From Promethearchaeota archaeon (GTDB lineage: Archaea; Asgardarchaeota; Lokiarchaeia; Sigyniarchaeales; SOKP01), in NCBI GenBank assembly GCA_016840165.1, contig JAEOSU010000027.1, forward strand, positions 1-64,000: a stretch of DNA of 64,000 nt, written 5' to 3'. Under the pieces are notes generated by a model, which made no database searches, was not told where the DNA came from, and saw nothing but the letters and a program-made list of their open reading frames with translations. Positions 1 to 64,000 of the stretch are shown here, in pieces. The translations under genes were made by a program, and so were the position numbers. Within the stretch, counting starts at the first letter, position 1. Each line of letters begins with the position of its first letter.

Positions 1-1108
1 AAGTAGTTAACCCTTCCGCGAGCAAGGTTACACTGCCGTCTATTATAGTAATGAAGGATGCTGACTGATATACAGAATAATTATCCGCTCCATTGGATGC
101 GTTCCAATTTAAGTTAAAATCGCCATCTAATTCTGGAGATTCTGCATCTGATCCTAATACGAAATCACTTGGAGGTACTTCTATGTTTGAGTAATTAGTA
201 TCAATTAATGTTAAAGTATAATAAGCTGCTCCATTATCATAATAGAAAATAGCATCCAATAAAATGCCAGTTTCATTATCATAAAAAGCGAGAGCCATCG
301 CTTCAGATAAATCTTCCAATGTCCAAGCGGTATAAGAACCTAAAATAGGTAAGACAACCCCCGTCTGACCCGTTATATTAAATACATGATCCCCCTCTCC
401 ATCAACACCAATATAGACAAGATCACCAAGTTCTTGATTTGCAAAGATCCAATAAACAGGACGACTACCAAAAAAAAGATGTCCATATCCGATATCTGTT
501 ATAAAGCGAGTCTCTTTATTTACATGGTATGCATCTAATGGTCCCACTATAGAACTAGTTTCATTCACTAAAAAGATGTTTCCCGATAAATATGTGTAAT
601 CAATTGTAAGTGTGCCAAGATCCTCACCCATGACATAATAAGAATAAGTGAGATATAATCCATCATAGATGGAGCTGATCCGAGGCGGGCCACTATTTAA
701 TACGTTCACTTGGATACAGTTTGATAAAACTGCACCTTCCATGTTCAAAGCTTCAATGATTAAGTAATAAGTTCCCGTTGGATAATCATTAATAGGATAA
801 TTTGTTTCTGTGTAACCCGTTGCTAGCATAGTCTGAAAACCATTAATTTCAGAAATAAATTCCGTATCAAAATACACTCTATAATAATTCACATTTTCCG
901 AATCAGTCCAACTTAATAAAAAGGTCCCATCTAAGTCAGGATTATCTGCATCTGAGGTTAATGTGAATGCTCCAGGTTGGCTAGTTTTTATTTTAAAATC
1001 TCCATTATTTCGATTAGAAGTTAATAAAGCTTGATTTGAAATATTGATTGCTGGTATAACTAGAGTCAACAGAATTATCGATATTAGGAATACTTTTTTA
1101 ATTTTCAT
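1..1108 (-). CDS. Secreted or surface protein with fibronectin-III-like repeats (partial)
   Basis: An open frame runs from an ATG at 1108 to the left edge without a stop, so the C-terminus lies outside the window. Residues 1-25 form a signal peptide: basic MKIKK followed by a hydrophobic stretch. Two similar modules are visible, one from about residue 45 (LTSDADNPDLDGTFLLSWT) and one from about residue 315 (GSDAESPELDGDFNLNWN). Both have the acidic turn, conserved Trp and following YxVY strand of Fn3-like beta sandwiches. Such repeat proteins are common on archaeal cell surfaces. Binding partner and exact function cannot be read from the sequence. The gene is divergent from the inositol-phosphate synthase gene. 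Confidence 0.75.
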   Translation of the reverse strand, partial: MKIKKVFLISIILLTLVIPAINISNQALLTSNRNNGDFKIKTSQPGAFTLTSDADNPDLDGTFLLSWTDSENVNYYRVYFDTEFISEINGFQTMLATGYTETNYPINDYPTGTYYLIIEALNMEGAVLSNCIQVNVLNSGPPRISSIYDGLYLTYSYYVMGEDLGTLTIDYTYLSGNIFLVNETSSIVGPLDAYHVNKETRFITDIGYGHLFFGSRPVYWIFANQELGDLVYIGVDGEGDHVFNITGQTGVVLPILGSYTAWTLEDLSEAMALAFYDNETGILLDAIFYYDNGAAYYTLTLIDTNYSNIEVPPSDFVLGSDAESPELDGDFNLNWNASNGADNYSVYQSASFITIIDGSVTLLAEGLTT

Positions 1109-1284
1109 ATAATTCACATTATCTAATATAAAAGCGATAACAGATTTGTAATAAATTGTAAGGTAAATCTCAAGAAGATACTTTAAAATAAAAAGCTTTA
1201 CTTTAACTAATCTATTATAGATTTAAAGTATTGAACTCTTAGCTTACTTTTTAGATTAAAACCGTTTTTATTAATTTAATATGA

Positions 1285-1292
1285 TTTAAATA
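1285..1292 (+). promoter_or_regulatory. TATA-like box for the inositol-phosphate synthase gene
   Basis: The AT-only octamer TTTAAATA is centred about 29 nt before the ATG at 1318. That is the spacing expected if transcription starts at or very near the start codon (leaderless mRNA). No Shine-Dalgarno motif precedes the ATG, which fits. The region is very AT-rich, so a chance match is possible. Confidence 0.35.
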
Positions 1293-1317
1293 GGATAATT
1301 TTATTATAGAAAATATT

Positions 1318-2409
1318 ATGGCGAACTTAATTAATACTTGCTTAATAGGGATAGGTGACGTCGCGAGTGCTTTGGTACAAGGTACAGAAAATTATAAGAA
1401 AAATCCCGACAATATTATAGGGTTATTACCAGAAATTACTCAATACTCGATTAATGATATCAAGTTTGTTCTGGGGGTGGAAGTAAATGCAAATAAAGTT
1501 GGAAAAGACTTAAGTGAGGCTATTTTTGCTGAGCCAAACTGTAATTTGAAACTATTTGAACCAAGCTTCTTGAATGCTCCCGTGATAAAAGGTCCTATTC
1601 TTGATGGATTAGACAGTAACATTAAAAATATTATTCCTATTGATGAAAATCAGAAAACGACTGAAATTATCGAAGAATTGAAACGATTTGATGTTGATGT
1701 AGTACTTATTTTACTTCCTACGGGATCCCATAAGGCTGTAAAATTCTATGCAAATGCCGCATTAGAGGCAGGTGCCAGTGTGGTGAATGGGATGCCCTCG
1801 TATGTAGCTAAAGATCCCGAATTAGTTAAAAAAGCCGAAAGATTAAGATTGTCCTTAATAGGTGATGATGTAAAATCGCAGATTGGAGCAACTATTATTC
1901 ATCGCTCTTTAGCAAATCTATTTCCTATGAGAGGAGCGATCTTAGACAGAACAATTCAACTTGATTGGGGAGGATCAAGCGATTTTCTTAATTTATTAAC
2001 TCCTATGGAAAATGGAAACCTTCGCTATGAAGAGGGGAAAAGACAATCGAAGACTGAAGCTGTTGTAGCCAATTTACAAAATCGAGACACTGTCGAATGC
2101 CAAATTTCTGCAGTAGATTACATCCCTTTCATAAAAAATCAAAAAGAGGCATATATGCGATTGGAAGGGAGAATTTTCGGAGGTGCTCCAGTCCGTGTAG
2201 ATATTACAATGTTTGTGGAAGATGGCAATAATTCTGCGGGAATATTAGCTGATTGTATTCGAGTCTCCAAAATTGCCAAAGATCGAGGAGTAGGAGGAGT
2301 TCTTAATTCAGCATGTTCATTCTTTAGTAAGCATCCTCCTGAACAGCTAGATGACATTGTTGCTAAAAAGAGACTTGTTGAGTTCATAGAAGGAAAACGA
2401 GAGTGTTAA
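1318..2409 (+). CDS. ino1: Inositol-1-phosphate (1L-myo-inositol-3-phosphate) synthase
   Basis: This enzyme isomerises glucose 6-phosphate to inositol phosphate using NAD. The 363-residue length fits the short archaeal type. The N-terminus has the Rossmann motif GIGDVASALV (about residues 11-20). The conserved catalytic block GDDVKSQIGATIIHRSL lies at about residues 182-198, matching the family GDD-K-G-T pattern, and LTPMENGN-like segments follow. The product is the precursor of inositol phospholipid head groups and soluble inositol phosphates. It is convergent with an ATP-grasp gene that resembles inositol-phosphate kinases, which makes the locus notable. The ATG at 1318 is supported by a TATA-like box at leaderless spacing. 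Confidence 0.92.
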   Translation: MANLINTCLIGIGDVASALVQGTENYKKNPDNIIGLLPEITQYSINDIKFVLGVEVNANKVGKDLSEAIFAEPNCNLKLFEPSFLNAPVIKGPILDGLDSNIKNIIPIDENQKTTEIIEELKRFDVDVVLILLPTGSHKAVKFYANAALEAGASVVNGMPSYVAKDPELVKKAERLRLSLIGDDVKSQIGATIIHRSLANLFPMRGAILDRTIQLDWGGSSDFLNLLTPMENGNLRYEEGKRQSKTEAVVANLQNRDTVECQISAVDYIPFIKNQKEAYMRLEGRIFGGAPVRVDITMFVEDGNNSAGILADCIRVSKIAKDRGVGGVLNSACSFFSKHPPEQLDDIVAKKRLVEFIEGKREC

Positions 2410-2437
2410 ATAAAAAGTTTAAAATAAGTGAGTTTTC

Positions 2438-3349
2438 TTAACCCTTAATCTTCACTTTTGTTTTATAGTGTTGTTCTCGAATATTAATTAAATTATAGAT
2501 ATGGTCAGATATAAGACTAATACCCTCAGGAATACTTCTAAAACTCGGGAAATCATTAATATCCACTATATAAGAGCCTTCATCAGTTAAAACATAGTCT
2601 ACTCCAAATATAGACATCCCAAATTTTCTTCCTAATCGTTTAATTCTTCGTTTTAAATCTTCTGCGATGGGGACCCGAATATGAACAAGCTCTAAAGGCG
2701 ATAAATTATAATTAAGATTTAAACGGTTATGGGAAACCACAGAAACCACCCATCTACCTATAACATAAACTTTATTAATCATATCATGTCTTCCTAAATA
2801 CTGTTGAAAGAAAAGATCTCTTTCATCATATCCATGGATAAGATCATAGAATTCATTAAAGTTTTTTGCTATTCCTATTATCCTATCGTTTTTTGGTACA
2901 TTGCCAAGATTATGGGAATCTAACTTAATGATGATTTGGTTTTTCTTTAAGAGCGCTTTAACCGCCTCATTAATAGAGTAATAGGTTTGGGGAATTTTTA
3001 ATTTCTTAATTCTTTTTTCTAATAGTTGAAAAGTTTCTTTTCGGCTTTCACACATCTTAACTGAATTGATGCTATTTAATATAGGAATATTAAGATCTAG
3101 TTCTTGAAGTGCTTTGTAAATAACTATATTGTCTTTATGAGTGGTTAGTTTAAGAATAATAAAAGAAATAGGGTATTTCTTTAATTTTTTTACCAAAACT
3201 TTTTTATCAAAGGGTTTCTGCTCATTTTTAAGTAAATCTACAACATAAATATTATAATTTGTCAAGAGGAATTTCTTTATTTTATTAAAAATCTCTCTAT
3301 CTCTATTGACTATAGCTAATATATATGTTTTTTTAATATTGTTAGCCAC
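2438..3349 (-). CDS. ATP-grasp enzyme, RimK/inositol-phosphate-kinase-like
   Basis: A 303-residue ATP-grasp protein. The C-terminal metal-binding strand reads FGVDYVLTDEGSYIVDINDFPSF, with the Asp and Asn of DIN at residues 263-265. An ATP-contacting segment IIIKLDSH lies near residue 140 and FFQQYL near 180. The pattern FGVD...VIDINDFPSF also occurs in inositol 1,3,4-trisphosphate 5/6-kinases (ITPK) and in RimK ligases. The gene converges on ino1 with only 28 nt between them, so an inositol-phosphate substrate is an attractive inference. RimK-like amino-acid ligation remains possible. The start is GTG at 3349, with a TATA-like TATATAAA near 3393-3400 upstream. Confidence 0.75.
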   Translation of the reverse strand: MANNIKKTYILAIVNRDREIFNKIKKFLLTNYNIYVVDLLKNEQKPFDKKVLVKKLKKYPISFIILKLTTHKDNIVIYKALQELDLNIPILNSINSVKMCESRKETFQLLEKRIKKLKIPQTYYSINEAVKALLKKNQIIIKLDSHNLGNVPKNDRIIGIAKNFNEFYDLIHGYDERDLFFQQYLGRHDMINKVYVIGRWVVSVVSHNRLNLNYNLSPLELVHIRVPIAEDLKRRIKRLGRKFGMSIFGVDYVLTDEGSYIVDINDFPSFRSIPEGISLISDHIYNLINIREQHYKTKVKIKG

Positions 3350-3593
3350 AGAAAAAACCCTATTAGTTTGATTTCTTTAAAACAAACTAACCTATATAAA
3401 TATATTGATAATAAAGACTTATTAGCGAAATAAATTTCCCCTCAAATATCGTTCTTTATTATAGAAGTTCCAATATTTACTTCTTATTATCATTTTAGTT
3501 AGAATTTATTTATACGAGATTTAATTATAAGATTTAATAGAATCATATCACGTAATAATAAAAGAATCTATTCTGATTAAACGGGCTCAAAAG

Positions 3594-4412
3594 TTGAAAA
3601 AAATAGGACTCATAATAGATAAATATCATTTAGAGAAGAAAGTTCAAGAGTTTATTGCTTATATGAAAAAAGTATGTAAGTTAGCGATCTATATTGAAGA
3701 GGAATATCTATTAACTTTTGATCAAACTAATTACGATGAAGATTTATTTTTTGTCAAAGGAAAAGGAGATTTGATTCTTAGTTTGGCAAAATTGATAGAA
3801 AGAGAAACAGATGTTCCAGTGATTAATTCCTCGAAAGGAATTTGGCTGGCTTATAACAGATTTTTGAATAGTACACTACTAAGAAACGCTGGTATTAAGG
3901 TTCCTAACTTCTCTCTTAATCCAAAAGAAGATTCACCTCCATTTAAAGATTATATTGTAAAAAATGTACGAGATCAAGATAATTATGATTTTGATCCAAA
4001 AATCCAACCATATGATAACTCTATAGAAGTAAAAGATCAAAGAGCAATAGAAGAAGTATATGGAAAACATGCGCAATATACCTTTTTTTATTATCAAGAA
4101 TATATTGAAAGTGAATTTGAATATAAGATCTATGGAGTTGGAGAGGATTTATACTACTTTAAGCAAAAACCAATTTTACGTGATCCGAATAAGATGAAAT
4201 CGCGAGTAAAGATTGATCCTATAGCGGAATTAGGAGAAATTGCTTATAAAGCAATGGAAATATTTAACTTAAGTATCACATCGTTAGATTTTCTAAAATC
4301 AGAAGAAGACATTTTTTATCTGACAGATGTTAATTCTACACCTAATTTCAATTATCTAAAGAATGGCCCCCAGATTGTTGGCAATTACTTATTGCAGCAA
4401 GCAAGAAGGTGA
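3594..4412 (+). CDS. ATP-grasp family ligase/kinase
   Basis: A 272-residue protein starting with TTG at 3594 (no ATG is in frame nearby). The middle has a substrate/ATP lobe (YIVKNVRDQDNYDF, about residues 121-134) and a QEYIE strand near residue 180. The metal-binding strand DVNSTPNF at residues 245-252 has the Asp-x-Asn of active ATP-grasp enzymes. The substrate is not evident. It is followed after 12 nt by another ATP-grasp gene and then a HAD phosphatase overlapping by 4 nt, so the three are very likely co-transcribed. It diverges from the first ATP-grasp gene across 244 nt of AT-rich promoter region. Confidence 0.7.
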   Translation: MKKIGLIIDKYHLEKKVQEFIAYMKKVCKLAIYIEEEYLLTFDQTNYDEDLFFVKGKGDLILSLAKLIERETDVPVINSSKGIWLAYNRFLNSTLLRNAGIKVPNFSLNPKEDSPPFKDYIVKNVRDQDNYDFDPKIQPYDNSIEVKDQRAIEEVYGKHAQYTFFYYQEYIESEFEYKIYGVGEDLYYFKQKPILRDPNKMKSRVKIDPIAELGEIAYKAMEIFNLSITSLDFLKSEEDIFYLTDVNSTPNFNYLKNGPQIVGNYLLQQARR

Positions 4413-4424
4413 TGTGAAGAAATA

Positions 4425-5213
4425 ATGAAAATTGGGATACTCTCAAAGCGAGAAACAGGATTAGTTGAGAAGATTCGCTCCTATTATGCAGAAAGTGGGA
4501 ATAAAGTTACATTATATACCTCAAATAATTTAGAGGTCAACTCTTCGCTTTTTGAGAATGATTTTTATATTTTAAAATCGAAACAATTACTTTTTCTTTA
4601 TGCGGGGTATTTTCTTCATATAAACCATATTCCTGTGATTCCAGATCCAATAATAAGCTATAAGCATAAAAATAGAGTTGAGTCATATTATTCAATTAAG
4701 AATTGTGGACTAAACACACCCAAAATATATATGGGGACACCCCAGACCATTAAAGTAAAAACATCAGCCTCGGATTACCCCTTAATAGTAAAAGATTTAA
4801 TGGGATCGGGCAGTAAGGGAATTAAAATAATTGAGAGTGCTAATGATCTTGATTCTTATACGAATAACATATTATATCTCGAGAAATATATAGAAGGAAC
4901 CCATTATTTAGCATATTTTGTGAATGAAGAGATATGCGTGGGCGAAAAACAGCCACTTGCTAATGAACATTCTGAAGTAAGACTCATTAATCCAGAAAAA
5001 GATATTAAAAAAGCTTTAATGACATGGCGTGTAAAATACAATCTCCTTTTTGGGCATTTAGATATGATAAGAGAAAAGAAGACCAATAAATTAATTGTGG
5101 TAGATCCGGGCACTTTTCCAGAATTTACTAATTGGAAAGCAGATAATAATTTGGTATCAAAAATTTGCAATTTAATCTTAGAAAGATACCAAGAACGGAG
5201 GTATAATGGATGA
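4425..5213 (+). CDS. ATP-grasp-like protein with altered metal-binding strand
   Basis: A 262-residue protein, second gene of the plus-strand operon. The ATP-grasp features are LIVKDLMGSGSKGIKII (about residues 121-137), a glycine-rich loop over the nucleotide, then LYLEKYIEG (about 150-158), equivalent to the hinge region. The C-terminal strand reads VVDPGTFPEF (residues 225-234). It keeps the first Asp, but Gly sits where the usual Asn metal ligand is found in its two neighbours (DINDFP, DVNSTP). It may have weak or different metal binding, or act as a partner subunit. Its stop overlaps the start of the next gene. Confidence 0.65.
   Translation: MKIGILSKRETGLVEKIRSYYAESGNKVTLYTSNNLEVNSSLFENDFYILKSKQLLFLYAGYFLHINHIPVIPDPIISYKHKNRVESYYSIKNCGLNTPKIYMGTPQTIKVKTSASDYPLIVKDLMGSGSKGIKIIESANDLDSYTNNILYLEKYIEGTHYLAYFVNEEICVGEKQPLANEHSEVRLINPEKDIKKALMTWRVKYNLLFGHLDMIREKKTNKLIVVDPGTFPEFTNWKADNNLVSKICNLILERYQERRYNG
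5197..5202 (+). promoter_or_regulatory. Strong Shine-Dalgarno site before the HAD phosphatase
   Basis: GGAGGT lies 7 nt before the ATG at 5210, inside the end of the preceding gene. It supports translation from the overlapping ATGA start and fixes the start of the HAD protein. Confidence 0.7.
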
Positions 5214-6172
5214 GTGAAAAAGAGTTAAAAGAGTTAACCTCAAAATATCAAAAAGTAAGGTTATATAAAATAAAACATTTCATTTTTGATTTTGGGGGGG
5301 TTTTAATAGAAAAATCATTTGTCTTAAAGAATTTATTAAATATTATTGAACAAGATTTACACATCAAACTTCCAGATAAAAATGTGGACCCTCATCTTAG
5401 AAAATTACGCAGAAGGCTCTCATCGGGAAGAATTTCTGCAAGAGAGTTTTTAAATCATATTATTGAAAAGTATTATTATCCAAATCAGAATAAGAATGGA
5501 GCCCTACCACCAAAAGAAGTAAATATTGAATATTATTTGGAGTTATGGTTTAATCTATATACGAAAGTTACTAATTTTTCTTATGAAATGGCAGAGATCG
5601 TAGAGCGGTTACATAAAGCGGGATATACTGTTAGTTTAATGTCTAATACCTATGATATTCATGCTAAATCGAATGAATTGAGAGGATTTTACGATATCTT
5701 TGATAATGTTTTTCTTTCTAATGAAATCGGTTACATTAAACCAGATATGGAGAAATACAAATATGTATTGAAAAAGTTAGATACTAAACCCAAAAAGTGC
5801 GTATTTATTGATGATAAATTGGCTAACTTAATTCCAGCTCACCAATTAGGTATAATCGTGATAAGATTCGAATCTTTAGAAAAGTTTAAGGACACTTTAA
5901 AAGAAATTGGAATTGAAAAGATTAAACCAGATCTTCGAAAAGAAATTAAAAAGAAATATAAAAAGTATAAATCCAAGAAAAAAGAATATAAAAAAGCTAA
6001 AAAGGAGTATAAAAAAGCAAAAAAGGAATATTTAAAAAAAAAGCATAAAAAATCTCTGAAAAGAAGAGCTGAATTTCTACATAAGCGATTGATATATAAG
6101 AAAAAAAAAGAAGAATATAAAAAACACAAGAGAAAAAAAAAAGAATTAGTCTCAGAATTCAGAATTGCTTAA
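5210..6172 (+). CDS. HAD-family phosphatase with lysine-rich coiled tail
   Basis: A 320-residue protein. Residues 22-225 form a HAD-superfamily phosphatase: motif I is DFGGV (27-31), motif II includes LMSNT (about 142-146), then GYIKPD with its lysine and the acidic motif FIDDK (about 199-203). In motif I the second Asp is Gly, as in many HAD-IA proteins of the epoxide-hydrolase-N-domain/YihX type, so activity on a phosphorylated substrate is likely but specificity is unknown. From about residue 244 to the end the protein is an almost uninterrupted Lys/Tyr/Glu helix with tandem KKEYKKA units. This could bind nucleic acid, polyphosphate or an acidic membrane. Translation is coupled to the ATP-grasp gene upstream. 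Confidence 0.8.
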   Translation: MSEKELKELTSKYQKVRLYKIKHFIFDFGGVLIEKSFVLKNLLNIIEQDLHIKLPDKNVDPHLRKLRRRLSSGRISAREFLNHIIEKYYYPNQNKNGALPPKEVNIEYYLELWFNLYTKVTNFSYEMAEIVERLHKAGYTVSLMSNTYDIHAKSNELRGFYDIFDNVFLSNEIGYIKPDMEKYKYVLKKLDTKPKKCVFIDDKLANLIPAHQLGIIVIRFESLEKFKDTLKEIGIEKIKPDLRKEIKKKYKKYKSKKKEYKKAKKEYKKAKKEYLKKKHKKSLKRRAEFLHKRLIYKKKKEEYKKHKRKKKELVSEFRIA

Positions 6173-6190
6173 AGAGGAAACAAATAGAAT

Positions 6191-7300
6191 TTATTCTTTT
6201 TCCTCTGCATTATCCTGTTTTTCAGATTGTTCCTTGTTAAAGTCTTCGACTTTCTGCATTACAGATTCTTTAGGTGTCGCAGGAAGAGGCATTTTCTCAT
6301 AGACTTCAATAAATTTGACATCTTCAATTTCGTCAGCCATATGGGTCTGAAGATCCATCGCCAGGCCAAATTTTACATAAGTAAGGTTCTGAAAAAGGAA
6401 CATCTTAGGAATTGTGATTTCTAAACTCTTATCGTTCTCATTATAGTTAACTTGAAAGTCATGCACATTTTCTTTTGGTATTCCTTTTGAAGTCATAAAA
6501 TATTCGATCTTCTCATTAAAATCCTCAATTTTATCTATAACTTCTAAATTATAGTCTATCGATTGTCCGGCTAATGGATGATTATAATCAACAATAACTC
6601 TTCCTTGAGTGATATTAGTAACAACTCCTCGCTGGCCCGTTCCTTTTTTTACAAATTCTTGTCCATATTCAGGGTTCTTACCATCATTAAGTTTTCGAAA
6701 CTTAGAAATGCCAATTCTTTCAATCTTTTTTGGATCTCTTTTCCCAAATGCCTTGGTAGGAGGGATTCTTACCGATTTTTTCTCAAAATAATTCATTGTT
6801 TCCAGAAATTCCGTTAGACCTTCATTTAAAAAACCTGGTTTTCCAACGATCACAAATTCAGGAGTATAATATCCTTGTTTTGCCTTTTCTTCATCAAATA
6901 TACCCGCCATTTTCGCGTCTTCTTCAGAAGATACTCTAAAGATTGTTCCTCTCTGAGATTTCCCGGTTATTTTTACTAAAACAAAATCATCCTTATTTAC
7001 TTTCTTACCCATAAGCCGTTTCTTTTTTTCTTCAACTTTTTTTAGTTCATCAGCGACTTTTTCTTTTTCTAGCGCATCATCTTGGGTTTCTACTGTTGAA
7101 GCTTTTGCAGGTTGATCTAAACCTAATAACTCCTTAGCGTTTTCAATGAATTTTTCAGCAGAAGTTTTTCCAATTCCCTTAATATCCACTAAATCTTCAA
7201 CTTTAGAATTAGCAAGCTTTTCTACTGAATCAATGCCTGCTTCTTTAAGATTCTCCGCTTTTTTACCTAAACCCTTGACGTCATCTAATTTTAGGCTCAT
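6191..7300 (-). CDS. FKBP/SlyD-type peptidyl-prolyl isomerase with N-terminal helix-hairpin-helix
   Basis: A 369-residue protein. Residues 1-60 carry two helix-hairpin-helix units (DVKGLGKKAENLKEAGI and VDIKGIGKTSAEKFIENA), like the N-terminal domain of RadA/Rad51 or DUF4332. A charged linker (about 65-95) leads to the FKBP domain (about 98-260) with its inserted SlyD-like flap. The conserved strand VIVDYNHPLAGQ follows the insertion, and a C-terminal beta domain (about 275-345) resembles the extra domain of long archaeal FKBPs. It is a folding helper for proline bonds. The HhH module is unusual and suggests recruitment to nucleic acid or a protein partner. It is convergent with the HAD gene after 18 nt. 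Confidence 0.85.
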   Translation of the reverse strand: MSLKLDDVKGLGKKAENLKEAGIDSVEKLANSKVEDLVDIKGIGKTSAEKFIENAKELLGLDQPAKASTVETQDDALEKEKVADELKKVEEKKKRLMGKKVNKDDFVLVKITGKSQRGTIFRVSSEEDAKMAGIFDEEKAKQGYYTPEFVIVGKPGFLNEGLTEFLETMNYFEKKSVRIPPTKAFGKRDPKKIERIGISKFRKLNDGKNPEYGQEFVKKGTGQRGVVTNITQGRVIVDYNHPLAGQSIDYNLEVIDKIEDFNEKIEYFMTSKGIPKENVHDFQVNYNENDKSLEITIPKMFLFQNLTYVKFGLAMDLQTHMADEIEDVKFIEVYEKMPLPATPKESVMQKVEDFNKEQSEKQDNAEEKE

Positions 7301-7453
7301 CTGACACCAAACTCAAATCAAAATTAGTAAATAGTTGAATGTGAAAATATATCATAGTTTTTAGATTTTTCTATAATATGGCAAAAATTCTCAGATACTA
7401 AGATCAATTATTTACAGCGCGAACGTGAATAAAAATATTTAAAATTCAGAATT

Positions 7454-8566
7454 TCAAGAAACTGGTTCCCATAAGATCCCAAGATTATCAGCATAATTTT
7501 TTACCTCGTGCATTTCTTGCATACTTGGGGTTCGATTTATTTCTTTAAAATTTGAAGCTTTATACATTGGGCGATATTGAGCCATGATATTAACCACACA
7601 GTTCGGTACTTCTTTGCTTATATAATCTAATATAGGTTTACTACAGCACTCAATATGGTTAGGCATTACTAAATGACGCACAATTATTTCTCCACTCCCT
7701 TCATCATGGATTCTCTTAAGATTTCGTGTTATTATATCATAATAGTTTTTAACACCTGAATATTTTTCGGCACATTCATTATTTCCATACTTAAAATCGG
7801 GCAACCAAAAATCCATTAGATCGATAAGAAGCGAAAGTGATTTTGAAGTTAGATAGAAATTTGAATTCCATAGTTGACAGATATTTGATTTCTGATGATT
7901 TAAGCTTCCTAAAATGGTATGAATGTTTGGTATGGGATCCCCACCCACATAGTTTATATTAAATGCTCCTTTTTCTGCTAACCGATCAGCTATATTTGCT
8001 AATTGAATGCAATCAACTTTCTTAGCAATATCACCGATTTTTCGTTTCCCTTTCCATGCTTGAGAGATGTCATAATTTTGACAAAAAACACAACCAAAAT
8101 TACATCCTTGGAAAAATATGGTACCACTGGGTACCAAAACGCTTTCTTCTCCCATGTGAAGAAATGCGGATGATACAAAGGAATCACTTGTTAAATAGCA
8201 ATAACCTTTTTGCTTTTCAATACGATTTATACCGCATTTCCTTTCACAGAAAATACATTTTTCTAGATATTTATTTGCGATAGCTGCTGCTAAATCTAAA
8301 TAGTTAGACTTTTGAATTTTTCGAGAGTCTATTTCTTCTTGATCTAAAGTTAAAAGTTCTCTAAATTCATCACTTTTATCCTCTAATAACCCTTCTAATT
8401 GTTGCTCTGAGAATGATTCGTTAAATTCAGCAAAGATTGTTTTTGCTATAAGGAATCGTGCTACTTTATGTCCTTCCATAATACCCTTATATCTTGAGAA
8501 TCGATTAGCAATCTCTTGAATATTCCAGACTGACTTCGAATCAGGACGTAATAATCTAAATACCAT
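7454..8566 (-). CDS. Radical SAM enzyme, PflA-like (COG1313 type)
   Basis: A 370-residue protein. The radical SAM cluster motif is CNFGCVFC (Cys155, Cys159, Cys162), followed by QNYDIS typical of the PflA-like group. A second cysteine set lies just before it (CIFCERKC at 104-111 and GYC at 121-123) and could bind another Fe-S cluster or zinc. The glycine-rich SAM-contact segment NYVGGDPIPN follows. Related proteins are called pyruvate formate-lyase activase-like, but the true substrate is unknown. It lies 17 nt downstream of the GIFT-domain gene on the same strand, so they are probably co-transcribed. Confidence 0.8.
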   Translation of the reverse strand: MVFRLLRPDSKSVWNIQEIANRFSRYKGIMEGHKVARFLIAKTIFAEFNESFSEQQLEGLLEDKSDEFRELLTLDQEEIDSRKIQKSNYLDLAAAIANKYLEKCIFCERKCGINRIEKQKGYCYLTSDSFVSSAFLHMGEESVLVPSGTIFFQGCNFGCVFCQNYDISQAWKGKRKIGDIAKKVDCIQLANIADRLAEKGAFNINYVGGDPIPNIHTILGSLNHQKSNICQLWNSNFYLTSKSLSLLIDLMDFWLPDFKYGNNECAEKYSGVKNYYDIITRNLKRIHDEGSGEIIVRHLVMPNHIECCSKPILDYISKEVPNCVVNIMAQYRPMYKASNFKEINRTPSMQEMHEVKNYADNLGILWEPVS

Positions 8567-8583
8567 AGTAGAGTATAATTATA

Positions 8584-9315
8584 TTATGTTTCAAAACTCA
8601 GCCATTTAAGAATATTTTCTAAAAACTTTATATTATCTCCCGCATCCAGGCCAAAATCTGAATCTTCAAGTAAGAAATCAGAAGATCCGACCGTAACACA
8701 TCTTCCGCTGAAAAATTCAGAAACAACACAAATTGGAACCGACCCTATCGCCCCGGTGTCATCATCCATATAGTATTTGAACTCTGCTTTTTCTGAAGTC
8801 AAAATGATATCTTCAACATCCTCTTCAGTAATAGTGAAGAATGTACAATTTGGGAGGACTAATTCAGTGATACCCTCAGTTATAGGATGGTTAAATAGTT
8901 CATTTACTAGAATATTATCTCTATTAACTAAAAAATTTGATGAAGATTCTTGAATTATCCCATTCCAGAATCTGCGAACTCCGGTAATTTTATATAACAC
9001 TCGAATTGATCCCATTTTCATTGGGATATCCCTATCACCGCCATCACCACTAGTAAAGAAAAGTGAACCGCCTTCGCCAACATATTTCTTGATAGCTTTT
9101 AATTCATCAACTGTAAATTTATCTTCTTTACGATCTTTACTTTGCTGAATATTGCCAATGAAGAGAATATCATAATCCTCAAGAATATCAAAGTCAATAG
9201 GACCTTCATTCTTATCTATGTAATCGATGTCGTAATCTTCTTCATCAAGTACAAACTCCGGAAATTCTTCTATTTTTTCTCTATGAGTGAGATCGACTAA
9301 AATAGAATAACTCAT
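8584..9315 (-). CDS. GIFT-domain protein (IFT52/GldG-like, class-I amidotransferase-like fold)
   Basis: A 243-residue soluble protein. The central part reads FTVDELKAIKKYVGEGGSLF and then GDGGD, followed by a conserved VNRDNILVNELFNHPIT stretch. This order (a lid helix, a GGS strand, GxGG, then NxxxNxxLxHPIT) is how I recognise the GIFT domain shared by eukaryotic IFT52 and bacterial gliding/ABC accessory proteins. I see no catalytic Cys/His pair, so it is more likely a binding domain than an amidotransferase. The ATG at 9315 is preferred over the GTG at 9324 because GGAG at 9326-9329 is 10 nt from the ATG but only 1 nt from the GTG. Function unknown. Confidence 0.6.
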   Translation of the reverse strand: MSYSILVDLTHREKIEEFPEFVLDEEDYDIDYIDKNEGPIDFDILEDYDILFIGNIQQSKDRKEDKFTVDELKAIKKYVGEGGSLFFTSGDGGDRDIPMKMGSIRVLYKITGVRRFWNGIIQESSSNFLVNRDNILVNELFNHPITEGITELVLPNCTFFTITEEDVEDIILTSEKAEFKYYMDDDTGAIGSVPICVVSEFFSGRCVTVGSSDFLLEDSDFGLDAGDNIKFLENILKWLSFET

Positions 9316-9528
9316 GTTTAACACACTCCATGTATTATTGATTGAGTATATATAGGCTGGTTTAAATGCTTAATCTAAGTTTCTTGCGTTTTAATTCTTA
9401 CATATTATATGTAATAGATTTTTATAAAGCTTTCTAAATTGTAGCATTTAAACTTTACCCCTATTTAATATTATTAATTTCGTAAAGATAACCAGATAGA
9501 TTAAATATATAAAAAGAGAGGAGATCAA

Positions 9529-10224
9529 TTATTCTTTAATAGGTATGAAGACTCTTTCTGCAGGGGCATCCTTTTTTACAACTGCTATGTCAATTCCATT
9601 GCCGCTTGCCATATCTCTGATGATAGATGATGTTACGGCTTTCATAACAATTTCTTTACCTTCAGCAACCGACAAATTATCTTTAAATTTTGCCTCTAGA
9701 ACACCATATGAGAAATTTTGACCACTTCCAATAGCACAGAATTTATCGGGTAAAATTGAGCCATATGCCCCAATATTCAAGAGGGCTGGCCCTTCTTCCT
9801 CGGTTACTCCCCCTAAAATAAGTCCAACTTGATAAGGAAACATTTTATTTTGATAGAGAATATTACTCAGTAGCTTTCCCGCAGATTTAACTTTAATAGG
9901 CTTTCCTTCTTTATATTGATATAGGTTTGTTTCTGCCTTCAAAACGTCAATTAAATATTGGGCATCAGCAACCCCCCCAGCAATGGTCATATAAAGATGT
10001 TCTTGAATTTTATGGAGTTTTTCGGCAGTTTTACTTGATACAAAATAGGCCATCGATGCTCGCTTATCTGTTCCCAGAATTACAGCATCTTTACATATTA
10101 AACCGACAGTGGTCGTTCCTGTTTTTAATGTATTGGAATCTGAATTTTGTGCATTATAAAGCCGGTTTTCATTATTACGGGAGAAATTTGAATTCATTGG
10201 TTTTAATAAATCTTCGTTTCTCAT
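9529..10224 (-). CDS. psmB: Proteasome beta subunit
   Basis: The catalytic subunit of the 20S proteasome, 231 residues. A 36-residue propeptide ends in LKTG, and autocleavage would expose Thr37 of TTTVGL as the nucleophile. The partner residues are seen as TDKRAS (Asp and Lys at family positions 17 and 33) and GSGQNFSYG later (Ser-Gly-x region). The polar, Asn-rich propeptide is longer than in many archaeal beta subunits. The mature chain length is normal. No alpha subunit or PAN ATPase is in the window. Confidence 0.95.
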   Translation of the reverse strand: MRNEDLLKPMNSNFSRNNENRLYNAQNSDSNTLKTGTTTVGLICKDAVILGTDKRASMAYFVSSKTAEKLHKIQEHLYMTIAGGVADAQYLIDVLKAETNLYQYKEGKPIKVKSAGKLLSNILYQNKMFPYQVGLILGGVTEEEGPALLNIGAYGSILPDKFCAIGSGQNFSYGVLEAKFKDNLSVAEGKEIVMKAVTSSIIRDMASGNGIDIAVVKKDAPAERVFIPIKE

Positions 10225-10308
10225 ACATAACTAATAATTTGATACTTTAAGAATTTTCTGTTAATTTCTTATAAACATAGGAGAAGCAATAGCTTTAATA
10301 TCTTCTAC

Positions 10309-10731
10309 TTAATCGATGATTCGTGATATTCTTGAAAGAGGATGTCCTTTTGCCTTAAGTTCAATTTCATTAAACCATCCAAAAGGGGGTCTAAGTGTGC
10401 TGTATCCTTTTTCCTTCAGATTCATTTCAAGATCCCTTAATGAATTAAAACTATATTCTGGAGTGCTTAATTTTCCAAAAAGGTGAGCAAAGGAAAGGAT
10501 TACAATATTTGTAATTTTAAGCTGATTTGTTATTTTTTCGATTTCGATTAATGCATCTGATATCAAGCTAGAATTATTTTCATCTCTCTTTTCAACGGTA
10601 ATAAACAATACTAAGCAATTTTCAAGTTCTCCAATTCGATTATTATCGGATAAATCTTCTATAAGCTTCGAGCGGCTTTTCTTCTGCACTTCATATCTAA
10701 AAAAAGAACAATGAAAGGATAAAAATCTCAT
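10309..10731 (-). CDS. Standalone threonyl-tRNA synthetase editing domain
   Basis: A 140-residue protein matching only the N-terminal editing domain of archaeal ThrRS (D-Tyr-tRNA deacylase-like fold). The family signatures are visible: MRFLSFHCSFFRYEV at the N-terminus, a middle LVLFITVEKRDE strand, NIVILSFAHLFGKLS, and the C-terminal RPPFGWFNEIELKAKGHPLS. It hydrolyses Ser mischarged on tRNA-Thr. The frame ends with a stop straight after SRIID, where full-length enzymes continue into the catalytic domain. No catalytic ThrRS follows in the next kilobase. It therefore probably acts in trans, as in several Crenarchaeota. It stands alone on the minus strand. Confidence 0.8.
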   Translation of the reverse strand: MRFLSFHCSFFRYEVQKKSRSKLIEDLSDNNRIGELENCLVLFITVEKRDENNSSLISDALIEIEKITNQLKITNIVILSFAHLFGKLSTPEYSFNSLRDLEMNLKEKGYSTLRPPFGWFNEIELKAKGHPLSRISRIID

Positions 10732-10797
10732 AAATATTGTCTAGAATAGAATTAATATATACCTTATAGTAGTGAACATAAAAAAAGTTTGAGGAAA

Positions 10798-12015
10798 TTA
10801 TAATTTTAGAATCTCGTCAATTTGACCTTTCCAAGCTCCATCTAAAATAGTTTTTAAAATCGAGTCTCGATCATCTGCGGGTATGGGGCGCGGCATATTA
10901 TCCAATTTCATTTGGTTTTGGGAAGCATCTTTAATCGCTTTAGAAATAAAATCCTCTGGGAAATCTTGATAATCAGATATTTTAGTTGGTTGACCGATAG
11001 TTGCATAAAAATTAAATAGACCTTCCACTATGGATTTAGTTAGATTACTTGTGCTTTTTATGTTCATAAGCTCTGCAATAACTTCTAATTTTTCAGAAAC
11101 CTTTTTACCATAATAAGCAACATAATAAGGAAGCATTAGAGCGGTTGCTTCGCCATGATCCATAATTGAGAACCATGAAAAGGAGTTCATATGCGGCCCT
11201 CCAGTGGATTTAAAAACAATAACAGTACCACCTAATACACACGCAAGAGACATCATCTTCCGCGCTTCGAGATCCTTACCATTATTAACTGCTTTTGGTA
11301 AATAATTAAAAACTAGCCTCATTCCTTCAATTGCTCTTTCATTAGCTTTTGGATCCACATTATCATGGACCATATTAAGATAACCTTCCATTAAATGAGT
11401 AAGTGTATCTAATCCAACTATTCTTGTAAGTTTAGGAGGACATGATATGGTCAATTCAGGATCAACAATAGCTCTCTTGGGAATGATTGAAGGATCAGAA
11501 ATTAATTTTTTAACGCCAACTACCAAATCAGAAACATTACTATATTTTGTAACTTCTGCTGAAGTACCTGAAGTTGTAGGAATTGGAAGCAAGGGCATCA
11601 AAGCACCATCTAATTTCTTTTCAATATTATTAACTCCAAAATAAGGGCGAATGTCATCAGATTTGAGTGTTACCAGTATGTTTGCCGCTTTTGCAGCGTC
11701 TATTACAGATCCACCACCCAAAGCAATGAATCCATCAGAGTGTGATTGAAGTGCCTTTAAGGCAATCCGGTAAATGGTTCCAACAGATGGATTCGGCTCC
11801 ACACCTCTAATAATATCATAATTGATTCCATTTTTATCTAAAGCATTAATTAATGTGGATAAATAACCAAATTTTTCAACAGAACCTCCACCGATACAAA
11901 TTAATGCGTTTTTCATTCCCATATCGTTTGAGAGAGAACCAGCTTTATTTAAAGTCCCCTCACCAAATGTAACATCCGTTAATTTCCAATTTTTTACAAT
12001 ACTTTCTGCACTCAT
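10798..12015 (-). CDS. Iron-containing (group III) alcohol dehydrogenase
   Basis: A 405-residue NAD(P)-dependent dehydrogenase of the Fe-ADH family. The nucleotide motif GGGSVIDAAKA lies near residue 98. PIPTTSGTSAEVTKY follows near 143. The metal site is D-x3-H in GLDTLTHLMEGY (near 198), plus the histidines of GGPHMNSFSWFSIMDHG, where the usual GxxH...H pair is slightly rearranged. The substrate is not predictable and could be an alcohol, lactaldehyde or a hydroxy-acid. It is followed on the same strand, 47 nt upstream, by a Cgl0159-type aldolase, so it may reduce the aldehyde made by that enzyme. Confidence 0.85.
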   Translation of the reverse strand: MSAESIVKNWKLTDVTFGEGTLNKAGSLSNDMGMKNALICIGGGSVEKFGYLSTLINALDKNGINYDIIRGVEPNPSVGTIYRIALKALQSHSDGFIALGGGSVIDAAKAANILVTLKSDDIRPYFGVNNIEKKLDGALMPLLPIPTTSGTSAEVTKYSNVSDLVVGVKKLISDPSIIPKRAIVDPELTISCPPKLTRIVGLDTLTHLMEGYLNMVHDNVDPKANERAIEGMRLVFNYLPKAVNNGKDLEARKMMSLACVLGGTVIVFKSTGGPHMNSFSWFSIMDHGEATALMLPYYVAYYGKKVSEKLEVIAELMNIKSTSNLTKSIVEGLFNFYATIGQPTKISDYQDFPEDFISKAIKDASQNQMKLDNMPRPIPADDRDSILKTILDGAWKGQIDEILKL

Positions 12016-12062
12016 TAATGAATCACTCCAAAATTACACAATTTTATTTAATTTTAAAATGT

Positions 12063-13148
12063 TTATAATATTTTAGATGTTAAATAATCTAATTCTTTTC
12101 CACGACTATTTTTTAATATAGATAATGATTCTGAAACTGTTTTATGTTTATGAATAATCTCAGAGACAGCTAAAGCAACTGCTAATGGATCATCATCTCC
12201 AGGATATAAAATATTTCGCCCTGCTAAACAACCTCTTATATTTTGCCCAGCTAACATACCTTCTTGAAATATATTCAATATTGATACCGGATTCCCCGTA
12301 CTCTCACCTCCTAACATGAGGATTGGATTTGAAGTGCTGAGTGCTACTTGGTCATAGTTATTAGTATAGGGAAGTTTAAGCCACATATTTGCTGAACTTC
12401 CACCTAATGCAGTTGCAACTCCAACAGCTTTTACAATTTCTTTCATTTCCTGTTTCAATTTATAATTACCATTCTGGTCGAGGAATACGGGAAGAGGTTC
12501 AATAAATATCGGGAGATTAACTTTATTGCATTCTCGTATCACCTTAACGCAGATTTCTAACGTTTTTTGCGTATATTTCGCCATTTTCGTCTGAAGGTCT
12601 AATCGTAACATAATCTTGGCACCATCTAATCCTAGATTTACAATATCTTGAATATCATATGCCGTTATAGGATCATACATCTCATAAGGAGAACCAGAAA
12701 GACCTCCACGATTTACACTTCCTAAGAGGATTTTATTGTCAATAAAGCTTTTAGCATCGACTTTTTTTAAGAAATGATCTATAATAAGGAGATCATCGAT
12801 AATGTCAGGGGTCGCCATAATCCCATCAATTTGATCAAGCATAATAATACGAAGAATACGTCCTAAATATTCATATCTATTTGCCATAGCTATTTGATTT
12901 GACCCTACTTTAGTGACATTTCTTGCGGGATGATCTGCAGCTATAATGACCAGATTAGACTCCCATGGCGATTCTTTTTTAATTCTATTTTTACACCCTT
13001 CTCTAATTATTTGACTAGCTCCATGAATCTTAACATCAGTTATTTTAAAAAATAGATTTTTAGGAAAAAATTCTTCAATTTTAAATTTATAAGATCCTAA
13101 ATCATAGCTTTCCGATTTTCCCATATTCTTTACCCAATTTTTTTTCAA
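12063..13148 (-). CDS. Cgl0159-family (beta/alpha)8 aldolase-like protein
   Basis: A 361-residue TIM-barrel protein. The segments ADHPARN (near residue 90), MATPDIIDDLL, LGSVNRGGLSGSPYEMYD and GLDGAKIMLRLD are characteristic of the family named after Corynebacterium Cgl0159, which sits in an inositol catabolism cluster. KIMLRLD supplies a candidate Schiff-base Lys. The C-terminal half contains MLGGEST, a phosphate-binding-type loop. Class-I aldolase activity on a deoxy-keto sugar phosphate is an inference from fold and neighbours. The upstream Fe-alcohol dehydrogenase and the ino1 locus 10 kb away make an inositol or sugar-acid route worth testing. Confidence 0.65.
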   Translation of the reverse strand: MKKNWVKNMGKSESYDLGSYKFKIEEFFPKNLFFKITDVKIHGASQIIREGCKNRIKKESPWESNLVIIAADHPARNVTKVGSNQIAMANRYEYLGRILRIIMLDQIDGIMATPDIIDDLLIIDHFLKKVDAKSFIDNKILLGSVNRGGLSGSPYEMYDPITAYDIQDIVNLGLDGAKIMLRLDLQTKMAKYTQKTLEICVKVIRECNKVNLPIFIEPLPVFLDQNGNYKLKQEMKEIVKAVGVATALGGSSANMWLKLPYTNNYDQVALSTSNPILMLGGESTGNPVSILNIFQEGMLAGQNIRGCLAGRNILYPGDDDPLAVALAVSEIIHKHKTVSESLSILKNSRGKELDYLTSKIL

Positions 13149-13160
13149 TTAATAGTATTA

Positions 13161-13499
13161 TTACTTATCTACTTTAACTTTATCAATAGAATCTATATTC
13201 CACATAGAAGTAGCAAGATCGATTTTAAATTTATCACAAAATTTTACTCCCTCTTTCTCTAATAGTAATTTCTGTTGTTCCTTTTCCATTTCAGCCTTCA
13301 AGGCGATGAGTCCTTTGGAATTTATTACTCGATGCCATGGTAAATTATGTTTTTTGGTAGAGGAATGAAGAATCCATGAAACTTGCCTAGCTGCCTGAGG
13401 ATTACCAGCTAATTTGGCTATGCGCCCATAAGTAAGCACTTTCCCCTTAGGGATGCTTTGAATCAATTTAATAACTTTCTCGGTAAATTGTGTTACCAT
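13161..13499 (-). CDS. Alkyltransferase-like protein (ATL), Trp in place of catalytic Cys
   Basis: A 112-residue relative of O6-alkylguanine-DNA alkyltransferase, catalytic-like domain only. The helix-turn-helix and arginine-finger region is KGKVLTYGRIAKLAGNPQAA (residues 18-37). The active-site motif is PWHRV (54-58) instead of PCHRV, the hallmark of ATL proteins. These bind O6-alkylguanine and flag it for excision repair without removing the group. The last 20 residues are an unusual extension. It lies 12 nt upstream of the aldolase gene on the same strand but is probably functionally separate. Confidence 0.88.
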   Translation of the reverse strand: MVTQFTEKVIKLIQSIPKGKVLTYGRIAKLAGNPQAARQVSWILHSSTKKHNLPWHRVINSKGLIALKAEMEKEQQKLLLEKEGVKFCDKFKIDLATSMWNIDSIDKVKVDK

Positions 13500-13613
13500 T
13501 CCCCTTCACTTTATACTCAATTTATCTTTACTCATAAACCTATTTTCTTACTAAATAAAAAAAATATCATCCAAAAATTTTTTATTAAAGATAAAATCAT
13601 ATATTTAAGCATC

Positions 13614-14228
13614 ATGAGTCTAAGGTTCAATGATTTTTTTACAAGAATATTTAGCTCCATACCAGGACAATTTTTTGGGATACTTTCAACTCTTATTGGA
13701 TTATCGGGGGATATTATAGCGATCATTTATAATTCAGAATATAATCTTAATCTAATGATAAGCACTTTAGGTACGGGACCCGGAGGGTTTTTCTTTAATT
13801 TTGGAACAATACTTTCAGGGATACTTGCCATACCCTTTTACTTTTATTTAGAAAGAGCACTTTTCAAGGAAAATTTAAACAAAAAGGTGTTAAAAATAGC
13901 GTTGATTAGCGCTTTAATATCATGCATTTTTTTTATAGCTATAGGTCTATTTCCATCATTTGATAATAACATTTTCTTTATGTATGCTCATGGAATATCG
14001 GTATTCCTTTGTTTTATAAGTGGAGCTATATATTTTGTTTTATTTAGTTATTTATTTAGAATCAGTTCTATATTTCCTAAGACTATTGTTTATATTGGAT
14101 ATGTTCAAATAGCACTAATTATCCTATTTTTATTTACCTGGAATCCATTAATAGAATGGTTGATGACTTTTGGTATTATTTTATGGATTTTATTTTTATC
14201 ATTCTATATGAGTTATAAAAATCTATAA
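13614..14228 (+). CDS. Six-helix membrane protein (DUF998/Frag1-like)
   Basis: A 204-residue integral membrane protein with about six hydrophobic helices and a short basic N-terminus. An in-frame ATG at 13458 would give a longer product, but it overlaps the alkyltransferase-like gene. The ATG at 13614 follows a TATA-like stretch ATATTTAAGC closely and is the better start. The layout (long hydrophobic helices, glycine motifs GTGPGGFFFN after helix 1) resembles DUF998 or Frag1/DRAM proteins, but I cannot assign it firmly. No catalytic residues are visible. Confidence 0.6.
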   Translation: MSLRFNDFFTRIFSSIPGQFFGILSTLIGLSGDIIAIIYNSEYNLNLMISTLGTGPGGFFFNFGTILSGILAIPFYFYLERALFKENLNKKVLKIALISALISCIFFIAIGLFPSFDNNIFFMYAHGISVFLCFISGAIYFVLFSYLFRISSIFPKTIVYIGYVQIALIILFLFTWNPLIEWLMTFGIILWILFLSFYMSYKNL

Positions 14229-14273
14229 GCTGTTTAAAATACTTTTAAAGCTATTTAACATAAATCTACCTTA

Positions 14274-15212
14274 ATGAGTGAAATAATTGGATTTATCCTC
14301 ACGATTGATGCCATCTTCACATGGGCAATAGCTTCATTAGTATACAAATGGGGATTAGGTAGAACACAACCAAAAGCGAATATATTCTTTCGATTATGCT
14401 GTGTTAGTTTGAGCACATTTATTATTGCTTTATTTTTTGGAAATATCCTTTTTTTAAGCAATCTGGATTCTACTGGTATAATGTTATTTTTATTAACTTC
14501 TATTATTTCAGGCTTAAGTGTAACCATTGGAGACTTATTTTATTATAAATCATTGAAAAAGATTGATGCCTCTCGAGCATATCCTCTCACTCAATTATCA
14601 TTAATATTTGTATATCCCTTTTCCTTCATCATTTTTCAAGAGGTAGTCACACCTTCGATATTGTTAGGAGGACTTTTAATCTTATCAAGTGTTTTCATAT
14701 TAAGCACTAAGGATAAAGCAGAAAAAGCTTCTAATTTGAAAAGAAGTTTAAAAGACAGAATATCAGAAGATTTAATCATCGGAGTATTGTTTGCGATTGC
14801 AACAGCATTTTTCTGGGCTATATCATATGTTTCTTTTAATCAAGTCAGAGAATTAACAGGGGATATATTTTATGCTAATTTCATTCGAATTTTTTTCGCT
14901 ACGATTACCATCGCGATATTAGGATTATTTCAGAAGGATTATTATTATGGATTCCGAAAAGAGAATCGGAAATATATTAAGTATTTTTTATCAATCGGAA
15001 TAGCTGGATGTTTATCTTTAGGATTAGCAGATGCATTATTTATCAAAGCCGCAGAAATTAACACATTAGTTTTAACCTCTACGATTACAGCTAATACACC
15101 AATGGTTCAACAGATCTTTTCAATTATCTTCTTAAAAGAAAAATTTCGGAAAAGATTTTTACTTGCGGTCGGATTAATTATTGTAGGCAATTATATCATA
15201 ATTTTTCTCTAA
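14274..15212 (+). CDS. EamA-family (drug/metabolite) transporter
   Basis: A 312-residue membrane protein with ten predicted helices in two EamA repeats (about residues 4-142 and 165-312), split by a charged loop DKAEKASNLKRSLKDRI. Each repeat shows the usual Pro/Gly-rich end: YPLTQLSLIFVYPFSFIIF in the first and TANTPMVQQIFSIIFLKE in the second. It exports or imports small metabolites; the substrate cannot be told. It sits 45 nt after the previous membrane protein and 16 nt before the MBL gene, so the three could share a transcript. Confidence 0.85.
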   Translation: MSEIIGFILTIDAIFTWAIASLVYKWGLGRTQPKANIFFRLCCVSLSTFIIALFFGNILFLSNLDSTGIMLFLLTSIISGLSVTIGDLFYYKSLKKIDASRAYPLTQLSLIFVYPFSFIIFQEVVTPSILLGGLLILSSVFILSTKDKAEKASNLKRSLKDRISEDLIIGVLFAIATAFFWAISYVSFNQVRELTGDIFYANFIRIFFATITIAILGLFQKDYYYGFRKENRKYIKYFLSIGIAGCLSLGLADALFIKAAEINTLVLTSTITANTPMVQQIFSIIFLKEKFRKRFLLAVGLIIVGNYIIIFL

Positions 15213-15228
15213 AGAATACTAATCTCAT

Positions 15229-16251
15229 ATGTTGAAATTAGAAATTATATTACTTACTAATAATGTAGTATTACCTTTTCAGAATCTTCAACGTGATTAC
15301 AATTTAGATTTTCTTGAATTAAATAAACTATTTGCCAGTAAATCATTAGCAGAGCATGGTTTGGGTTTCCTAATAAACGTTTATGAAGTAGATAACGATA
15401 ATAGTCCCTTAAATTTAGAGTTAATAAAACAGATTATCTTTGATACAGGAGGCACTAATCAAACTTTTCTCCATAACTTAGACATAAGGGGATATCCCTT
15501 ATACGATACAGATATGATTGTTCTTTCCCATTGGCATTATGATCACTCTGGAGGTCTTTATAACATACTCGAGAGAATCGATATTCCTGTTAAAATTTTA
15601 TGTCATAAAGATGCTGCTTATGAGCGCTTTTTCAATAGATCTACTGAGATTAATCCTGAAGATCTCTTAAAAAAGAAACGAAGTGATATAAAAGAATATT
15701 TAAATTCCTCGAAAATAGTAAATCAGCTACCAATAGAAGTTGATAGAATTAAGAAATTAGAAGGAAAGCTAGTAATGCATGACAATTTGGAAAATATATT
15801 TACGAGCAATAATCTAAAAGTGATGGTGAGTGGTGAGATAAGAAGGACACATAAGGAAGAGGAATTCTCTAATTTCTTAATAAACAGAAATGAACTTCTT
15901 ATGAAAGATGAGATTTTGGATGATAAATGCTTAATTATTGAATCTGAAAATTCAATTATTTTATTAAATGGATGCTGTCATTCGGGAATAATGAACACAT
16001 TAGATTATGTTAAAGATATTTCAGATAAACCAATTAGTCATATAATAGGGGGCTTTCATATGGCAAATAGTAGTAGAGAAAGATTTAGCTCGACATTAAA
16101 TTATTTGAGTAATTATCAAAAAGAAAAGCTCATTTTGTTTCCTATTCATTGCTCTGGAGAAAGATTTATCGAGAGTATCAATACTTATAAAAATCCAACT
16201 GTTAAAGCATTTAATGCTAGTGTTGGTACAATTTTTAATTTCTCCTTTTAA
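15229..16251 (+). CDS. Metallo-beta-lactamase-fold hydrolase (COG1237 type)
   Basis: A 340-residue MBL-fold protein. The metal motif SHWHYDHSGG lies at about residues 102-111. GCCHSGIMNTLDY (about 248-260) and GGFHM (about 275-279) follow, and LFPIHCSGE gives the last metal His. This arrangement, with an insertion between the first and second halves, matches the group annotated as dihydropterin-aminobenzene phosphate synthase-like (COG1237). Whether it makes a methanopterin-type precursor here is uncertain. The gene is on the same strand as the transporter before it. Confidence 0.8.
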   Translation: MLKLEIILLTNNVVLPFQNLQRDYNLDFLELNKLFASKSLAEHGLGFLINVYEVDNDNSPLNLELIKQIIFDTGGTNQTFLHNLDIRGYPLYDTDMIVLSHWHYDHSGGLYNILERIDIPVKILCHKDAAYERFFNRSTEINPEDLLKKKRSDIKEYLNSSKIVNQLPIEVDRIKKLEGKLVMHDNLENIFTSNNLKVMVSGEIRRTHKEEEFSNFLINRNELLMKDEILDDKCLIIESENSIILLNGCCHSGIMNTLDYVKDISDKPISHIIGGFHMANSSRERFSSTLNYLSNYQKEKLILFPIHCSGERFIESINTYKNPTVKAFNASVGTIFNFSF

Positions 16252-16355
16252 TTCGTTTCTTTTAAAGGGTCTTAAAAATAGTATTAATCTTTAAATTGTA
16301 GGTTTTAATATATTAAATTAAGATTTATGTAAATAATTTAAAAATTGAAATTAAA

Positions 16356-17468
16356 ATGCCAGAAATACACTTTAATAAAAAGAAAGGATCTCAATTAAAA
16401 CTTTTTACTCCTGGTCCAGTTTACGTTCCGAAAAGAATATTAGACGAAATGAGTAAACCAAATGATACACACCGATCATTAGCTTATAGAGAAATGCATC
16501 AGCTTGTAGAAGAGGGACTTAAAAAATTACTCTATACCTCAAATGAATGTTTAATTTTTACCTCAAGTGCTACTGGAATAATGGAGGCTTGTGTAAGAAA
16601 CTTGTTAAAAAATGATGAAAAAGGATTATTTTTATCCATCGGTGCTTTTGGTGACAGATGGCACCAAATTGGTGTTACTAATGGAAAGATTTCTATTAAA
16701 GAAGGTGTGGAATGGGGAAACGCCATTAAGGCAGATCTTGTTAATGAACTTTTTACTAAGGATCAATATGATGTAGTATTTGTTCAAGCTAATGAAACCT
16801 CTACTGGTGTATATAATCCATTAGAAGAAATTGTGCCAATAATGAAAGATCATAATGCATTAGTCTGTGTGGATGCGACCTCATCAATGGCAGGGATTAA
16901 AGTAGAAGTAGACAAATTGGGAATTGATGTATGTTTAGCTTCGGTGCAAAAATGCTTTACTATACCACCTGGGCTTGCAGTTTGTTCAATTTCTCAAGCT
17001 GCTATCGATAAAGCAAAAGAAGTGAACAATCGTGGTTATTATTTTGACTTTCTCGAGTTGCTTAAGAAAAATAAAGTCCATGAGACCCCTAATACTCCAC
17101 CTATTCCACAAATACGAGCATTAGCTGCTCAGTTGGATTATATTTTAAATCAAGAGGGTTTAGAAAACAGATTTAAACGACATACTCAATTAGGAGAGTT
17201 TACAAGGAAATGGGCAGTGGAACGTGGATTTGAAATGTTTCCAGAAAAGGGTTATGAATCCAATACTGTCTCTACCATTAAAAATAATATCGAAATCGAT
17301 ATCAGTAAAATGGTTTCCACATTGATGGATAGAGGATATAAAATCGTTAATGGGTATGGTGACCTTAAAAACAAGACATTCCGAATCGGTCATATGGGAG
17401 AGATCACTCTAAAGGAGTTAAAAGAAATGTTGGAAGTCCTAACAGGTATTATTTCAAGTATGAAATAG
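16356..17468 (+). CDS. PLP-dependent aminotransferase (alanine-glyoxylate/serine-pyruvate type)
   Basis: A 370-residue fold-type I class V aminotransferase. The N-terminus has FTPGPVYVPKRIL and a THRS motif. VDATSSMAG carries the PLP-pyridine Asp, and SVQKCF gives the Schiff-base Lys199. The C-terminal arginine region is NKTFRIGHMGEI, which would bind the carboxylate. It lies 66 nt upstream of serA on the same strand. In many archaea and Thermotogales such an enzyme next to SerA replaces SerC in making phosphoserine, or it makes glycine/serine from glyoxylate. A role in serine metabolism is therefore likely. Confidence 0.87.
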   Translation: MPEIHFNKKKGSQLKLFTPGPVYVPKRILDEMSKPNDTHRSLAYREMHQLVEEGLKKLLYTSNECLIFTSSATGIMEACVRNLLKNDEKGLFLSIGAFGDRWHQIGVTNGKISIKEGVEWGNAIKADLVNELFTKDQYDVVFVQANETSTGVYNPLEEIVPIMKDHNALVCVDATSSMAGIKVEVDKLGIDVCLASVQKCFTIPPGLAVCSISQAAIDKAKEVNNRGYYFDFLELLKKNKVHETPNTPPIPQIRALAAQLDYILNQEGLENRFKRHTQLGEFTRKWAVERGFEMFPEKGYESNTVSTIKNNIEIDISKMVSTLMDRGYKIVNGYGDLKNKTFRIGHMGEITLKELKEMLEVLTGIISSMK

Positions 17469-17534
17469 TGAAAAATTAAATTTAACTAACTACTAAATTA
17501 TTTTATCTAAATAAATAAAAATTGGAGATTAACA

Positions 17535-18464
17535 ATGAAAATATTAATAAGCGACAAGCTTCAAGAAGAAGGAATTAAAATATTTGAAGAGAACGGTTTT
17601 GAAGTTGACAGGAAGTTTACAATAACTAATGATGAATTGAAAGAGCAAATTAAACAGTATGATGGGATAGTTGTTCGTTCAAGAACAAAAATTACCGCCG
17701 AGGTTTTAAGTCAAGCAACAAATTTAAAAGCAATAGGGAGAGCTGGTGTTGGGTTAGATAATATTGATCGTGAGAAAGCTTCAGAAATGGGTATAGAAGT
17801 GCTAAATACTCCCGAAGCACCATCAATCACTGTAGCAGAATTTGCTTTAGGAATGATGTTTTCTCTCGCACGATATATTTCAGTTGCAGATAGAACAATG
17901 CATAAGGGAGAGTGGAATAAAAGCCAATATTTAGGATATACTCTTTATGGGAAGAAGCTAGGTTTAATTGGGTTTGGTAATATTGCGAAACAATTAGCAA
18001 CCAGAGCTATGGCCTTAGGTATGGAAGTAGGCGTTTATTCGCGATTTAGTGCTGGTCCTAAAGCAGTTCAAGAGGCAAAAGATATGGGATGTCAAGTGTA
18101 TCCCTCCGTTGAAGAGCTACTAAAAGATGCGGATATTATATCTTTACATTTACCAGCAACTCCACAGACAGAAAATATTATCAATGAAAGTACGCTTAAA
18201 ATGATGAAGAATAATGCAATTTTGATTAATACTGCAAGAGGTCAGCTTATTGACGAGGAGGCTTTAATTACGGCTTTAAAAGAAGAAAAAATAGGTGGCG
18301 CCGCTCTTGATGTTTATAGAAAGGAACCAGTTGATAATGACAATTTATGGAAATTGGAAAAAAACCTTATATTAACACCCCATATAGCAAGTCAATCCAA
18401 AGAAAACCAAGTTGCGGCTGCAACGATGATCGCAGAAAAAATGGTCAAGTTTCTTAAGAAATAA
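17535..18464 (+). CDS. serA: D-3-phosphoglycerate dehydrogenase, short type
   Basis: A 309-residue D-2-hydroxyacid dehydrogenase. The substrate domain begins ILISDKLQEEGIKIF. GRAGVGLDNID marks the substrate/NAD hinge, GLIGFGNIAKQLA is the NAD loop, and the catalytic Arg, Glu and His appear in NTARGQLIDE, RKEPVD and TPHIAS. It lacks the C-terminal ACT regulatory domain, so serine feedback through that domain is not expected. It oxidises 3-phosphoglycerate, the first step of serine synthesis. It lies downstream of the aminotransferase, preceded by an AGATTAACA leader with weak GGAG at 17523-17526. Confidence 0.88.
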   Translation: MKILISDKLQEEGIKIFEENGFEVDRKFTITNDELKEQIKQYDGIVVRSRTKITAEVLSQATNLKAIGRAGVGLDNIDREKASEMGIEVLNTPEAPSITVAEFALGMMFSLARYISVADRTMHKGEWNKSQYLGYTLYGKKLGLIGFGNIAKQLATRAMALGMEVGVYSRFSAGPKAVQEAKDMGCQVYPSVEELLKDADIISLHLPATPQTENIINESTLKMMKNNAILINTARGQLIDEEALITALKEEKIGGAALDVYRKEPVDNDNLWKLEKNLILTPHIASQSKENQVAAATMIAEKMVKFLKK

Positions 18465-18470
18465 GAGATT

Positions 18471-19673
18471 TTAATTCTCACTTAAATCATAGAGCACTAA
18501 ACCAGATAACACTTTAGGATCAAACCAAGTCGATTTGGGTGGCATTACTCCTCCCGATTCGGCTATGTATTCTAAATCTTTAATGTCGACGGGAAAAAGA
18601 TTAAATAATATCGCATTTTGTTTTTTTTTTATAATTTGCTCTAATAACTCTGGATCTTGAACTCCTCCGACGAAAAAAATGTTATCACTTGCTCTTATAT
18701 CCTTGATATTTAAAATCGGACCAATCACTTTATTCTGTAGTATCGACACATCTAAACCCTCAACTCGAGATTCAAAGGATGAAGTTTTAACTTTCAATTT
18801 GAACCAGTCTCCTCTTAGACACAAAGCAACCTCATGTTTAGCTTTTGGATTGAATGCTTTTTTAACTGGTTCAATCTCATAGGTTTCTTCCAATTTTTTC
18901 AAGAAATTTTTAGGATTCTCATCTAATTTTCGAATCACTCGATTATAAGCCAATATTCTTACTTGTTCATCTGAAGCTAAATAGGATAATAAGTAATTCC
19001 ACGGATAATCTTTTTTACGGTCGATATTTGGATTTGTAAATTGTTGTTCTCTATATTTTGCCGCGCTTGCAGCTCGGTGATGACCATCAGCAATATAAAT
19101 GTTTTTATCTTTTAGAAGTTGAGCTAATTTTTCTATCGTTTTTCCATCGGTCTCTTGCCATAAGATATGGCGATATCCATATAATTTAAAATCAAATAAG
19201 GGTTTACTTTTTTTTATTGTCTCTTGAATCTTATTAATTTCTTCATTTTCTCGATAAACAGACCAGACCAAACCCGCAGCTACTTGAGTATTATTGATAT
19301 GGTTCATTCGATCCTTAAGTGGTTTTTCTCGGGTATGCTCATGTATTACGATATTGCCATCTTCATAATCCCGAAGAGAAATACCTAAAATAAATCCTTG
19401 TTGACTAAAAACAGCAGATTCTTGTCGATAGACAAAAATACTTGGATGATTAATTTGATGAATCACATCTTCTTTCTTATATCTTTGATAAGCTCTCTTT
19501 GCGTTCTCATACTTTTCTTCACCTTGACCATCGGGTAGGATAAGATGTATCAAAGAGTTCGGATTTTTTTTTAACTCTATTTCTTCCTCTTTTTCAATTA
19601 CATCATAGGGATTGGTACAAAATGATACAGGGTCATTTGGAACATAGGGTTTAATACTGGAAATTTTTACCAT
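18471..19673 (-). CDS. DUF1015 family protein
   Basis: A 400-residue protein of the DUF1015 family. It has the N-terminal KPYVPNDPVSFCTNPYDVI, a middle HPSIFVYRQE strand, and the signature IADGHHRAASAAKYRE (about residues 195-210). The family is often found beside serA and class V aminotransferases, and the same three genes lie together here, convergent with serA after 6 nt. A kinase- or nuclease-like role of the ParB/SbnI kind has been suggested for related folds. I cannot confirm this from the sequence. Confidence 0.8.
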   Translation of the reverse strand: MVKISSIKPYVPNDPVSFCTNPYDVIEKEEEIELKKNPNSLIHLILPDGQGEEKYENAKRAYQRYKKEDVIHQINHPSIFVYRQESAVFSQQGFILGISLRDYEDGNIVIHEHTREKPLKDRMNHINNTQVAAGLVWSVYRENEEINKIQETIKKSKPLFDFKLYGYRHILWQETDGKTIEKLAQLLKDKNIYIADGHHRAASAAKYREQQFTNPNIDRKKDYPWNYLLSYLASDEQVRILAYNRVIRKLDENPKNFLKKLEETYEIEPVKKAFNPKAKHEVALCLRGDWFKLKVKTSSFESRVEGLDVSILQNKVIGPILNIKDIRASDNIFFVGGVQDPELLEQIIKKKQNAILFNLFPVDIKDLEYIAESGGVMPPKSTWFDPKVLSGLVLYDLSEN

Positions 19674-19838
19674 AATATTACTTAGAAGATAGAAACCAAT
19701 AAATTGATTTCCATTTCATTTTCTTTCCTAATCTTTTCCATTTTTATTATCAATTCGATAAATATTTAAATTAAATCTATTATCTCTCTATTAAAATATC
19801 AATAGATATTTTTGACCAACTGAATTGAGTGAAACTAA

Positions 19839-20879
19839 ATGTCTAAAGATTTAAAAAATATGATTGATGGAGTCGAATCAAGTGAAAAGGAAACTGCACA
19901 ACTTCAAAGTAAAATCAATCGATTACAAGAATTAATTGAAAAACAAAAACGAGTAATTAACGAACAAGAGAATTTAATTGAAGAGCAGAAAGTAAAAATC
20001 TCACGGATGTATGACATTCCTGAAGATGTATTAGAATTAAAAGAACTTATTGGAACCCAGAGAGCGCTTCTTAATGAAAAAGAGACTGAATTAGAGCTAA
20101 CCAAAGGTGAAGTAGTCCAATATAAAAGAGAGTTAGAATTGATGAACAAACAAAATTTACCTACTCAGAAAAAATTAGATGAAACATTTGAAGTTATGGG
20201 AAATTTAAAAGCTGAATTAGCTGAGAAAAATTCGGAGTTAATTATGAAAAATGAAAGAATTAAAAATCTTGAGAATAAAGTACAAGAGATGCAAGCTTTT
20301 GCAGATAAACTCCAAGATGAACAGGTTAAAATAGTTAACGAAATGAATCAAAAACTAAAGGAAGAGATGGAAGCTATAAGAAAAGCCCATTTTGAGGAAA
20401 AGAAAGAATTATCTGCTAAAATTTCTGAACTGGACAATTTTCTCTTAGATAGCAAATTAGTTTCAACTGAAGCGACTTCAGAAGCAAAAGATCTAAAATC
20501 ACAATTCCAAGAAATTAGAGATAAACAGGAAGCATTAATTAAAAAAGTTGAAACCTTAAGTGATGAAAAACGTCTAGCTCAAGAGGAACTAAGAAAAGTT
20601 AAATCAGAAATGGAAAGTTTAGCCAAATTTCATCAAGAGAACTTTAAAAAGATCACATATTATGATAAATTGATCCCACTGATGGAACAGGAAAATCAAT
20701 TTAAGGCATTCTTAATTTTGGAAAAAGTTGGTTCAATGTTTATAGACGATTTAAGAAATGCACTTGGAGCACCAATCGTTTTAGTTAGAAAGATCGTTCA
20801 GAACCTACAGGATCATGGTTTATTTGAGATAAATGAAAAAGGTAAAATCGTGGTTAAAGAATTTGAAATTGAAAAATAG
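19839..20879 (+). CDS. Long coiled-coil protein with C-terminal winged-helix-like domain
   Basis: A 346-residue protein. Residues 10-260 are almost continuous heptad-rich coiled coil (for example QLQSKINRLQELIEKQKRVI). A break around TYYDKLIPLMEQ leads to a compact C-terminal part (about 285-346): AFLILEKVGSMFIDDLRNA, then a helix pair and the beta wing LFEINEKGKIVVKEF. This looks like a winged helix-turn-helix. The arrangement suggests a dimeric rod carrying a DNA- or protein-binding head. It converges on a longin-like gene after 27 nt. No family name is recognised. Confidence 0.75.
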   Translation: MSKDLKNMIDGVESSEKETAQLQSKINRLQELIEKQKRVINEQENLIEEQKVKISRMYDIPEDVLELKELIGTQRALLNEKETELELTKGEVVQYKRELELMNKQNLPTQKKLDETFEVMGNLKAELAEKNSELIMKNERIKNLENKVQEMQAFADKLQDEQVKIVNEMNQKLKEEMEAIRKAHFEEKKELSAKISELDNFLLDSKLVSTEATSEAKDLKSQFQEIRDKQEALIKKVETLSDEKRLAQEELRKVKSEMESLAKFHQENFKKITYYDKLIPLMEQENQFKAFLILEKVGSMFIDDLRNALGAPIVLVRKIVQNLQDHGLFEINEKGKIVVKEFEIEK

Positions 20880-20906
20880 GTAGAAAAATTTCTAATATAT
20901 TTTATC

Positions 20907-21311
20907 TTAAATCTTTGCCAAATCTTTATATAAGTCGGGTAGAACTCTTTTGAATTTACCATCTTGAATTTTATCTAAAATTTCTGCTGCTATAGTCTTA
21001 AGAATTTCCCGATACTTATTTGGTTTTTCATCCCGGCGTAATAACAATGCAACTACGTAATTTTCAGCACTAATGAAATCAGATCCTACCCCAGAGAAAA
21101 AAGAAACAACTTTATTGTTTTTAAGTGAAATACTGGCAAAACCAGGCTTTAATGACTGATATCGGTGGCTAGAATATACTTGGGTAAGTAAATTATTAGT
21201 TATTTTCAAATTTTCGGGATAGAACCCTTCATTAATCGGACCAATCTCATTATCCCATCGTATAACCAAGATCCCTACCGGAATTTTATCCAACACCTCG
21301 TTCTGGGGCAA
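20907..21311 (-). CDS. Small longin/roadblock-like domain protein
   Basis: A 134-residue protein. The first strand GILVIRWDNEIGPI is of the kind seen at the start of longin and related profilin-like regulatory folds. Then come alternating beta strands (SLKPGFASISLKNNKVVSFF) and a C-terminal helix pair rich in Lys. No enzyme motif is visible. Such domains regulate small GTPases in eukaryotes and are abundant in Asgard genomes, but the assignment rests on pattern only. The start is TTG at 21311, with a GTG five codons further in as an alternative. Confidence 0.5.
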   Translation of the reverse strand: MPQNEVLDKIPVGILVIRWDNEIGPINEGFYPENLKITNNLLTQVYSSHRYQSLKPGFASISLKNNKVVSFFSGVGSDFISAENYVVALLLRRDEKPNKYREILKTIAAEILDKIQDGKFKRVLPDLYKDLAKI

Positions 21312-21566
21312 GAAACCGACTAAAAGATACGGTTTTGGTTTGTTTCATAGAAGATTATCAAACGTAATTAGTTATAAAAATAATTATACTCTATATTTAT
21401 AATATTTACCTATATTTAATCTTAAATAATACTAAAAGTATCTTTCTCTATTTGAGAAGCCAATTGAAGAGGGCTTTTTAGAACACTTAAGATTTTAAAA
21501 AAAAGGAGATGGCGGGAGGGAGATTCGAACTCCCGAAGGCCTTTGCCACTGGATCTTAAGTCCAGC

Positions 21567-21600
21567 ACCTATATTCGGTCTTGACCCATTTTAAGACATG
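21567..21600 (-). other. Candidate tRNA intron 2 (before the anticodon stem)
   Basis: About 34 nt between the D stem and the anticodon stem, with a GTCTT/AAGAC stem inside. A GGT direct repeat at each border makes the exact cut ambiguous by up to three bases. Confidence 0.5.
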
Positions 21601-21613
21601 ACCATTGACCAGA

Positions 21614-21642
21614 TTCCCGAATAAAGAGAAGCTCTTTTTTCT
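21614..21642 (-). other. Candidate tRNA intron 1 (D loop)
   Basis: About 29 nt inserted between the GAG and TCT of the D loop. It contains the hairpin AAAGAG-CTT-CTCTTT, and the flanking CCGA/TCGG can pair, as in a bulge-helix-bulge splice site. Exact borders may shift by a few bases. Confidence 0.55.
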
Positions 21643-21891
21643 CTCGGTAATCCCGCCAATCTACAATCCAAATTTCAATTTTAACTTATATTAATTGTAA
21701 TATAGATAAATCCTAACTTCAATTTAAATTTTTATATTCATAAAACTCTCAAATTTCTATAGCTAGTCAATGTATTTCTTATATGAATTTCAAAATTGTA
21801 ACTTCCCTCCTTGATTTTAGAAAACTATTTTAAAATGAGATGATGATATTCTTACAAATCAATGTTATATTATTAAGAAAGTGTAATAAAT

Positions 21892-23196
21892 ATGAAACTA
21901 ACAGATATAATTGGTTTAGAAGAAAAACATGCAAAACTTTTATATAACGCGGGGATTAGGGAAATAGAGGATTTATTAGCATTATCTTACTACCAGATTA
22001 AACAATTAGCACGATCAATTGGAGTATCAGTTAAAACGCTAGATACTTGGCAAGAACATGCAGATTTAATGAGAGTTGAGAGTATCCGTCCTGAAATGGC
22101 AAATGCTCTTAATTTAATAGGAATTGATTCATTAAAGGAATTAGCTTATCGAAATGCCAAGAGTTCCCTTGAAAGGTTAAAAAAATTAAAACAAGAGAAT
22201 CCTAAAGCCTTAGGAAAGCTTCCCACTCTTAAAAACGTAGAAGATTGGATCAGGAGTGCAAAGAGCTTAACAGAAGTACCCTCCAAAGATAAAAAAGAGA
22301 AGAAAAAACCAACACCTCAAGAAGAACCGGTACCAGAAGGGGAATATGGTTCTGAAATTCCAATTATTCCAGATTATAAACCTTTTGAAAAATTTGAGAA
22401 AGATTATGGGGAATATGGTCCGGAATACTGGAATAACAAATGGGAAATGGCACCGATCATTTATACAGGAAGAGCATTAAGGGGAGAGTCCTATAAAAAA
22501 CAAATTGATGCTGATGTTAAAGCATTTATTAAAGATAATGATGCAATTCTCTGGCATGTAATTAATCAAGCAGAATTAAGACAGGATACCCCTAACAATA
22601 CCGCATGGGCAGTACAAAAGTTTGTTTGCAGCTTACTAAAATATACTCAAGATGATGTAGCAGAAGATTGTCCTGAATTCTGGCAGTTTCCCTTTGAAGC
22701 AATTCAATCACAAATAGGTGATTGTGAGGATGGTGCAATTCTAATAGCGAGTCTATTGATTAATGCGGGAATTCCTTCTTGGAGAGTAAAGGTGTGTGCG
22801 GCCCAAGTAGTAGCAGATCCTATATTTGCACCATCAGAGTCGGAACTTGGCGGACATGCATATTGTATTTATTTAGCAGATAGGAATGACACTGAGCGTA
22901 AATTAGAATGGATAATTTTAGATTGGACCTATCTACAAGACCCAGAGACGCCTGTTGAAGAGAAACCTTTAGCGGGAGATGGTGGCCAAGAAGGAGCGTA
23001 TCGAGATATTTGGTTTACTTTTAATGATCAATATTCTTGGGCTCAAAACGCATTTGAAGTGATTGAAAGCAGAATCAGTCAGAACAGAACGACCCAAAAA
23101 GACGAAGTGTTAGCTCCGATGAGTGAGATCATGAAGGGTTTGGCTGCGGAGTCTTTACTAAAGGTCTTCGAAAAATATGATTTCGGAGTCGAGTAG
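21892..23196 (+). CDS. DUF4332/HhH domain fused to a transglutaminase-like domain
   Basis: A 434-residue protein. Residues 1-120 form a helix-hairpin-helix DUF4332 region (IIGLEEKHAKLLYNAGI then IEDLLALS). A charged Pro/Lys/Glu linker (about 125-160) leads to a papain-like transglutaminase domain. The triad is visible: Cys278 in GDCEDGAIL, His322 in GGHAYC and Asp344 in LDWTY. It could be a cysteine protease, transglutaminase or peptide amidase. No signal peptide is present, so it works in the cytoplasm. No other gene is close enough to form an operon. Confidence 0.75.
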   Translation: MKLTDIIGLEEKHAKLLYNAGIREIEDLLALSYYQIKQLARSIGVSVKTLDTWQEHADLMRVESIRPEMANALNLIGIDSLKELAYRNAKSSLERLKKLKQENPKALGKLPTLKNVEDWIRSAKSLTEVPSKDKKEKKKPTPQEEPVPEGEYGSEIPIIPDYKPFEKFEKDYGEYGPEYWNNKWEMAPIIYTGRALRGESYKKQIDADVKAFIKDNDAILWHVINQAELRQDTPNNTAWAVQKFVCSLLKYTQDDVAEDCPEFWQFPFEAIQSQIGDCEDGAILIASLLINAGIPSWRVKVCAAQVVADPIFAPSESELGGHAYCIYLADRNDTERKLEWIILDWTYLQDPETPVEEKPLAGDGGQEGAYRDIWFTFNDQYSWAQNAFEVIESRISQNRTTQKDEVLAPMSEIMKGLAAESLLKVFEKYDFGVE

Positions 23197-23380
23197 ACGA
23201 AATAGAAAATTCTAGTTATTTTTATTAATTTTATATTCTTTTTATTGAGATGACTTAAAGGCAATATTGTATTATCTCCATTAGGATTAGAAATTATTAC
23301 TTCTTATATTTTAGATTATGTAAATTTTCGCATAATAGATAATCGTTTATATAAGATAAGAAAAAAAGAAATTGAAAAAT

Positions 23381-23974
23381 TTAATCCGCGGAACTGGAAG
23401 AATATAAAGGTTCACCACATTTTTCACAAAATTTAGCTCCCTCACGATCTAATTCCAGTCCACAATTTTTACAAATGATTTTAAATTCTACTGTCGATGC
23501 GAGATTATCGATTACATTGTTGATGGTTTTTTTTAACATTTCTTGAACATCTCCTATACTTTGTTTTTTTAAATCTTCTGGGAGGGAATGAATATATACT
23601 GAAGAAAGTTCTCTTAAAAAGTTCTCAATAAAAGTTAATTGATCTTGGAAATTTTTATTTACTTTAATTTTTAGGAGTTCTTCACCTGCTTCTGTAAGTG
23701 AATACACTTTCTTTATCGGCCCAACGGGACTTTTTACTTTTTTAATTGCTAAGAATCCATCTCTTTTTAGTTTTGATAAGATAGGGTATATTGTACCTGA
23801 CTGAGCCTCCCAAGTCCCTGCGAAATGATCATTTAGAATGTGAATTAAATCATAGCCAGAGATCTGTTGATTATTAAAAATAGTTTCGATAATGGTAAAT
23901 TCAAGAGGGGTTAATTTACTTTTTTTAATATTAGTAAATATTTGCTTTTCGATTTTTGAGTGTAATTCTTTCAT
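23381..23974 (-). CDS. PadR-type transcriptional regulator with C-terminal zinc ribbon
   Basis: A 197-residue protein. The PadR winged helix (about residues 15-100) shows LTPLEFTIIETIFNNQQISG, SGTIYPILSKLKRDGFL and the wing KKVYSLTEAGEELL. A helical dimerisation region follows. The C-terminus holds a zinc ribbon with CKNCGLELDREGAKFCEKCG. I chose the ATG at 23974 over one 36 nt upstream because GGAGGAAGAT sits directly before it with 5-nt spacing. It lies downstream of the 2TM-domain membrane gene, a common pairing in which the regulator controls its neighbour. Confidence 0.85.
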   Translation of the reverse strand: MKELHSKIEKQIFTNIKKSKLTPLEFTIIETIFNNQQISGYDLIHILNDHFAGTWEAQSGTIYPILSKLKRDGFLAIKKVKSPVGPIKKVYSLTEAGEELLKIKVNKNFQDQLTFIENFLRELSSVYIHSLPEDLKKQSIGDVQEMLKKTINNVIDNLASTVEFKIICKNCGLELDREGAKFCEKCGEPLYSSSSAD

Positions 23975-24034
23975 ATCTTCCTCCAAATCTAAAAATTTCC
24001 CTAACCACATCTTTTTTATACCACCATCATACTT

Positions 24035-24538
24035 TTAGGACTTAAATCTTTTTTTCATTTTTTCTAACTCTCTCTCAACTGCCCGTGATTTTTTAGAATC
24101 CACTTTGCCCTGTTCATCAATTTTACTCGAGGAATAATAGATTAAATAGACAATAATATGAAGAATTAATGCGATACCCCAAAAAATAATAGGATATAAT
24201 ACCCAAAGATATTGAGGCAAAGTAACAAGATTGATTAAAGTGAGGAATAGAAGGGTAAAAATATAGGCATCTAAGTGAAAAATAAGTCCCCTTTTTGCCA
24301 TGGGATATACTCCTCTTGCATACAATATGTACGCAATAATATGGATCGATATTCCAATTAACCAACCAAAGAAAGGATACATTACCCATAAAATAAATGG
24401 TGTAAAGATAAGGTTGATTACTAAAAGAAGAATTGAAACAATAATATAAACCCCTAAGTGAATTTTCACTGAATATCTAAAGTTGACTTTTTGTTGAGCA
24501 ATTTTTCGTAAACTTTCTTCTGAAAACCCATTATACAA
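24035..24538 (-). CDS. Membrane protein with two 2TM domains
   Basis: A 167-residue protein. Two copies of a 2TM unit are visible: KIHLGVYIIVSILLLVINL...WVMYPFFGWLIGISIH and FHLDAYIFTLLFLTLINL...WVLYPIIFWGIALILH. Each has a His/Lys before the first helix and a W-x-hydrophobic-YP motif before the second. The C-terminus is charged and helical. It probably shares a transcript with the PadR regulator 60 nt downstream. Function unknown; such units are often found with signalling or stress genes. Confidence 0.75.
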   Translation of the reverse strand: MYNGFSEESLRKIAQQKVNFRYSVKIHLGVYIIVSILLLVINLIFTPFILWVMYPFFGWLIGISIHIIAYILYARGVYPMAKRGLIFHLDAYIFTLLFLTLINLVTLPQYLWVLYPIIFWGIALILHIIVYLIYYSSSKIDEQGKVDSKKSRAVERELEKMKKRFKS

Positions 24539-24820
24539 TTGTTATCGCACCTATAAAATGTTAATTTCATAATAAACAAATTTTTAATTGTTTTTAAATT
24601 TTTGTTGATTCTACATAGTAATTGTTAAATCTATATTTTAATTTTTCTAGAGTCCAATATTTAATCACGGCTTAATTAAGGAAATTTTAACTAAAATCTA
24701 AAAAATGAAGATCCAAATAATCTTAACCATAAGATTAACCATATTAAACTCCTATTATGTAGGAAAATATTTTAATATACAAAATAATATTACTCAACAG
24801 TCCAAGCTATTTTAAGAGCA

Positions 24821-25477
24821 ATGTCAACAATATCAGAATATATCGAAAGATTAGAGGATTGGGATAAGAAAACGTTCCTCAATCTCTATAGGAGTGATTT
24901 TAGCAAGCGAACGAAAAATTTTGCTAAGTTCTTTTCTTTTTTTGGAAGTTTGTATTTCTGGGTGGGTATCTGGTTGGTGTGGTGGTTGTATGGTTACATA
25001 ACAAAGGATTATTATTTATTAGTTATATTTACCAGTGGATTTGAACAATCTATCTTAATTCATATACTTATTCGGTATAAAATCGTGAAAAGAAATCGGC
25101 CTTTCATTGCCCTTAAAGATGAAGGAGTGAAAAAACATGATGATTATATAAGAATTCCCTATGTAATGTCTGATTCAGAGCATAAGTCCTTTCCGAGTGG
25201 TCATGTAACTTTTCTCCTATTTTTTGGCATAATATTTGCCTGGTATTTTGAGGAATATTTTTGGGTAATCTTACTAATTTTTATCGCACTAGATATTATT
25301 ATGGCAGGTTCGCGTATAATTTTAGGGGTTCATTATCCAACTGATGTGCTTTTTGGCTTTTTATTTGCCGTAATCTATGCTTTCTTGTTTCTTGGACTCA
25401 CATATCCCTATTGGGTTGCTTTTTATTATTGGATCGGTCCAATTATATCTGATATTGTGCATCTAAGATTTTTATGA
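24821..25477 (+). CDS. PAP2-superfamily membrane phosphatase
   Basis: A 218-residue protein with about five transmembrane helices. The three phosphatase motifs are present: KRNRPF (C1), PSGHVTF (C2) and SRIILGVHYPTD (C3), with catalytic His in C2 and C3. It should dephosphorylate a lipid phosphate such as undecaprenyl/dolichyl diphosphate or a phosphatidic acid analogue, with the active site facing outward. It is preceded by 282 nt without a gene, and 20 nt separate it from the DUF1847 gene. Confidence 0.88.
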   Translation: MSTISEYIERLEDWDKKTFLNLYRSDFSKRTKNFAKFFSFFGSLYFWVGIWLVWWLYGYITKDYYLLVIFTSGFEQSILIHILIRYKIVKRNRPFIALKDEGVKKHDDYIRIPYVMSDSEHKSFPSGHVTFLLFFGIIFAWYFEEYFWVILLIFIALDIIMAGSRIILGVHYPTDVLFGFLFAVIYAFLFLGLTYPYWVAFYYWIGPIISDIVHLRFL

Positions 25478-25497
25478 TCTGAAAGATATATTAAAAT

Positions 25498-26184
25498 ATG
25501 AGTAGTAAAAATAATAATAAGCCTACTTGCCATCTATGTAATAGCTTTCAGTATTGCACGTTAGGAAAACCGAATGAGAGTATTGCGAACTGTCCTATGG
25601 TGCATAAAAAGGAGATTGAGGAGGCCGCTTTACAATTATATACTACAGATGAGAAAATTAAAAAATCTACTAAGATTGCATCTATGATTGAAGCGGAAGG
25701 CTATATTGAATGGCCTCGTTTGAAAGATACTATTGAATATACCAGAAGAATGGATTACACTAAAATAGGGATTGCTTTTTGCATTGGTTTATTGGATGAA
25801 GCGAGAAAAATAGCGAAAATCCTCGAAGAAGCTCAATTTGAAGTTTATTCAGTATGTTGTAAAACAGGGAGTCTAAAAAAAACAGACTTAGGAATTCCTA
25901 AAGAATATACTATGGTATCAAAAACGGGTTTTACTATCGGATGGATATCTTGTAATCCAGTAGGTCAAGCCCTTTTACTAAATGATTGTGAAACTGATCT
26001 AAATTTAATAGTCGGGCTATGTGTTGGTCACGATATAACCTTTACTCAGTTATCAAAAGCACCGGTATCTACATTGATTGCAAAAGAGAGATCGAGCCCA
26101 CATAACCCAGCATTAATACTATATTCCCATTATGGTAAGAGTATCACGTCATCCATAAATTTCAGAGAATCTAAGAAGGAATAG
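25498..26184 (+). CDS. DUF1847 family metal-binding protein
   Basis: A 228-residue protein matching DUF1847. The N-terminal cysteines (CHLCNSFQYC and NCPM) probably bind a metal. FCIGLLDEARKIAKILE, SVCCKTGSL, GWISCNPVGQALLLN and GLCVGHDITF follow, all family signatures with several conserved Cys and one His. Found mainly in anaerobes; no reaction is known. It begins 20 nt after the PAP2 gene on the same strand and is convergent with a nitroreductase. Confidence 0.75.
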   Translation: MSSKNNNKPTCHLCNSFQYCTLGKPNESIANCPMVHKKEIEEAALQLYTTDEKIKKSTKIASMIEAEGYIEWPRLKDTIEYTRRMDYTKIGIAFCIGLLDEARKIAKILEEAQFEVYSVCCKTGSLKKTDLGIPKEYTMVSKTGFTIGWISCNPVGQALLLNDCETDLNLIVGLCVGHDITFTQLSKAPVSTLIAKERSSPHNPALILYSHYGKSITSSINFRESKKE

Positions 26185-26203
26185 AAAGATATAATTTAAT
26201 ATA

Positions 26204-26734
26204 TTAAAACCAATCGATAAACTCGTCTAAGGGCCGTCTTTCCCGATCCTCCTGTTCCTCTTTATCTTCCATGGATTTATCAACCACTCCAATTGTAACA
26301 ACACCCATTAATTCGAACTTATCGGTTGAAAGTTTAAAAATCTCATTTATTTTCTCTTTATGCTCTAAGATTTCCCCTATCCAAAGGGTTCCTAAACCTT
26401 TTGCATGTGCTCCCAGTAATATATTTTGAATAAATGCTCCTATAGATTGGAGATCCTTTGTTCTGTCATATCCTCTATCAATATCATAAAAAATGACAAA
26501 GTTGAGAAATGCACTTTCAATAATTCCCCCATACTTAGACTGTTCCGCGATCATACGTTTAACTGTTGGATGAGCAACGATATATACCTTCCATGGTTGC
26601 CTATTTTGACCAGATGGTGCCCATCTTCCGCAATCTAAAATCTCTCTAATGATTTGGTTATCAATTTTTTGATATACAAAATTTCTAACCGATCGTCGTG
26701 ATCGTATTAGATTTATTAAATCATTTGAATCCAT
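26204..26734 (-). CDS. Nitroreductase-family flavoprotein
   Basis: A 176-residue FMN enzyme. The N-terminal RSRRSVRNF binds the FMN phosphate, APSGQNRQPW is the next flavin loop, and GLGTLWIG lies near residue 116. The family reduces nitro groups, quinones or other electron-poor compounds with NAD(P)H. The C-terminus is short and acidic, which is typical. The substrate is not predictable. It faces the GH13 gene across 84 nt of shared promoter region. Confidence 0.85.
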   Translation of the reverse strand: MDSNDLINLIRSRRSVRNFVYQKIDNQIIREILDCGRWAPSGQNRQPWKVYIVAHPTVKRMIAEQSKYGGIIESAFLNFVIFYDIDRGYDRTKDLQSIGAFIQNILLGAHAKGLGTLWIGEILEHKEKINEIFKLSTDKFELMGVVTIGVVDKSMEDKEEQEDRERRPLDEFIDWF

Positions 26735-26818
26735 ATTTTACAAATTGGATTATTATTTTTATCTTTATTGGATTATTATATAAAAAAAGATTAAATTTTT
26801 TCCTTGATTGAAGAATTT

Positions 26819-28483
26819 ATGCTTCAGAAAGAACTATCATGGTGGCAAAAAACAGTTGTTTATCAAATATACCCCCGCTCCTTTCGAGATACTACAGGGA
26901 ATGGAATTGGAGATCTCAAAGGTATTATTGAAAAATTAGATTATCTGAAAGATTTAGGGGTTGAAACCGTTTGGTTTAGTCCTTTTTTCAAGTCTCCTCA
27001 AAAGGATCATGGATATGATGTATCAGGTTTTCAAGAAATTGATCCTATTTATGGTAGCATGCAAGATTTTGATATTTTACTGGAATCAATGCATGAAAGA
27101 AGCATGAAAATAGTATTAGATTTAGTACTCAATCATACCTCAGATCAACATCCTTGGTTCATTGAATCCGCTTTTAGTCGAGATAATCCTAAGCGTGATT
27201 GGTATATATGGGCTGATGGGAAGAAACCAAACGGAAAAAAACCTCCGAATAATTGGAAAGCGTTACCCGGAGGTCCCGCCTGGAAATATGATGAAAATAC
27301 TGAACAATGGTATTATTTTCATTTTCTTCCCTTCCAACCTGATTTAAATTATCGGAATCCAAAGGTAAAGGAGGAAATGTTTAATACTATACGATTCTGG
27401 CTTGATAAGGGAGTAGATGGGTTTCGTTTAGACATCCTACACTCTATTTACGAAGATGAGTCACTTCGAGATGATGAATTTAGTTGGCATCTCTTACCTT
27501 CGAATAAAAATGTTGCATCGTTGTTCCGTAAGCATAAATATGATCTTAATCTTCCAGAAACAATAGATTTTTCCTTCGAATTACGTGAAGTAATTGATGA
27601 ATACCAACCCGAACGCTTCTTGGTAGGGGAAGTTTTCGGCTCAATTGAAGAGATGAGTAAATATTATGGGCCACAGAATAATGGATTGAATATGTGCTTT
27701 TTATTTGAGTTTATGGATTCAAAACCTACGGTAAAAGTCTATAAAAGGGTAATATCACGAATAGAGAAGGCTTTGCCCTATCCTTATATACCAACGTTTG
27801 TATACGGCAATCATGATAGTATACGCTATATATCACGGTTAAATAATAATCCTCAAAAAGCAAAATTGCTAGCAACTATGCAACTTACTCTAAGGGGCGT
27901 TCCGTTTGTCTATTATGGTGAGGAGATTGGGATGAGGAACGTTAAATTTGATTTGAAAACAAGTGAAGATCCCATTGGAAAAAAGTACTCGAAATTTCCT
28001 TTAGGAACTATAGTAAAATTACTTAATATATCAGTGAGTCGAGATGGTTGTAGAACCCCCATGCAGTGGAACTCAGAACCTAATGCAGGCTTTAGTAGCA
28101 ATGAAACAGTTGAGCCATGGCTACCAGTTCCGGAGTCCTACGAAAAAATTAATGTTGAAAAAGAAAATAAAAATCCCAGTTCTTTACTAAATTGTTATAG
28201 AAGATTACTAAAAGTGCGAAAGGAAAACAAAATTTTATCTGAGGGGTTATTTGAATTCATGAATGGAGATGCCGATAAAGATTATTTAAGCTATAGAAAG
28301 TATATTAATGATGATGAAATCTATATCTATTTAAATTTTTCTAAGAAAGAATTATTACTCAACTGTCCGGTAGAGAGTCCAGATTTATATTTCTCAACAT
28401 TATCCAATAGAGTTGCATTAGATATTGAAGCATATAATGGAAAGATTAAACTAACTCCATTCGAGGGAATAATATTCAAATAA
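26819..28483 (+). CDS. GH13 alpha-glucosidase / oligo-1,6-glucosidase-like
   Basis: A 554-residue glycoside hydrolase of family 13. The four conserved regions are seen: DLVLNHTSDQH, GFRLDILH (nucleophile Asp), LVGEVFG (acid/base Glu) and VYGNHDSIR (third Asp). KDHGYDVSGFQEIDP and the subfamily QPDLNYRNP suggest oligo-1,6-glucosidase or trehalose-active enzymes. No signal peptide, so it is cytoplasmic. The ATG at 26819 is preferred; an in-frame TTG at 26804 would add five residues. No other sugar gene is next to it. Confidence 0.88.
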   Translation: MLQKELSWWQKTVVYQIYPRSFRDTTGNGIGDLKGIIEKLDYLKDLGVETVWFSPFFKSPQKDHGYDVSGFQEIDPIYGSMQDFDILLESMHERSMKIVLDLVLNHTSDQHPWFIESAFSRDNPKRDWYIWADGKKPNGKKPPNNWKALPGGPAWKYDENTEQWYYFHFLPFQPDLNYRNPKVKEEMFNTIRFWLDKGVDGFRLDILHSIYEDESLRDDEFSWHLLPSNKNVASLFRKHKYDLNLPETIDFSFELREVIDEYQPERFLVGEVFGSIEEMSKYYGPQNNGLNMCFLFEFMDSKPTVKVYKRVISRIEKALPYPYIPTFVYGNHDSIRYISRLNNNPQKAKLLATMQLTLRGVPFVYYGEEIGMRNVKFDLKTSEDPIGKKYSKFPLGTIVKLLNISVSRDGCRTPMQWNSEPNAGFSSNETVEPWLPVPESYEKINVEKENKNPSSLLNCYRRLLKVRKENKILSEGLFEFMNGDADKDYLSYRKYINDDEIYIYLNFSKKELLLNCPVESPDLYFSTLSNRVALDIEAYNGKIKLTPFEGIIFK

Positions 28484-28515
28484 AAAATATAAAATTAAAA
28501 AAAAAGATATTATTA

Positions 28516-29052
28516 TTAATCTTTTATATCTTCTGCGTCATCTTCAATTTTATCATAATATTCGATGTCCATAAGCCCACCCGATCGCTCTTCCCTCCAA
28601 TGGGCTTTTATGGGCATTCCTACATAAGTGTCTTTTACATCGATATCTGGATGTAATTCGGCAATGCTTGAAGTATCAGTGCCATCATGATGGACTAAGA
28701 CCATCGGTCTTTCGACAACCTCTCCTGTTTCAGAATCTTTCAAATAAGCAATAGCATATGTTGAGACACTTGCAGTATCCCTAATATCTACCCATTTATC
28801 GGGTTTCACCAAGCACTTTCCACATACTAATCGAGGGGGATAAAAGACTCTATTACACCCTGAACATCGATTTGCTACTAATTTTTGCTCTTTTAATTTA
28901 CCCAAAAAGGGTTTCATATGAGTTATGTTGAATTTATATTTGTAACTAGTGAGATGCCAATTTGCAGGCATTGTACGAGTTCTCACATAATCCTTTTTCA
29001 CATAATCTAACGATTTTCTTTGAGTCATTTTTGACATCTTTTTCACCTCCAC
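28516..29052 (-). CDS. DUF35 OB-fold/zinc-ribbon thiolase partner (second copy)
   Basis: A 178-residue protein. The zinc ribbon is VANRCSGCNRVFYPPRLVCGKC (four Cys in two CxxC pairs), followed by an OB fold with TASVSTYAIAYL and VGMPIKAHWRE. An N-terminal helical segment precedes it. DUF35 proteins bind thiolase-fold enzymes and shape the channel between active sites, as in archaeal HMG-CoA synthase complexes. Its start overlaps the end of the upstream thiolase gene by 10 nt, so translation is coupled and the two probably form a complex. Confidence 0.85.
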   Translation of the reverse strand: MEVKKMSKMTQRKSLDYVKKDYVRTRTMPANWHLTSYKYKFNITHMKPFLGKLKEQKLVANRCSGCNRVFYPPRLVCGKCLVKPDKWVDIRDTASVSTYAIAYLKDSETGEVVERPMVLVHHDGTDTSSIAELHPDIDVKDTYVGMPIKAHWREERSGGLMDIEYYDKIEDDAEDIKD

Positions 29053-30290
29053 TTTCTCTGTGGTTGATCAGACATAGCCATTAATGTGATAAGATTCAAG
29101 CTACCTCCCCATCCTGACCCTATAGACGTATGAACTGTCTTAGGTACTTGATTATCAGCTTTTCCCATAATCTGAAGTGCAGCTACCGCAGGTCTTTCCA
29201 TTGCTGAAGCACCGATTGCATTTGTGGAATTCACACCCCCCGAGCAATTAACGGGCAATTCACCATTCACAGCTGTCACTCCTGTTTCATACATTTGAGG
29301 GGCAGTCGCTTCTTCAAATAATCCCAACTTCTCAGTCCACATCAGTTCCTGATTAGGGAAAGGTGCGTATACTTCAGCATAGTCAATCTCCTTTCTGGGA
29401 AATGAAATACCTGCTTGTGAATAAGCTAGTTCAGATGATCTGATAGCTCCTAATTGCATGGATGGATCGACTTGAGCAGAACCTGATCCGTCATAGCCTA
29501 AGACTGCTGCTTCATTTGCAACGCTTGCTACTCCATTAACGTATACGGGAATATCGCACATGTCTTTTGCTTTTTCTTCTGTGGTAAAAAGCATCGCACA
29601 AGCGCCATCACTGGCTGGACATACCATCCCATAGCGTAAAGGATATTGAACATAGGGTGTATCTAATACTTCTTCAATGGTAAGATTTGGCATTTTTAGA
29701 TGAGCCCACCATGTTTTTGCTGCATTGCGTCGGTTTTGAACAACTACTCTTGCTAAATCTTCTTCTGTAATCTTAGTTTTGTTCATATAGGTTGTGGCTT
29801 GATAAGCTGCTACTCCAATTGCTGCTCCTGCAGAAAGAAGGCGAGTTATTTGATCATACGAAATCCCAAGAGTGTTTAAAATGGAGATTTCACCATATGC
29901 AACGCTCGCTAGTCCGACACTCGTATCACCTTGAGATTGCTGTTCGAAAGCTACTGCTAATACCGTATCAATACCAGGTAATCCAGCAGTTACCGTATAA
30001 TACCCCGCGATAGCCACGCTACCACCAGTAGTTCCCCCAGTTGTTACTCGCATTAATGGTTTATTTCGTGCTCCCATCCAATCGGTCATCCATAGTTCAG
30101 GAATATTTGAACCTTCAAATGCAGGCATATTTCCATTAACGTAGGCATCAATTTCATCGAATCCAACATTTGGTACTTTTTTCAAGCAATCTTCGATTGC
30201 TTCGTGGACTAATTCTCCCATATTTACATCAGAGCGTTTTGAAGCGTGTTCGCTAAACCCTGCAGATACAATTGCTACTTGTCTTCCCAT
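29043..30290 (-). CDS. Thiolase-fold protein lacking the nucleophilic cysteine (second copy)
   Basis: A 415-residue thiolase-superfamily protein of the SCP-x-like group. At the place of the catalytic Cys the sequence reads RVTTGGTTGGSVA, with no Cys. The usual NxxGG...GHPxGA motif is NCSGGVNSTNAIGASA, so the His is replaced by Asn. The C-terminal Cys-Gly-Gly loop is SIGSGWGGSLN. The enzyme therefore cannot work by the standard two-cysteine mechanism. GGAGG precedes the ATG. It lies 2 nt after the first thiolase-like gene and overlaps its DUF35 partner. Substrate unknown. Confidence 0.85.
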   Translation of the reverse strand: MGRQVAIVSAGFSEHASKRSDVNMGELVHEAIEDCLKKVPNVGFDEIDAYVNGNMPAFEGSNIPELWMTDWMGARNKPLMRVTTGGTTGGSVAIAGYYTVTAGLPGIDTVLAVAFEQQSQGDTSVGLASVAYGEISILNTLGISYDQITRLLSAGAAIGVAAYQATTYMNKTKITEEDLARVVVQNRRNAAKTWWAHLKMPNLTIEEVLDTPYVQYPLRYGMVCPASDGACAMLFTTEEKAKDMCDIPVYVNGVASVANEAAVLGYDGSGSAQVDPSMQLGAIRSSELAYSQAGISFPRKEIDYAEVYAPFPNQELMWTEKLGLFEEATAPQMYETGVTAVNGELPVNCSGGVNSTNAIGASAMERPAVAALQIMGKADNQVPKTVHTSIGSGWGGSLNLITLMAMSDQPQRKWR

Positions 30291-30292
30291 TT

Positions 30293-31447
30293 TTAATTAC
30301 CTCCTTCTAATACATATAAAATACTATTTTGAGCACACATCCCAATTTGACCTGAAGCGATAGCCTTTTTGGCACCATTCACTTGATAATCTCCAGCTTC
30401 TCCAGTTAGTTGTTTTGCAGCCTCAATAATTCGAATGAGACCTGTTCCGCATGGGGGATTTCCTCCAATCGCCCCTCCAGAGGGGTTTATTGGGAATTCT
30501 CCGTCTAGATTTGTATTGAGATCGGGAGCTTTACCTTTATCAGCTAATTGTAGTGCCTCAGAAAATATTAATTCCTCGTGAGCATAAGCTTCGTATAATT
30601 CAGCAACCTGGATTTCACTTCTTGGGTTTTTGATCCCCGCAGCGCTATAAGCCATCTTTCCTGCTAATTCAAGCGACTTGCATCCCGATAGATCTCTATC
30701 ACCAAGATAATAGGTATCTTGATTCCAACCCACACCGGTAATCCATACAGGATTATCAGTTATCTTCAGAGCTTGTTTTTCAGGAGCTAATAAAAGTGCG
30801 GCTACACCATCACAGGGTTGCGCTACCATTAATTCAGTAACGGGATCAGCATAAATATCTGATTCTAACACATCTTTAATGGTTAGATTTGGATTTTGAG
30901 CTTCTTCTAGCGCTAATGGGTTTTTTCCAGCATTTTTCCTATTTTTTACGGCAACTTTTGCTATATCTTCTTTAGATACCCCATATCTTTCCATATAGGC
31001 TCTCATTTGGAATCCAGCGGCCGTAATATCGTTTACATATGCTAATGGTCTTTCCCAGGTCGGGTCAGTTTCATAGAGCCTTGTAGTATGATATGGAAAG
31101 CATGACGGCATACTTCCCCCCCATACTACTGCAAGTTTATGATTCCCCGATAATATACGCAATAACCCATATAATACCGCATGGGCCCCATCCATTTCAA
31201 CCTTACTTTCATCGGCTAAATATCCACCCCCGACTTCGACAGTCCAACAATTTGAGATAGTTCGACCATCATAATAATCGTTCGTACAGGAGATTACCGT
31301 TGTAATATCTTTCTTTTTTAATCCTGCTTTATCAATCGCCCCCCTTACCGCTTCAAAGATCATTTCGTATCGTCCATAATTCGCATCGGACTGTAACTTA
31401 ACTTGATTATATCCAACAATTCCTACTTTTTCCACTTTTTTTCTCAC
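30293..31447 (-). CDS. Thiolase-fold protein lacking the nucleophilic cysteine (first copy)
   Basis: A 384-residue thiolase-superfamily protein. The region of the nucleophile reads KVEMDGAHAVLYG with no Cys. The active-site block reads NPSGGAIGGNPPCGTG, where the normal GHPxGA His is Asn. The C-terminal part is GQIGMCAQNSILYVLEGG: one Cys is present but the usual Gly-Gly after it is lost. Dimer and CoA-binding regions look intact. It is the second gene of a four-gene minus-strand operon, 3 nt from the DUF35 gene before it and 2 nt from the thiolase copy after it. It may form a heteromer with either. Confidence 0.83.
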   Translation of the reverse strand: MRKKVEKVGIVGYNQVKLQSDANYGRYEMIFEAVRGAIDKAGLKKKDITTVISCTNDYYDGRTISNCWTVEVGGGYLADESKVEMDGAHAVLYGLLRILSGNHKLAVVWGGSMPSCFPYHTTRLYETDPTWERPLAYVNDITAAGFQMRAYMERYGVSKEDIAKVAVKNRKNAGKNPLALEEAQNPNLTIKDVLESDIYADPVTELMVAQPCDGVAALLLAPEKQALKITDNPVWITGVGWNQDTYYLGDRDLSGCKSLELAGKMAYSAAGIKNPRSEIQVAELYEAYAHEELIFSEALQLADKGKAPDLNTNLDGEFPINPSGGAIGGNPPCGTGLIRIIEAAKQLTGEAGDYQVNGAKKAIASGQIGMCAQNSILYVLEGGN

Positions 31448-31450
31448 TCT

Positions 31451-31912
31451 CTATGCTTTTATAAAACCCTGTATATCAGAAGGGTCTCCTTTTGGATTTT
31501 CTTCCCATTTTATTTTCATTTTCATTCCGATTTTAACCTCCTCGGGTTCCAAATCCAATAATCTATAGACAAGCCCCGTGCTACTCCCATCAATTTTGAT
31601 TATGCCGATTATTTGAGGTTTCTTTACCTTCCTATCCGATCTATCATTTACTTTATAATGAGTAATAGTATAGTTTATCAATTCTCCTGTTTCCGGCAAA
31701 TCCACCCAGTTTTCTTCGAGAGGAATCACTATATTACATTTTCCACATACTTTTCTCGGTGGTACGAATACATCACCACACTTCGGGCATTTATTTCCAA
31801 CAATCTTTTTATTTTCCAGGTTATCATAGAATTTATCAAGGTATTCTCCAACCCAGAATGCAAATTCTGCTTTCACCAAGCCCTTATTCGCAACAATAAT
31901 TTTCTCGTTCAT
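31451..31912 (-). CDS. DUF35 OB-fold/zinc-ribbon thiolase partner (first copy)
   Basis: A 153-residue protein starting the operon. It has the zinc ribbon NKCPKCGDVFVPPRKVCGKC (residues 41-60), followed by the OB-fold strands TGELINYTITHYKV and VKIGMKMKIKWEE. It differs clearly from the second DUF35 copy, so the two thiolase-like proteins probably each have their own partner. An inverted repeat (31950-31967) lies upstream of its start. Confidence 0.85.
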   Translation of the reverse strand: MNEKIIVANKGLVKAEFAFWVGEYLDKFYDNLENKKIVGNKCPKCGDVFVPPRKVCGKCNIVIPLEENWVDLPETGELINYTITHYKVNDRSDRKVKKPQIIGIIKIDGSSTGLVYRLLDLEPEEVKIGMKMKIKWEENPKGDPSDIQGFIKA

Positions 31913-32212
31913 GATTTCATTATTTTACTTTTTTAATTATATTAATATTATGAATGATATTATTCATGATAGTATAAATAAATTTATGAGTTGGGTTTAG
32001 ACAAAAATGATAAGAGCGATATTACCCATATATTACATGATTTAATGTGGATAAGTGCTCTTTATATTCCTAAATTAAATAAAATTTGATAAGTATCGAA
32101 AATTGGACAATATATTTCGGTGCTATTATCACGATAATTTAATATTTTAAATATGAATTTAGATACAATTTTAACGTGTTTAGATTCAATTTCAGATTGG
32201 TAGTGAGAGAGA
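31913..32212. other. Divergent intergenic region of 300 nt
   Basis: Separates the thiolase-DUF35 operon (minus) from sepF (plus). It holds the 31950-31967 inverted repeat and several AT-only stretches that can serve as TATA boxes (for example TATAAATA at 31973-31980). I see no open frame, RNA fold or tandem repeat that I can support. Confidence 0.5.
31950..31967. promoter_or_regulatory. Inverted repeat upstream of the thiolase-DUF35 operon (possible operator)
   Basis: ATGAAT and ATTCAT arms flank a 6-nt centre, 38-55 nt before the ATG at 31912. AT-rich TATA-like sequence lies between them. The position fits a repressor or activator site, but in such AT-rich DNA short palindromes also occur by chance. 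Confidence 0.3.
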
Positions 32213-32554
32213 TTGGGAAAATTTTGGAAAAAAGTGGATGATGAATTATTAAGTTCTGTAGAAGAGACTATGGGGTTTTCTCGAGAGTTCTCTTCCCTTA
32301 CTAATAGTTTTGTTATTAAAAAATATGATTTTTCCTCTATCGAACAAATTGAAGAGATTAAAAATGAGCTATTGAGTAGGAAAATTTTAATTATTAATGC
32401 GAAAGAAATCCTTCAAAACATTGATGTTACGAAACTTAAAAGAGGTATTGAGGATCTAAAAATATTCTTGAGAGAGAACGGTGGTTCAATGGCTAGACTT
32501 GGCGATCAATATCTTATATTAACACCGAATAGACTAGTAAAAATCGCAAATTAG
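32213..32554 (+). CDS. sepF: SepF-like cell division protein
   Basis: A 113-residue protein. The C-terminal 80 residues match the SepF/DUF552 fold: VIKKYDFSSIEQIEEIKNEL, ILIINAKEILQ, RGIEDLKIFLRENGGSMARL and YLILTP. The N-terminus (GKFWKKVDDELLSSVEE) can form an amphipathic helix, as used by SepF to anchor FtsZ to the membrane. The start is TTG at 32213; the weak GAGAGA before it and the absence of an in-frame ATG support this. FtsZ itself is not in the window. The gene stands alone. Confidence 0.8.
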   Translation: MGKFWKKVDDELLSSVEETMGFSREFSSLTNSFVIKKYDFSSIEQIEEIKNELLSRKILIINAKEILQNIDVTKLKRGIEDLKIFLRENGGSMARLGDQYLILTPNRLVKIAN

Positions 32555-32694
32555 TTCTGTTTTTTGTATGTATATAGAGCAATAGAATTATCACCTCAGA
32601 GTTCAAAGAACTTATTATAAAATAATGGACTCCTTTAATCTTAATAATATTCTATAGTTCTAATAATTTAATCATTTATTCAAGGTTTATATTG

Positions 32695-34164
32695 ATGAGA
32701 GAAGGTAAAATAAACCAAGTTGTAAAAAATCACGATCCAAATTTTAAACAAGAAGAGAATTTCTCTTCAAGTAAAGGTAATCTACTGCAAATTGATATTT
32801 TAAAAGCTATAATGATCTTTTTAGTAATTTTTGATCACTTTGTAGCTTGGAACATTAAACGAGAAATTGGAGTATCTCTATGGGAAAGAATTTCCATTCC
32901 GGTATTTTTAGTAATCATGGGGTTCAATATGGGGCTTTCTTTTCAAAAAGATGGAATATCAACATTAAAAGAATTGTATTCTTGGAAATATTTTAAGAAG
33001 AAAATTCTACGCTATTTAGTTCCCTTCTTTATATTATACCTTGCATCAACTTTTATTGGCTTGTTTATTTATGGGTTTGATTTTGAAGCAATGTATTATG
33101 GTCAATTTTATCCAGAACATGGACCTATAAATTATTTTATAGGGATTTTACCATTTTGGGGTCCTGGGAATTGGTTCATACCTGTTATATTCGGGTCTAT
33201 CTTAATAATTCCATTATTATATTGGATTTTTACGAAAAATAAGGTTTTAGCTTTATTAGCTTGTTTTGTTATCGAGTTTATCATGCAGATGATTATATAT
33301 ATCTTTATCGGAGAAATCACTACGTGGGAAGAATATCATATTCTAACCGTCTTAATGGATAATATTTTGTTTTTACTATCTGGTGTAGGATTAGGATTGT
33401 GGTTCTCTTTTGGTTATAAACTTACAGCTAAAAGAAATGCTTTTATGTGGATATTGTTTCCTATCAGCTTACTCTATCTAATTGGGTATCAATTCTTTGG
33501 TTTTCGTTTACAGATTGATGGAATACCATTTCTAAGGGGTGACTATCATTTTCTTTTCATTCCCTATTCTGCATTCTTAGTGTTAGTGGGGCTTCAATTT
33601 TTACCCAATCGTTCTGAGTTAAGAATATCAAAAGCATTTTCTTTAATAAGTAGAGCGACGTATCATATTCTCCTTACTCAGATCTTAGGATATGGAATAA
33701 TTACTGCATGGTGGGGCACGCATTATGGAATGGATCTTCCTTTTGATCCTTTTGATATCTTAGAATTGATAATACTCTGGATTCTATTTATCAGTTTCGG
33801 GATTTTGTGGTATAAAATTGATCATCAGAGGAATCTTTTACGAAGAATTCTGTATTATTTCAATTTCTTTATTGTATTCTCTAGTATGTTATTCTTTTCC
33901 TTCTGGATCCAAATGTTCTGGGTTCCAATACCATTAATTATAATAATGCTGTATGCGATTATTGCTTTAGCGATTCATTATATCATTAAAAAGCCAATAA
34001 CCACTAAATTATTAGCAATTTGGACTGGTTTTCTGTTAATCACCTTTATCTCGATGATATTTCAAGTAGAAATACCCTCATCCAGTCTGATCTTGGTTCT
34101 AAACACTCTATTAATTATTCTTTTAATTATTAACTTGATATATTGTTTCTATCGAAAAAAGTAA
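32695..34164 (+). CDS. Acyltransferase-3 family membrane protein
   Basis: A 489-residue integral membrane protein with about ten to twelve helices. It starts with a hydrophilic N-terminus of about 30 residues, then QIDILKAIMIFLVIFDH, where the first helix ends with the conserved His of the acyltransferase-3 family. The ISIPVFLVIMGFNMGLSF helix is typical of the second position. It probably transfers an acyl group to a surface sugar or lipid from the cytoplasmic side. The ATG at 32695 is preceded by an overlapping in-frame TTG (32692). No partner genes are nearby. Confidence 0.75.
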   Translation: MREGKINQVVKNHDPNFKQEENFSSSKGNLLQIDILKAIMIFLVIFDHFVAWNIKREIGVSLWERISIPVFLVIMGFNMGLSFQKDGISTLKELYSWKYFKKKILRYLVPFFILYLASTFIGLFIYGFDFEAMYYGQFYPEHGPINYFIGILPFWGPGNWFIPVIFGSILIIPLLYWIFTKNKVLALLACFVIEFIMQMIIYIFIGEITTWEEYHILTVLMDNILFLLSGVGLGLWFSFGYKLTAKRNAFMWILFPISLLYLIGYQFFGFRLQIDGIPFLRGDYHFLFIPYSAFLVLVGLQFLPNRSELRISKAFSLISRATYHILLTQILGYGIITAWWGTHYGMDLPFDPFDILELIILWILFISFGILWYKIDHQRNLLRRILYYFNFFIVFSSMLFFSFWIQMFWVPIPLIIIMLYAIIALAIHYIIKKPITTKLLAIWTGFLLITFISMIFQVEIPSSSLILVLNTLLIILLIINLIYCFYRKK

Positions 34165-34307
34165 TTGCATATTTTCTTTTATTTTTTTAATTTTTTTTAA
34201 AGGGAAATGGATTTCGATATTGAATTGCTTTTATGAATTAATATATTTAAATGCTGGAAGAGATATTTTATTAGAAATTATTAAAGTCAAATGGTTGAAC
34301 AGAATAA

Positions 34308-35240
34308 ATGATAAATTTCAGTAAAGAGCAGCAGGTTTTAGATATTGGAGGAATCAAACTTGGAGGGAAGGTTGGCCAATATCCTACAGTTTTAATAGGA
34401 AGTATTTTTCATACGGGAGATAAAAAGGTTAAAAATGAAGAAAAAGGTATATTTGATAAGAAAAAAGCAGAGGATCTAATATACAAACAAAAAGAGCTTT
34501 CAGATAAATCGGGAAATCCATGTATGCTCGATATTGTTGGAACAAACGAATTAGCTCTTCAAAAATATGTCCAATTTGTTGCCAAAATATCAAATGAGTC
34601 ATTTTTATTGAATGCGGTGTCGTCGGAGTTGAGAATAAAACTAATGAAATATATTAATGAGATTGGTCTTACCTCGAGAGCTATATATACTTCGATTAAT
34701 TATACGCTTAATGAAGAGGAATTAAAAGGAATTACAGAATGTAGTGTGGATAATGCTATGATACAATCATTTAATCCGAGAAACCCACGAATTTCTGGGA
34801 TGATAGATATTTTAGAAGGAAAAGATACGAAGGAAGGCTTAATTAATAAAACACAAAAAGCAGGTATAAAAAATTTGCTCCTCTTTACAAGTGTTCTTGA
34901 ACTCCCATCCATAGGAGTAGCAGCAGGGGGAATTTATCAATTGAAAGAAAAATTTGGATTTCCTACAGGTACAGCTCCTGTGGGAGTAATTGGAAAATGG
35001 TGTATCAAAAATACTGATTTTAAAGGAAATTACAAAAGTGCTTGCGAGACAGTTGGGATTACTTTGTCATTAGCTATGGGAGCTGATTTTATTATATATG
35101 GTACATTAGAAAAGGCTGAACATATATTCCCATCAACAGCAATAGTAGATGCGATGATAAGTAGAAACTCAAAGATCACATTCAAGAATAAATTTGATTT
35201 GAAAGATCATCCGTTATCGAAATTATATTTTCCAAAATGA
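34308..35240 (+). CDS. MtrH-like methyltransferase (tetrahydromethanopterin family)
   Basis: A 310-residue TIM-barrel protein matching subunit H of tetrahydromethanopterin S-methyltransferase. Its signatures are LGGKVGQYPTVLIGSIFHTG, KGIFDKKKAEDLI, ELSDKSGNPCMLDIVGTNE, and later GFPTGTAPVGVIGKW. MtrH transfers a methyl group between H4MPT and a corrinoid. No MtrA-G membrane subunits, corrinoid protein or methylamine methyltransferase are present, so it probably acts with a soluble corrinoid partner elsewhere. The gene is convergent with the benzoyl-CoA reductase-like pair. Confidence 0.85.
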   Translation: MINFSKEQQVLDIGGIKLGGKVGQYPTVLIGSIFHTGDKKVKNEEKGIFDKKKAEDLIYKQKELSDKSGNPCMLDIVGTNELALQKYVQFVAKISNESFLLNAVSSELRIKLMKYINEIGLTSRAIYTSINYTLNEEELKGITECSVDNAMIQSFNPRNPRISGMIDILEGKDTKEGLINKTQKAGIKNLLLFTSVLELPSIGVAAGGIYQLKEKFGFPTGTAPVGVIGKWCIKNTDFKGNYKSACETVGITLSLAMGADFIIYGTLEKAEHIFPSTAIVDAMISRNSKITFKNKFDLKDHPLSKLYFPK

Positions 35241-35281
35241 TTCAATTTTCATTGAATCTCAACAAATTTAACCTTGATTTA

Positions 35282-36538
35282 TTATTTTCTTTTTTCTAGA
35301 ATTTCAATGAAAGATTCGATTTGATTGGAGATCTGAGTATCATTAAATTTGCGAGGATCGTTCATATCCGCATTAATTATTAGACAAGGAATATCAAAAT
35401 CGTCCATTAAATGTCGTTTTAAATCATATAACCCACAAGAATTCGGTCGACAAGACAGATTTTCATGCATAATTACGCCGTCGATTTTCCACTCCTTTAC
35501 CGTTTCGGCAAATTTCTTAATTCTGGTTTCCAAGTCATAAATATACCAGAAACTCAACATAAGTTCTGCCATAGCCTCTATTGGATTGTTAAGAACCATT
35601 TCCTTCGTCACATTTGGATTCATATATTTACTAAAAGCATAAGTATAAGGTTCATAAACGATAATAGCACCATACCTTTCTAACATTCCAAAATATTTCA
35701 AATTATACCAAAAAGGAATTCCCTCGAACATTAACCTATATTTCTCATTTTTCAAGGCTCCAATACCTAACTCCACTCGTTCTTTAGCTTCCTTATACAT
35801 TTTTTTATATAATCTAATCGGTGCTTTCAATCCCGGCATGGTAAATAATGGAAAAAGTCCACCAAAAGTATCACGTGTAGAGATTGGGCAGGGTACATTC
35901 TTTCGTAATCTATAAATATCTTGCCAAACCATACTTAGTTCCCATGAATTTTTAGATACTTCTTGCGCTTTTTCTTCATTATATTCATTTCCCGTAACTT
36001 CCTGTATAAAATCTAAAAGTTCATAAAGTTGCTCTGCCACATAATTTTTAAAGTAATTATATTGGCGATTATTGGTATTACTTACTATGTGTGGAACATC
36101 AATTGCATAATGGGGCACATTCAATCTTTCAGCTTGAACTTGAAACCAATTAACATGTGTATCACATATCACATCGGTTGAGAGCATAAAAGTAGGGCTT
36201 CTTGTTCCGCCTTGTATCATTGTCGCATTATTTAAGACAGCTCCTACGTTAGTTTTAAAGTAGGAGCACAAATCATAGGAATATCCCTCCTCTTCTGCTT
36301 TTTCGATAAAATTTTGTGAAAAATGTTGTGCGGCAGATACCGTGGCAGAATTTTCGGGTAGCATTGGTTGTACTCCCATAGCATATAAAACTTCTACAGG
36401 GCTTCCTGAAGTCGCCCAAGCAGTAGGTTTTCCATCTCGAAACGCCTGTTCAATTGCTAAAAAGTGTCGACCCATAATATTTTTTAATCCTTGGGTGGCG
36501 TTTAGCATTTTATTACTAGTTGATTGTTGACTAGACAT
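35282..36538 (-). CDS. 2-hydroxyacyl-CoA dehydratase / benzoyl-CoA reductase subunit (HgdB/BcrB-like)
   Basis: A 418-residue subunit of the 2-hydroxyacyl-CoA dehydratase family. N-terminal GSPVEVLYAMGVQPMLPEN and YDLCSYFKTNVG give the first Cys. The C-terminal HENLSCRPNSCGLYDLKRHL and IINADMNDPRKF are the family signature that binds the 4Fe-4S cluster and reaches the second metal site. These enzymes dehydrate 2-hydroxyacyl-CoAs or reduce aromatic CoA esters. GAGGTGAT precedes its start. The second subunit is encoded 10 nt upstream. The ATP-dependent activator needed for function (HgdC type) is not in the window. Confidence 0.82.
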   Translation of the reverse strand: MSSQQSTSNKMLNATQGLKNIMGRHFLAIEQAFRDGKPTAWATSGSPVEVLYAMGVQPMLPENSATVSAAQHFSQNFIEKAEEEGYSYDLCSYFKTNVGAVLNNATMIQGGTRSPTFMLSTDVICDTHVNWFQVQAERLNVPHYAIDVPHIVSNTNNRQYNYFKNYVAEQLYELLDFIQEVTGNEYNEEKAQEVSKNSWELSMVWQDIYRLRKNVPCPISTRDTFGGLFPLFTMPGLKAPIRLYKKMYKEAKERVELGIGALKNEKYRLMFEGIPFWYNLKYFGMLERYGAIIVYEPYTYAFSKYMNPNVTKEMVLNNPIEAMAELMLSFWYIYDLETRIKKFAETVKEWKIDGVIMHENLSCRPNSCGLYDLKRHLMDDFDIPCLIINADMNDPRKFNDTQISNQIESFIEILEKRK

Positions 36539-36548
36539 GATATCACCT

Positions 36549-37598
36549 CTAAATTATTTCAGCAAATGCTGAAAATCGGGTAGATAATTGCTTATAAGAT
36601 TCTCGATTATAAGTAGCTTCCACAAATAAATAGGGAATCTCGAGTTCTTTGAATTTTTTATTTAAATAAGGATGATCATATAAAACTGGCTCGCAAAATT
36701 TCTGGGCTACATTAATAACCCCCTTTACTTTATAAGTTTGAGCGAGCATTTTTAAAAAATTAAATCGGTCATATGAAGGAAATTTGGTTGAATAAATTGG
36801 CTTTTCGAGATGATACTTAGCCAGGGCTTTTAGTGGTTCCTCATTTTCATCAATCTCATGCCAAAAATATTTCGTTCCCACACATAAATCATCTATGATG
36901 ATATGAAAACCCAGATCTTCTAAATAAATAAGAAATTCAGTATCATCAATATCTGATCCTGTTAGTAACACTCTTTTTTTGTTATCTAAATCAAATGGGG
37001 TTTTATTCTTTATTTTTTCTAAATTTGATTTAAGATTACTATGAACCTCGTTTTTATCTGATTGTAATGCTTTTTTAACTAAGCTATGAAATTCAGATCC
37101 TAATAATACGTTTTTAGCACGGTATTCAGAGAGTTCTTTCAAAAGCCTTCGTATTTTATTTGTCTCAATAATCGCTTCTGTAAGTTTATTATCCGTGATT
37201 TTAATATTAAATGTACTTTCAAGTTGATAAATTAATTCCTTCATATCTTTGATAAAAAATCTTAGAGCAATCTCGTCCCGTTTAAGGGGAGTATTTAAAA
37301 AATATTTAAATTTTAGGTTTAAACACTCATGCCAAATATCGAATTCTCTATTCGTGCGATCACAGCCATGGGCAGTAATTAGTCCTTCAATATCTTTATT
37401 CAAACCCTTTAACGCTTGTTCAAGAAGATTTCTGGTCCAGAGACAATGGGTTGGAGGTATATGTTCATTTGCTTTATCAACTTGAATTGTTGGATCTCCA
37501 AAGAGCCTATAGGGAGTAAATCCAGCGGCTAGGATAATCTCTTCTGGAGTCTCTACACCACTGTCAAAAATTGCGATTTTTTTCATCTTAATTTTCAA
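36549..37598 (-). CDS. 2-hydroxyacyl-CoA dehydratase family second subunit (BcrC-like)
   Basis: A 349-residue paralogue of the neighbouring gene. Visible parts include IFDSGVETPEEIILAAGFTP, HCLWTRNLLEQAL, ITAHGCDRTNREFDIW with a conserved Cys, and C-terminal AQKFCEPVLYDHPYL. It keeps three cysteines in places used for the cluster in this family. It forms a likely heterodimer with the following subunit, 10 nt downstream. The start could be the ATG five codons in (37586). Confidence 0.78.
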   Translation of the reverse strand: MKIKMKKIAIFDSGVETPEEIILAAGFTPYRLFGDPTIQVDKANEHIPPTHCLWTRNLLEQALKGLNKDIEGLITAHGCDRTNREFDIWHECLNLKFKYFLNTPLKRDEIALRFFIKDMKELIYQLESTFNIKITDNKLTEAIIETNKIRRLLKELSEYRAKNVLLGSEFHSLVKKALQSDKNEVHSNLKSNLEKIKNKTPFDLDNKKRVLLTGSDIDDTEFLIYLEDLGFHIIIDDLCVGTKYFWHEIDENEEPLKALAKYHLEKPIYSTKFPSYDRFNFLKMLAQTYKVKGVINVAQKFCEPVLYDHPYLNKKFKELEIPYLFVEATYNRESYKQLSTRFSAFAEII

Positions 37599-37771
37599 TT
37601 TAATCTTATTTTCTTTAGATAATCTTGGTAATATTAAAAAAATATTGATTATGATGCTTATATAGAAGTCTAATCTTAAAACCCCAAAATATTAATTAGA
37701 TTGAGTTTTAATATTAATAATCTGATCGATGTTTAAATTTTTTTACAACATTAAAAAAGAGGTTCTTAAGA

Positions 37772-38068
37772 TTGGCCATATCTCGAACACTAAGTAAAGC
37801 TATTTTAAAGCCAGAAGTTCGAATAAAATTGAAAATCTGGAATACATACTTGACTGGGAAATTGAAACGATTCGATAATTATATGAATTTAATTGTAGAG
37901 GATGCCAAAGAAATTTATTTCGGACGGGGTGGCAAAAGAAGTAAAGATTTAGGAACTGTCATGATCCGAGGTGCCTCTATTATCTTTATTGGGCAAGATC
38001 GGGAAAAACTGATTTTTACAGATAATGAAGATTCACTTATGTATCGCGAAGAAGATGAGTCATCATAG
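37772..38068 (+). CDS. LSm (Sm-like) RNA-binding protein
   Basis: A 98-residue Sm-fold protein. The Sm1 motif is WNTYLTGKLKRFDNYMNLIV and Sm2 is GTVMIRGASIIFIG. Archaeal LSm rings bind U-rich RNA. The C-terminus is an acidic tail (about 20 residues) longer than usual. The start is TTG at 37772, with GAGGT 9 nt before it. It is followed after 18 nt by rpl37e, a common archaeal pairing that suggests co-transcription. Confidence 0.9.
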   Translation: MAISRTLSKAILKPEVRIKLKIWNTYLTGKLKRFDNYMNLIVEDAKEIYFGRGGKRSKDLGTVMIRGASIIFIGQDREKLIFTDNEDSLMYREEDESS

Positions 38069-38086
38069 ATAAGGGGTTGAATAAAT

Positions 38087-38287
38087 ATGGGAAAAGGTAC
38101 ACCAAGTAAAGGTAAGAAAAATAAAGCAGCTAGTCATAAAACTTGTCGAAGATGTGGAAAACACTCTTATCATCGTCGAAAGCGTTATTGTGCGAGTTGT
38201 GGTTTTGGTAAGTCAGCAAAATTACGTAAACCTAGTTGGAGAAACCGATATAAAGCTTTTAACGGTAATAAGGGTTTTTATAGGTAA
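38087..38287 (+). CDS. rpl37e: Ribosomal protein L37e
   Basis: A 66-residue zinc-binding protein of the large ribosomal subunit. Four cysteines in [20 protein letters not shown] bind zinc. The N-terminal [16 protein letters not shown] contacts rRNA, and the length is normal for archaea. AAGGGG precedes the ATG. It is in one transcript with the LSm gene. Confidence 0.95.
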
Positions 38288-38400
38288 TTTCTCGTTATAA
38301 TTTAAATTGGAACCACTTTAAACCTATATTGAGTTATACATCGCAATTTATTTTTACGTCTTAAATATCTTTTTATTTTCAGTTTTCTTTATTCTAAATT

Positions 38401-38772
38401 ATGGATTCATTGCAAGTTGAAGGAATTGATAAAGAATTAGCTAAGTTTGAGAGTATTGGGGGAATCTTGGGTTTAGCAGTCGTTGATGATAATGGTCTCA
38501 CTATTCTTTCACGGTTACCACGTGCAATTGAAGAGCGTAAATTTGGAGCAATGGCTGCTACGATTTTAGGTGCAATGGAAACTGCAATAATCCCCTTTGG
38601 CGAGGATTTAATTAATTTAACAATCGAGTTTGAAGAGTCTCAATTAATTATTATGAGTTCAGAGAATAAAATTATACTAGTCGTATTAATGGAACTTGAA
38701 ATTGATTTAGGATTTATGCTATTAGAGATAGAAGAAATATTACGCAATATTAAAAATATTTTAAGAGGTTAA
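38401..38772 (+). CDS. Roadblock/LC7-domain protein
   Basis: A 123-residue single-domain protein. The fold pattern is clear: helix ELAKFESIGGILGLAVVDDNG, the strand LTILSRL, helix FGAMAATILGAMETAI, two strands and a closing helix. Such proteins regulate small GTPases, as MglB does, and are very numerous in Asgard genomes. No GTPase gene is in the window. It is followed after 7 nt by the E1-like gene, so they are co-transcribed. No SD is visible before the ATG. Confidence 0.85.
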   Translation: MDSLQVEGIDKELAKFESIGGILGLAVVDDNGLTILSRLPRAIEERKFGAMAATILGAMETAIIPFGEDLINLTIEFEESQLIIMSSENKIILVVLMELEIDLGFMLLEIEEILRNIKNILRG

Positions 38773-38779
38773 AAATAAT

Positions 38780-39520
38780 ATGTTGACCAAGGAAGAACGA
38801 GAAAGATATAACAGACAAATTATCTCTCCTTCAATAGGAGAAGAGGGCCAAGAAAAATTAGGAAAAATAAGAGTACTACAAATTGGGGCAGGAGGTTTAG
38901 GTTCTCCTTTCGCTTTGTATATAGTTGCTGCAGGAATTAAAGAATTAACGATTATTGATAACGATGTTATCTCTCTTTCGAATTTACAACGTCAAATTCT
39001 TTATAATGAAAGCCAAATAGGCATGGCTAAAGTTGTTGCGGCTAAGAAACTGCTGGAAAGTAGAAATTCTAATGTAAAGATTAATATTCATCAAGATTAC
39101 ATCAATGAGGCCTCCATTGAAAAATATGCGAGCGAAAAGAACTATGATTTTATCGTTGATTGTAGTGATAATTTCAAAACTAAATTTTTAGTTAATCGAA
39201 CCGCAATTAAATATAATATGAAATGTGTCATAGCAGGGATTAAAGATTTCTTTGGTCAAATAATGACCATAGACCCAAAAGTCTCTGCCTGCTATCAATG
39301 TGTTTTTAATGAACCTTTGGAATCTCAGAATAGCTTAAAACCATTACCTGTGATTGGAGTCACTCCAGGAGTTTTAGGAACATTAGAAGCATTAGAGGTT
39401 ATTAAGACGACTTTAGGTTTACCAAATCTCGAGAATAAGCTATTAATGGTCAATTTACTTAACTTAATGTTTGACGTAATAGATTTAGTAAAAAATGAGA
39501 AGTGTATTTGCTCAAAATAA
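38780..39520 (+). CDS. ThiF/MoeB/E1-like adenylating enzyme
   Basis: A 246-residue member of the E1-like family. It has RYNRQIISPSIGEEGQEKL, the nucleotide loop GAGGLGSPFALYI, DNDVISLSNLQRQ, and DCSDNFKTKFLVN. Zinc ligands are ACYQC and the C-terminal CIC pair. It adenylates the C-terminal glycine of a ubiquitin-like or sulfur-carrier protein. No dedicated cysteine domain as in eukaryotic E1 is present. A ubiquitin-like protein with a GG-A end is encoded about 5 kb downstream. Roadblock is encoded just upstream, a rare partner. Confidence 0.85.
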   Translation: MLTKEERERYNRQIISPSIGEEGQEKLGKIRVLQIGAGGLGSPFALYIVAAGIKELTIIDNDVISLSNLQRQILYNESQIGMAKVVAAKKLLESRNSNVKINIHQDYINEASIEKYASEKNYDFIVDCSDNFKTKFLVNRTAIKYNMKCVIAGIKDFFGQIMTIDPKVSACYQCVFNEPLESQNSLKPLPVIGVTPGVLGTLEALEVIKTTLGLPNLENKLLMVNLLNLMFDVIDLVKNEKCICSK

Positions 39521-39559
39521 AAAAGAAAAAAATAGAAAAAAATGAAATTTATTTGAATT

Positions 39560-40087
39560 TTAAATCCATTTATTTGCTAATAAAAGCGAAATGCTTCCAT
39601 AGAAAAAACCATTTACAACTCCAGCAATAAAAACTGAAATGATTGTTCCTACCTCTCCAAATGAATTAACCATATCAAACCAAACCACACCAAGATTAGC
39701 AGAGTAGATTTGTCCTATTCCAAATAAGATAGCATATACCCCAGAAGCAAGTAGTGCTGTTGTAAACCATGCACCAAATCCCGTTTGATTATTATCTCCC
39801 AATCTAGCCCCAACGATAATTGCAACTAAAGGGGGAATAATAAGTCCAAGGAAAATTATAAGTATAGATACTATTTCTAATGGAGCAGCATTGATTAATC
39901 CAACAATCCCATTATCTGTCCAAGCAACACCAGGTATTATAGCAATAGGAGAGAAAAATCCTGCAATAATATAGAAAACATCTGTTGCGGGATAACCAGC
40001 TACAAGAAATATAGCAAGTAATACAAATAATGCATTTAATCCAATATATATTACAAGTGTTATAAGAAACGTTTTTAAGAAATTCAT
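39560..40087 (-). CDS. Small integral membrane protein, unknown
   Basis: A 175-residue protein with about five hydrophobic helices and glycine-rich loops. I do not recognise the family. The first helix is preceded by MNFLK. The second half has FGAWFTTALLASG and VNGFFYGSISLLLANKW, suggesting packing helices. No enzyme motif, Cys cluster or repeat is visible. It stands alone, convergent with the E1-like gene after 39 nt. Confidence 0.55.
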   Translation of the reverse strand: MNFLKTFLITLVIYIGLNALFVLLAIFLVAGYPATDVFYIIAGFFSPIAIIPGVAWTDNGIVGLINAAPLEIVSILIIFLGLIIPPLVAIIVGARLGDNNQTGFGAWFTTALLASGVYAILFGIGQIYSANLGVVWFDMVNSFGEVGTIISVFIAGVVNGFFYGSISLLLANKWI

Positions 40088-40288
40088 TTATTTCAAATCC
40101 ATATTTTTGTGTTTAAGATTTCTATATGTTATACTAAGTTCTTTCAAATATATAAATTTTTTAGAGATTTGTAATTTTTATCAATTTGATCCCCTCATAT
40201 AACAACTTATTTTTAAAATCGGACAAATTAAGAGCATCATATCAATAATTTTATACTAAAAATTTATCAAACCTTTACGAAATATTAC

Positions 40289-40834
40289 TTATAATTTAAA
40301 TTGAGGATTTTTTTCAAAAGCTTCCTTAAATATAGCACCATTTTCAACATACTCACCAGAAGTCATCTCTCCTATAAGTTTACCTTGTGTTTCTAATTCT
40401 TTTTTGATTTTAGCAGGAATCCCAACTGCTAAAGTTCGAGGGGGTATAACTTTATTGACCAATACAGCTCCAGCGCCAATCATTGCACCCTCACCTAATT
40501 TCGTATTATGTAATACTTTCGCACCTATTCCAACTAAACAACCGTTATTTATTGTAGTTGGTCCATGAATCATAGCATGATGTCCGATGATACAATTATC
40601 ACCAATAATAACGGACTTACCCTTCTCAATATGAATAGCAACATGTTCTTGAATACTCGTATTTTCTCCTATACGAATTGTACCCCAATCTCCTCTCAAG
40701 ACTGCGCCAAACCAAATGTTAGAACCTTTTCCTATGGTTACGTCTCCAATAATCACCGCTGTGGGAGCTATAAAAACTGAATCATGAATTTGGGGTTTTA
40801 TTCCGGTTACTGGACTTGGGATTATTATTACCAT
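40289..40834 (-). CDS. Gamma-carbonic anhydrase-like hexapeptide-repeat protein
   Basis: A 181-residue left-handed beta-helix protein. The repeats (IGDVTIGKGSNIWFGAVLRG, and IRIGENTSIQEHVAIH) and the histidines of EHVAIH and IIGHHAMIHG are placed as in gamma-class carbonic anhydrases that bind zinc or iron in trimers. The extra loops of the active Methanosarcina enzyme are not seen, so it belongs to the short type (CamH/Paay-like), for which activity varies. It stands alone on the minus strand. Confidence 0.85.
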   Translation of the reverse strand: MVIIIPSPVTGIKPQIHDSVFIAPTAVIIGDVTIGKGSNIWFGAVLRGDWGTIRIGENTSIQEHVAIHIEKGKSVIIGDNCIIGHHAMIHGPTTINNGCLVGIGAKVLHNTKLGEGAMIGAGAVLVNKVIPPRTLAVGIPAKIKKELETQGKLIGEMTSGEYVENGAIFKEAFEKNPQFKL

Positions 40835-40937
40835 TTATTACCACTTTCAAACTTAAGATTTTAAAATAAGAAATTAATAAATCTTTATTAGAATTTTTAT
40901 TATGTTTTAATAGTATTTAATTAAAGCAAAAGAGGGG

Positions 40938-41033
40938 TTATTCACTCCAAAATTCTTGATTAAATTCCTTTAAATCATAGGGCGACCATGCTTTGGGTGG
41001 CTCAGCATTTTTAACAAATTTATGAGTAAAACT
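40938..41033 (-). other. Possible frameshifted C-terminal tail of the GNAT gene
   Basis: Straight after the GNAT stop codon, a different frame stays open for about 32 codons and ends at TAA (40938-40940). Its product contains SFTHKFVKNAEPPKAWSPYD and ends FNQEFWSE, with normal codon use and residue composition. Losing one T from the TTT run at 41038-41040 would join it to the GNAT frame. Confidence 0.45.
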
Positions 41034-41604
41034 ATAATAAATAATCATCAAGTTCTTCAAAACCAAGACTCTTGATAAATAGATAAGCCTTTTTGTTGTC
41101 TCTAGAGACTCTACATCTTAATTCGTCTATTCCTTTATTCTTAAAGTAATTCCATATTTCTAGCCCCAGAATGGTGCCAAAACCTCTGCGTTGAAGTTCA
41201 GGAAGGACACCTAAAGCAGAGATCACACCTATTTTATTTTCTTCTCCAGTGTAATGAACAATCGCGAATCCAACATATTTATCATCCAGATTTGCGAGCA
41301 AAAATATAATATTAGGATCCTTAATTAATTTTGTTAATAATTCATTAGAAAAAGGTTTATAGGGCATTTTTGTTGATGACCAGATATTTTTATGTAATTT
41401 GATAAAGATATTAGCATCTAATATAGTAGCTTCACGAATTTGTATTTTTTTTATTGGCCTTTCAATTTTTCTTTTTAACTTCTTTTCAAATTCAGTCGAA
41501 ATTTTTTTAATAGGAAGACTCATATGAATATAATTCTCATCCTCTTTCAAAAGATCTAATGTGTCTCCTAATGAATGTAAAATAATTGATCTAAACCATT
41601 CCAT
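41032..41604 (-). CDS. GNAT-family N-acetyltransferase, possibly cut short by a frameshift
   Basis: A 190-residue protein. Residues 50-190 form a GNAT domain, with IREATILDANIFIKLHKNIW at its start. The acetyl-CoA motif A is SALGVLPELQRRGFGTILGLEI, and the last strand is RVSRDNKKAYLFIKSLGFEEL. The substrate is unknown. The frame ends with DDYLL and a stop, while the next frame reads on for 32 codons (see the separate entry), so the true C-terminus may be longer. It stands alone and converges on no gene. Confidence 0.8.
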   Translation of the reverse strand: MEWFRSIILHSLGDTLDLLKEDENYIHMSLPIKKISTEFEKKLKRKIERPIKKIQIREATILDANIFIKLHKNIWSSTKMPYKPFSNELLTKLIKDPNIIFLLANLDDKYVGFAIVHYTGEENKIGVISALGVLPELQRRGFGTILGLEIWNYFKNKGIDELRCRVSRDNKKAYLFIKSLGFEELDDYLL

Positions 41605-41763
41605 ACTAAAATCTCAAATTTAATTTTTATTTAGAAATTTCAAATTTCCCTACAAACCATTTAGATAATTGCGAAAAATCTTTAATATAATTAAAGAATT
41701 GTTAAATAATTTAATTATTCAGCATTCCTTTTAATTAATAGAAATAATTAGAGTGCATCTCAT

Positions 41764-42708
41764 ATGTCAGTAAAGCAACTCCAAGAAGAGATTTTAAAGT
41801 TGAAGAAAAAAAATGATGTTACTATCCTTGCTCATTATTATCAATCAATTGGTATACAAGACATTGCAGATTACTTAGGAGATTCTCTTGGTTTGTCAAG
41901 AATCGTTAATGAAAAAGTAACTTCCGAATATGTAATTTTTGCTGGTGTGCTTTTTATGGCAGAAACCGCTTCAATCTTAAATCAAGAGAAGCATATTTTA
42001 ATGCCTAATAAGAATGCTGGATGTTCATTAGCAGACTATTTAACTCCAGATCTAATTTATAAGTTTAGAAAGATGCACCCTGAACTTCCTGTAGTGACCT
42101 ATGTCAATAGTACTGCTGCTGTCAAAGCTGTTTCTGACATTTCATGTACCTCTTCAAACGCCGTAAATATCGTCCAAAAGATCAGTCACGAATTCAATGT
42201 TAATAAAGTTTTATTCGGTCCAGATTCAAATTTAGCCGATTTTGTAGAGCAAAAATCAAATATTAAAACTATTAAAATGCCCGAAAACGGTCATTGTGCT
42301 GTACATTCACAAATTACTCCTAAAGATGTATTTGAATCCCGGAAAAAATATTCTGATGCTTTGGTATTAGTTCATCCTGAATGCATTAGAAAAGTAAGAG
42401 ATCTAGCTGATTTTGCTGGATCAACAGCACAGATGTATAATAGAGTTAAAAATAGTCGATCAGATGAAAAAAAATTTATCATTGGTACTGAATGTGGAAT
42501 GCTAGAGCGTATGGCAAAAGATTTTCCCGAGAAAGAATTTTACTTGTTGAAAGATGAGATTACGTGTTTTGATATGAAAAAAAATAATTTATCTCAAATT
42601 AAATATCTCCTAAATAATTTAGATGATAAAGATTTTGAGGTGCGAGTTCCTCCCAAAATTGCCGAGCAAGCCTTAAAACCCATTAATAAGATGTTAGAAT
42701 TTTCTTAA
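41764..42708 (+). CDS. nadA: Quinolinate synthase
   Basis: A 314-residue enzyme that condenses iminoaspartate with dihydroxyacetone phosphate in NAD synthesis. LAHYYQSIGIQDIADYLGDS is the first substrate loop. GCSLAD, VHPECI and IGTECGM give the three Cys ligands of the 4Fe-4S cluster. The length and layout match the archaeal/bacterial norm. The partner genes nadB/nadX and nadC are not in the window. Confidence 0.95.
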   Translation: MSVKQLQEEILKLKKKNDVTILAHYYQSIGIQDIADYLGDSLGLSRIVNEKVTSEYVIFAGVLFMAETASILNQEKHILMPNKNAGCSLADYLTPDLIYKFRKMHPELPVVTYVNSTAAVKAVSDISCTSSNAVNIVQKISHEFNVNKVLFGPDSNLADFVEQKSNIKTIKMPENGHCAVHSQITPKDVFESRKKYSDALVLVHPECIRKVRDLADFAGSTAQMYNRVKNSRSDEKKFIIGTECGMLERMAKDFPEKEFYLLKDEITCFDMKKNNLSQIKYLLNNLDDKDFEVRVPPKIAEQALKPINKMLEFS

Positions 42709-42719
42709 AACTACCATCT

Positions 42720-44213
42720 TCATTTTGATTTAAGAAGAAACTGGGTAATTTTCAATTGTTTTCTGTCATCGAGATATTTTAAGAATGCTCTAGTCGGTTT
42801 TCCGGTTGGAATTGCACTAGATTTAGTTTTCGTTTCGTATCTCTGAATATCACGATGAGAAAATTGATGTTCATTCATTTGATCGTTGAACTTGAATAGC
42901 CATTTAACAAAATTTTTATATAACCTTCCGTTAATTCCAGCTTTTGATTTATGGTATTTCTCATAATATTCAACGTCTTTATCAGAGTATTCGGTATAAT
43001 AACGATAATTCTGGCCCATCCAAAAAATATGAGAAACAGAATCTGGAAAATCACTAATTCTACAGTTTGTTAATTTTACTTTCTTTAAGGACTCCATATC
43101 TGCTAAAAATTCGGGAATCTCGTGTATATCCATATTTTCCGAAAGATCGAGAGTTTCTAAATGCTTTAATCCTTTAATACCTTCAATTTTTTTAATATAA
43201 TTATTCTTTAAATTTAATTCTTTTAAATTTATTAAATTTTCAAGACCGCTTATCATTGATATTCTATTATTACTCAAATCTAATTTCTCTATAGACTTGG
43301 AAATATTATTTATTCCTTGAATATCTAGAATGTTATCTATCATTTTATTCGACAAATTAAGTGTTTTGTCAATTAAAAGTCCAATTAGATTATCATGATA
43401 CTTAACAAGATTAAAATCTAAATCCTCATAATTTATTTGGGCTTTATTTAAAAATTTTAAAAGAGGAAACCCCCGGTGATTTTTATATTTATTATAAATA
43501 AATTCCACATAAGTTCGCAGAAACTCAATAGGTATTTTTTCCATAGCCTTAATAAGGATTAAATATTTGTAGGAAAAACGAAAGTTGCCCAAAAATTTGG
43601 ATGTAGATTTTTTAGCGTTGTTAACTGCATCTTGATTATGAAAATCCTCCAGATATGCAATTATTTTACGTGAATATTCATCAATTGAGGGAAAATCAAT
43701 ATCCACTAAAACACTTTCAAATTCTTCTTCATTAAGATAGTATAAGTATCCATTTTGAGTTAAAAAGCGAACAACACTCGGATGGCCAGTAGCATAACGA
43801 ATTGCGATCTCTTCTTTGAATCTACTATTAGCTAATGGATCTCCTGAATCTGATAGCGCCTTCAGTAATGGAAATGCTAAGTTGCGATGTAATATTCGAG
43901 TATCGTAGTTATTATCCACCCAAGCTTGAATATTTGAACAATGTCCCCAAAACTCGGTTTCAGGGGGGATTAAATTATGATTACGCTCCATCTTACGATC
44001 TAACTTTGACGCAGCTTCATCTATTGATCTAATCTCGTCATATTCCTTTATCTTGTCTACAGGAATGTTTAGTAAAAGATACATACATTGTCGAAAAGGT
44101 CGATTATTGACGTATATGACTGTCCTTCGATTCTCTAATCTTAAGCTTAAGTATTTATTTATTTTAAACTCATTATTAATTGGCCTTTTATCTATAGATG
44201 GATTGACAAACAT
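42720..44213 (-). CDS. Leucine-rich-repeat protein
   Basis: A 497-residue protein. Residues 1-300 are mostly helical with an N-terminal beta part, no recognised family. About residues 300-400 form four to five leucine-rich repeats, such as KLDLSNNRISMISGLENL and ELNLKNNYIKKIEGIKGL, of the SDS22-like type with 22-residue spacing. A basic C-terminus (400-497) follows. It probably mediates protein binding in the cytoplasm. Such proteins are frequent in Asgard genomes. The gene is convergent with nadA after 11 nt. Confidence 0.75.
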   Translation of the reverse strand: MFVNPSIDKRPINNEFKINKYLSLRLENRRTVIYVNNRPFRQCMYLLLNIPVDKIKEYDEIRSIDEAASKLDRKMERNHNLIPPETEFWGHCSNIQAWVDNNYDTRILHRNLAFPLLKALSDSGDPLANSRFKEEIAIRYATGHPSVVRFLTQNGYLYYLNEEEFESVLVDIDFPSIDEYSRKIIAYLEDFHNQDAVNNAKKSTSKFLGNFRFSYKYLILIKAMEKIPIEFLRTYVEFIYNKYKNHRGFPLLKFLNKAQINYEDLDFNLVKYHDNLIGLLIDKTLNLSNKMIDNILDIQGINNISKSIEKLDLSNNRISMISGLENLINLKELNLKNNYIKKIEGIKGLKHLETLDLSENMDIHEIPEFLADMESLKKVKLTNCRISDFPDSVSHIFWMGQNYRYYTEYSDKDVEYYEKYHKSKAGINGRLYKNFVKWLFKFNDQMNEHQFSHRDIQRYETKTKSSAIPTGKPTRAFLKYLDDRKQLKITQFLLKSK

Positions 44214-44358
44214 GACTAAATAGATGATGTACAGAGATGAAAGGAAGGATTTTTGTTATTTCAAAAATAATAAATTAAACTATATAAAACCAAGGGCTAT
44301 ACAAATTTTTAAAAAAAATAAAAAAAAATATCAAAAAAAGCTGTTAAGAGATTCCTAT

Positions 44359-44613
44359 TTAGGCTCCACCAGCTTGGGTTGCCATTACGGTTATTACATC
44401 TTTTTTAGGATGGATACCGACCTTAGCGAACTTTAGATTGTCGGGTAATACTTTTCCTTTGAAAATAAATTGGATCGCTAAAATTGGATTAAGTTTATAC
44501 TCTCTTTGAACAGTTTTCTTAATTTCTGCTATAGATTGATTAGGATCTACCTCAATAAGCTTAATTGCTTGATCGGGTGGAACACCAGTAAGTCTAAATC
44601 GATATTGGGTAAT
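44359..44613 (-). CDS. Ubiquitin-like protein ending in Gly-Gly-Ala
   Basis: A beta-grasp protein of 84 residues counted from an ATT at 44613. The core runs VDPNQSIAEIKKTVQREYKL, then IQFIFKGKVLPDNLKF, then VGIHPKKDVITVM, which aligns with ubiquitin IENVKAKIQ, LIFAGKQLEDG and IQKESTLHLVL. The chain ends TQAGGA, so one residue after Gly-Gly would need removal before activation. No ATG, GTG or TTG is in frame. AAGGTG at 44621-44626 is 7 nt before ATT, which supports an AUU start. Alternatively, losing one A from the A6 run (44615-44620) would give GTG-AAA-AAG-ATT. The E1-like gene is about 5 kb away. Confidence 0.8.
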   Translation of the reverse strand: MTQYRFRLTGVPPDQAIKLIEVDPNQSIAEIKKTVQREYKLNPILAIQFIFKGKVLPDNLKFAKVGIHPKKDVITVMATQAGGA

Positions 44614-44768
44614 CTTTTTTCACCTTGAGTTTTTTTATAATTTGATAATTTTATCTTAATTTAATAATTAGTCTTGTAATTAAGATATAAGGTAAACGGT
44701 CTAACAGAGTATACTTTAGTATGAGTATTATGCTCATATATAAAGAAAAATTGAGATTCTCACTAATT

Positions 44769-44954
44769 TTAAAATCGAAACGGTTCTGGGGGCGGAGTAG
44801 GTGGACCAGGTGGATAAGGTCCGGGAGATGGACCTGGTCTCGATGGACCACGTCCTATTCGGTTTTCGATTTGTGAAATTCTTGCTTCTATTTTGCCTAG
44901 TCTCTCTTCTATTCTTTTTATTCTTTCAATTATATTTGGAGTGTCTATTCCCAT
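44769..44954 (-). CDS. Miniprotein with coiled coil and proline-rich tail
   Basis: A 61-residue frame. Residues 7-33 are a short coiled coil (IERIKRIEERLGKIEARISQ). The tail is rich in Pro and Gly, with PPGPPTPPPEPF at the end. This resembles ligands of SH3, WW or profilin-like domains. It lies 155 nt upstream of the ubiquitin-like gene on the same strand. There are no other supporting features, so it could be a chance frame. The regular heptads and the biased tail favour a real gene. Confidence 0.5.
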   Translation of the reverse strand: MGIDTPNIIERIKRIEERLGKIEARISQIENRIGRGPSRPGPSPGPYPPGPPTPPPEPFRF

Positions 44955-45142
44955 TATTTAAATTCACATTCTTTTTACATTTTTATATTTTGATTATATT
45001 GATTAATTAAAATCTTCAAGATCAATTTATATCTAAGAAATCCCGACTTTAATCATTACTTAAAGATTAAGGTACTATACCAAATCTATAGTAAAATGTG
45101 TCATTATTAAAAATAAGTCTAAGTATAGGAAAAAAGTACAAC

Positions 45143-45150
45143 TTTATATA
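45143..45150 (+). promoter_or_regulatory. TATA-like box for the wHTH regulator gene
   Basis: TTTATATA is centred 27 nt before the ATG at 45174, the distance expected for a leaderless transcript. A purine-rich stretch (GTACAAC) just upstream may act as the BRE. No SD site is seen before the ATG. Confidence 0.4.
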
Positions 45151-45173
45151 TTAGAAAATGATATTAATTTTGT

Positions 45174-46265
45174 ATGGAAAGCTGGAATATTTCGAAAAAA
45201 TTGAAAAATGACATGTTAAAGAAATCTGCTAACATTGAAGATAATAGCCGACGAATATTATTTATCTTAAGAAATTTAGGGCCGCAGAGGTTTACCAATT
45301 TAGTAAAATATTCAAATTTAAGCCGATCCACGGTTTCTAAATATCTTAAGCTTCATAGTAAGAATAATAACGTCGAACAGAAATTAATTACTGATAAAGA
45401 TACCAATAATCAGTATCAAGGTTATGTCATTACCGAAAAAGGAATAGAGAAATTGGGCGAGGGTCCATTAAGACTAAAAGATGAGCTTTTAATTATCAAT
45501 GAATTAAAGGAAAATGTACGTAGACTTGAGGAACTAATAGCCTTTTTCAAAAAAATTAATTTGGAAGACCCTTTTATCATCCATATCATAAGAATAGTAT
45601 CGAAAATAGGAGATAATTTTTTTGAACTACAGCAAGATAGAGATTTGTTTTTATCATTGTTTTACATCTTTTATAATTCAATTCTCGGTCAGGGTGCATT
45701 AGCAAATAGATATTGGCGTTTTTATAAAGATGGAAGTCAAAAATTTAAAGGATATAAATTAAATATTGACCAGTTCTGTAAACTTTTTGAAGTGAGAAAG
45801 GAAGCAATAAATTATTTAGCTCGATTAAAATTAATTCAAAGCGATTTTGGATTTTATTTAATTAAACGTGAGAATAGTGACTTCTATTTTCATGAAGAGG
45901 ATCTACTCGGCACTACAACTTTAAGACTTATTAGGGATAGGTTGTTTGATGAGATAATAAATTTACAGGAAGGTATATCAGAAGCAATATTTAACTTAGA
46001 CATCATGTCTGAAGAAATAGCGGAACAATTAAGTGAAATGGGTCTAATCTGGGGAGCAATTAAACACCAATTTCAGTTATTATTAGTAAATCTAATAGTA
46101 AAAATAGCGATTGATATGGGTTTTTTAGATATAGAACGAGAAAAACTAATGAATGCAGTTGCTCAATCGAAAATGCTCACTCTCTCTAATGAAGGTAAAA
46201 TGCTGCAGGAATCAATAGAAGAGGGGAAAATTTTACTTTCAAATTTAAATATTCTTACAACGTAA
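45174..46265 (+). CDS. Winged-helix DNA-binding protein, unknown
   Basis: A 363-residue protein. An N-terminal winged helix (about residues 25-90) shows RILFILRNLGPQRFTNLVK, YSNLSRSTVSKYLKLH as the recognition helix and GYVITEKGIEKLG as the wing. The rest is helical with several hydrophobic segments (for example SLFYIFYNSILGQGALANRY). A second small winged helix may lie near FCKLFEVRKEAINYLARLKL. It is probably a transcription regulator with a sensory/dimer part. The target is unknown. The gene begins 219 nt after the miniprotein and 31 nt before the DUF362 gene. Confidence 0.65.
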   Translation: MESWNISKKLKNDMLKKSANIEDNSRRILFILRNLGPQRFTNLVKYSNLSRSTVSKYLKLHSKNNNVEQKLITDKDTNNQYQGYVITEKGIEKLGEGPLRLKDELLIINELKENVRRLEELIAFFKKINLEDPFIIHIIRIVSKIGDNFFELQQDRDLFLSLFYIFYNSILGQGALANRYWRFYKDGSQKFKGYKLNIDQFCKLFEVRKEAINYLARLKLIQSDFGFYLIKRENSDFYFHEEDLLGTTTLRLIRDRLFDEIINLQEGISEAIFNLDIMSEEIAEQLSEMGLIWGAIKHQFQLLLVNLIVKIAIDMGFLDIEREKLMNAVAQSKMLTLSNEGKMLQESIEEGKILLSNLNILTT

Positions 46266-46296
46266 TAATTTTAAATTTTTAAAGATAAGATGTCTT

Positions 46297-47514
46297 ATGC
46301 TCAAAAGTATCGTTGCGATTCAAAAGATTAATAACGATGATGCAAAGAGTGCAGTGTTTAAAGCTCTCAATATGATTAATGCTGAAAAGCTCATGAATAA
46401 GGACAATATGTTGGTAGTTTTAAAACCAAACCTTTTAATTGGAAAACCTCCTGAAAGAGCGGTATGTACCCACCCTGAGATTGTTCGTTCCGTTATTCAA
46501 TGGGTTAAGCAATTTAACCCATCAAAAATTATAGTATGTGATTCAGCAGGAGGTCAAAAACCAGGAGTGACCGAAGCTGCAATGAGAGACAGCGGAATTG
46601 ATAAAGTCTGTGAGGAAGAGGGCGTAGAATGTATCCCTTTCGAAAAAACGGAAAGAATTATTTATAAGGTTGAGAATCCCCTTGAACTTCAGGAATTTTC
46701 AAGTTCTCATCTACTAAAAGATGCAGATCTCATAATTAATCTTCCTAAAATTAAAACTCATGGCCAATGTAAGCTTACTTGTTGTATTAAAAATATGTTC
46801 GGAACCGTATTACTCGCAAATAAACCTAAAACTCATGCTCAAGCGGCGACATTAGATCGATTCACTTCAGCACTAGTCGACATTTATTCCGTTTCGAAAC
46901 CACAATTAACAATAATAGATGGATTTTATGCGATGGAGGGACAAGGGCCCTCGAGTGGCGATCCTGTAAAATTAGACTTAATTTTAGCAGGTTATGATGG
47001 CGTAGCATTAGATAGAACAGTATGTGAAATAATTGGGTTTAATCCTAATGAAATTCTCTATTTAGCAAAAGCCGAACAAAAAAATCTTGGAACAACTATT
47101 CTATCTCAAATAAAGTTTATAGGCGAATCCATTGAGAATGTTAAAAGAAAGTTTAAACCTCCAAAGATTAGGCCCGTTTCGATGCCATTACCAAAATGGC
47201 TAGCGGATTACGTCGGACGGACAATTTTTAAAGCAAGAGTAAAATTTAATCGTGATAAATGTAGATTATGTTCTACATGCTGGACTAACTGTCCAGTAGG
47301 TGCTATCACACCTCCGGAGCTAATTAAGAAGGGAAATATCCCTGAATGGAATAAAAGTAAATGCATAACCTGCTTTTGTTGTGTTGAGCTGTGTCCTTAT
47401 GAAGCTGTTAAGTTTAGTATAAATTATATAAAAAATGCTTTATTCTCGTGGATGGGCTTAGGTTTAGTTGGATTTGTAGTTTTATTATCATTAATTATTT
47501 TATGGATAATTTAA
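46297..47514 (+). CDS. DUF362 domain protein with two 4Fe-4S clusters and a C-terminal anchor
   Basis: A 405-residue protein. The DUF362 part (residues 1-300) has VLKPNLLIGKPPERAVCTHP, CDSAGGQKPGVTEAAMRDSG and LPKIKTHGQCKLTCCIKNMFG. The ferredoxin part (about 320-375) has CRLCSTCWTNCP and CITCFCCVELCP, each binding one 4Fe-4S cluster. A single hydrophobic segment ends the chain (GLGLVGFVVLLSLIILWII), which would anchor it to the membrane. It may pass electrons to a membrane acceptor. The family reaction is unknown. Confidence 0.85.
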   Translation: MLKSIVAIQKINNDDAKSAVFKALNMINAEKLMNKDNMLVVLKPNLLIGKPPERAVCTHPEIVRSVIQWVKQFNPSKIIVCDSAGGQKPGVTEAAMRDSGIDKVCEEEGVECIPFEKTERIIYKVENPLELQEFSSSHLLKDADLIINLPKIKTHGQCKLTCCIKNMFGTVLLANKPKTHAQAATLDRFTSALVDIYSVSKPQLTIIDGFYAMEGQGPSSGDPVKLDLILAGYDGVALDRTVCEIIGFNPNEILYLAKAEQKNLGTTILSQIKFIGESIENVKRKFKPPKIRPVSMPLPKWLADYVGRTIFKARVKFNRDKCRLCSTCWTNCPVGAITPPELIKKGNIPEWNKSKCITCFCCVELCPYEAVKFSINYIKNALFSWMGLGLVGFVVLLSLIILWII

Positions 47515-47532
47515 TTATAGAGGTGAAATAGT

Positions 47533-47718
47533 GTGGCCTGGGGTGGATCTTTAAATAAAGATGGGTCTGATTATATTCGGAAATTAAAGGAAATAGAAAA
47601 GATCCTTAATTTTTTAGATGATTTTAAAAAATCACTAAAAGATGAGGAGAAAAAGAAAGTTGCTGAAGTAATAGATATCATTACAGATCATTTTAAAACT
47701 CTTTTCCAGGATAAATGA
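47533..47718 (+). CDS. Small helical protein, unknown
   Basis: A 61-residue frame starting with GTG at 47533. GAGGTGAA at 47520-47527 gives a Shine-Dalgarno site with a short spacer. Residues 15-58 are two amphipathic helices rich in Lys, Asp and Glu. No family is recognised. It lies 18 nt after the DUF362 gene on the same strand, so co-transcription is likely. Whether the protein is real depends on conservation. Confidence 0.5.
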   Translation: MAWGGSLNKDGSDYIRKLKEIEKILNFLDDFKKSLKDEEKKKVAEVIDIITDHFKTLFQDK

Positions 47719-47721
47719 AAT

Positions 47722-48294
47722 TTATTTTAGCGATTCTAATACCTTTTTTATAATTTGGATAACAATATCAGCGGATCTTTGCATCGGTTCTGTTAAATGA
47801 ATTTCAAAAAAAGGGAGATCAATATTATTACTTAAATCTTCTAAATTTAATTCATCTTTTTTATATTGACGAAGCTCTGTAAATCCTTCAAGACTTTCGG
47901 GTACAAAACCTATCATAAAAACTTGCAGAGTCTGTATCTTATTGGTTAACAAATCAATAACGATATGAACTGGAATAGTATGTGAAGAAATAGGAATGTA
48001 ATTGCACATATTATCTCGTTCAAGGATACTTATTGTACCTGGTTCTTGCTTTAAAGTACAAGTATCGAAAAGAACCAAATGGGAAGGATGAAAGTTTAAA
48101 ATATCATCTATTCTTGCCATAGGATCAATTCCAGCGTTTATAAAGAGAAATTTATGATTTGATAGATGAAGTAATTTACTGATGATATAGGGGCCGACGC
48201 CATCATCAGTTAATTTCTCTTCTCCAATCCCCATAAAGACAATTTTCAAAGCATCTTTAAGTTTTGAATAAATTTTGTTAAATAACTCTTCCAT
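47722..48294 (-). CDS. Hydrogenase maturation protease-like (HycI/HyaD family)
   Basis: A 190-residue protein. The family parts are FMGIGEEKLTDDGVGPYI (residues 19-36, metal-sensing Asp), LVLFDTCTLKQEPGTI with the next Asp, and SSHTIPVHIVIDLL with the His. These proteases cut the C-terminal tail of NiFe hydrogenase large subunits. No hydrogenase subunit is in the window, so its target lies elsewhere. It is convergent with the small helical protein after 3 nt. Confidence 0.85.
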   Translation of the reverse strand: MEELFNKIYSKLKDALKIVFMGIGEEKLTDDGVGPYIISKLLHLSNHKFLFINAGIDPMARIDDILNFHPSHLVLFDTCTLKQEPGTISILERDNMCNYIPISSHTIPVHIVIDLLTNKIQTLQVFMIGFVPESLEGFTELRQYKKDELNLEDLSNNIDLPFFEIHLTEPMQRSADIVIQIIKKVLESLK

Positions 48295-48427
48295 TCCTTT
48301 TTAAGAAATTTAGCATCCCAAATTAATTTTGAGTTATTTCATATATAGTTAATCATATCCCAAATTAAGATCTCATTTATTAGAACACCAAGGAAAATCT
48401 TTTATTTTACTAAGGGTTGATTTTATT

Positions 48428-49309
48428 ATGTTATTAAAGGGAAAAAATATTATAATTACTGGCGCTGGAAGAGGTATCGGGAGGGCAATTTCCATTGCTT
48501 GCGCAAAAGAAGGTGCTAACCTCGGATTAATCTCCCGAACTCTGGAAGAAATAAGTGAAACTAAAGATATTATTCAATCTCAAGCAAGCTCTTCAAAAGT
48601 GGTTATAAAGGTGGCAGATGTGACGAAATACGATGATTTATCAAAAGCATTTAAGGAATTCTACGATGAATTAGGACAATTTAATGGAGTTGTTGCAAAT
48701 GCGGGATATTCTCGAATGTGGGCAACACACGAGTTTATTAATGAGAAGTTTTCCGAGATTTTAGATATTAATGTTTTGGGGGTGTTTTATACTTTCAAAG
48801 CCGCTTATGGATTCATGAAGAAGGATGATAAAAAGGATAAGGCACGGTTTTTAATAACTGGTAGTGAGGCTTATCCCTATGCACCCCAAAGATTGACAGC
48901 ATATGTTGCTAGTAAGTATGCTGTGGTTGGTATGCAAAAGGCGATGGCTACTGAGTATAAACGAGAAAATATCACATTTAATATGGTTTTGCCAACACAG
49001 GTTGATACACGATTGCTAAGAGGGAAGAATGCAGGAGATGGGAATAAACCTGATCACGTTTTAAATCCAACGGAGTTAAACGATTACTATCTCTTTTTAC
49101 TTAGTGATGATGCCAATAAAGTTGATGATACGCTTATTTTTACATATGATATCCAGGATATAAAAAAGCTTTTACATGATGCTCCAGTAGATAAAAATGA
49201 TAGTTGGGATAATTTTAAAGATTATTTAAAAGAAAAGTCATCAGAATTGTATGAGAAAGTCAAAAACCTAGGAAAGTTAATTGACTTCATAATTTCGCGG
49301 GAAAAATAG
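48428..49309 (+). CDS. Short-chain dehydrogenase/reductase
   Basis: A 293-residue SDR. The cofactor motif is TGAGRGIGRAISIACAKEGA (residues 11-30), with NAG at about 95. The catalytic Ser, Tyr and Lys appear in LITGSEAYP and YVASKYA. ISRTLEE after beta 2 suggests NADP use. The C-terminal 60 residues (DDTLIFTYDIQDIKKLLHDA onward) are longer than usual and charged. Substrate unknown. It stands alone. Confidence 0.85.
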   Translation: MLLKGKNIIITGAGRGIGRAISIACAKEGANLGLISRTLEEISETKDIIQSQASSSKVVIKVADVTKYDDLSKAFKEFYDELGQFNGVVANAGYSRMWATHEFINEKFSEILDINVLGVFYTFKAAYGFMKKDDKKDKARFLITGSEAYPYAPQRLTAYVASKYAVVGMQKAMATEYKRENITFNMVLPTQVDTRLLRGKNAGDGNKPDHVLNPTELNDYYLFLLSDDANKVDDTLIFTYDIQDIKKLLHDAPVDKNDSWDNFKDYLKEKSSELYEKVKNLGKLIDFIISREK

Positions 49310-49381
49310 CTTTTCAACACAACGTTCTATTCGTAATATAATTAAGTTCATTAGAAATCAATGATTGTATACTAATAGAAA

Positions 49382-49999
49382 ATGACCGAAAAAGCGAATG
49401 ATAACAGCGAGAAAACGCAATTTGAGGGGATCATTGAAAAGGATAAAGTAATCCTTATTGATAAAAATGCAATTGATGAGTTTTACTATAATTCCTATAT
49501 CGGAACACTAGAAGAGTCTAGTAAGAGTGAAATTAAGTTAATTTTGGATCCTATTGAAGTACTTTTATTGAGCGAACGTAATAGAATTTTATTATGGAAA
49601 GATAATGTTAAAAAAAATCAATTATATGATTTTGAAAGTCTACTAACATATTTTACCAAGTTTGATCAACGATTATGGCAGAAGTACATTATTTATATGG
49701 ATTTAAGAAAACGTGGATATATCGTTAGACCTGGATATGGTGAGGGAATCGATTTTCTCGTATATAAACGTGGATCGGACTTTGAAAATGATTCTGCTAA
49801 ATATTTGATATATCCAGTATTTGAAGGAGATCCTGTTGAGTTAAAGGAGTTAGATAGAATGTCACGAGTCGCTTTAAGCTCTCGGAAAGATTTAATTGTT
49901 GCAACTGTCGATAGATTAAGTAAACCAATTTACTATAGCGTAAACAAATTTGAAATAATTAATAAAATTAATTTAGATGAAAGAGAATATGCCCGATAG
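49382..49999 (+). CDS. endA: tRNA-splicing endonuclease-like subunit lacking the catalytic His
   Basis: A 205-residue EndA homologue. The C-terminal nuclease domain has YIVRPGYGEGIDFLVYKRG, which keeps the catalytic Tyr128, and SSRKDLIVATVD with Lys169. At the third site the usual H(A/S)KYLV reads DSAKYLI, with Ser138 where the His should be. It may be the structural partner of a heteromeric (alpha-beta) enzyme whose catalytic partner is elsewhere, or a weak enzyme. Its last 11 nt overlap the PIN-KH ATPase gene. The substrate may include the intron-bearing tRNA-Leu of this window. Confidence 0.75.
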   Translation: MTEKANDNSEKTQFEGIIEKDKVILIDKNAIDEFYYNSYIGTLEESSKSEIKLILDPIEVLLLSERNRILLWKDNVKKNQLYDFESLLTYFTKFDQRLWQKYIIYMDLRKRGYIVRPGYGEGIDFLVYKRGSDFENDSAKYLIYPVFEGDPVELKELDRMSRVALSSRKDLIVATVDRLSKPIYYSVNKFEIINKINLDEREYAR

Positions 50000-51641
50000 A
50001 TTTGCTTGTGATACTTCCGTCATATTTAACGGATTAATCATTGATCTAATAGAAGATGGTGAATTAGGAGATCATCCTGAAATCTTCATTTCAAATATAG
50101 TTGTAGCCGAAGTCGAATATCGTACAAACATTCAAAAAGAAATCGGATTCTATGGATTAAATGTATTAAAAAAATTGCGACAATTCCATAATGAAGGAAA
50201 GATAACTCTAAATGTTATTGGTCACCGCCCCACTCGAGAAGAAATAAAGATGGCTCCGGGAGGAGAATTAGATGCCCTGATTCGAGAAAATGCAGGTGAA
50301 AATGATGCAATTTTGATAACTGCTGACAAAATCCAAGGAGATGTAGGCGTTTTTGAAGGCATTGAAGTAATGCTAGTAAAGGAAAAAGTACTCCATAAGG
50401 AAATCACTCCAGATTCCTTAAGAATCATGACTTTTTTTGATGAAGATACGATGAGCATCCATTTAAAACGAGGATTACCTCCATATGCAAAAAAAGGAAG
50501 TCCTGGAAATTGGTATATGGAGCAAGTAGGAGATGAGATAATTGATAAGAAGAAAATTGAAGAGATTGCATTAGAAATCATAGAATATGTACGAGAAGAC
50601 CCACATTCTTTTATAGAAATAGAAAAATATGGTGCAGTGGTCACCCAATTACGAGATTTACGTATTGTAATCACTCGACCACCGTTTTCGAATGATGTAG
50701 AAATAACCGCTGTCAAACCTCTTGTTAATTTGACTTTAGACGATTATTCATTAGATATGCGAATTCGAAAGAGGTTAGAAAAAGCAGAAGGGATATTAGT
50801 TTCTGGTTCTCCAGGAGCAGGAAAAAGTACTTTCTCAGCAGCCTTAGCAAATTATTATTCACAAAAAAATATGGTAGTGAAAACATTAGAAAGTGTAAGG
50901 GATTTACAAGTTAATCCTAATATTACCCAATATACTAAGTTGGAGGGTAGCTTAGAGAAATCTGCCGACATTCTCTTGCTTGTGAGACCTGATTTCACTA
51001 TTTTTGATGAAGTCAGAACAACTAAAGATTTTCAAATTTTTGCAGACTTTAGATTGTCCGGAGTAGGAATGGTAGGGGTTGTTCATTCTTCATCTGCTAT
51101 AGATGCTGTCCAAAGGTTTATAGGTCGTGTTGAGCTTGGGATGCTTCCCTCAATAATCGATACCATTATTTTTATTGAGAATGGCGATGTTTCCACAGTT
51201 CTCGCATTAAAAATGACTGTCAAAGTCCCCCATGGATTTCGGGATAAAGATTTGGCTAGACCAGTAGTGGAGGTTAGAGATTATTTAACTAAGAAATTAG
51301 AATTCGAAATGTATTCTTTTGGACAAGATATTGTTGTTAACCCGATAAACCCTTCAAAATCAAAAAGTGAACGACGTAATTTCGATTTCAATCTTGATAA
51401 ATGGCAAAAAAGTGGTAAAAGAATTTCCTTAGATATTATCGAATTCAAGAAAAAGTTAATTATACGTGCTGATGAAGATTTTGCTAGCAGGAATATAGAT
51501 GTGTATGCTGGTAATCATATTATCTTCAGCGGTTCCTTAAGTAGGAATGCAGAAATATCACTCTCAATGCCTAACCGAGAGGCGAAACAAATACAAAAAG
51601 AATTAAGAAAAAATTCTGATATCTATGGAATTTTAAAATAA
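49989..51641 (+). CDS. PIN domain-AAA/VirB11-like ATPase-KH protein (COG1855)
   Basis: A 550-residue conserved archaeal protein. The N-terminal PIN domain (about 1-135) has CDTSVIFNGLIID, EVEYRTNI, GGELDALI and ITADK. The middle holds the ATPase with Walker A SGSPGAGKSTFSAAL and Walker B LLLVRPDFTIFDEVR. A basic C-terminal part (residues 455-550) with KKLIIRADEDFASRNIDVYAG is KH/S1-like. It is likely an RNA-processing machine. The ATG at 49989 is preferred over one at 49977, which overlaps the EndA frame more. The overlap with endA suggests coupled expression. Confidence 0.85.
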   Translation: MPDRFACDTSVIFNGLIIDLIEDGELGDHPEIFISNIVVAEVEYRTNIQKEIGFYGLNVLKKLRQFHNEGKITLNVIGHRPTREEIKMAPGGELDALIRENAGENDAILITADKIQGDVGVFEGIEVMLVKEKVLHKEITPDSLRIMTFFDEDTMSIHLKRGLPPYAKKGSPGNWYMEQVGDEIIDKKKIEEIALEIIEYVREDPHSFIEIEKYGAVVTQLRDLRIVITRPPFSNDVEITAVKPLVNLTLDDYSLDMRIRKRLEKAEGILVSGSPGAGKSTFSAALANYYSQKNMVVKTLESVRDLQVNPNITQYTKLEGSLEKSADILLLVRPDFTIFDEVRTTKDFQIFADFRLSGVGMVGVVHSSSAIDAVQRFIGRVELGMLPSIIDTIIFIENGDVSTVLALKMTVKVPHGFRDKDLARPVVEVRDYLTKKLEFEMYSFGQDIVVNPINPSKSKSERRNFDFNLDKWQKSGKRISLDIIEFKKKLIIRADEDFASRNIDVYAGNHIIFSGSLSRNAEISLSMPNREAKQIQKELRKNSDIYGILK

Positions 51642-51698
51642 TGTGAGTTTGGTAAAAATTTATAATTATTGTTGAGCCTAAGTATTATGATTTTAAAT

Positions 51699-52346
51699 TT
51701 AGAGTTTAAAATCTTCTTCTAAATTTAAAATAATAAGATTATCCATGATGAAAAAGACATACTTTAGATTTTTAAAATTCCTTAATGATAAACCAAATTC
51801 ACTTAAATAAAGACCAGATCTCATTATACCGTTTAATGCAAGTAATAGAAGCAAAGATGCTAAAGATAACACAAAATTTAGTTCTACAAAATAGATTGCT
51901 AAGAAAGTAATAACCAATGTGGTACAACCAATTAATACATTTAGCTTTCTATAAAATGGAGAATAGACTTTTACAATTGAACCTTTTAAAATAGCAGCCA
52001 ATCCTATTAGAAGCACTGGAATTGAGACAAAAAAAACCACATAACTTAAAGTAACATGTGGATATGAAAAGATCAACCAAAACATAAAAGCGGAGAATAA
52101 CATATAAAAAGTACCTAGAATTGTTTTGACGACTTTCATGATAATAGTCCTATCTTTATTAGTAAAAAGTCTATAAAAATAATATAACCCATATATGAAA
52201 AGGGAGGAGAGTGGGTAAATTATAAGCGACATAATCAAAAATAGTCTAAAATATATAAATAAAAATATAATACCGATAATTAATATCCCAGATATTATAT
52301 TATCGCATCGTAATTTTCTTTTATTCACTAATTCGTTAATATCCAT
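51699..52346 (-). CDS. Integral membrane protein, unknown
   Basis: A 215-residue protein with about six hydrophobic segments. Examples are IISGILIIGIIFLFIYFRLF (19-38) and VVFFVSIPVLLIGLAAILKG. The N-terminus ELVNKRKLRCDN and the C-terminus are charged. No family or catalytic motif is recognised. The gene is convergent with the PIN-KH ATPase gene and has its own AT-rich upstream region. Function unknown. Confidence 0.55.
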   Translation of the reverse strand: MDINELVNKRKLRCDNIISGILIIGIIFLFIYFRLFLIMSLIIYPLSSLFIYGLYYFYRLFTNKDRTIIMKVVKTILGTFYMLFSAFMFWLIFSYPHVTLSYVVFFVSIPVLLIGLAAILKGSIVKVYSPFYRKLNVLIGCTTLVITFLAIYFVELNFVLSLASLLLLLALNGIMRSGLYLSEFGLSLRNFKNLKYVFFIMDNLIILNLEEDFKL

Positions 52347-52461
52347 GATAAGAATTGAGTGCTATTATATTTATATTTAGCATGGAAATTTATATATTTT
52401 TTTATTTATCACTTTGAAAAAGTGAATTGATGAAAGAATATTTGATTTAAGGTACGCTAAT

Positions 52462-53214
52462 TTATTTCTTTTCTAATTCTTTTAATTTTTCTACAATTGG
52501 AGGTAGAACATTAATAATATCTTCGTTAAATCGTAGATCAGGATTATATCTTGGCGGAATCTCCCCACGATTGAGAATAATGAGTTTTGCGCCGTTTTGT
52601 TTTGCATATAAGGGTAATTCAGCTGCAGGATAGACCACTAATGAAGATCCAATTACAAAAAATACATCTGAATCGATTGATCTCCTTATTGCCTCATTGA
52701 GTTCATCTGCGGGCAATGGATCATTAAAATTTACAATGCTTGATACTAATCTTCCATTACATTTAGGACATTTTGGTTGGTCTTTATGAGGTGTATCTGT
52801 GAGATAACCATTTCCCCAGATATTTTTATCCCAACCTACCTCAGTAAAAGAGAATTTTGTATTGCAATTAAGGCATTTCATAAAGTGTCGGTTACCATGC
52901 AATTCCGCCAACATTTCAAAAGGAATACCCGATTTAGCATGTAGTCCGTCTACATTCTGAGATATAACATAATCTAATTTTCCGAGTTTTAATAACTCGA
53001 CCACAGCATAATGAGCCGCATTAGGTTTAACTTGATTCCATGGTACTGATTTGGGAGGTGGAAGATTCTTCTCTCTTCTAGTCCAGACACCGTCGGGACC
53101 TCGGTAATCAGGTAATCCCGAATGAGTTGAAATTCCAGCGCCCGTAAAGACAACTAATTTTTTTGATTCAGAAATCCATTTAACTGCTAATTCTATTTTC
53201 TCATGTAATTCCAT
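52462..53214 (-). CDS. Sir2-family NAD-dependent deacetylase
   Basis: A 250-residue sirtuin. FTGAGISTHSGLPDYRGPDG is the NAD-binding loop, SQNVDGLHAKSG holds the catalytic Asn/Asp region, and LHGNRHFMKCLNC has the catalytic His and first zinc Cys. CPKCNG gives the second Cys pair. It removes acetyl or other acyl groups from lysines of proteins, in archaea often Alba-type chromatin proteins. The length is normal. It faces the gene at 53425 across 210 nt. Confidence 0.92.
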   Translation of the reverse strand: MELHEKIELAVKWISESKKLVVFTGAGISTHSGLPDYRGPDGVWTRREKNLPPPKSVPWNQVKPNAAHYAVVELLKLGKLDYVISQNVDGLHAKSGIPFEMLAELHGNRHFMKCLNCNTKFSFTEVGWDKNIWGNGYLTDTPHKDQPKCPKCNGRLVSSIVNFNDPLPADELNEAIRRSIDSDVFFVIGSSLVVYPAAELPLYAKQNGAKLIILNRGEIPPRYNPDLRFNEDIINVLPPIVEKLKELEKK

Positions 53215-53424
53215 ATTAAAATTAGAAATTAATTATATATAAAAATATACTGATTAAACGTAGTAAACTAATCCACTTATGCTTTAAATAAACTTTTAAA
53301 AAATTTAAATCATTAAACAATCCCTTTTTAAAGGTAAAGAATTATACATAATTGGACAATATTAACCTAAAGTTTTTATGTTCATACGTTGAAATATTAA
53401 TCAATAGTTAAAGGTTGAGTGTAA

Positions 53425-53817
53425 TTGACGTTTGCAATTCAATTTAAAGAAGATGCTATTAGAAGTATTCAGAGAGACTATATTCAAGTTAAATGTAATC
53501 CTTTACAATTAATGTTGATAAAAAAAATCTCGGAGGCTATATGTGAACAGATCGATATTCCAATTTTAGCCATAAGAGCAGCAACTTGGTATGCTTTAAA
53601 AGAATGGCAGTTGAAATATAATAAATCCATCTCCGAGTTAAACTCTTCGGATATTAAAAGTAAAATTATCGCTGGAAAAGACATTTTCGATATAGGAAAG
53701 AATATTCTGAAGCAGTTTTTAAAAGAGCCAAAAAATGAAAATGAAATAAAATTGGATATCGTATATGAAAAAGCATTTAAAATATACTTAGAAATTATTA
53801 ATCGAATGAATGGCTAA
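53425..53817 (+). CDS. Small helical protein, unknown
   Basis: A 130-residue frame starting with TTG at 53425. It is mainly alpha-helical, with YIQVKCNPLQLMLIKKISEA and AIRAATWYALKEWQLKYNKS as clear helices. No known family is recognised. Its last 4 nt overlap the end of the PHP gene on the other strand. No SD is visible. Confidence 0.5.
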   Translation: MTFAIQFKEDAIRSIQRDYIQVKCNPLQLMLIKKISEAICEQIDIPILAIRAATWYALKEWQLKYNKSISELNSSDIKSKIIAGKDIFDIGKNILKQFLKEPKNENEIKLDIVYEKAFKIYLEIINRMNG

Positions 53818-54566
53818 TGATTTCTTTTTTCTAGTTTTTTGATAAATCTTGCGAAATTTAATTCTAAATCGTAAATTTGAATCCTTTGTAATGGTTCATC
53901 AAAATTAGCTAAGGTAGATAAATCATGAGAATCGCAACCAATTGAAACCAAAATATCATTAGTTTTTAATTCCTTGAAAAAGAATTTATAACGTTGAGAA
54001 TAAAAATCTGGATAGCTTGAATTGAATTCAAAATAGATATCGTATCTTTTTAAGAAGCTGATTAAAGTCCCTAATGAGCTATATTCAAAAAAAGAGGGGT
54101 CAAAATGCGCTAAGCCAATAAGACATTCATCATAATTTTTACCATATCTTTGCTCCCAGTTTAATAAAATATTCTTCACGAAGCCTATTCCCTCAACATT
54201 TTCAAGATATTCAAATAAGATGATATCAAAATTTTCTGGAACGATCATCTTCGTGATATAGTCATAAGAACTACTAATGTCAATTTCAATTCCCTTTAAT
54301 AAGGTTAATTGTCCCCCATAATCGATTAATTCTTGTTGCAAATCTGACAATTCCGTTATATATTTTTCAATTTTAGCTTTTGTATTTAGATTAGGTATAA
54401 CATTCGCTTTCCATGAATTTGTAAAATGATCAGTAATGCATATATAGTTTAATCCTAAGTTTAGCGCCTTCTCAACAATATCTCTTATTGAATTTTTTCC
54501 ATCTGAATATATTGAATGAATATGTAAATTTATCTTAGGAAAGGGCATCATTAAAGCAAAGTTCAA
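53814..54566 (-). CDS. PHP-domain metal-dependent phosphatase
   Basis: A 250-residue PHP protein. The motifs are INLHIHSIYSDGKNSI (residues 12-27), YICITDHF, KGIEIDI and SIGCDSHDLS, which supply the His and Asp/Glu that bind the metal cluster. It may act on histidinol phosphate, a nucleotide or a sugar phosphate. Its start overlaps the end of the APC transporter gene by 4 nt, so they form an operon and the permease may supply a substrate. Confidence 0.82.
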   Translation of the reverse strand: MNFALMMPFPKINLHIHSIYSDGKNSIRDIVEKALNLGLNYICITDHFTNSWKANVIPNLNTKAKIEKYITELSDLQQELIDYGGQLTLLKGIEIDISSSYDYITKMIVPENFDIILFEYLENVEGIGFVKNILLNWEQRYGKNYDECLIGLAHFDPSFFEYSSLGTLISFLKRYDIYFEFNSSYPDFYSQRYKFFFKELKTNDILVSIGCDSHDLSTLANFDEPLQRIQIYDLELNFARFIKKLEKRNH

Positions 54567-56428
54567 TATGATTTTGATTCCTTGTAATTAAACCACATTA
54601 AAATTGAACTAAATATCATTGTAAATTCAAGAAAGATTAAAAGACCGCTAAATATGAATTTACTAGCTAATTGAGGTATAAGTGTTGCACCAAGAGAGAT
54701 TTCTTGGATGACTACGATATCATTTAATATAATAAGGATAATGAAGAAGTTAACTACTATAAAAATTAATTCTAAACTTATTAGTAAAGAAGTCACAAAG
54801 AGTAGGATCTTTGACTTTTTCTTTCCTAGTTCGATTATCTGAGCCTTACCTAAATTAATAGCAACTACTTGTTTATCTACTTTTTTTACAAAATAATAAA
54901 CCATTTCTCGAAGTGATATAACATCAAAAACTAACAATCCAATATTAAATATACAAATTAAGATTAATATTCGATTCAATAAAACCATCGAAGGATTGAT
55001 TATGGAAAAGTTATTAATTAACCAAATAAATATGGCTAAAATTAGAATGAGAGAAATTTTGATGCCCGCTAATGTCAATCTGACTGAGTGGCGATCTGTA
55101 ATCGTTAATAAGTAATAAGTAACACCTACTATGGAGATAATGAAACCAAGGAGAATTGCGGTTAAAGATAAGAATAAGGAGAAGAACAAAAATAAGATAC
55201 TAATAAGTATTGGTAAAAAAGGAAAAAATGGTGCTTTAAAGGGACGATCTAAAGATTTTCTCTTTCTTCGGAGTTTAACGGCAGCATAATTTACTGTAGC
55301 TAAGCCAAAGAAAAAAATAAAACTCACTGTTTCTGCCGTTAATCCAATTTCAGCAAAAAAGGTAAAGATACTAACAATTATTACAGTAATTATCAAAGCA
55401 ATAGGAGGAAAATTAGATACTTTTTTCTTTTCTTTTATTTTTGCAGGTAGATAGCGATCTCTTGCTAATGCAGTTATTATACTTACTCCCGAACCTAATG
55501 AAGCATTTATAGCTATTAACGTGGAAATAAGAATTGCTAAAGCCATAATAAAAAATCCAATCATCCCAAATGGACCTAAAATATTCATTAAAATATTGCC
55601 TAAAAGAATTGGACTGTCATTTAGAGTACTTGCATCATTTCCAATATTGATTAATACTACCACAGTTACTAATAGGTAAATTCCTAAAGCAATCAATATT
55701 GCTAGCATGTATATTCTTGGTATGGATTTTGAAGGATTTTTTAGATTTACACTCAGATATGCAAGATTTGACGTAATCGAGGTATAACATATAAATAAGA
55801 GGGAAAAGATCGAAATAACACTAAAAAAGTCCGTACCACTCAAGAGAAATTCAGGATTATAAGTAGGAGGCCTAATAATTGGTGAGATAATAAGTCCGCA
55901 AACAATAAAGAACCCCAAAATACCAATTAGACTTATAGTTAAATAAATTAAAGCCTTTATTGCAATGTGTTGAGCACGAAAAATGACCACACTCGTAAAA
56001 ATTATCGCAATTATTGCAATTGGAGCCGTAAAAGGAGAAATTACGCTAATTCCAAATTTCTTGAATACTTCATCAAAAAGTAAAGCGAATATTTGTGCAG
56101 AGAACGAACAAGACGCTATATTAGCAATCCATAAAAAGAAGCCGATAATAAACGCTAAAAATCCGCCTAAGCCTTCTTTACTGAAATTATAGGCACCACC
56201 GGCGATTGGAAGGCTTGTAGATAGTTCAGCGTAATTCAGAGCAGTAAAAAAGATTAATATTCCTCCCAGAAGCAGACTTATAAGCACACCTGGACCAGCA
56301 ATTCTTATTGCATCACCTAATAGGATAAAAATGGAGCCACCAATCCCACATCCAATCCCATAGAGGACTCCTTGAGAAGATTTTACGCCTCTTCCTGATA
56401 AAATTTCTTCTTGTTTAGTTTCATTCAT
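54563..56428 (-). CDS. APC-family amino acid permease with extra C-terminal helices
   Basis: A 621-residue membrane protein. The first 440 residues follow the APC fold with about twelve helices. GVLYGIGCGIGGSIFILLGD is the first broken helix, and AGGAYNFSKEGLGGFLAFI the next. About 180 further residues hold four or five more helices and a charged loop (YFVKKVDKQVVAINLGKAQI). This C-terminal unit is not part of the standard family. Amino acid or amine uptake is likely. The PHP gene follows with a 4-nt overlap. Confidence 0.85.
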   Translation of the reverse strand: MNETKQEEILSGRGVKSSQGVLYGIGCGIGGSIFILLGDAIRIAGPGVLISLLLGGILIFFTALNYAELSTSLPIAGGAYNFSKEGLGGFLAFIIGFFLWIANIASCSFSAQIFALLFDEVFKKFGISVISPFTAPIAIIAIIFTSVVIFRAQHIAIKALIYLTISLIGILGFFIVCGLIISPIIRPPTYNPEFLLSGTDFFSVISIFSLLFICYTSITSNLAYLSVNLKNPSKSIPRIYMLAILIALGIYLLVTVVVLINIGNDASTLNDSPILLGNILMNILGPFGMIGFFIMALAILISTLIAINASLGSGVSIITALARDRYLPAKIKEKKKVSNFPPIALIITVIIVSIFTFFAEIGLTAETVSFIFFFGLATVNYAAVKLRRKRKSLDRPFKAPFFPFLPILISILFLFFSLFLSLTAILLGFIISIVGVTYYLLTITDRHSVRLTLAGIKISLILILAIFIWLINNFSIINPSMVLLNRILILICIFNIGLLVFDVISLREMVYYFVKKVDKQVVAINLGKAQIIELGKKKSKILLFVTSLLISLELIFIVVNFFIILIILNDIVVIQEISLGATLIPQLASKFIFSGLLIFLEFTMIFSSILMWFNYKESKSY

Positions 56429-56488
56429 TATTAATCTTTTAGAGCAATTTTTAGGAGAAAAGATTTATATAGATATTAAGATCATATA

Positions 56489-57982
56489 TTAAGATTTTTC
56501 TAAATGAAAGATTCCCGAAATAATCATAAATCCCGCACTAATCAACAATAATAAACTAATAAAGCTCATATTAAAATCTCCAATTTCAATTAGAGGAACT
56601 CCACCAAAATCAATGAAATTAAATATATCACCAATTGCTAAGATAATGAAGAAGATCCCTACCCCTATTAATATCCCACCAAAAAATTTGGAAAGCCTAT
56701 AAATTAATGAAAGTGTCTCCAATCGATTAATTCGGCTTTCTTTATCTCTTATTTCTTCTTCTTGGTTTTCTAATTCGGTTTTCAGTTTCTGAAGGAGAGC
56801 TTTTGCATCATTCGTACTCTCATCAATAAGTTCCTTTGATTTTACTAATTTTTCATTCTCTTTTTGCATGTCTTCAAATTTTTCTGATAAAGAATTCAAT
56901 CTCTCCTCTCGTTCGATATATTCATTATTGGTATTTTCAATATTTGCTTTTAAATCTTCTAAACGTTTTTCATTTACTTCTATTAGATCTTTCTGTTTCT
57001 CGATTTGACTTTTTATAGTATCAGATGATTCATTTAAGCTTTGAATTTTTGATTCCATTTCAATTAATTTCTGCTGTTTTTCAGAAAGCTGAACTTTATA
57101 TTTAGCAAGTAATTCCTCATAAGTTTCTCTTTGCTCTTCCATCTCTGGGAATCCTTCTTTATAATCCTGAATTTGTTGTTCAATTAATTTGATCCGTGAT
57201 TCGCGTTTTTCAATTTGTTCTGTTAATAATTTTTTCTCTTCTTCTTTTACCTCTATTTCTTTGTTAGTATGATCTAATTCAAATTTATTTTTTTCAATCG
57301 TGGCTTTCATTGTTTCATTTTCTGCTTTTAAGCTTTTAATTTTCTTTTCTAAGGCTTCAGTCTCTTCTTTTTGATTTTCAATGAGATCATTATTTTCTTG
57401 GATATTTTTTTTCAATTTGGAAAGTCCATTCCTAAGTTCTTCTTGAGAGGTTACTTTTTCTTTTACACTGTCGGTAAGGACTATTAAATCCACTTGTCTT
57501 GCTTCGTATGTTTTCACTAACTGTTCATTTTGTTTTAACAGTTCTTTATATTCCTCTTCAAGATTTTCTTTACTTTCTTTAATTATATTAAGACTCTCTT
57601 CTAGATTCTGCATCTCTTTATTTTTCTTATTGTATTTCTCTTCCAAAATTCTAGTAGTCTCTTCTAACGCGGATAAATATTCATCTTTAGCATTAACTTT
57701 TTTATTAATTGTACCCAGACGCTCTTCTGCTTCAAGAATTTCTTGATTAATCTCCTCAAGTTCTTTCCTTTCTTTTACTTTAATCTCTTCATCTGAACCA
57801 TTTTCTTTGATTGTTTCCGAGATGTCTTCTATGCTATTCTCAGAGGTTCGTATTTTTTTATCTATCATATCTCTAGAATTTTTTGCTTTAGATAAAAATT
57901 CTTTATCAACTCTCTCGATATCCTTCTCTAATTTACTGTCTGCTTTACTATCCTTCTCTTCTTCTTTTAAATCGTCGGTCAT
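56489..57982 (-). CDS. Long coiled-coil protein with two C-terminal membrane helices
   Basis: A 497-residue protein. Residues 5-425 are nearly pure coiled coil, with segments such as LEEKYNKKNKEMQNLEESLN and ISETIKENGSDEEIKV. Two hydrophobic helices end the chain (about 430-452 and 472-492, GGILIGVGIFFIILAIGDIF and FISLLLLISAGFMIISGIF). The rod would stand in the cytoplasm, tail-anchored to the membrane, like a tether or scaffold. No family name can be given. It lies 60 nt upstream of the APC gene on the same strand. Confidence 0.75.
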   Translation of the reverse strand: MTDDLKEEEKDSKADSKLEKDIERVDKEFLSKAKNSRDMIDKKIRTSENSIEDISETIKENGSDEEIKVKERKELEEINQEILEAEERLGTINKKVNAKDEYLSALEETTRILEEKYNKKNKEMQNLEESLNIIKESKENLEEEYKELLKQNEQLVKTYEARQVDLIVLTDSVKEKVTSQEELRNGLSKLKKNIQENNDLIENQKEETEALEKKIKSLKAENETMKATIEKNKFELDHTNKEIEVKEEEKKLLTEQIEKRESRIKLIEQQIQDYKEGFPEMEEQRETYEELLAKYKVQLSEKQQKLIEMESKIQSLNESSDTIKSQIEKQKDLIEVNEKRLEDLKANIENTNNEYIEREERLNSLSEKFEDMQKENEKLVKSKELIDESTNDAKALLQKLKTELENQEEEIRDKESRINRLETLSLIYRLSKFFGGILIGVGIFFIILAIGDIFNFIDFGGVPLIEIGDFNMSFISLLLLISAGFMIISGIFHLEKS

Positions 57983-58480
57983 TTCATTATATTTGTATTG
58001 AATTGGTTTTAATTTTTATTAAATAGGAAGTAGTATTAGAAATTTAAAGTTTAATTTTTATTTAAATATGAAAAATAATTTTGCTTTTGTACAAATATGC
58101 TTTTAATAAAATCAATTAATATTTTATTATTCATCGATTACACTTCCTTAGTAAATATACGTAATTAATATTTTTAAGCTTTTGACATTTTCTTTCAATT
58201 CATAAGTTAGGGTAAAAATTTAAACGATAGATTTAAATATGAGTATGACTTGGAAAAAAATTTTATTATGATTTCATTCTATAAAAATTTGAATGATATT
58301 AAATCGTTAAAAGAGTAAATATATCATATAGTTGAGAGTAAATAAATTTTCGCTCAAAAAATAATCATGGAAAACATTATCAATTTGGCTTAGCATATTT
58401 GTCAGGTTTTTCATCAAAATTTTCATACGTTGCTCTAGGATCCGATATACCTAACTAATTTAAGGGATTTTTTCTTGTTT
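57983..58480. other. 498-nt region without a supported gene
   Basis: Very AT-rich upstream region of the coiled-coil gene and downstream of the YjbQ-fusion gene. At 58380-58454 (minus) a frame of 24 codons reads LGISDPRATYENFDEKPDKY and ends in a stop, with no start codon. It looks protein-like but too short to call a gene. I see no tRNA, repeat or RNA fold that I can support. Confidence 0.45.
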
Positions 58481-59968
58481 TTAGTTTTCTTTGAATAGTT
58501 TTATTTGTATAAATATATCGAGAGTCCTTGGACCGAAAGTGGCTAATATGTAAAAATTTTCCCTTGAGCCGAGTTCTAATTTTCGATTTCTGATAGGAAT
58601 TACTATCTGCTTAGATCCGTAAGTGCTAGCGATTCTATGATCAGGGTGATTAAAATCAGGGCGATTTTCTTTTGCGAAAACAGTATGCATATAATCAGAG
58701 CTATCTTTTGTACTTAATTCTGCAAAGTAATAATGTAAATCAAGATAGTTACCTATTTCATGCTCATTTATGATTAGTGTAGTTGTTGTATGGTAGGAAC
58801 GTAAAAGTATTTCCCCATCGTTTAATTCTGGATATTTTTTTATGGTTTTATCAAAGATATTTTTAATGATATCAGTCAAAAAGAGTAACTGAGTAATACT
58901 ATAACTTCTTAATTTTATTATGTGAGTAGATATGATTTGATTTTTATAGAATTTGTCAGAACTTTCTTTTATATTTAGAAAGGTATTAGAGGTTAGCTTA
59001 TAAATAGGTTTGAATATGGTAGCATTCAATCGGTTTATATTTCGAAATGTCCAAGTTCTTAATAAGTTTTTTTGAGTAAATTTTAATTGATCCGTTGCTT
59101 CTATAAAACCTCTTACCATTTGAGAGATCTCTAATGTTGGAGTAGCACTCCCAATTGAAATTCTATGCCAGAAATTTTGAATAAAACCTTGTATTTTAAA
59201 TATTTTAATAAATGTTTCAGTTGGAGTCATTCCTCCAATATATCTTGGGTCAATTTCTATCCAAAAATTAGTATTTTTTTTTAATCGGTCCACAATACTT
59301 TCCATTTGTCCATAACTGAGACCGCTAAGTATAATGTTATTCCTAGAATAACTTGATATAAAACTCTCGATTTTTTCTAGTGTTACAAATTCAGAATAAT
59401 TATCAGGAATGCTTAAATTACACATTTCTAATTTAATAAAAAGAGCCTTTTTACGACAATATTTCATCATATTGACTAATTGCTGATTATTCGGATTATT
59501 TAAATCTAATTTAGTAAGGGAAGGATATATTGCAACTCCACAAACTGGGATTTGTTCTTGAATTTTCCCAATTTTATTTATAATATTTTGTTCTTTTGAT
59601 TTTTCAGAAAGATCGAATGAAAGAATACCTTTAAAAATAGTTGGTTCTCTTTTTACCACTTCAACAACGTCCGAATTCGAGATTCCGTATGATTTTCCAG
59701 TATCCATAGCCTGGATAAGCCCTAAATGGATATCAGAACAATTTAACTCTATTTTTTCATCTTCAATACTTATCTTTCTAGTATAAAATAGAAAATTTCC
59801 CGAATCATCTTTTAATTTTAAAAGATTTTTAAGAGGAAGGGAATTTTCTATATCAGAAAAAATAGGCCATATTAAACTATCGATTTTACTATAGGAAAAT
59901 GCATTACCATATTTATCTCCAAAAATGCATGTAAAATCAGGTTGATATAATCTTTCCATGATAATCAA
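58481..59968 (-). CDS. TIM-barrel amidohydrolase-like domain fused to a YjbQ/UPF0047 domain
   Basis: A 495-residue protein. Residues 60-300 look like a TIM barrel of the amidohydrolase-2 kind (LGLIQAMDTG, KREPTIFKGILSFD, GVAIYPSLTKLD, IILSGLSYGQ), but no strong metal motif is visible. Residues 355-492 match YjbQ/UPF0047: LLRSYHTTTTLIINEHEIGN, PDFNHPDHRIASTYGSKQIV, LELGSRENFYILATFGPRTL. In bacteria YjbQ is a single-domain protein with thiamine-phosphate-synthase-like activity. The fusion is unusual. The likely start is M4 at 59959 or M1 at 59968. Confidence 0.65.
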   Translation of the reverse strand: MIIMERLYQPDFTCIFGDKYGNAFSYSKIDSLIWPIFSDIENSLPLKNLLKLKDDSGNFLFYTRKISIEDEKIELNCSDIHLGLIQAMDTGKSYGISNSDVVEVVKREPTIFKGILSFDLSEKSKEQNIINKIGKIQEQIPVCGVAIYPSLTKLDLNNPNNQQLVNMMKYCRKKALFIKLEMCNLSIPDNYSEFVTLEKIESFISSYSRNNIILSGLSYGQMESIVDRLKKNTNFWIEIDPRYIGGMTPTETFIKIFKIQGFIQNFWHRISIGSATPTLEISQMVRGFIEATDQLKFTQKNLLRTWTFRNINRLNATIFKPIYKLTSNTFLNIKESSDKFYKNQIISTHIIKLRSYSITQLLFLTDIIKNIFDKTIKKYPELNDGEILLRSYHTTTTLIINEHEIGNYLDLHYYFAELSTKDSSDYMHTVFAKENRPDFNHPDHRIASTYGSKQIVIPIRNRKLELGSRENFYILATFGPRTLDIFIQIKLFKEN

Positions 59969-60071
59969 TCCATTGAAATTTAATAAAATTTAGATATATT
60001 AATTTAATTACGATAATAAAATAATAATTATAAATTTACTTTCAACTAAATCTCCACCGAATTTTGGTATC

Positions 60072-62057
60072 ATGCTTAATCTCGAACAAGGAATATTCCC
60101 TATCATAATAAAACCAAACTTGGGTCAACCAATATTAATCAATTTAAGAGAATATCGTGATATGGATGGTCTTCTTATTAGTAACATAACGTTTGATGCG
60201 ATTATAATTACATTGCCAGATTATCCAACCCAAAAAATATTAGAATCATTTTATTCAAACCTTTTTATCCAGGTAATTTTAAAGGATGAGGGAGAGTTTT
60301 CAGAAAGAAGAGGAGAGAAAATAGGATTACAACCAATTGAAATTGAAAAGTTAGAGGAGTTTGATTTTAATAAGGTAAAACTTTTAGAAGAAGAAAATGG
60401 TATAGTCTGGGATATTTATAATTCTTTACTCGAGGTAGAAGAAGTCTTTGGAAAACGGAAAGAGTTGCATAAGATCACCTTCAAAATTGAAAATGTTAAT
60501 ATTATTGAACATTTAATGAAATCTTTAAAGAGAGATTTTTTATTATTTGATCTCGTTCATGACATCCCAAATATGATGGAATCCAAAATAAATTATCATA
60601 GTATTGCTATTTATGATAAATTATGGAATAATTTTAATTTCATCCATTCCACCGATTTTCATATTGCTCGTAGAAATGATTTTATAATTAATTTTATGAA
60701 AAATAAAGTAAAAATCAAAGTAAAGAATCGTGCTAAGCATCCAAAAAAGTCGAAGAAAGTTGATGATTTCATCCTTAATCGAAAGTTTGAATATAAAATA
60801 GGATTTCAAGAAGATAAGTTGGATGAAATAAAAAAGGGAAAACTAAATTTTAACTACAGTCTTAGAAAATTAATTGATTTTATAAATCAGCGAGTTTCTA
60901 ATAATGAATTAGATTTTGTTCTGATGACAGGAGATTTAATTGACTATCTTAATATAGCACGCGGAAATTATCAATATAAAAATAATATTGAAGTATTTCT
61001 GGATATTTTACTCGGAAGAAATAGAGGATTAGATAAACCTCCTTACTTAGGAAAAGACGAAGAATTCATTAACAAAAAAGAGATTTTAGCACCAATATTT
61101 ACTACCGCCGGAAACCATGACTATAGAAGCAATCATTATGGAATGAGATTTGGACAAATTCATAATATTTTCGGGATGACTCATTCAGATATAAAGGGAT
61201 ATTATGATATTAAGTTTTTTAACTATTTCACAGCATTACGCTCTCGGCTTAAATATTTGAAAGACTATTTCAGATATATTAATCCAAATCTTAATTATCA
61301 ATTGAATATCGGTAATTCATATAGTTTTATCTTTCTCGATACAGGAGAGGATTCCATAGCAGATTTACATGATCTTCTAAAAGGGGGACCTAGCACTAAG
61401 GGAATTAAAGATTATCAAATAGATCTGCTTCGAGCCTATATTAAACTAAGCTATGATAAAAAAATTGTTATTATTATGCATACTCCTCCCATAGCCCCAA
61501 ACTTAACATATAAGAAAAGAAAGAAATTTGCTAAGCAATTTGGAGTGAAAAATAAAGATTTAAAATGGGATCATTTCTATGAAGAAAATCTAAGAAAATT
61601 TAATGAAACAGGAAGGTTGGATCAGATTTTAAATATGAAATACCAAACCATTATGTACAATTGGAGCACAATTCTCAAAATCTTTACGGGTTCTGACAAG
61701 GAGATTAGAAGGAAAGTAGATATTGTTGCCTGTGGACATACTCATACATTAAGAGAATATCGGCTTAAAGAAGCAAAAGAGACGGAGATAATTAACTTTG
61801 GTTTCTGGCTATTCCCTATCTATATCAAAATTCCCTGTGAAATGTACACATCAAATTATAGTGAAAAATTTAGTGAATTTACTGAAGATGAATTTAAGAT
61901 CTGGTTTGATGTTAATAAACCATTCATATTCCAAACACAAGCAACCGGTCCAATCTCGGCTAAAAGTAAATTTAAACCTCCTGGTTTTCGTTTCTTCAAA
62001 GTTAAAGATAATCAAGTCGTATCTGCAGATATATATTCAATCCATTTAAAGTACTAG
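60072..62057 (+). CDS. Large calcineurin-like metallophosphoesterase
   Basis: A 661-residue protein. The five phosphoesterase motifs are present: FIHSTDFHIAR, FVLMTGDLIDY, TTAGNHDYR, IVIIMHTPP and VACGHTHTLREY, which supply the Asp, Asn and His ligands. About 190 N-terminal residues have no known family. A 70-residue basic insertion (VKIKVKNRAKHPKKSKKVDD) and the middle FNYFTALRSRLKYLKDYF extension suggest a specialised substrate. It may act on a nucleotide or phospholipid. It stands alone. Confidence 0.8.
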   Translation: MLNLEQGIFPIIIKPNLGQPILINLREYRDMDGLLISNITFDAIIITLPDYPTQKILESFYSNLFIQVILKDEGEFSERRGEKIGLQPIEIEKLEEFDFNKVKLLEEENGIVWDIYNSLLEVEEVFGKRKELHKITFKIENVNIIEHLMKSLKRDFLLFDLVHDIPNMMESKINYHSIAIYDKLWNNFNFIHSTDFHIARRNDFIINFMKNKVKIKVKNRAKHPKKSKKVDDFILNRKFEYKIGFQEDKLDEIKKGKLNFNYSLRKLIDFINQRVSNNELDFVLMTGDLIDYLNIARGNYQYKNNIEVFLDILLGRNRGLDKPPYLGKDEEFINKKEILAPIFTTAGNHDYRSNHYGMRFGQIHNIFGMTHSDIKGYYDIKFFNYFTALRSRLKYLKDYFRYINPNLNYQLNIGNSYSFIFLDTGEDSIADLHDLLKGGPSTKGIKDYQIDLLRAYIKLSYDKKIVIIMHTPPIAPNLTYKKRKKFAKQFGVKNKDLKWDHFYEENLRKFNETGRLDQILNMKYQTIMYNWSTILKIFTGSDKEIRRKVDIVACGHTHTLREYRLKEAKETEIINFGFWLFPIYIKIPCEMYTSNYSEKFSEFTEDEFKIWFDVNKPFIFQTQATGPISAKSKFKPPGFRFFKVKDNQVVSADIYSIHLKY

Positions 62058-62073
62058 CACTATTTCTTATTAT

Positions 62074-63033
62074 TTATGACTTTTTCATAAATTCTAAAAC
62101 TTGTTCGTAGGATGTATCGGGCATTGGACCAAAATGGGTCACTTTTAGCGCACCTACAGCATTTGAAAAGCGAGCAACATCCAATAGATCGTTTCCAGCT
62201 AAATAAGCAACGATAAATGCGCCCCCAAAGCAGTCTCCTGCACCGGTTGGATCGATCTCTTCCACAGTATAACTCGATACATGGATAGGATCGCTTTTTT
62301 CTTTCGTATAAATAGTACAACCATTTTTTCCTTCTTTAAGAATAATAAGTGGAATATTTCTTTTTAAGAAATATTGGCAAGCCTCTTCAGGACTTTGTTT
62401 TTGGGCTAACATCATAGCTTCTTCTACACTAGGCAATAAGATATCTGTATGTTTTAGGACAGGGTCGCAAATTTTTAAAATTTCCCTAATATTTAGCATT
62501 TCTGGACGCAAATTGGGATCAAAAGAGATAATAACTTTTGGATTCACTTCTCTCGCTATTTTTATTGCCTCATAACATGCATCACGGGAGCTAGAACTAA
62601 TTGCTAGGCTACTGCCCATTATATGAAGTACTTTTACTTTAGAAAAATATAGTTGCTTTAGATCATCAACTGAAAGATCTCCAGCAGCTCCAGGCGCAAA
62701 TATGAATTTTCGAGAACCATTAGAATTATATTGATTAAATGCAATTCCTGTTGTTTTCTGTTTATCAATTCGGATTTGAGAGATATCAACTCCATCTAAT
62801 TTAAGTTTATTTAAAATACTTTCTCCAAATTCATCATTTCCTACAACACCAATGCACCCCGTAGAAAATTTAAAAGGTTTTGACATTCGTGCAGCTGAAT
62901 CTATAAAGATAGCTGGGGCTCCACTTGGATATGGTCCTCGATAGAATTCACCCACTACACCATGGGGAGTATCTACATCTCCACGCATAATTTCAACTAA
63001 TAATTCTCCAAATGAAATAATATCTGGTGGCAT
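62074..63033 (-). CDS. PfkB-family carbohydrate kinase
   Basis: A 319-residue ribokinase-family enzyme. SFGELLVEIMRGD is the N-terminal GE motif, GCIGVVGNDEFGESI the second, and DPTGAGDCFGGAFIVAYL the ATP-binding site with the catalytic Asp. PYPSGAPAIFIDSAARM follows the substrate-lid region. The substrate could be a ketose, 2-keto-3-deoxygluconate or a deoxy-keto-inositol product. It is convergent with the metallophosphoesterase gene after 16 nt. Confidence 0.88.
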   Translation of the reverse strand: MPPDIISFGELLVEIMRGDVDTPHGVVGEFYRGPYPSGAPAIFIDSAARMSKPFKFSTGCIGVVGNDEFGESILNKLKLDGVDISQIRIDKQKTTGIAFNQYNSNGSRKFIFAPGAAGDLSVDDLKQLYFSKVKVLHIMGSSLAISSSSRDACYEAIKIAREVNPKVIISFDPNLRPEMLNIREILKICDPVLKHTDILLPSVEEAMMLAQKQSPEEACQYFLKRNIPLIILKEGKNGCTIYTKEKSDPIHVSSYTVEEIDPTGAGDCFGGAFIVAYLAGNDLLDVARFSNAVGALKVTHFGPMPDTSYEQVLEFMKKS

Positions 63034-63183
63034 AATAAGTATAAGTGAATTATAACTTTAATTTCTTCTAAACCAATATAAAAAGTCATTTTGATTCATC
63101 TTCTTTTATATTAAAACAAAATAGCTTTAAATTCTCCAAAATTCAATATTATATTAAAAATTTATATTTTAAGGGTTTTAAAA

Positions 63184-64000
63184 GTGGTATTAAAGACAAA
63201 ATTAACATCATTGTTTGGTATTCAACACCCTATAGTCGCAGCACCAATGGGACCTTTTTATACTACTAAATTATGTGTAGCAATCTCAGAGGCAGGCGGC
63301 TTAGGTGTTTTAAGCCATACTAATCTATTTGGCAAAAGTAGTCTTCAGGAAATGAAAAAAAATATGGAATATGTAGTGGAACATACAGATAAACCATTTG
63401 GTTTTAATATTCGAACCTCAAGACTCCAAATTGACGCACCTACTCTGTGTAGAGCAATTCCGAAATTTATCAGCAAAAATCCTAAATTAAGAGAGCAATG
63501 TTTATATGCAGTTACAAGTGCTGGTACTCCCAAGATGTTTCAGAACAATTCATTAAAACGATTAAGAGAAACAGGATCACAAATAAAACACTTTCATGTG
63601 GCTCCAGCACTTTGGCTTTCAGATAAGTGTGTGAGTGCAGGAGTTGATGGGATAGTGGTAACGGGTTGGGAAGGAGGCGGTCATCAATCTTATGAAAAAA
63701 TAAGTACTTTGGTACTACTTCAACAGATTAAGCAGAAGCATCCTGACATTCCATTAATCGCTTGTGGTGGTTTTTCTACAGGAGAAGGTTTAGCTTCGGC
63801 TTTGTCGATTGGAGCGGATGGAATTGCTATGGGATCACGATTTATTGCATCAAAAGAAAGTGAATTTCATGAAAAATATAAAAATATTGTTCCGAGTGCT
63901 AAAGCAAGCGATACAATATACGTGACGGGAGTTTTAGGACCAATTAGATTGTGGAAAAACAATTATTCATTGCATCATGGGGTTATATCAAGTAAAGAAG
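63184..64000 (+). CDS. Nitronate monooxygenase / FabK-like flavoprotein (partial)
   Basis: A frame starting with GTG at 63184 and open to the right edge (272 codons seen). LTSLFGIQHPIVAAPMG is the first strand with FMN contact, and ITS-like substrate loops follow. VVTGWEGGGHQSYE near residue 155 and ACGGFSTGEGLASALSIGAD with GIAMGSRF near residue 215 are the FMN-phosphate motifs. The family includes nitronate monooxygenases and FabK enoyl reductases. The C-terminus lies outside the window. Confidence 0.85.
   Translation, partial: MVLKTKLTSLFGIQHPIVAAPMGPFYTTKLCVAISEAGGLGVLSHTNLFGKSSLQEMKKNMEYVVEHTDKPFGFNIRTSRLQIDAPTLCRAIPKFISKNPKLREQCLYAVTSAGTPKMFQNNSLKRLRETGSQIKHFHVAPALWLSDKCVSAGVDGIVVTGWEGGGHQSYEKISTLVLLQQIKQKHPDIPLIACGGFSTGEGLASALSIGADGIAMGSRFIASKESEFHEKYKNIVPSAKASDTIYVTGVLGPIRLWKNNYSLHHGVISSKE

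Follow-up and report, generated by a model that had tools for sequence, protein, structure and literature searches.

Inositol polyphosphates are usually regarded as a eukaryotic signalling currency, and the archaeal group that hosts the locus described here stands near the ancestry of complex cells. Four ITPK homologues of Lokiarchaeum were reportedly described by Desfougeres et al. in 2019. ITPK homologues of Lokiarchaeota (four in a single genome) have been published, as has a route by which ITPK1 leads from Ins(3)P to InsP6 (PMC7356102, PMC8024741, PMC7695695), and because archaeal ITPKs are already in print, the statement in the first-pass annotation of this DNA that there was no clear archaeal precedent was wrong. 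Eukaryotic ITPK1 takes Ins(3)P, the product of INO1 (PMC7695695, partial text). As far as the accessible parts of the respective papers go, plant ITPK4 has a HAD-like domain fused to the ITPK, the HAD being without some catalytic motifs (PMC7614388), and PPIP5K has a histidine-phosphatase domain (PMC8024741). With the ITPK homologues of Lokiarchaeota came the first sign that inositol polyphosphates might have arisen earlier; the block of genes analysed here (Table 1), in which the gene for inositol 3-phosphate synthesis accompanies those of an ITPK-like kinase and of two more ATP-grasp families, adds genomic-context support. The new element is the linkage of the ITPK-like gene to INO1, archaeal ITPKs themselves being already known, and no description of the block or of its genes GB and GC was found among titles and abstract openings.

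GA resembles the ITPKs (PF05770) in its profile match, its ATP-grasp fold, the D..DxN metal site and a Lys at the position of K199 in human ITPK1 (HsITPK1), a residue named as highly conserved in the available part of PMC12077091, and its substrate would be the INO1 product. It differs in sequence (~17-19% identity to human ITPK1 in a structural alignment) and in that FPS replaces FPG; the printed GA alignments stop short of H167 and R212 of HsITPK1, to which no GA residue is matched. GB and GC are not members of the family. The RimK/LysX/ArgX/MptN ligases (TIGR00768) share the fold and provide the best PDB profile matches of GB and GC, but both proteins stay below the family cut-off, lack the ligase-type Arg/Glu and fall outside the ligase branch. 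PPIP5K/Vip1 proteins are ATP-grasp kinases of inositol phosphates, and the GB model is closer to PPIP5K (Z 21.4) than to ITPK (Z 19.7); however, none of them occurs among the GB profile matches at E<=1, and the block proteins are shorter and without the histidine-phosphatase domain. Plant ITPK4 likewise combines a HAD domain with an ITPK-type kinase (an analogy for which no descent is claimed), although the HAD is fused in plants and is a separate, optional gene in the block.

Organization and conservation of the block

The window, i.e., the whole stretch of 64,000 nucleotides that was analysed, contains all five ORFs that the first-pass annotation had placed at 1318-6172. Its account of the arrangement holds for GB, GC and the HAD gene, which are co-directional with a gap of 12 bp between GB and GC and an overlap of 4 bp between GC and HAD; INO1 is indeed followed by GA, but GA lies on the opposite strand and the two genes are convergent, so that a single operon of INO1 and GA is ruled out. 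Across 33 loci the GA-GB gap is conserved, at 124-442 bp with a median of 237 bp, and, judged from geometry only, it probably holds both promoters. Because the window sits at the end of a contig, the side upstream of INO1 is cut off. Searches with Rfam (gathering scores) and ARAGORN gave no match within the window.

Table 1. Genes and intergenic region of the inositol-phosphate block, positions in the window
Feature	Position	Strand	Family or basis	Remarks
INO1 (block type), myo-inositol-3-phosphate synthase, 363 aa	1318..2409	+	PF01658	core
GA, ITPK-like ATP-grasp, 303 aa	2438..3349	-	PF05770	core; convergent with INO1
GA/GB divergent intergenic region	3350..3593	.	geometry only	probably both promoters
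GB, ATP-grasp of unnamed family, 272 aa	3594..4412	+	predicted ATP-grasp fold	core; TTG start
GC, ATP-grasp_3-like, 262 aa	4425..5213	+	PF02655	core; altered metal site (DxG); sister of GB
HAD hydrolase, 320 aa	5210..6172	+	PF00702	accessory; Lys-rich C-terminal tail

The block is a conserved unit and not a chance cluster, and its core comprises the four genes INO1, GA, GB and GC. A gene order not conserved with ino1 would have spoken against the first-pass annotation by its own account, but INO1 adjoins GA in 38 of the 40 Lokiarchaeota loci (one further locus lies at a contig end and one has inserted genes). GB adjoins GA in 33 of the 40, with one gene between them in five more and the other two at contig ends, and the median gap between GB and GC is 14 bp (36 loci). 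Among 148 Asgard genomes, block-type INO1 and GA have an identical distribution, both occurring in one set of 21, and the INO1 of the Asgard relatives is 77-100% identical to that of the window; 20 of the 21 also have GB and 19 have GC, the contig ending at the block in the remaining cases (loci L036 and L050). A Thermoplasmatota genome likewise carries the four core genes together (locus L136, 31-64% identity), and this locus has neither the HAD gene nor the genes flanking the Lokiarchaeota loci. No second INO1 was found in that genome at E<=1e-5, and among 12 genomes of its class (host included) GB was found only in the host. In Lokiarchaeota the block is embedded in a longer conserved stretch with FKBP, radical SAM, GIFT-like and proteasome genes, and in a sister genome (locus L051) the whole block is absent cleanly between the FKBP gene and a gene for a 952-aa protein. 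The HAD gene is present in 26 of the 40 Lokiarchaeota loci; it was rejected as a core gene, since it was not found in the other 14 (some cut by contig ends) and is absent from L136.

Sequence and structure of the block proteins

INO1 matches PF01658 with 75.6 bits (Pfam cut-off 27); against PF07994 the window copy scores 20.5, under the cut-off of 25, and the Thermoplasmatota copy 27.7, above it. In the INO1 tree, which was built without the truncated INO1 of L110 and without locus L181, a duplicate, the block type and the Thermoplasmatota copy form one branch (100/100) apart from the ordinary INO1s. The aligned block sequences keep KxxxK before TE and K before AYMR, lysine positions which we take to be the catalytic ones of archaeal MIPS.

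By profile, GA is ITPK-like, and here the first-pass annotation, which had likened it to inositol-phosphate kinases, is borne out. It reaches the curated score of PF05770 (24.9 bits, Pfam cut-off 23), a family matched by 26 of 26 GA members (E<=0.01); ranks 1-10 of its PDB profile search are all ITPKs (E 1.5e-7 to 3.6e-4), and there is no match to TIGR00768 at E<=1. K193, D251, D263 and N265 are invariant in the 26 aligned members, K193 standing at the K199 position of HsITPK1 and the other three being aligned to the D/DIN of the human enzyme. Predicted structures cover GA and GB. The closest structure to the GA model is human ITPK1 (Z 21.2), in a tie with RimK (20.8) and PPIP5K (20.6), and Foldseek ranks ArgX first; with 21.2 versus 20.8, the GA fold alone was rejected as a discriminator between ITPK and RimK.

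For GB, all ATP-grasp matches in Pfam and NCBIfam are sub-threshold, and its AlphaFold model (pLDDT 90, pTM 0.88) has the full ATP-grasp fold. K178, D232, D245 and N247 are invariant in the 25 members, which thus keep the ITPK-type metal site D..DxN and, with K178 (25/25), the Lys at the K199 position. At E<=0.01, PF05770 is matched by 3 of the 25 members, the window GB not being one of them, and PF08443 (RimK) by 17. The nearest PDB profile matches are LysX/ArgX ligases (best 3vpb, 4.6e-5), and the model gives Z 23.8 with LysX and 22.8 with RimK, above PPIP5K and ITPK; its TIGR00768 score of 40.8 is far under the cut-off of 143.4.

GC matches PF02655 (ATP-grasp_3) with 29.5 bits (cut-off 23.2), as do 23 of the 24 members. 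D213, D227 and G229 are invariant in all 24, G replacing the N of D..DxN in each, and the Lys at the K199 position is found in 0 of 8 rows. PF05770 is matched at E<=0.01 by 5 of the 24 members but not by the window GC. Its best PDB profile match is again 3vpb (1.2e-6), with LysX/ArgX ligases nearest, and its TIGR00768 score is 20.3, far under the cut-off; among its weak matches outside the family is a LysX (G004:C1:629838, locus L200, above the LysX cut-off). Of the multi-kinase inositol set of the first-pass annotation, two of the three ATP-grasps (GB and GC) do not pass as ITPKs, GC is without two active-site residues, and the HAD gene is optional.

The HAD protein matches PF00702 with 54.1 bits (cut-off 26.4), its best NCBIfam model being TIGR02247 (88.5 bits, under the cut-off of 125.4). 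The window copy has DFGGV as its motif I, with the first Asp kept and Gly at the second position, and this is conserved in 12 copies; in 27 copies, the C-terminal 90 residues include 28-43 Lys/Arg.

ATP-grasp phylogeny and residue test

Grouping with peptide or RimK ligases had been named in advance as evidence against the kinase interpretation. In a tree of 56 rows, which holds no eukaryotic ITPK or PPIP5K sequence, GA, GB and GC all fall outside the RimK/LysX/MptN-type ligase branch; together with GD, a fourth ATP-grasp near INO1 in relatives, they are split from 15 ligase rows at 100/100, and GB and GC form one branch (98/90). The alignments took 26 of 41 GA, 25 of 38 GB, 24 of 36 GC and 22 of 31 GD rows, the window rows included, and from these 9 of 26, 9 of 25, 8 of 24 and 6 of 22, respectively, entered the tree and the residue test. 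The ITPK-type Lys and DxN were found in all 9 GA and all 9 GB rows, and the ligase-type Arg (DxR) and Glu (ExN) in none of the GA (0/9), GB (0/9) or GC (0/8) rows. In the RimK-family controls, Arg and Glu occur in 19 of the 29 rows covering these columns, and those 19 are the ligase-type rows; the 30 TIGR00768 loci comprise 19 with Arg and Glu, 9 with Lys and Asp, one with neither Lys nor Arg plus Glu, and one not covered. The residue counts include six TIGR00768 loci that the tree does not (L191, L198, L207, L209, L210 and L216). L198 and L209 had been left out of the extraction by its [DE][VIL]N word rule, a bias for the metal-site test; L207 is a fragment, and L191 (a wrong ORF), L210 and L216 were taken out by hand. 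When restored, L191, L198, L209 and L210 showed Arg and Glu, L207 did not cover the columns, and L216 had Glu, with no Lys or Arg at the first position. In the printed alignments of solved structures, ITPKs have Lys and DxN (5/5) and three ligases Arg and ExN. The Lys/DxN pattern is also present in nine bacterial proteins of unknown function, and it is therefore no proof of an inositol substrate.

Possible function of the block

We read the block as a soluble inositol-phosphate kinase block, an interpretation in which our confidence is evenly balanced. From its family and kept residues, INO1 would convert glucose 6-phosphate to inositol 3-phosphate; GA, as an ITPK-type ATP-grasp kinase, would phosphorylate further hydroxyls of that product, and GB, with its kinase-type Lys and DxN, would add more phosphates. 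GC, without the Lys and the metal-site Asn, could be a specialised or regulatory partner of GB, as its gene lies close to that of GB and the two proteins form sister groups in the tree. Trimming or resetting of the product might be the role of the optional HAD, whose basic tail might hold a polyanion. Archaea with the block may build more highly phosphorylated inositols. We propose more tentatively that it represents a lipid-independent prokaryotic inositol polyphosphate pathway in one heritable block, in a Lokiarchaeota family and a Thermoplasmatota lineage, with GB and GC as two novel families whose members would be inositol-phosphate kinases or partners of such kinases. As the block names enzymes for assay, the question of archaeal inositol polyphosphates becomes directly testable.

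It is unlikely, if still a serious alternative, that INO1 supplies inositol phosphate, that GA phosphorylates it only once and that GB and GC are carboxylate-amine ligases adding amino acids or another acid, giving some inositol-based metabolite (a thiol, an osmolyte or a cell-surface compound). The proximity of GB and GC to LysX/ArgX in the PDB profile searches (for GB by structure too) and their RimK and ATP-grasp_3 matches agree with such a conjugate pathway, but the positions at which the 19 ligase-type rows carry Arg and Glu are Lys and Asp in GB, the tree separates GA, GB, GC and GD from the ligase rows, and the recurrent labelled neighbours include no recognised carrier protein, aminotransferase or gene of amino-acid biosynthesis.

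We consider it quite improbable that the block serves an inositol lipid head group, with INO1 feeding archaetidylinositol and the ATP-grasps modifying the head group. According to PMC9385802, archaetidylinositol is fairly common among archaeal lipids and derives from inositol phosphate, and the block INO1 is the sole INO1 in 15 of the 21 block genomes, where it must cover any lipid need and may therefore serve lipids as well. However, an INO1 match is present in 138 of the 148 genomes of the phylum, so that lipids need no GA, GB or GC, ordinary INO1 being near-universal without the block; in addition, no CDP-alcohol transferase was seen among the scanned neighbours, the transporters there are MFS, and the predicted models of GA and GB resemble soluble proteins.

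About as improbable is that the genes lie together through common descent alone, in an ancient order that a single archaeal family has retained with no common pathway, as the unrelated genes of the longer conserved stretch might suggest. The core genes occur together without those flanks in the Thermoplasmatota genome and are jointly absent at L051 with the flanks remaining, and all 21 genomes that have the one of INO1 (block type) and GA also have the other.

GD was rejected as a core gene, being kept without INO1/GA in L051, L054, L055 and L060, and it was not seen in the Thermoplasmatota locus. In the window's own assembly no GD was found beyond the GA match, which, with the contig end upstream of INO1, may reflect loss or an assembly gap. 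In the GD proteins of the relatives, Arg206 is aligned to R212 of human ITPK1.

Organization and conservation of the locus

The five ORFs of the inositol-phosphate locus are present where the first-pass annotation had placed them, from INO1 at 1318 to the end of HAD at 6172, and the contig ends at the start of the window. INO1 (inositol-3-phosphate synthase) and the ATP-grasp gene GA form a convergent pair 28 bp apart, GA and the second ATP-grasp gene GB are divergent, and GB, the third ATP-grasp gene GC and the phosphatase-like gene HAD are co-directional (GB/GC gap 12 bp, GC/HAD overlap 4 bp). The nearest named relative of GA is from Candidatus Lokiarchaeota isolate AMARA_5S (81% identity), and the host genome is a Lokiarchaeota-type Asgard.

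ORFs of the inositol-phosphate locus in the window
Gene	Coordinates	Strand	Type
INO1	1318-2409	+	ORF
GA	2438-3349	-	ORF
GB	3594-4412	+	ORF
GC	4425-5213	+	ORF
HAD	5210-6172	+	ORF

Gene order was counted across L096-L135, a set of 40 Lokiarchaeota loci. In 38 of them INO1 lies directly beside GA in convergent orientation (one of these is cut by the contig end); of the other two, one is at a contig end and in L135 other genes are inserted. GB directly adjoins GA on the divergent side in 33/40; two loci are at contig ends, and in five a single gene of 418-419 aa, an MFS transporter (scanned on L034), separates GA from GB. GB and GC are separated by a median of 14 bp (36 loci), and HAD occurs in 26/40 loci. 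A longer neighbourhood is kept as well: one flank carries GD (a fourth ATP-grasp gene), BacA, a low-molecular-weight phosphatase and a nicotinamidase, and the opposite flank FKBP, radical SAM, GIFT-like and proteasome genes. In the window, 6191-7300 encodes an FKBP26-like peptidyl-prolyl isomerase with a helix-hairpin-helix domain added at its N-terminus, and the GIFT-like gene (8584-9324; weak IFT52 GIFT-domain match, 27.5 bits vs a cut-off of 27.2) is kept beside the radical SAM gene in relatives. The cut-off, secreted-looking protein at 2-1117 (minus strand) has a relative of 1068 aa in L100, encoded between INO1 and an MFS gene.

Two loci test whether the block is a unit: in L051 (genome G086) INO1, GA, GB, GC and HAD are missing as one segment while the flanks (FKBP, a 952-aa gene, dehydrogenase, MFS, GD) are retained, and in Candidatus Thermoplasmatota isolate ETNP2_MAG_1 one contig (L136, 46% G+C) carries INO1, GC, GB and GA together, with no Lokiarchaeota flanking genes around them. 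In Lokiarchaeota CR_4 (L138) GA adjoins GB, with ordinary INO1s elsewhere in the genome. The core of the block is thus the four genes INO1, GA, GB and GC, with HAD and GD as accessories. Identities of the Thermoplasmatota copies are 64.5% (INO1), 38.9% (GC), 39.8% (GB) and 31.2% (GA); no second INO1 was found in that genome at E<=1e-5, and GB was absent from the 11 other genomes of its class that were searched. A xylose isomerase-like TIM barrel (PF01261; L136:10849-11646) directly follows GA there.

Distribution among genomes

Among 148 Asgard genomes, INO1 is nearly universal (138 with a match at E<=1e-10). The block-type INO1, with 77-100% identity to that of the window, occurs in 21, whereas other INO1s among the matches listed reach at most 46%. 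GA is found in the identical 21 genomes (as a contig-end fragment in G125). Of these 21, 20 carry GB and 19 carry GC; in the exceptions, G119 and G137, the contig stops at the block (L050, L036). In G077, GB and GC lie at the edge of a contig and neither INO1 nor GA is present. HAD was detected in 12 of the 21 (E<=1e-20), and in 15 the block-type copy is the sole INO1. A GC profile search recovered GC in 43/227 genomes (E<=4.2e-83), all within one family, with weak matches (E 2e-12 to 9e-9) in 9 further genomes outside that family.

INO1 carries the synthase domain and keeps in the alignment the lysine positions that we take to be catalytic; it forms one branch with the Thermoplasmatota copy (100/100). 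At L128:12231-14449 and in genome G149 (contig C196), an ordinary INO1 is paired in tandem with a shortened paralogue that deviates from the usual lysine pattern.

Kinase or ligase affinity of the ATP-grasp proteins

All 26 GA members match PF05770, the ITPK family, and the GA profile retrieves ITPKs as its best ten PDB hits (E 1.5e-7 to 3.6e-4), followed by an alpha-L-glutamate ligase (E 0.018). GD matches PF05770 in 22/22 members, 18 of which also show a weaker RimK match, and nine ITPKs rank first for its profile. GD (L096:12859-13755 and relatives; PF05770 51.2 bits, better than GA) adjoins BacA and phosphatase genes and survives where the block is absent.

The main alternative is that GB and GC are ligases. 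Both profiles place the ArgX/LysX structure 3vpb first (GB E 4.6e-5, GC E 1.2e-6); GB has a weak RimK match in 17/25 members and PF05770 in 3/25, and GC matches ATP-grasp_3 in 23/24 and PF05770 in 5/24. Predicted structures of GA and GB were confident models. With VIA-align 2, LysX was first for GB (Z 23.8, rmsd 3.2, 257 aligned), ahead of RimK (Z 22.8), PPIP5K (Z 21.4) and ITPK (Z 19.7); for GA, human ITPK1 was first (Z 21.2, rmsd 3.4, 256 aligned) in a tie with RimK (Z 20.8) and PPIP5K (Z 20.6), and Foldseek ranked ArgX first and maize ITPK1 third.

Active-site residues were compared between the two kinds of enzyme. In the alignments examined, five of five solved ITPKs (maize, potato, human, Entamoeba, AtITPK4) have Lys at the human ITPK1 K199 position and a metal-site DxN, whereas the solved ligases ArgX, CdnC and PsnB (3/3) have Arg and ExN. 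RimK-family controls (30 loci from 13 genomes searched) were Arg+Glu in 19; another 9, which are bacterial and score below the family cut-off, were Lys+Asp; one had neither Lys nor Arg, together with Glu, and one lacked coverage of the columns. Lys and DxN are present in GA (9/9 rows), GB (9/9) and GD (6/6); GC (8/8) keeps the Asp, lacks the Lys and has Gly replacing Asn. In a 56-row tree, 15 ligases split from all other rows (100/100), GB and GC are sisters (98/90) and GA pairs with GD (87/82). The Lys/Asp pattern counts against RimK-type ligases more strongly than for inositol, because the tree contains no eukaryotic ITPK or PPIP5K and nine uncharacterised bacterial Lys+Asp proteins fall on its GA-GD side. 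Uncharacterised Actinobacterial and Ktedonobacteria proteins (L139-L175, e.g. in G151 and G152), whose D[IV]NDFPSF end resembles that of GA, carry the kinase-type Lys/Asp; NCBIfam files them near RimK, below its cut-off.

A putative inositol-phosphate kinase block

We favour a putative soluble inositol-phosphate kinase block over ligases. In the step order that we infer, as we do the end product and role of the block, INO1 would make inositol 3-phosphate, GA would phosphorylate it, and GB together with GC would carry phosphorylation on. Desfougeres et al. (2019, PNAS) reportedly proposed that inositol phosphates predate eukaryotes. According to passages of PMC7695695, ITPK1 starts from inositol 3-phosphate, the INO1 product. 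Taken together, passages of PMC8024741, PMC7695695, PMC7356102, PMC10897400, PMC12077091, PMC7278568, PMC7614388 and PMC9385802 record ITPKs from Lokiarchaeota and credit the finding of four ITPK1 homologues in one genome to Desfougeres et al. 2019. A literature search of partial coverage found no report of a conserved INO1/ATP-grasp block. We therefore place GA in a known kind (ITPK) and regard GB and GC as unnamed ATP-grasp families and the block as a variant that appears to be new.

Plant ITPK4, as described in PMC7614388, is an ITPK fused to a HAD-like domain, a loose parallel to the HAD of the block. The C-terminal tail of HAD (window 5930-6169) is strongly basic and Lys-rich over about 80 residues; across 27 copies checked, 28-43 of the final 90 residues are Lys or Arg. 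This tail could hold a polyanion or membrane.

Follow-up and report, generated by a model that had tools for sequence, protein, structure and literature searches.

Lokiarchaea are relatives of the ancestor of eukaryotes. In bacteria, infC starts at AUU, a case of translational control; archaea are not known to have IF3. The ubiquitins described from Caldiarchaeum (CsUb; PMC6043591) and from Asgard archaea (Asgard Ub-ESCRT; PMC9192718) have a ubiquitin fold, a GG end, a C-terminal tail, and an archaeal E1, which they have in common with the gene described here. In Caldiarchaeum, a C-terminal tail of this kind is removed by Rpn11 (PMC6043591). Non-AUG start codons act as translational control in the case of the GTC start of Streptomyces sigR (PMC5472188) and in chloroplasts (PMC9845219), and a review of archaeal start sites treats AUG, GUG, and UUG only (PMC7531240). 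We found no report of AUU, AUC, or AUA starts in Asgard archaea in the open-access papers searched.

A ubiquitin-family gene in a lokiarchaeal contig

The window, a 64,000-nucleotide stretch (positions 1 to 64,000 of contig JAEOSU010000027.1, assembly GCA_016840165.1), carries a ubiquitin-like gene (hereafter Ub) with the following features.

44359..44613, minus: ubiquitin-like gene, 84 aa plus TAA stop (Pfam, AlphaFold2, Foldseek, relatives)
44611..44613, minus: predicted ATT start codon; the column holds ATG, ATT, ACG, or TTG in relatives (upstream alignment, E1 tree)
44620..44622, minus: TGA stop in the same frame, two codons ahead of the ATT (sequence)
44620..44625, minus: Shine-Dalgarno (SD) sequence AGGTGA, 6 nt from ATT, complementary to the 16S 3′ end GATCACCTCCT
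44365..44370, minus: diglycine codons GGT GGA (sequence, homologue alignment)
44362..44364, minus: one-residue tail, Ala (GCC), which varies or is missing in relatives

The frame (44613-44359, minus) comprises 84 codons, beginning ITQYRFRLTG and ending TVMATQAGGA before the stop, and its complete translation is ITQYRFRLTGVPPDQAIKLIEVDPNQSIAEIKKTVQREYKLNPILAIQFIFKGKVLPDNLKFAKVGIHPKKDVITVMATQAGGA. A Pfam search assigned it to the ubiquitin family PF00240 at 40.4 bits and E 2.5e-10, against a cut-off of 25.4, and among PDB entries it matched polyubiquitin chains. No match to MoaD, ThiS, or Urm1 was detected in Pfam up to E=1. The frame is a ubiquitin-family gene, with homology far above chance. 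An AlphaFold2 model of the protein reached a pLDDT of 91 and was aligned by Foldseek to 1UBQ with TM 0.77/0.84 and an rmsd of 2.2, with further matches to SUMO, NEDD8, and the Caldiarchaeum ubiquitin (CsUb 6FNN, 0.75). The modelled protein has the beta-grasp fold of the ubiquitin family, as an earlier interpretation of these letters (the sequence-only reading) had proposed.

A single copy of Ub was found in the genome of the window, and the gene was present in 46 of 58 relatives and in 65 of the 83 genomes of the class, all genomes compared being MAGs. The 70 loci were distributed across Lokiarchaeota, Helarchaeota, and Sigynarchaeota, bearing out the Asgard setting that had been suggested. 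Across 61 loci, median amino acid identity to the window Ub was 94%, with 50% identity at third codon positions, and the genes beside Ub in the same loci were mostly 40-75% identical where conserved. Because approximately 94% identity is kept despite saturated third positions, Ub is, as estimated from these alignments, under extreme purifying selection, a constraint that amounts to ubiquitin-like hyperconservation.

Alignment of the predicted proteins shows that the ATQAGG end is conserved, with GG invariant in 20-21 aligned homologues. One residue followed GG at 40 loci, none at 21, two at 4, and a longer stretch at 3, with varied identity, so that about one third of the homologues terminate exactly at GG. 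Because both the length and the identity of the tail vary and 21 loci end at GG, the one-residue cap is, judging from the predicted C-termini, tolerated and dispensable and not a signature. Of the earlier description of a GG-ended modifier with a one-residue cap, the GG end thus stood and the cap as a defining trait did not.

Several variants of the gene were observed among the relatives. Two Ub genes from different genera are interrupted between the same two codons (DVI|TVMATQAGG) by a 30-nt insert (L075:8223-8252 in G068; L085 ~190-219 in G003), which in one of them includes a TAG in frame. The predicted fold of the L075 insert is a long hairpin (z between about -1.3 and -2.2 for different lengths); for the L085 insert, folding was no better than for shuffled sequence. 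These inserts are possibly mini introns excised by the tRNA splicing endonuclease. Second, 5′-truncated copies, in which the N-terminal third is replaced by unrelated sequence, were found at L097 ~7425-7604 and L101 ~8001-8156, each in a genome with a complete copy as well. Ub-like domains with 32-57% identity also lie inside open frames of ~390-4200 aa in G026, G084, G024, and G048, which suggests ubiquitin-like domain fusions.

In the window, a small ORF (44769-44954, minus), whose start resembles a coiled coil and whose end is rich in proline, lies between Ub and a divergent winged-helix gene at 45174; it matched no Pfam family above cut-off. Elsewhere in the same genome, a separate cluster on contig C58 (L106:7787-14264) encodes E1, E2, and JAMM proteins together with three other ubiquitin-like domains. 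Of these ubiquitin-like proteins, two are soluble and the third is probably anchored in a membrane; a possible membrane zinc protein belongs to the cluster as well. Both soluble modifiers end in a conserved PASTAG, alone or followed by a tail, where Ub has GG.

Position of the start codon

The earliest in-frame ATG, GTG, or TTG of Ub encodes Met77, leaving the frame without a usable canonical start. The earlier statement that no standard start exists accordingly holds for these three codons and fails in its wider sense, since ATT is listed as a permitted rare start in NCBI table 11. The sequence-only reading was right that the gene is easily missed by gene callers.

When the upstream regions of all loci were aligned, most had ATG in the start column; ~15 distinct sequences had ATT, 4 had ACG, and 3 had TTG. 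Many loci had an in-frame stop a few codons upstream of the start, as in the window, where the TGA at 44622-44620 was confirmed, and an AGGTG- or GTGAT-type SD sequence was present; the 16S rRNA of the same genome ends in GGCTGGATCACCTCCT. On a tree of the E1-like protein described below, the start class of Ub changes at least 11 times. Because the same column holds ATG, ATT, ACG, and TTG with these repeated changes, and because the SD spacing and the upstream stops agree with it, comparison of the relatives shows a predicted start of Ub translation at the ATT at 44613, so that the proposal of an AUU start with a correctly placed SD is upheld.

The window also contains GTG AAA AAA followed by GAT, that is, an A6 run directly after AAGGTG and upstream of the ATT, and the sequence-only reading had raised the idea that this run hides a frameshift from a GTG start. 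Ub would then begin at GTG 44623, with an assembly error or a programmed frameshift in the run. Against this, the ~15 distinct upstream sequences keep ATT in the same column with different bases upstream of it, often with an in-frame TGA or TAA close before, and other relatives have ATG at this very codon; the comparison excludes the frameshift, and we assign this reading a negligible probability. Splicing that joins an upstream AUG to the Ub frame through a BHB intron at the start is likewise very improbable. These genomes have many tRNA introns, and two Ub genes carry the intron-like insert, but at the start itself both the near-cognate codon and its distance from the SD are conserved, and there is no sign of an intron boundary.

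Linkage to an E1-like gene

The window also carries the following two genes.

38401..38772, plus: Roadblock/LC7 protein, encoded directly before the E1-like gene (Pfam)
38780..39520, plus: MoeB/ThiF/UbaA-type E1-like adenylyltransferase, probable partner of Ub; ATG here, ATT/ATC/ATA in many relatives

The matches of the E1-like protein to MoeB/UbaA models fall below equivalog cut-offs. It lies 5 kb from Ub in the window, and the two genes are no more than 17 kb apart in 29 of the 32 genomes that have both on one contig, representing seven genera and two families. This proximity supports a functional pair as a prediction from gene order, with the limit that nadA and other genes are also retained near Ub and residual synteny may explain part of the linkage.

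Among 62 genomes of the class, the E1-like gene starts with ATT in 21, ATC in 6, ATA in 2, and ATG in 22, and the rest have GTG, TTG, or a shifted start. In some g1 genomes an extra ATG or GTG lies 2-3 codons before the ATT and overlaps the SD, which makes the start there uncertain. An in-frame TAA in the E1-like gene of G040 and G044 proved only apparent, falling outside the aligned protein. An independent-pairs test with few informative pairs detected no correlated change of start class between Ub and the E1-like gene on the tree. We rejected a start switch shared by the pair because, among these few pairs, their start classes do not change together.

Near-cognate starts in other genes

As a control in the same loci, we examined 184 neighbouring genes of 13 families, all of which began with a canonical codon close to where the start was expected; the sole exception among the neighbour families was the ThiF/E1-like family, in which 5 of 10 genes lacked one. 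We then scanned 442 kb of the genome of the window, 400 kb of G075, and another 400 kb of G076 (~1.24 Mb) after removing antisense shadow ORFs. An ATH (ATT, ATC, or ATA) start was counted when it had an SD of at least 4 nt and when any canonical start of the gene was preceded by conserved sequence. SD-backed ATH starts were identified in 13 of 296 well-supported conserved genes (5/131 in the genome of the window, 5/103 in G075, and 3/62 in G076), a rough ~4% in a sample that is not random and includes the Ub regions. The families concerned were Ub, the E1-like protein, MptA (GTP cyclohydrolase), threonine synthase, a pterin-binding protein, D-aminoacyl-tRNA deacylase, an ABC ATPase, an alpha/beta hydrolase, and one without a Pfam match. 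As the E1-like gene, mptA, and thrC also start with ATH, we rejected the idea that AUU is a peculiarity of Ub. Comparison among the genomes shows predicted ATH starts in several unrelated genes of this lokiarchaeal family, a recurrence that the sequence-only reading did not anticipate.

The start of mptA was ATH in nearly all examined genomes of family f1, across several genera; ATG was found within f1 only in G034, G035, and G084, and also in other families. Position 2 of the MptA profile TIGR00294 aligns at residue 9 of the frame, in which ATT is the third residue and canonical in-frame starts begin only at about residue 62. This alignment provides independent proof, at the level of the predicted protein, that MptA begins near the ATH codon. 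In thrC, ATT was found in 18 of 30 genes. For the cluster-encoded ubiquitin-like protein, 22 of 23 genes have retained ATG, and the ATH trait therefore appears gene-specific.

SD sequences were stronger at ATH starts than at ATG genes. An SD of at least 4 nt preceded 100% of the ATH starts of Ub, the E1-like gene, and mptA and 90% of those of thrC, compared with 41% of ATG genes and 17% of random sequence, and an SD of at least 5 nt preceded 51-90% of ATH starts, 11% of ATG genes, and 3% of random sequence; these percentages count related sequences more than once. The initiator tRNA of the genome of the window (L398, G000:C49 ~11031) has the anticodon CAT, so that a changed initiator anticodon was rejected as the cause of AUU starts. 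Its gene apparently contains two introns, the first beside the anticodon and the second within the T arm, and ARAGORN without its intron setting missed this interrupted gene.

A possible mechanism and its meaning

Ub is most likely a ubiquitin/SAMP-like modifier, with predicted AUU initiation through the normal initiator tRNA and a strong SD. The simplest mechanism would be decoding of AUU by the CAU initiator Met-tRNA despite a mismatch at the third position, which would be tolerated because the strong SD AGGTGA positions the ribosome; Ub would then still begin with Met. The tail of 0-2 residues would be removed by the JAMM protease, whose gene is present in the same genome, or by a general peptidase, a step that genes ending at GG would not need. 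The diglycine terminus would then be adenylated by the MoeB/UbaA-type E1, leading to protein attachment or a role as a sulphur carrier. As a whole, we consider it very probable that Ub is a functional modifier with a real ATT start and that ATH starts serve several genes; activation of the GG end by the E1 is a putative part of this reading. The least certain step is that the weak start sets a low or adjustable rate of Ub synthesis, for which we put the chances a little short of even. Initiation at AUU may have a regulatory role.

Neutral permissiveness, in which a strong SD simply lets lokiarchaeal ribosomes accept AUU, AUC, and AUA and the starts drift with no regulatory meaning, is a serious contender to which we give somewhat less than even credence. 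It agrees with the frequent flips of the Ub start, ACG and TTG included, with the ordinary initiator tRNA, and with the uncorrelated starts of Ub and E1. However, the canonical starts of the neighbouring genes and the retained ATG of the cluster-encoded protein make the trait look gene-specific, and a single transition would turn an ATA start of mptA into ATG, yet such reversion is almost absent, which suggests selection for a weak start in that gene. We tentatively propose, with distinctly limited confidence, that one family of Lokiarchaeia keeps a gene-specific set of AUH starts by selection against AUG, as a translation-fidelity regulon acting through aIF1/SD initiation stringency. Its candidate members, held just as tentatively, would be the Ub modifier, its E1, MptA, threonine synthase, D-aminoacyl-tRNA deacylase, and others. 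If true, close archaeal relatives of eukaryotes would possess a translation-fidelity regulon that is invisible to gene callers.

Standard gene finders would miss or shorten genes started by ATT, ATC, or ATA. Ub is likely absent from annotation where it starts with ATT or ACG, which would bias surveys of the origin of eukaryotic ubiquitin, and the AUH share in the sampled conserved genes implies that lokiarchaeal N-termini and gene content are probably systematically misannotated. The persistence of AUH in mptA across several genera, with AUG almost never found, poses the question of start-codon selection in archaea whose initiator tRNA is otherwise normal.

Comparison with known systems

Like the Asgard and Caldiarchaeum systems, the genome of the window also carries an E1/E2/JAMM cluster. 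Unlike in CsUb-type systems, the Ub of the window is unlinked to that cluster, lies near a MoeB/UbaA-type E1, and has a putative AUU start; after GG, CsUb has 9 residues and Ub of the window type 0-2. With SAMP/Urm1 and UbaA/MoeB-type E1 systems it has in common a GG-ended beta-grasp protein and a stand-alone adenylyltransferase nearby, whereas its sequence matches ubiquitin in Pfam and not MoaD, ThiS, or Urm1. As in sigR, chloroplasts, and infC, a near-cognate start is conserved in specific genes, and Ub, E1, and mptA each have a near-cognate codon at a conserved start column without a canonical start. In contrast to those three cases, the putative starts described here are archaeal, occur in unrelated genes (Ub, E1, mptA, thrC, and others) of many genomes, are accompanied by a strong SD, and use ATT, ATC, and ATA interchangeably.
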